From contig BLFN01000798.1 of the NCBI GenBank assembly GCA_014634225.1, forward strand, positions 656,185 through 668,684: a DNA stretch of 12,500 bases, given 5' to 3'. This DNA is from Acropora yongei. Taxonomy: Eukaryota; Cnidaria; Anthozoa; Scleractinia; Acroporidae. The notes under the pieces are model-generated. The model worked only from the letters and a program-made list of their open reading frames with translations. It searched no databases and was not told the DNA's origin. The translations under genes and the position numbers were made by a program. The stretch's first letter is position 1; each line of letters starts with the position of its first letter. Positions 1-12,500 of the stretch are shown one piece after another.

Positions 1-121
1 TGCATTTAACTTGATGTCATTTCCATTTGTTCCGAATTCGTGTTCACTATCAATGATGAAATTTCACCCAAAAACTTGACGTGCCAATCAGTTTCAATGC
101 TTTTATTGCCCGTATTTTTAG

Positions 122-544
122 TTTGTGGGGGTACTTTTACCAAGATGGCTGGCTCTATGCGCAGCCCAGACTATCCCGAGGACTATCCTGAAAGTGTTAA
201 TTGTCAATGGGTAATCAAACTTCCAGTGCAATATAAAGTGAGGTTGGAATTTACTGATTTCCTGCTGGAAAACAGTCGGAGCTGTCGGTTTGATTTCGTG
301 CTTGTCATGGACGGACTTCCATCTTCTCCAATCCCTGTTGGAAAATTCTGCGGAAACGGAAGCAAAGATGCTGTAGAGTCCAAGTCCAATTTCTTGACGG
401 TTTGGTTCAAGTCAGACTCCTCAATGACAGAGAAAGGATTCGAAGCTTACTGGTCTGCTATTCCAGTCGACTTTACTGAAAAGCCAACTTTTGTCTCAAC
501 GTCGTCCAAAGTTCCATCCAATGAAATAACCACCTCACCTCCGC
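122..544 (+). CDS. Exon: CUB domain 1 and Thr/Ser/Pro linker
   Basis: The acceptor is a pyrimidine-rich tract ending in AG at 120-121 and the donor is GTGAGT at 545; the exon is phase 1 at both ends. It encodes a full CUB domain with four cysteines (CGG start, NCQW, SCRFD, KFCGN) and 25 residues between the first two, the usual spacing. The calcium-site acidic triad of cbCUB domains appears present: Glu of LLEN, Asp of CRFD and Asp of FKSD. The last ~28 residues form a linker rich in Thr, Ser and Pro that leads to CUB2. An in-frame stop at 7-9 and the lack of an upstream ATG before 97 agree with intron sequence to the left of 122. Confidence 0.9.
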
Positions 545-2590
545 GTGAGTTTGATCTCAATATTTATAAGTAACACATCGTTTTGTGTTATTTAGATCTC
601 AATTTGTCCAATTTGATTGTAAGTCAAATAATATGTTGGTTCCTAAAGCAATGTACTCAGAAATCGTTGAGGGATGCGAAGTCGTTGAGACTGACTGAAA
701 TAGGTGGTATCTTGAAAGAAAGCATCACTTCCGTATGAGACAGCGTGGCGGTAATTCTTCACAACGTTTTAGTTCAAGTATTTGTCCGTTGTAAGAGGCA
801 CCCTCGTTACTTTGCTGTTTCACTTGACCCCTAATCATCTTTTTTGTTTGTTTTGTTGATGTTTGTCTTTTTATTTGTTATTCTTCGGCTGTTTTGTTTT
901 GTTTTGTTTTGTTTTGTTTGTTATCTCTGTCCTAGGATATAAAAATGGAATGCCAATTTTTTGTTATAGAGTGTTTTCACTCACGTGATTAAGGAGCATG
1001 TTTTTAATGCAAAACAAAAGAAGGCGTTTGCATAAGAAAAGAGTTCAAATCCCGGAGGATTAGTTGGGGACACCAACATGGCCGCCGTTTCTTTATTTAG
1101 GGACACCAACATGGCCGCCGTGACGTCACGTGAAAGCACTCTATACTTTTTTCGTCTAGTACCACTTATAAGGCAGGTTTTGGATACATGGTTTGGTTCA
1201 ATTATAATTCAGTACTTTTCTTTTCTTGTTAGAGTGTGGGGGAAATCCTAAAAAGCCAAGCGGTGATCTGTTCTCGCCATATTATCCCAACCCCTCTTTT
1301 GAGCCGGTGGATTGTCGGTGGGTTCTCTCAGTATACGAAGGAAACAATATATCCATTGGTTTTAACGAATTTGACCTAAACAGTGATGAAAATTGTAGCA
1401 CTGAGTACGTGGAGCTGAGGGATGGTGGGTTGGACTCCTCCAAATTGCTGGGACGGTACTGTAAATCTGCACCGATGATTATTTACGGCTCCCAGAACAA
1501 AATGTGGATGCGATATCACTCAGATGGCACTGGAAGTAGAGGTTTTGAGGTCACGTGGATAACTATGGCTCAAGCAATAAAACCAATGGAGCATAACGAG
1601 GAGAGCGATCCGAGTTTAAGTGGACCTGTTCCTCATCCATCTAGTAAGACCTTTATTTTAGATGTTATTTTCGTAAAAGCAGAAAACAGATATCAGTTTA
1701 CAACCGTGTGATGTTAATTTAAAAACGATGGCTTTGATATTGGAAAAGGGGTTTTGCGATGATTTGAATATCTCCAGATCAACAGCTAAGAACTGGAGTA
1801 GGTGTCATTGTCCGATATATGGGGGAAAACTTTGCAAGAAATTGAAGATGATTCCCAATTTTTAAACTATTTTTTATACCGGCTGCTTAGGCAATTGGAG
1901 AGAAATTCAAAAGTAAGTGACGCTGATGTTTGATCTTTTAAGAAAAGTGCGGGGACGCTCTTGGAGTTGAGAGTGGTGAAATCAAAGATGCCCAGTTATC
2001 TGCATCTTCCTCTTGGCGTGGCATAGGAGCGTTTGGTGCACAGCAAGCTAGACTTAACAATAAACAGTGGCCACAGGGGTGGAGTGCAGACGTGCGTGAT
2101 AAAAACCCATGGCTCAAGATCTCTCTAGATGTGGACCACGTGATCACTGGAATCGCGACTCAAGGACATGGCAGTTTGGTCTTTAGTGAGCGGGTGGAAA
2201 GCTATTTCGTTGTTTGGCTCGACATTAGAGCCGGCAAAGTTTATTATCATGAAGACGGGAAAATCAAGGTATAGCCCTAAAGCGGCTACACGAGTAATTG
2301 TAAAAGAAAAAGTCTATTCTTACAAGAGGTCACAGAAAGGTATTTACGAACTGTTGATAAAACTATGCTGAAAGCAACTTCGGGTTCTTTGCTTCTTCAA
2401 ACCAACAACTTAGCAGGCGTTAATGATTTCTAGACTTTTTAAGTTTCGAAAATTGGGTTTTATCAAATGAGTTGATAAAGGTTGAATTATCACCGTGTAA
2501 GATTTAGAAAGCTGACGTTTCGACAGTTAGCCCTTGTCAGAGAGAAATCAAATCTTTTAATAAAACCCAATTTTTGTCTCACTCTCCCAT

Positions 2591-2627
<37 letters not shown>

Positions 2628-5600
2628 GTTTTAACGTTTGGGTTGAATGAGTTGCTCTGAAATTGGTCATTGTATCATTTTTGTCCTTCAGATTTTCGTT
2701 GGCAATAGTGATCATGACACTGTAGTTCGTCATGTATTGAAGGAGCCGTTCATAACTAAACAGTTGACCATCCGACCAATAACATGGAAGGAAAATGTTG
2801 GTCTTCGAATGGAATTATATGGATGTAAACTTGGTAGGGCAGTTATTGTATGTTTTTTTCTTCATTGGAGTTTCTTTCAAGAAAGTCTTCTTTGCTTAGT
2901 GTTTAGAGTTCAGTTAGAGGCCCAAAGAGTACGAAACATAGGTCCTTTACTCCATATATTTTCTTTACGACTTTATTGTACCTCAGGGGCATAGCATACT
3001 AGATCTTAGGTCAGGTCCACTACCTGACCTAATACATGTAACATTTTTTTCCAAATGTGCCCCAGTCACTACAAACTTGAATGCATAATTCGATTAATTT
3101 TCTTTTTCTAATCGAAAATCGTTATTACAAATCCTTTCTTTACGAGATAACTGTCAGGAACCATTGGGATTAGAAAACGGAAACGTAAAAGATGGACAAC
3201 TTGCAGCATCATCTGCTTGGAGCAATGATCCAAAGAAATTCGGTGCACAAAGAGCTAGACTTAATTTAAATCGATGGCCAAGTGGATGGACTGCAAATGT
3301 TAAAGACCTGTCACCGTGGCTTCAAGTGAACCTGAATGATCCTTTCATCGTCACCCGTGTTGCTACTCAAGGCTATGGGGGAGCAAATGATCAGTGGGTG
3401 GAGTCTTACCGTATGTCGTGGAAAAATGGAGAGGGGATATGGCGTAATTATTCAATACCTCATCGCCGTCTGAGCACATCAAAAGTTCAATGGAGGACCA
3501 AGGTAATCAATTTTTGCCTTGTCATTCCTTGTCTAGTAAAAAGCCGGACAACTTTCTGTAAATTAAGTAGGCTTCCATATGAGTGGGTAGAATATTCAAA
3601 CAGTTACTATCTGGAGATTGACCAATCCAGTACACATTTATGGAGGTCACACTATGTTCTGAACAATAGCCTCAATTTACAAAACACAGATGAATAACAT
3701 TCATAACAATTCCTCTTTATTTTGTCCTTTTCCTTTCTTTTTTGTAATTATTTGTTTGTTTGTATTTTATGTGCCTAGGTAGGCCGTTCACTTAGCTAAG
3801 ATATACCATAAGATCTGCGATTGACAAATAAGATGAGCAAAGTGAGAGTATATGACGCGCGCATCTCTCATAAGACAGTCTGTAGTAACGAAAAAAAGTA
3901 GAAACCTTGGTCAGACCTTTATTCTTACAAGACTCCAAAAACAACAACAACAACAAAGACGAGTTCATGCGGCTTCAAAACGCGCCATGGCTTTTGGCGA
4001 GGACAAGTAGAGTACATTTTTAAAATTGCAAAAATGGCCTATCCGTACTCGCAATGCCACACGCATATAACCCGGGCGCATGGCGGTTGTATCAATTTGC
4101 GTTGACGTGGCAAAAGGTCAGGTCGCAAAGCCACAGCACACAACCAGAGCTTCTCCCTGTCTCCGCAGCATTACTGTCGGAGACCTTCCCGTGAACAGGA
4201 TTCTATTCTATCGCCCAGTAGCCCCAATGGTATTGGGCCGGCAATTATTTTACGTGATTTGAAGCATGGAGCTAAGTGTAATTTGACAACCATTTCAATC
4301 GCTGGGTTAAATTTCATATCTGCAAGATGGAACGAAACACTGGAATTAAGTGCCCTGACGGTTATGAGAATAGCTAGATTTGTAAAACTTTAAAACCGTA
4401 GATCAGATTATCTTCCCCCTTGATCATAAAGCAAAGTTGTCCTACCCTGTCCACAAACTGAACAAAGTTTACTTAGCTTGTAGTAATTCTGGATCGAGTC
4501 GTAAAATCACTCGCGTCGTCTTGTTTGCTTCCACAGATATTCCACGGTAATAAAGATCGGACTTCAGTAGTTTCACATACCTTAGAGAGAGCCATTAAGT
4601 CGAGCACTATCCGCATTTGGCCCCTTAGAAAACATAACTTTATTTCTCTGCGTGCAGAGTTGTATGGGTGTCTGGCAGGTATGTTATTTAACTAAACGAG
4701 CTTTCCATTTTCTTTTTCAGTTTCAGTTTAGTGTCAAGGCTTTCAAACTATAATTTAGAAAAGCAATTATGCCGACCAAAATAATCTTTATTGTAATGGA
4801 GTTTTACTTGTTAAGCCAAAATAAGCCAGTACTGCTAGCGCTATCAATCAGATGTTTTTTTTTTCATGATTTCACTTGCTTTTTTTCAACCTTTTATCAA
4901 ATTGTACATGTGGAATAATCAAACTTTATTTTGATATTATTTCTGCTAAATAATTTTATATTGAGATATAGCCTCAATTTCTCTATTTTCTCACATATAC
5001 CACACTTTATGTTTCATAGAGTGATAGTAATGTTAATGTTTTTGTAATGGCAAATCCACGGGATTTTAGTTTCACGATGCTGTGCCATTGTTCATAGAAC
5101 CATCACCTAGTGGTACAAACTGCACAAGAAATGGCCATCGTATGAGCGGTGAATCAAATCCACCATACAAAATGGACTGCCAGTGGAACGTTACCTCATC
5201 CACGGATAAGGGTGCTGTTATTCTGAAGTTCACAACTTTTGATTTTTTGAGAACTGACCCCTCCTGTATTAAGGACTATGTTGAGGTCCGGGACGGCCCG
5301 ACGGAAGATGCACCACTTATTGGCAAGTTTTGTGGTAGCAAGGCTCCCTCTCCAGTACAGTCCTCTGGAAGTAGTCTTTGGGTTCGTTATGTTGTATCTG
5401 GCAAGATACAGACCAAGGTTGGAATGACTTATCATGATGGCCCTGATAAGGAATACAAACTTGAAAATGAAAAGGGCTACCAAGGTATTTTACTTGTGGA
5501 ATGAACTAGTCTTAGTCAGGTAAAAAGCCATGCCGTCCAAAGTCATGGACCCTGTATTTTAAGCCTTTGGATTCCTAATTGTTACAGCGTACAATTTTGA

Positions 5601-6910
5601 ACGGCGAAATTAATGATCAACCTTTAGATATGCCAAATTTCCGTTTTCAAGTTTGCCGTTTTTTCCTTTCGTGTTGTTGGATTTGATTCCGATTGTTAGG
5701 AGAAGAATCGAGAGTCATAGGAACAATATTTTTTGTTAGTCAAATAGAAAGTGTACCATATTATAATATCATAACATATCAATGATTTCTGATAATTCTT
5801 GGCTCATTTTTCAATCTTGTTTCAAATGGTGTTATCTTGAGAATGCAGGTTTCCGTGAATTTGTTAGGGTAAAATGTCAGTTATAATTAGGAGAGACGTA
5901 CAATTTGAGGTTTTTTTCTTATGACAGGATGTGGAACCCGAGAGCACGCCACACCTCGTAGCCACCTCGGAGGAGATACATCCAAGCAGTGGTCTGGTCA
6001 ATGGCCCTGGCATGTTTCTCTTTCACTTATCGGGCAATCTGTGCAGCAGTGTAGTGGGGCTCTGATAGCCCCAAGATGGGTACTGACAGCCGCTCATTGT
6101 TTTAGAAGGTATGTCGGACTGGGTGCAATCCCCGTTTACAAATCATACGAAAAATGTGCATGGTGCGGGTAAATTGGCATTGTTATTTTGAGGGTTCTTC
6201 GGTTTAACTTAGTTTTATTCAGTTAATAGAAAAATTATGCCTGAGGAAAATGTGTGCTATTACCTGCAGCATGGACATTACGCAATGAGGACATTCAAGA
6301 TACCCATATGTCCTGACGTTGTCTTTGCAGGTTTAAACAGCCCTCTCAATGGGTTATTCGCGCCGGAGAGTTTGACCTTGCTGTTAATGAAGGTTGCGAG
6401 CAAAACGTACGAGCTCAATCAATACATATCCATTCTCAATATAAAACAGAAACAAACGAGAATGACATTGCTTTGGTTTACCTCGAAAAGTCAGTGGAAA
6501 TCAACGACAAGGTTAGCGTCCTATGCCTGCCCAATCAAGGTAGTGTGCAGCCTGGTGCCTCTTGCGTAGTGGCAGGTTGGGGATTTGCATCCAATTTCCA
6601 CCGCAGCTCTACTCCTCTAAGGTCGCATACGGTTCCCGTAGTTTCTCGTCAGACCTGTAACAAAGTCAGTTCTTACGCTGGTCTTGTGAAAGAAAAAATG
6701 ATTTGTGCGGGATTTGAAGAAGGCAGTGACGACAGATGCTACGGCGACGGAGGAGGTCCTCTTATGTGCAAGGACTTCCAGGGAAAGTGGTTCGTTGGTG
6801 GAATTAATAGCTGGGGTCAAGGTTGTGGACTTCGCGGTAAATATGGAGTTTTCACCTTAACTGAGAGCTTTCGAGACTGGATTGACCGTTATTTGAGAGA
6901 CAACTACTGA
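122..6910 (+). CDS. Secreted CUB/F5-8C multidomain protein with inactive trypsin-like domain (5'-partial, nine exons)
   Basis: Nine exons (122-544, 1233-1643, 1943-2268, 2692-2833, 3147-3502, 4537-4678, 5098-5484, 5928-6108, 6331-6910) join into one frame of 981 residues plus stop; all GT..AG junctions agree in phase. Domain order is CUB1 (1 to ~112), CUB2 (142 to ~252), F5/8C-1 (280-430), F5/8C-2 (436-596), CUB3 (~608-729) and trypsin-like S1 (730-981). CUB and F5/8C modules bind proteins, glycans or lipids outside the cell, so a secreted role in adhesion, recognition or a protease-like cascade is inferred. The start codon and signal peptide lie upstream; more modules could precede CUB1. There is no transmembrane segment after the protease domain, so the C-terminus is extracellular. 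The S1 domain lacks its catalytic Ser and a normal activation site. The architecture is confident from sequence; the biological role is not known. Confidence 0.9.
891..919 (+). repeat. (GTTTT)n microsatellite
   Basis: About six consecutive GTTTT units lie within a longer T/G-rich stretch (about 838-920). It is an ordinary intronic simple repeat. Confidence 0.9.
965..1145 (+). mobile_element. MITE-like non-autonomous DNA transposon in intron 1
   Basis: The ends are inverted repeats: 967-980 (TAGAGTGTTTTCAC) matches the reverse complement of 1130-1143 at 13 of 14 positions. TA dinucleotides flank both ends (965-966 and 1144-1145), consistent with a TA target duplication of the Tc1/mariner or related type. 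The body is about 177 bp with no coding capacity. Both ends carry CACGTG/GACGTCACGTG-like sequence, and the 3' half holds two copies of a GC-rich 22-mer. I recall near-identical copies as widespread in stony-coral DNA; this is memory, not a search. Confidence 0.65.
1067..1121 (+). repeat. Two 22-bp direct repeats inside the MITE
   Basis: An identical 22-mer (begins GGGACACCAACATGG, ends CCGCCGT) occurs at 1067-1088 and 1100-1121, exactly 33 bp apart. This is a short internal duplication of the element. The repeats are much richer in GC than the surrounding intron. Confidence 0.85.
1233..1643 (+). CDS. Exon: CUB domain 2
   Basis: The acceptor AG is at 1231-1232 and the donor GTAAGA begins at 1644; phase 1 on both sides. 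The first split codon becomes CAG (Gln). The domain has four cysteines (CGG start, DCRW, NCSTE, YCKS) with 25 residues between the first two, and the RDGG strand motif typical of CUB. Unlike CUB1, two of the three calcium-site positions look substituted (Asn at the FDL-N position, Glu at the CSTE position); only the Asp in YHSD remains. The last ~25 residues are a Pro/Ser/acidic linker into the first F5/8C domain. Confidence 0.9.
1943..2268 (+). CDS. Exon: F5/8 type C (discoidin) domain 1, N-terminal part
   Basis: The acceptor AG is at 1941-1942 (phase 1) and the donor AAG|GTATAG is at 2268/2269 (phase 0). The exon starts with [20 protein letters not shown], a textbook discoidin opening, followed by the [17 protein letters not shown] and PWLKISL motifs, the GIATQGHG loop and the VESYFV strand. 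The domain continues in the exon at 2692. The closing Cys pairs, by family knowledge, with the opening Cys. In the downstream F5/8C copy the equivalent region is longer by a few residues, in the loop after GATQG and before the splice site. Confidence 0.9.
2269..2691 (+). other. Intron 3 (423 bp, phase 0)
   Basis: This intron splits F5/8C-1. It holds a repeat with inverted ends (2449-2620, listed separately). The open frame that runs into the next exon from 2647 is intronic up to the AG at 2690-2691. Confidence 0.85.
2449..2620 (+). repeat. Inverted-repeat element in intron 3 (MITE-like)
   Basis: A perfect 15-bp inverted repeat, AAAATTGGGTTTTAT at 2449-2463 against 2560-2574, brackets about 126 bp. 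Inside are a near-palindrome (TATCAAATGAGTTGATA, 2461-2477) and a GCTGACGTTTCGACAGTTAG segment. To the right, a second palindrome (AGTTTCT-tt-AGAAACT, 2605-2620) follows. I recall this whole series as a high-copy coral repeat, so I extend the call to 2620; the exact right edge is uncertain. It has no coding capacity. Confidence 0.6.
2692..2833 (+). CDS. Exon: F5/8 type C domain 1, C-terminal part
   Basis: The acceptor TTGTCCTTCAG ends at 2691 (phase 0) and the donor begins GTAGG at 2834 (phase 1). It supplies the second half of the discoidin fold: [10 protein letters not shown], the RPITW strand and the terminal LRMELYGC. This closes the domain, and only three residues (Lys, Leu, Asp) separate its last Cys from Asn-Cys of the next discoidin domain, so the two are nearly abutting. 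Exon length (142 bp) is identical to that of the equivalent exon of F5/8C-2. Confidence 0.9.
2834..3146 (+). other. Intron 4 (313 bp, phase 1)
   Basis: It lies between the two F5/8C domains and contains the perfect hairpin at 3006-3032. The acceptor (CCTTTCTTTACGAG, ending 3146) is preferred over the CAG at 3155-3157. Only the former keeps the phase and retains the opening Cys of F5/8C-2. Confidence 0.8.
3006..3032. repeat. Perfect 11-bp inverted repeat with 5-base loop
   Basis: TTAGGTCAGGT at 3006-3016 and its exact reverse complement at 3022-3032 flank the loop CCACT. The arms contain AGGTCA and TGACCT, the half-site of many nuclear receptors, in inverted orientation 11 bp apart. Whether it acts as DNA element or RNA hairpin is unknown. 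Confidence 0.8.
3147..3502 (+). CDS. Exon: F5/8 type C domain 2, N-terminal part
   Basis: The acceptor AG is at 3145-3146 (phase 1; the split codon gives Asp) and the donor AAG|GTAATC is at 3502/3503 (phase 0). It starts [20 protein letters not shown], a canonical discoidin opening, followed by [39 protein letters not shown] and a WRNYS strand. It is 30 bp longer than the equivalent exon of F5/8C-1. The frame stays open past the donor to 3697, but that part has no discoidin character and is intron. Confidence 0.9.
3503..4536 (+). other. Intron 5 (1034 bp, phase 0)
   Basis: This is the longest intron and splits F5/8C-2 at the same position as intron 3 splits F5/8C-1. It contains T-rich low-complexity sequence (about 3717-3768) and a short (CAA)n run (3943-3957). 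About 4025-4230 is richer in GC than the surrounding intron, and I could not identify it. The 60-codon open frame at 4080-4262 has no domain similarity. Confidence 0.8.
4537..4678 (+). CDS. Exon: F5/8 type C domain 2, C-terminal part
   Basis: The acceptor TTGCTTCCACAG ends at 4536 (phase 0) and the donor GTATGT begins at 4679 (phase 1). The 142-bp exon encodes [10 protein letters not shown], the IRIWP strand and the closing LRAELYGC, aligning residue for residue with exon 2692-2833. The short length makes it easy to miss in an ORF scan, but without it F5/8C-2 would lose its last strands and its closing Cys. The split last codon joins CUB3 as GAA (Glu). Confidence 0.9.
4679..5097 (+). other. 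Intron 6 (419 bp, phase 1)
   Basis: It separates F5/8C-2 from CUB3. It is AT-rich with T runs around 4855-4863 and 4882-4887. No repeat or coding segment was recognised. Confidence 0.8.
5098..5484 (+). CDS. Exon: CUB domain 3 (divergent)
   Basis: The acceptor ATTGTTCATAG ends at 5097 and the donor GTATTT begins at 5485; phase 1 on both sides. It encodes a CUB-like domain with four cysteines ([29 protein letters not shown]). The N-terminal part is short: 17 residues lie between the first two cysteines instead of 25, and the CGG start is missing. The calcium-site Glu and the second Asp are not conserved (FDFLR; YVVSGK). A long charged insert of about 20 residues precedes GYQG. The last CUB strand is absent, because the next exon starts the protease domain directly. 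NCT and NVT sequons suggest N-glycosylation. Confidence 0.85.
5485..5927 (+). other. Intron 7 (443 bp, phase 1)
   Basis: It separates CUB3 from the trypsin-like domain. I searched it by eye for a missing final CUB strand and found no phase-compatible exon. It is otherwise AT-rich and featureless. Confidence 0.75.
5928..6108 (+). CDS. Exon: trypsin-like domain, N-terminal part with His57
   Basis: The acceptor TTCTTATGACAG ends at 5927 (phase 1) and the donor GTATGT begins at 6109 (phase 2). The exon opens with the Cys that normally tethers the protease to its upstream chain (residue 730), then a ~15-residue activation peptide. Where active relatives have R-IVGG, this has RSHLGG (5957-5974). 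Aligned on the GG, position 15 is Ser and Ile16 is His. WPWHVSLSL, the CSGALI region and TAAHC with His57 (codon 6095-6097) follow. The intron just after the His57 codon is common in S1 protease genes. Confidence 0.92.
6331..6910 (+). CDS. Terminal exon: trypsin-like domain C-terminal part, catalytic Ser replaced by Gly
   Basis: The acceptor GTCTTTGCAG ends at 6330 and the stop TGA is at 6908-6910. Asp102 sits in ENDIALVYL (6464-6466). The active-site motif reads [13 protein letters not shown]: Asp189 (6731-6733) and Asp194 (6746-6748) are present, but the Ser195 codon is GGA (6749-6751). SWGQGCG and YGVFT keep the S1-pocket glycines 216 and 226, so the pocket remains trypsin-like. With the previous exon the domain keeps all five expected disulfides (1-122, 42-58, 136-201, 168-182, 191-220). 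It adds an eleventh Cys in the 70-80 loop (6395-6397). The frame is otherwise intact, so this looks like a maintained serine protease homologue and not a decayed pseudogene. Confidence 0.93.
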
Positions 6911-7340
6911 ACTTAACATGCTTGGGTAATTTCATGCAGCCGGTGAATGTGGGTTTTGAAGATGTTAGTTAGCTGGTAGAACATGCAGCGGCAGTTGAAA
7001 TCAACTAGCTCGACGAGTTGCCATTAAAACAGTATGCTGGACTTTTGCAACGCGGCGTTTTCGTTGGAAACAGAATGTAGACGGTATACGAAAGCTTACG
7101 AACAAAAACATTCACTTAACCGGAGTCAAAATATTTACTTGCTGGAAATCACTGCGTCTTTTTTTTTTTCGGTCTGTTATGTCCAAACATTCCGTAACCT
7201 GATAAACTCCTCAACAAGACGTAGCGAGGCTATCTAAATGAGACTGTGAAATATTTGTCCATCCTTGAAGTATCCTATCCCTTTCGAGATGTATTGGTCT
7301 CTCCTGTAAGCGCTAATAAATCCGTCAACGTTTGGGTTAA
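6911..7340 (+). other. Probable 3' untranslated region
   Basis: The sequence after the TGA is non-coding and runs to the first AATAAA. The open frame at 7034-7237 has no recognisable content. The 3' end is inferred from the polyadenylation signal only. Confidence 0.5.
7315..7320 (+). promoter_or_regulatory. Candidate polyadenylation signal AATAAA
   Basis: This is the first AATAAA after the stop, 405 bp downstream, followed by a G/T-rich stretch (CAACGTTTGGGTT). Further AATAAA hexamers at 8184-8189 and 8318-8323 could be alternative sites. Confidence 0.5.
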
Positions 7341-8750
7341 ATACACAACTTGAACTCCATCATTGTATAAACAAAATTTTGAAAGCCAATTCATTGTGGC
7401 GATATCTACTTGAGTTGTTCCTCAAGCAGCTCGGTAAGAACGATGACATTATTTTTTTTGTTGACCCCAGACAGCGCCTTTTCTTTTAATTTAGTGATAA
7501 ATAGATTTGAAGGGAGTTACAGATCTACGTCTCATTATTTTGCTCATGTACCGTCAAAAACTGCTAAACATAATTTCCGTGCTTGTAATGTTGTATAAAA
7601 TATATCTTGTCAGGAGACAGCTTGTGTTAGAAAGTTCCACACGTTCAAAACCAAGTTCCATTCCCATGTTTCCACCCGTAACACTAGGCTGTAGATAGTT
7701 ACAGTTTACTACAATAGGGTAAAAAAAGACAAATTGAGGCATAATTATTTTGAGATCAATGGTTCAAAAAAGTCTTTTCGCATCCGCGATCGGTAAAACC
7801 AACAAAGGGGTTTCAACCCTTGGACGAAAGGGCGATACACCACCTTTTCAGCAATCATGGAAGGTGATAGGAAGAATATTAAAGAGTTGGTTTTTGTGGT
7901 CCAGAAAACTACCCTGTCCGTCTTCTGTACATTACTCGGTCACCCACTCAACAATCTGCATCTGACATTCTCCCTCTATTGTGAGTATGTTTCAGTTGAT
8001 GTGGTATGATTTTCACTATTAAAATGTGAGTCAACAGTACTGCTATATGGTAGTAATTAGTGATATATAGTAGCTCAATCGGATTTAGAGAACACAACTG
8101 TGCACCATACATAGAAAGTCGATTTTACCAACGCTATTTGGTGGCACTAAATTTAGACAACCTGAGATCTGTTCCAACTTTTCAATAAATTTGTCTCGTT
8201 GCATTGTGTTGTGCAAATCTGTAAAATTTGAAAGATAACTATCAACAAACTACATCGTCCAACGTGATGCTTTTCGATACACCTCTAATGTGTTGACATT
8301 GATGTTACTTGCATAGCAATAAAGAGCTGAGACGTTTGAGAAGTTAAGTATTTGTTGCCTACTTACCATTTAATACGAGGACGGCTACTTAGAATTCACC
8401 ATTTTCCTTGCAAAGACCTATTGCCAGAAAAAGTCTTGTGGAGGTCAAAATGTATAGTTCAGAGATTGTGCTTGTAGCAACTCATCGGCTTAAAAATATT
8501 GATCATGTATTCTCGCGCTTGACAGTCACGACAGTAAGGTGTCATATTATTGAGATCGAAGACGATTTCGCAGTTTGCAACGACTTGGGACATTCGACTG
8601 TATGTGCTAGTGATCTCCAGTCATGCTAGTCTCAATCATCGCGGATGCGCGTTTTCTGTCAGATTAACCTTCGTTAGTTGAAGTGGATTCAGCAGCATCT
8701 GATCTGAAGTCCTAGTCTCGGTGATTTTGTTTAGAGGCTATCGTTCTTTC
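7341..8750. other. Intergenic stretch, no gene recognised
   Basis: Both strands were read. Open frames of 60 to 73 codons at 7410-7598, 7507-7698, 7750-7965 and 8408-8629 (plus) and 7554-7742 (minus) show no domain motif and overlap one another. No tRNA, rRNA or transposase was seen. Two AATAAA hexamers (8184, 8318) lie here. Confidence 0.6.
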
Positions 8751-8755
8751 CTTAT

Positions 8756-8786
8756 TTACGTAATTTCATTTCCTTCACTGACGTCA
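8756..8786. promoter_or_regulatory. Paired bZIP-type palindromes
   Basis: TTACGTAA (8756-8763, PAR/C/EBP-type) and TGACGTCA (8779-8786, full CRE) lie 15 bp apart. Both are perfect palindromes. Function is inferred from consensus only, with no gene start shown nearby. Confidence 0.3.
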
Positions 8787-9186
8787 ATCTCTCGAAACAC
8801 GGTCTTTTGATTGCCGAAGGAAGATCGGAAAATCAATAGTACCTTTCTTCCAAGCATTCAGCACGTTAACTAGAATTTGGGTTCCTTACGCTACCAGCAG
8901 CCAATACAGGGACAATTTTCGAGCGCAAGAGGAAAGGGGTGATTTGTGTCCAATTAGTGGTAAGTACCTAGAACGGTGTTTCTGTTGCGTTGAAGCATCA
9001 AAATAATTTTCTTTTTCCTTTCTTCTGTGATCATTCTACTCAAAATGATTAATCTGAATTTAGACACTGTTAATTGGTTCGATAAAATCTTTAATGGTAA
9101 GGCATTTGTCCTGACATTATATTTGAGCTCTCGGCGGTTTGACCTTTCGACGTACTATGTGGATGAGAAAGTGTAGATACTCTTGC
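8787..9186. other. Non-coding stretch with a donor-like site
   Basis: I saw no coding region. A strong donor-like sequence (GTG|GTAAGT, cut at 8959/8960) follows a G/A-rich segment. It could mark an untranslated first exon of the gene to the right, but nothing else supports this. Confidence 0.35.
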
Positions 9187-9212
9187 TAATGCAAATGTGT
9201 CCCTTTGCATTA
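9187..9212. promoter_or_regulatory. Inverted pair of POU octamer-like sites
   Basis: TAATGCAAA (9187-9195) and its exact reverse complement (9204-9212) are separated by 8 bp. The left arm with its next base is a perfect octamer ATGCAAAT (9189-9196). The right arm is an octamer with one mismatch on the minus strand. A forkhead consensus TGTTTAC lies at 9311-9317. Confidence 0.35.
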
Positions 9213-12080
9213 ACCTCATCAGCAAAAACAAATCGAATATCGTGCATTTGCGTGCCACAGCATAAACTAAGCGCGATTTCGTTTTAAATGTACGTACCCG
9301 TTCAGTTCATTGTTTACATAACATAAGTTTAGAAAAGGGAGGAAAAATGAGAAGTCATCGATTCGAGAAAAACTCAACACCTATCGATACCCAATGGGAA
9401 CAAAGTTATCCTTATTTTTTGCCTTTGTTTCCTTTCTTTTTTTTTTTTTCTAGCAAAGGAGCAAAGTGGCAATACTAGCCAAGCGCCATGTCTCGTGCGA
9501 TACTGGTTGCTTGAACGAGTTAATTTTGTTCATTTCAGTGAAATAGAAATTATTAACTGGGCGTAGGAGAAGCAAAAAGGACAAATGGAGATGAAGGCCC
9601 TTCCAAATGATCGCATTAGCAATATCTTAAACTGCGTCAATTCCAAAACCAGTTTCAAATGCGTTAATTATCAGCTAATGAGCTATAATTTTTTTTTATT
9701 TAAGCCTAATATTTATGCATGCGAAAACACGTCGAGTGTCTTGTTTGTCAGATCTGGTCGATTACTTGTTTCTCTGTTAAAAAGTGCACGTAACTAAAGA
9801 CATTTCGCTGTTTGAAATCAGAAAGAAAAATTTAGCAACGTCATAATATTGTGTTAGGAGCTGCAGGTGATAATTAGATTAGTAGGACAAATTGTCCGCA
9901 TTCTCAATGCTAGCTTACAAGGGCGAGGAAGTTACTGGTTGACATCCTTTTGTTGGTGTCAGTAATTTACGAAAAAAAAAAGTAACGCAAGCATTGCTTG
10001 CTGATAGGTTACTGCATTTGACGAACACGGTCGACCAACACCAAACATAAGTAAAACATCGGTACGTACACACTTCAGCAATAATGGAACGGAAATTTGA
10101 AAACAAGCGTTCAACTTCTTAGCACAATTAAGGGGTGTTTCCATAAGGCAAAGCTATCAATGTATCAGGAAACATTGAAACTTTACTTTTCCTAGGGGTC
10201 TAACATTCCTAAATTGACTTTGAAAAAAAAATAGCATGGCGTGGACAACACAGGAATAATTGACCTATGAGATACCCTGACACGTAATCGAAAGGTTGTA
10301 ACATAAGTTTTTTATTTATTGTTATTTTAGTCATTGCTCTTTTTATTTATTGTTCTTGCTCTTTTTTTTTTGAGACTTTCGTTGAGCTTATTGGTATATA
10401 TGTAAATCTTATACTCTTAAGTTAGCAAAATTTGAGAAGTCAGAGGGTGGATTTTCAAAAGTGAGTGCCTAAATTAGGGCTTCTTTTTCTATCCCAAAAT
10501 AAGCTAATGATAGAAATGAACTACCGATGTGCTCTCTTGAGGTTAAAACCTTTCTAAATTCAGTACTGAAATCATGCCTTGAGCTCAGAGCCGAAAACAG
10601 GGTTCACTTCATTTTCATAACATTCAAGAAAAAGCGATTGCTAGTCAGGCTTCCGCAGGCAGGACTTGTTCTTGCGTGTTTTTCAGCCAACTAAATGGGA
10701 GACAGTCTCTTAAAAACTTGGCGCCTTCTCACGATTCATCGCGGGAAAAAAGCGGCATGCGTAATAATGAAGCTTATACTTGAGTCACTGTTTTTATGAA
10801 ATGATGCAAATATATATTCACTGACGGGAGGTAGTTGTCCTGATGCGTTAGGTTCTGCAGTTCTCTGTATTGAAAGACGTTTTCTGTTGAATTTAGTCTC
10901 GAGAACACACAGTTAACAAAAGGGTGAGTTTTCAAAGATATTTTGGTCATGTACATGTGCTGTAGCGTTGTTCAAATGCGTTAAAACCTAGAAATGACTT
11001 GAGAGAGATTAACATTGATCGGACTGGAGATCACTAGCTGGCTCTTTGCTAGAATGCGCGCAGTTGGGCTAACTGTACTGCATGCGATTATCAGTTTTTC
11101 AAGCGGAGTGACTCTAGAAGGAAAGTTGTAAATTGGCCTTGTGAAGTCAGTGATTTTCCTGCTCTCAAGATCTCAGGAGAAAGTCACGTGAACCATATTG
11201 TTTTCTATTCCCTGTATTTGTTCCGACCAGCGCGATAATTGCTTTGATAGAGACAAACATACTACAATCGTCCTTTGTTAGTTAATCTGTAAGTTGCCTT
11301 TTTCTCTATGCCTTCCTATGTTTTTTTCTTCTAGATCTTCTCATTCTAGGCTAAATCATTCCCGTAGAGTTCAAAGTTCAATTAGCGAAACGAGCTTTAG
11401 TTGTGTATTTTTGCCACCATGGGATTATGCTGTGCAAATTGTTTTGAAGAAACAGCTTTTTGTTTATCACCGATTTAATTTACGCTTGTGTGCTTTCTGA
11501 GTTAAGCGCTGCTCTGAAGTATGCAAGGTGAACAAGTCTCTGTGACTCTCTTATTACCTGCTAATGCCCTGAGGTGAGGGCTAAATTTGGTTATTTTTGT
11601 CGCCATTATTCTTGTTAAATAGGTTAAATATATTGACGCAAATTTACAATTTCTTAAAGATATTTAAAGTTGCGAGTGATGTCTCCCACGTGCCGTACCA
11701 ATCACTTCTAAAATACCTTTCAAACAATAGACAGTCACATTTACAGCTGGAAAGATCTGTTAACGATGCTAGGAATTCTATTATCTCAAGGAAAAGAACC
11801 AGACGGGAGGCCGCTTTGCGTAAATGCTGTAAGGATGACTAAGCCTGCACTGGGCTTGGAATGTAAAACATGACTGTCATAGCTCAAGCTTTCTTGCGAA
11901 CGATTACATCTAATTATAAAGGGTTTTGTTATGATAATGTAGTGACACTAAAAATTTCTTAACTTTGTCGTTTCTTTATATAGAACCGCGGATCAGTGCG
12001 TAAGTGAAATGACAATTTCTAGCTAGTATCCGAGTGGGTAGAAATTCCAAAGCGATCGACGTGTGGACTGAGTCATTTTA
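9213..12080. other. Intergenic stretch, no gene recognised
   Basis: The stretch is AT-rich with poly-T tracts (9437-9450, 9691-9698, 10362-10371) and a repeated TTTTTATTTATTGTT (10308-10322 region and about 27 bp later). Small frames on both strands (9585-9797, 9915-10144, 10774-10956, 11294-11500) show no domain motif. An 81-codon frame at 11597-11842 has a basic C-terminal part and a donor-like GTAAGG at 11829, but no identifiable homology. Two E2F-type sites are listed separately. No RNA gene was recognised. Confidence 0.55.
10718..10747. promoter_or_regulatory. Two E2F-consensus sites
   Basis: TTGGCGC (10718-10724, plus strand) and GCGGGAA (10741-10747, TTCCCGC on the minus strand) both fit the E2F core TTSSCGC. 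They lie in inverted orientation 16 bp apart, in a locally GC-rich patch. This is consensus matching only. Confidence 0.25.
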
Positions 12081-12129
12081 GCGGCGGAAGAAGTCAGCAA
12101 GCTGAAGACACGAATCCTCAATAAATTAG
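12081..12129 (+). other. Possible 5' untranslated exon of the right-hand gene
   Basis: A strong donor (TTAG|GTAAGT, cut at 12129/12130) pairs well with the acceptor at 12331-12332. A weak acceptor (GTCATTTTAG) ends at about 12080, so the exon may be internal, or it may be the first exon with an unknown start. Upstream, GTAAGT at 12000 after a strong acceptor (ending 11983) could frame a 16-bp micro-exon. All of this is non-coding if it exists. Confidence 0.35.
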
Positions 12130-12360
12130 GTAAGTGATGCGCTATGTATGAAATTTACATGAAATTGTGCGGGTTTGACAACCTTGAGGAGTAACCACCG
12201 TCTCGAAGTACATTATAATTATACACGCCGAACGCACATTATTCCGTTTCACTCCATTCTTCTACTCTTTTGAATTGTTGAATGGAACTTGCTGATAGTC
12301 AACGTGATTTTGGTCTCTTTTCTCCGTTCTAGGAAAAGGAACAAGAGAGTTGAGTAATAC

Positions 12361-12500
12361 ATGATCCATACTATGATGCAAACCTCACATTTTCCGCTGA
12401 TATGTTTGCTTCTCATGTTACCAAAGATGATCTCTAGTTCTTCAAACGGCGAAAAAAATCATCGAAACACCCTGGGAAAATCTTTGAAATCACCCCTATC
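12361..12500 (+). CDS. Start of a secreted or membrane protein gene (3'-partial)
   Basis: An acceptor (TTTTCTCCGTTCTAG) ends at 12332. Within that exon an in-frame stop (TAA, 12355-12357) is followed by ATG at 12361 and an open frame to the window edge, 46 residues. The sequence MIHTMMQTSHFPLICLLLML has a classic hydrophobic core (FPLICLLLML), then a Ser-rich stretch likely to contain the signal-peptidase site, then a basic, polar tail. The ATG at 12373 has a better context (A at -3) than the one at 12361, so either Met1 or Met5 may start translation. The family cannot be told from this fragment. The signal peptide suggests an extracellular or membrane product. Confidence 0.5.
   Translation, partial: MIHTMMQTSHFPLICLLLMLPKMISSSSNGEKNHRNTLGKSLKSPL

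What the first reader, a model, noticed from the sequence alone, without database searches (positions are those of the whole stretch)
5957..6757. Catalytically dead trypsin-like domain: Ser195 to Gly plus a destroyed activation site
His57 (6095-6097) and Asp102 (6464-6466) are intact, but the nucleophile codon is GGA (6749-6751), giving GDGGGP. The R-IVGG activation motif reads RSHLGG, so the Ile16 N-terminus needed for the Asp194 salt bridge cannot form. Two independent lesions in an otherwise open frame with all disulfides kept point to selection for a non-enzymatic fold. The same GDGGGP change defines arthropod clip-domain serine protease homologues such as Masquerade, which act as cofactors in immune and adhesion pathways. 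A cnidarian protein of this kind would be an independent or ancient parallel.
Basis: partly seen in the sequence, partly recalled or inferred. Interest (0 to 1): 0.75.

Follow-up and report, generated by a model that had tools for sequence, protein, structure and literature searches.

The report
Dead trypsin domain kept in corals
A secreted coral protein ends in a trypsin-shaped domain that has lost the ability to cut; relatives in corals and sea anemones carry the same loss, so the dead domain seems to have been kept for a very long time and probably binds something rather than cutting it.

Summary
The window carries the last 9 exons (981 aa, no stop) of an Acropora-type gene: CUB-CUB-F5/8C-F5/8C-CUB-trypsin. 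His57 and Asp102 are intact; codon 195 (6749-6751) is GGA, Gly; no activation site remains. It is neither an error nor a pseudogene: all 16 family sequences compared have Gly195, among them A. cervicornis, unnamed coral-like transcripts, and the anemones Actinostola and Nematostella. None of 8 sequences that cover the activation segment has an IVGG-type start. The family is one clade (96/93), so the serine was most simply lost once. The dead domain is nearly as conserved as the CUB and F5/8C domains, and the cleft residues His57, Asp102, Asp194, Ser214 and Tyr225 never vary where covered. Best reading: a secreted serine protease homologue whose cleft is kept as a docking site behind a neuropilin-like head. 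It has no clip domain. Inactive trypsins were already reported in Nematostella (11 of 72, PMC6767649); in what I saw, no paper describes this architecture. The partner is unknown and dN/dS was not computed.

The parts
122..544 (+). exon: CUB domain (4th of 6 by comparison with P0002, P0004, P0006; 3rd of 5 by comparison with P0003)
   Evidence: AG/GT borders and open frame; Pfam CUB; CUB stretches 6, 5, 6, 6 in P0002, P0003, P0004, P0006, their order read by eye
1233..1643 (+). exon: CUB domain, next in order
1943..2268 (+). exon: F5/8 type C domain 1, first part
2692..2833 (+). exon: F5/8 type C domain 1, second part
3147..3502 (+). exon: F5/8 type C domain 2, first part
4537..4678 (+). exon: F5/8 type C domain 2, second part
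5098..5484 (+). exon: last CUB domain
5928..6108 (+). exon: trypsin-like domain, N-terminal part with Cys1, the degenerate activation segment and His57
5957..5974 (+). degenerate activation site RSHLGG in place of R-IVGG
   Evidence: 0 of 8 sequences covering this segment (window, P0001-P0006, P0187) have an IVGG-type start
6095..6097 (+). His57 codon CAT (kept; 8 of 8 rows that cover it)
6331..6910 (+). last exon: rest of the trypsin-like domain and stop codon (TGA 6908-6910)
   Evidence: acceptor and frame (whose script ended the exon one base short of the full stop codon); stop from the ORF list
6464..6466 (+). Asp102 codon GAC (kept; 16 of 16 rows)
6749..6751 (+). codon 195 = GGA, Gly in place of the nucleophile Ser (16 of 16 rows)

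Best explanation
This is the C-terminal serine protease homologue (pseudoprotease) domain of a large secreted mosaic protein of corals and sea anemones. Longer relatives read: N-terminal leader, five CUB (four in P0003), two F5/8 type C, one CUB, trypsin-like domain. Shown by sequence: the nucleophile is Gly, the activation site is gone, the fold is kept, and the state is shared across the family and conserved. Inferred: the CUB and F5/8C array tethers the protein to a surface, matrix or glycan ligand, and the trypsin-like domain is an uncleaved, single-chain binding module. Its substrate cleft (His57, Asp102, Ser214-Trp215, usually Gly216 and Asp189) is kept because a protein partner docks there or next to it. 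The partner is most likely an active protease or zymogen of an extracellular cascade (cofactor role), or a canonical protease inhibitor.
Against: No partner, localisation or expression level was found. Conservation of His57 and Asp102 could reflect fold packing alone, and His57 is covered by only 8 rows. In Nematostella the trypsin-like domain is the least conserved domain (40.3% against 43-52%). Only one Nematostella and one Actinostola sequence represent anemones; most other rows have no species name. The cleft is not perfectly kept: residue 226 is Ser in 5 of 16 rows, residue 189 Gly in 1, residue 216 not Gly in 2. The model block that holds residue 195 (961-970) has lower confidence, 78. 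dN/dS was not computed.
Confidence: 0.6

Rival explanations
1. The dead domain is a purely structural or adhesive module of the extracellular matrix (or mucus, or skeletal matrix); its old cleft has no role and only the fold is selected.
For: Modular CUB and F5/8C architecture; CUB-plus-peptidase proteins occur in coral skeletal matrix lists (PMC4043741 and PMC7115838, passages seen).
Against: Cleft residues are more invariant than the core average. By contrast, in mosquito SPCLIP1 all three triad residues are replaced (PMC3764210, passages), so a trypsin-like fold need not keep them. Whether the window protein is in any skeleton is untested.
Confidence: 0.25
2. Residual or unusual catalysis: the His57-Asp102 pair with Gly195 still performs slow or substrate-assisted hydrolysis.
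For: His57, Asp102 and Gly193 kept in all rows that cover them.
Against: Ser195 is missing in 16 of 16 rows and the Ile16-type N-terminus, which orders the oxyanion hole, in 8 of 8 sequences that cover it. No known S1 protease works without both (recalled).
Confidence: 0.04
3. Sequencing or assembly error, or a decaying pseudogene.
For: None beyond the single window.
Against: A. cervicornis P0001 and 14 further sequences share Gly195; the frame is open over 981 codons with GT/AG borders; transcript-like contigs exist.
Confidence: 0.01
4. Decoy for endogenous protease inhibitors: the dead cleft soaks up serpin, Kazal or Kunitz inhibitors and so protects active proteases.
For: Trypsin-like S1 pocket Asp189 kept in 15 of 16 rows; S195A trypsinogen-BPTI and des-Ile16-Val17 trypsinogen-BPTI complexes exist in the PDB (titles).
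Against: Residue 190 is Arg, Asn, Ser, Lys or Thr and residue 192 is Tyr in 13 of 16 rows, so the pocket is not held fully constant; nothing direct.
Confidence: 0.15

Closest known systems
Serine protease homologues with Ser195 to Gly (for example arthropod Masquerade and PPAF-II, vertebrate azurocidin; examples recalled)
   Same: Trypsin fold kept, GDGGxP, non-enzymatic by sequence
   Different: No clip domain; activation site also lost; array of CUB and F5/8C domains. None of these examples was fetched or put in a tree
Neuropilin-1 and -2 ectodomain (a1a2b1b2)
   Same: Best PDB match of the part before the last CUB: CUB domains followed by two F5/8C domains, E 6.1e-62; the A. cervicornis record is named Neuropilin-1. 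PMC9857879 (passages) reports Nrp1 and Nrp2 hits in Cnidaria by BLASTP; proteins like this one could be among them
   Different: In longer relatives more CUBs stand in front; a CUB and a dead trypsin domain behind; no MAM domain found. The two neuropilin CUBs both align best to the same query CUB
Ovochymases and polyserases
   Same: Next-ranked named hits after the family in the protein search; CUB plus trypsin domains, about 30% identity
   Different: No F5/8C domain listed for the ovochymase rows; several trypsin domains per chain, many with Ser195
MASP / C1r / C1s complement proteases
   Same: CUB plus trypsin domain, secreted; the family's Tyr225 is of the coagulation/complement type (class recalled)
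   Different: No EGF or CCP domain here; catalytic Ser lost
[quoted passage not shown]
   Same: CUB plus peptidase by name, found in a coral skeleton (PMC4043741 passages)

Membership tests
S1A trypsin fold | Pfam Trypsin match above the curated cut-off | tested here: met
   203.2 bits against cut-off 20.6, positions 7-220 of 220
Serine protease homologue (non-catalytic S1A) | At least one triad residue replaced | tested here: met
   Gly195 in 16 of 16 rows
Serine protease homologue (non-catalytic S1A) | No proteolytic activity in assay | not testable with these tools
   needs protein
Active S1A zymogen | Basic residue followed by IVGG-type N-terminus | tested here: not met
   0 of 8 sequences that cover the segment: window, P0001-P0006, P0187
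Clip-domain SPH (Masquerade type) | N-terminal clip domain | tested here: not met
   no clip domain in Pfam scans of the window protein (which lacks its N-terminal exons) or of the longer P0002, P0003, P0004, P0006
Clip-domain SPH (Masquerade type) | GDGGxP at 195 | tested here: met
   16 of 16 rows; Gly195 also seen in 4 vertebrate domains of 202, so not diagnostic
Neuropilin | CUB-CUB-F5/8C-F5/8C order | tested here: met
Neuropilin | MAM domain after F5/8C | tested here: not met
   no MAM in Pfam scans; CUB and trypsin stand there
Neuropilin | transmembrane helix and cytoplasmic tail | not tested
   no TM predictor was run; P0001 ends one residue after the last helix of the trypsin-like domain in the model
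MASP/C1r/C1s | EGF and CCP domains between CUBs and protease | tested here: not met
   none
Ovochymase | trypsin and CUB domains without F5/8C | tested here: not met
   two F5/8C domains present
Coral skeletal CUB-and-peptidase proteins (B8V7S0, B8VIV4) | sequence identity to these fragments | tested here: inconclusive
   sequences not held; not named among the 120 of 995 hits listed

The most novel reading that the evidence does not exclude
An ancient secreted pseudoprotease of Hexacorallia, fixed in its dead state before corals and sea anemones split, couples a neuropilin-like recognition head to an extracellular protease cascade. Its intact but dead substrate cleft serves as the docking site, functionally parallel to but evolutionarily separate from arthropod clip-domain cofactors.
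Probability: 0.3. Interest if true: 0.6.

Novelty: new variant of a known kind. Interest (0 to 1): 0.42.

Why it matters
Protease homologues that regulate immune or adhesion cascades are best known from arthropods (recalled; PMC3764210 passages). A single-origin, long-conserved example in corals and anemones with a different architecture would suggest that this trick arose independently outside Bilateria. It would also give coral immunity, settlement or matrix research a concrete secreted candidate, now recorded as Neuropilin-1 or as an uncharacterized protein. The pattern 'nucleophile lost, rest of the cleft frozen' also gives a clean natural test of whether pseudoproteases keep their cleft for binding.

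Tried and rejected
Sequencing error or pseudogene: rejected by 15 other sequences with Gly195 and by transcript-like contigs. Clip-domain membership: rejected. Same-architecture relatives with Ser195 (active paralogues): none seen among the listed hits of three protein searches (120 of 159 listed; 27 of 27; 120 of 995). Absence is not shown, since the search needs shared 5-residue words and has length limits; the search with the Nematostella protein did not even return P0001 or P0002. dN/dS: not computed, since I had no orthologue DNA. Scans of genome contigs (prokaryotes) and viral contigs were left unused, as neither should hold coral DNA. The window's own genome could not be searched. The first structure job (6 rows) gave a poor trypsin-like domain (block pLDDT 22-58 over residues 781-1020); the second with 53 rows was good. 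Neuropilin C-end-rule pocket: only glanced at in the alignment; the Asp320 position (recalled) does not look kept, but this was not tested properly. Literature: 10 searches. Those aimed at cnidarian or anthozoan protease homologues or pseudoproteases gave 0 papers, or 43 papers with 20 listed and none by title on a cnidarian homologue. Figures and supplements of PMC6767649 were not seen, so the Nematostella orthologue may be drawn there among the non-catalytic trypsins. The Exaiptasia pedal disc paper (PMC6626399, passages) lists upregulated trypsin and CUB genes; I could not identify this gene among them. PMC4890752 (passages) reports that the peptidases of the A. millepora skeleton were not detected in A. 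digitifera skeleton; PMC10363134 (passages) lists a CUB and peptidase protein among A. millepora genes with adaptation signals; neither could be tied to this gene. PMC10328876 gave only reference-list matches.
Full report
What is in the window. Nine exons with GT/AG borders join into one open frame of 981 residues without an inner stop; the stop codon is 6908-6910. Pfam finds three CUB domains, two F5/8 type C domains and one C-terminal trypsin domain. The gene's start lies upstream of the window: longer relatives have a hydrophobic N-terminal leader (judged by eye) and 6, 5, 6 and 6 CUB stretches in P0002, P0003, P0004 and P0006, one of them after the F5/8C pair. The closest named relative is Acropora cervicornis, 97% identical over the searched part (residues 500-981) and recorded as Neuropilin-1, so the window is from Acropora or a near relative (inference).

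The two lesions. His57 (6095-6097) and Asp102 (6464-6466) are intact. Codon 195 is GGA (6749-6751). The activation site reads RSHLGG at 5957-5974. In A. cervicornis even the Arg is replaced by His. The ten canonical cysteines are present; one extra Cys is found, among family rows, only in the window and A. cervicornis.

It is a family trait. The first protein search gave six long orthologues (P0001-P0006; 120 of 159 hits listed). A profile search gave eight shorter pieces covering the last exon (P0144-P0150, P0154), P0166 and P0187 for upstream exons, and the more distant P0185 (120 of 995 hits listed; sequences). In an alignment of 16 rows (window, P0001-P0006, P0144-P0150, P0154, P0185; P0166 and P0187 left out because they lack the last exon), residue 195 is Gly in 16 of 16, Asp102 is Asp in 16 of 16, and His57 is His in the 8 rows that cover it. 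Asp194, Ser214, Trp215 and Tyr225 are kept in 16 of 16, and Asp189 in 15 of 16. Against a fully frozen cleft: residue 226 is Ser in 5, residue 216 is not Gly in 2, and residue 190 takes five different letters. Residue 197 is Gly in 11 and Ser in 5; the Ser rows are both anemones (Actinostola, Nematostella) and the unnamed P0147, P0149 and P0150. Eight sequences cover the activation segment (window, P0001-P0006, P0187) and none has an IVGG-type start; in Nematostella most of the segment is deleted. Species are named only for P0001, P0005 and P0006; the rest are called coral-like from their place in the tree.

How unusual is Gly195? Of 281 trypsin-domain matches, 201 that were long enough and reached the C-terminal part, plus the window, were aligned (80 dropped). 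Residue 195 is Ser in 169 of 202, Gly in 20, Ala in 8, Leu in 2, Val in 2 and Glu in 1. Sixteen of the 20 Gly rows are this family; the other four (P0018, P0126, P0207, P0209) are vertebrate by their record names (names). So the change recurs, but in this set only here does it mark a larger clade. In a careful tree of 59 domains the 16 rows form one clade with support 96/93, and loss of Ser195 needs two changes, one in this family and one in P0209. A quick tree of 76 rows put the 15 closest rows together with support 90, P0185 next to them at 95, and then five Ser195 rows at 82, among them Clytia (P0243) and Rhopilema (P0134). P0185 sits on a long branch and its species is unknown, so its place is unsure.

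Selection. I had no orthologue DNA, so dN/dS was not computed. At the protein level the trypsin-like domain is nearly as conserved as its neighbours: identity of the window to P0001/P0002/P0003/P0004/P0005/P0006 is 98/78/73/63/48/40% for the trypsin-like domain and, for the five other domains, 95-98/67-81/69-76/63-68/44-57/43-52%. In Nematostella it is the least conserved domain. The activation segment drifts (41% against 73% for the core among the window and P0002-P0004; 29% against 60% over seven rows). That is the pattern expected if cleavage no longer matters while the body of the domain does. Of 227 core columns 68 are invariant among 15 family rows (the columns before the last exon are covered by only 7 or 8 rows), so the invariance of the catalytic-cleft positions stands out, although some of these residues also pack the fold.

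Expression. P0002, P0003 and P0004 have uninterrupted ORFs of 1437, 1288 and 1403 residues on contigs of at most 4601, 5863 and 6351 bases. The window needs eight introns for 981 residues, so I take these contigs as spliced transcripts (inference; 'lgn' taken to mean an assembly of public reads, recalled). No expression level or tissue is known.

The head. The part before the last CUB matches neuropilin best in the PDB (4gz9, E 6.1e-62), through CUB and tandem F5/8C domains. It is not a neuropilin: no MAM domain, and a CUB plus dead trypsin domain follow instead. PMC9857879 (passages) says that Nrp1 and Nrp2 were identified in Cnidaria by BLASTP; proteins like this one could be what such searches find.

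Known or new. Non-catalytic trypsins in Nematostella are in print: 61 of 72 have the full triad, likely loss of catalysis is reported in 4 of 5 clades, and the clade named non-catalytic has no associated domains (PMC6767649, sections 8 and 9 read, passages of others; figures and supplements not seen). Skeletal 'CUB and peptidase' proteins of Acropora millepora and Stylophora pistillata are in print (PMC4043741 and PMC7115838, passages), but their sequences could not be compared. Non-catalytic protease homologues acting as cofactors are documented in insects; in SPCLIP1 all three triad residues are replaced (PMC3764210, passages). In the listings and passages I saw no paper on this protein or on a cnidarian protease homologue as such. 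I therefore call it a new variant of a known kind: a serine protease homologue with a conserved architecture that I have not seen described, in corals and anemones.

Mechanism. Shown by sequence: nucleophile and activation site lost, fold kept, conserved, single clade. Inferred: transcription in relatives, secretion, surface or matrix attachment through CUB and F5/8C domains, and a docking role for the kept cleft. Unknown: partner, tissue, process.

Noticed in passing
window 965-1145 (intron between the first two exons): MITE-like insert: imperfect terminal inverted repeats beginning TATAGAGTG.TTTCAC at both ends (local alignment score 17; the best of 500 shuffles reached 11) and an internal 29-nt direct repeat at 1060-1088 and 1093-1121.
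   Followed up: partly
window 2449-2574 (intron): 28-nt inverted repeat, 89% complementary, arms 2449-2476 and 2547-2574 with 70 nt between.
   Followed up: no
P0005 (Actinostola sp. cb2023 gene model), just before its trypsin-like domain: Long KGKER tandem repeat in the predicted protein, absent in the window, P0001-P0004 and P0006; probably a microsatellite or intron read as exon by the gene model.
   Followed up: no
window 6911-12500: About 5.6 kb downstream of the gene hold only one stop-to-stop frame of 80 or more codons (11585-11842, 85 codons); it was not searched for domains.
   Followed up: no
P0018, P0126, P0207, P0209 (vertebrate trypsin domains by record name): Ser195 to Gly changes with His57 and Asp102 kept, outside the coral family.
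   Followed up: no
trypsin-like domain residue 225 (GKYG, window exon 6331-6910): Tyr225 in 16 of 16 family rows; Tyr at 225 is the mark of Na+-binding coagulation and complement type proteases (recalled), hinting that the active ancestor was of that type.
   Followed up: no
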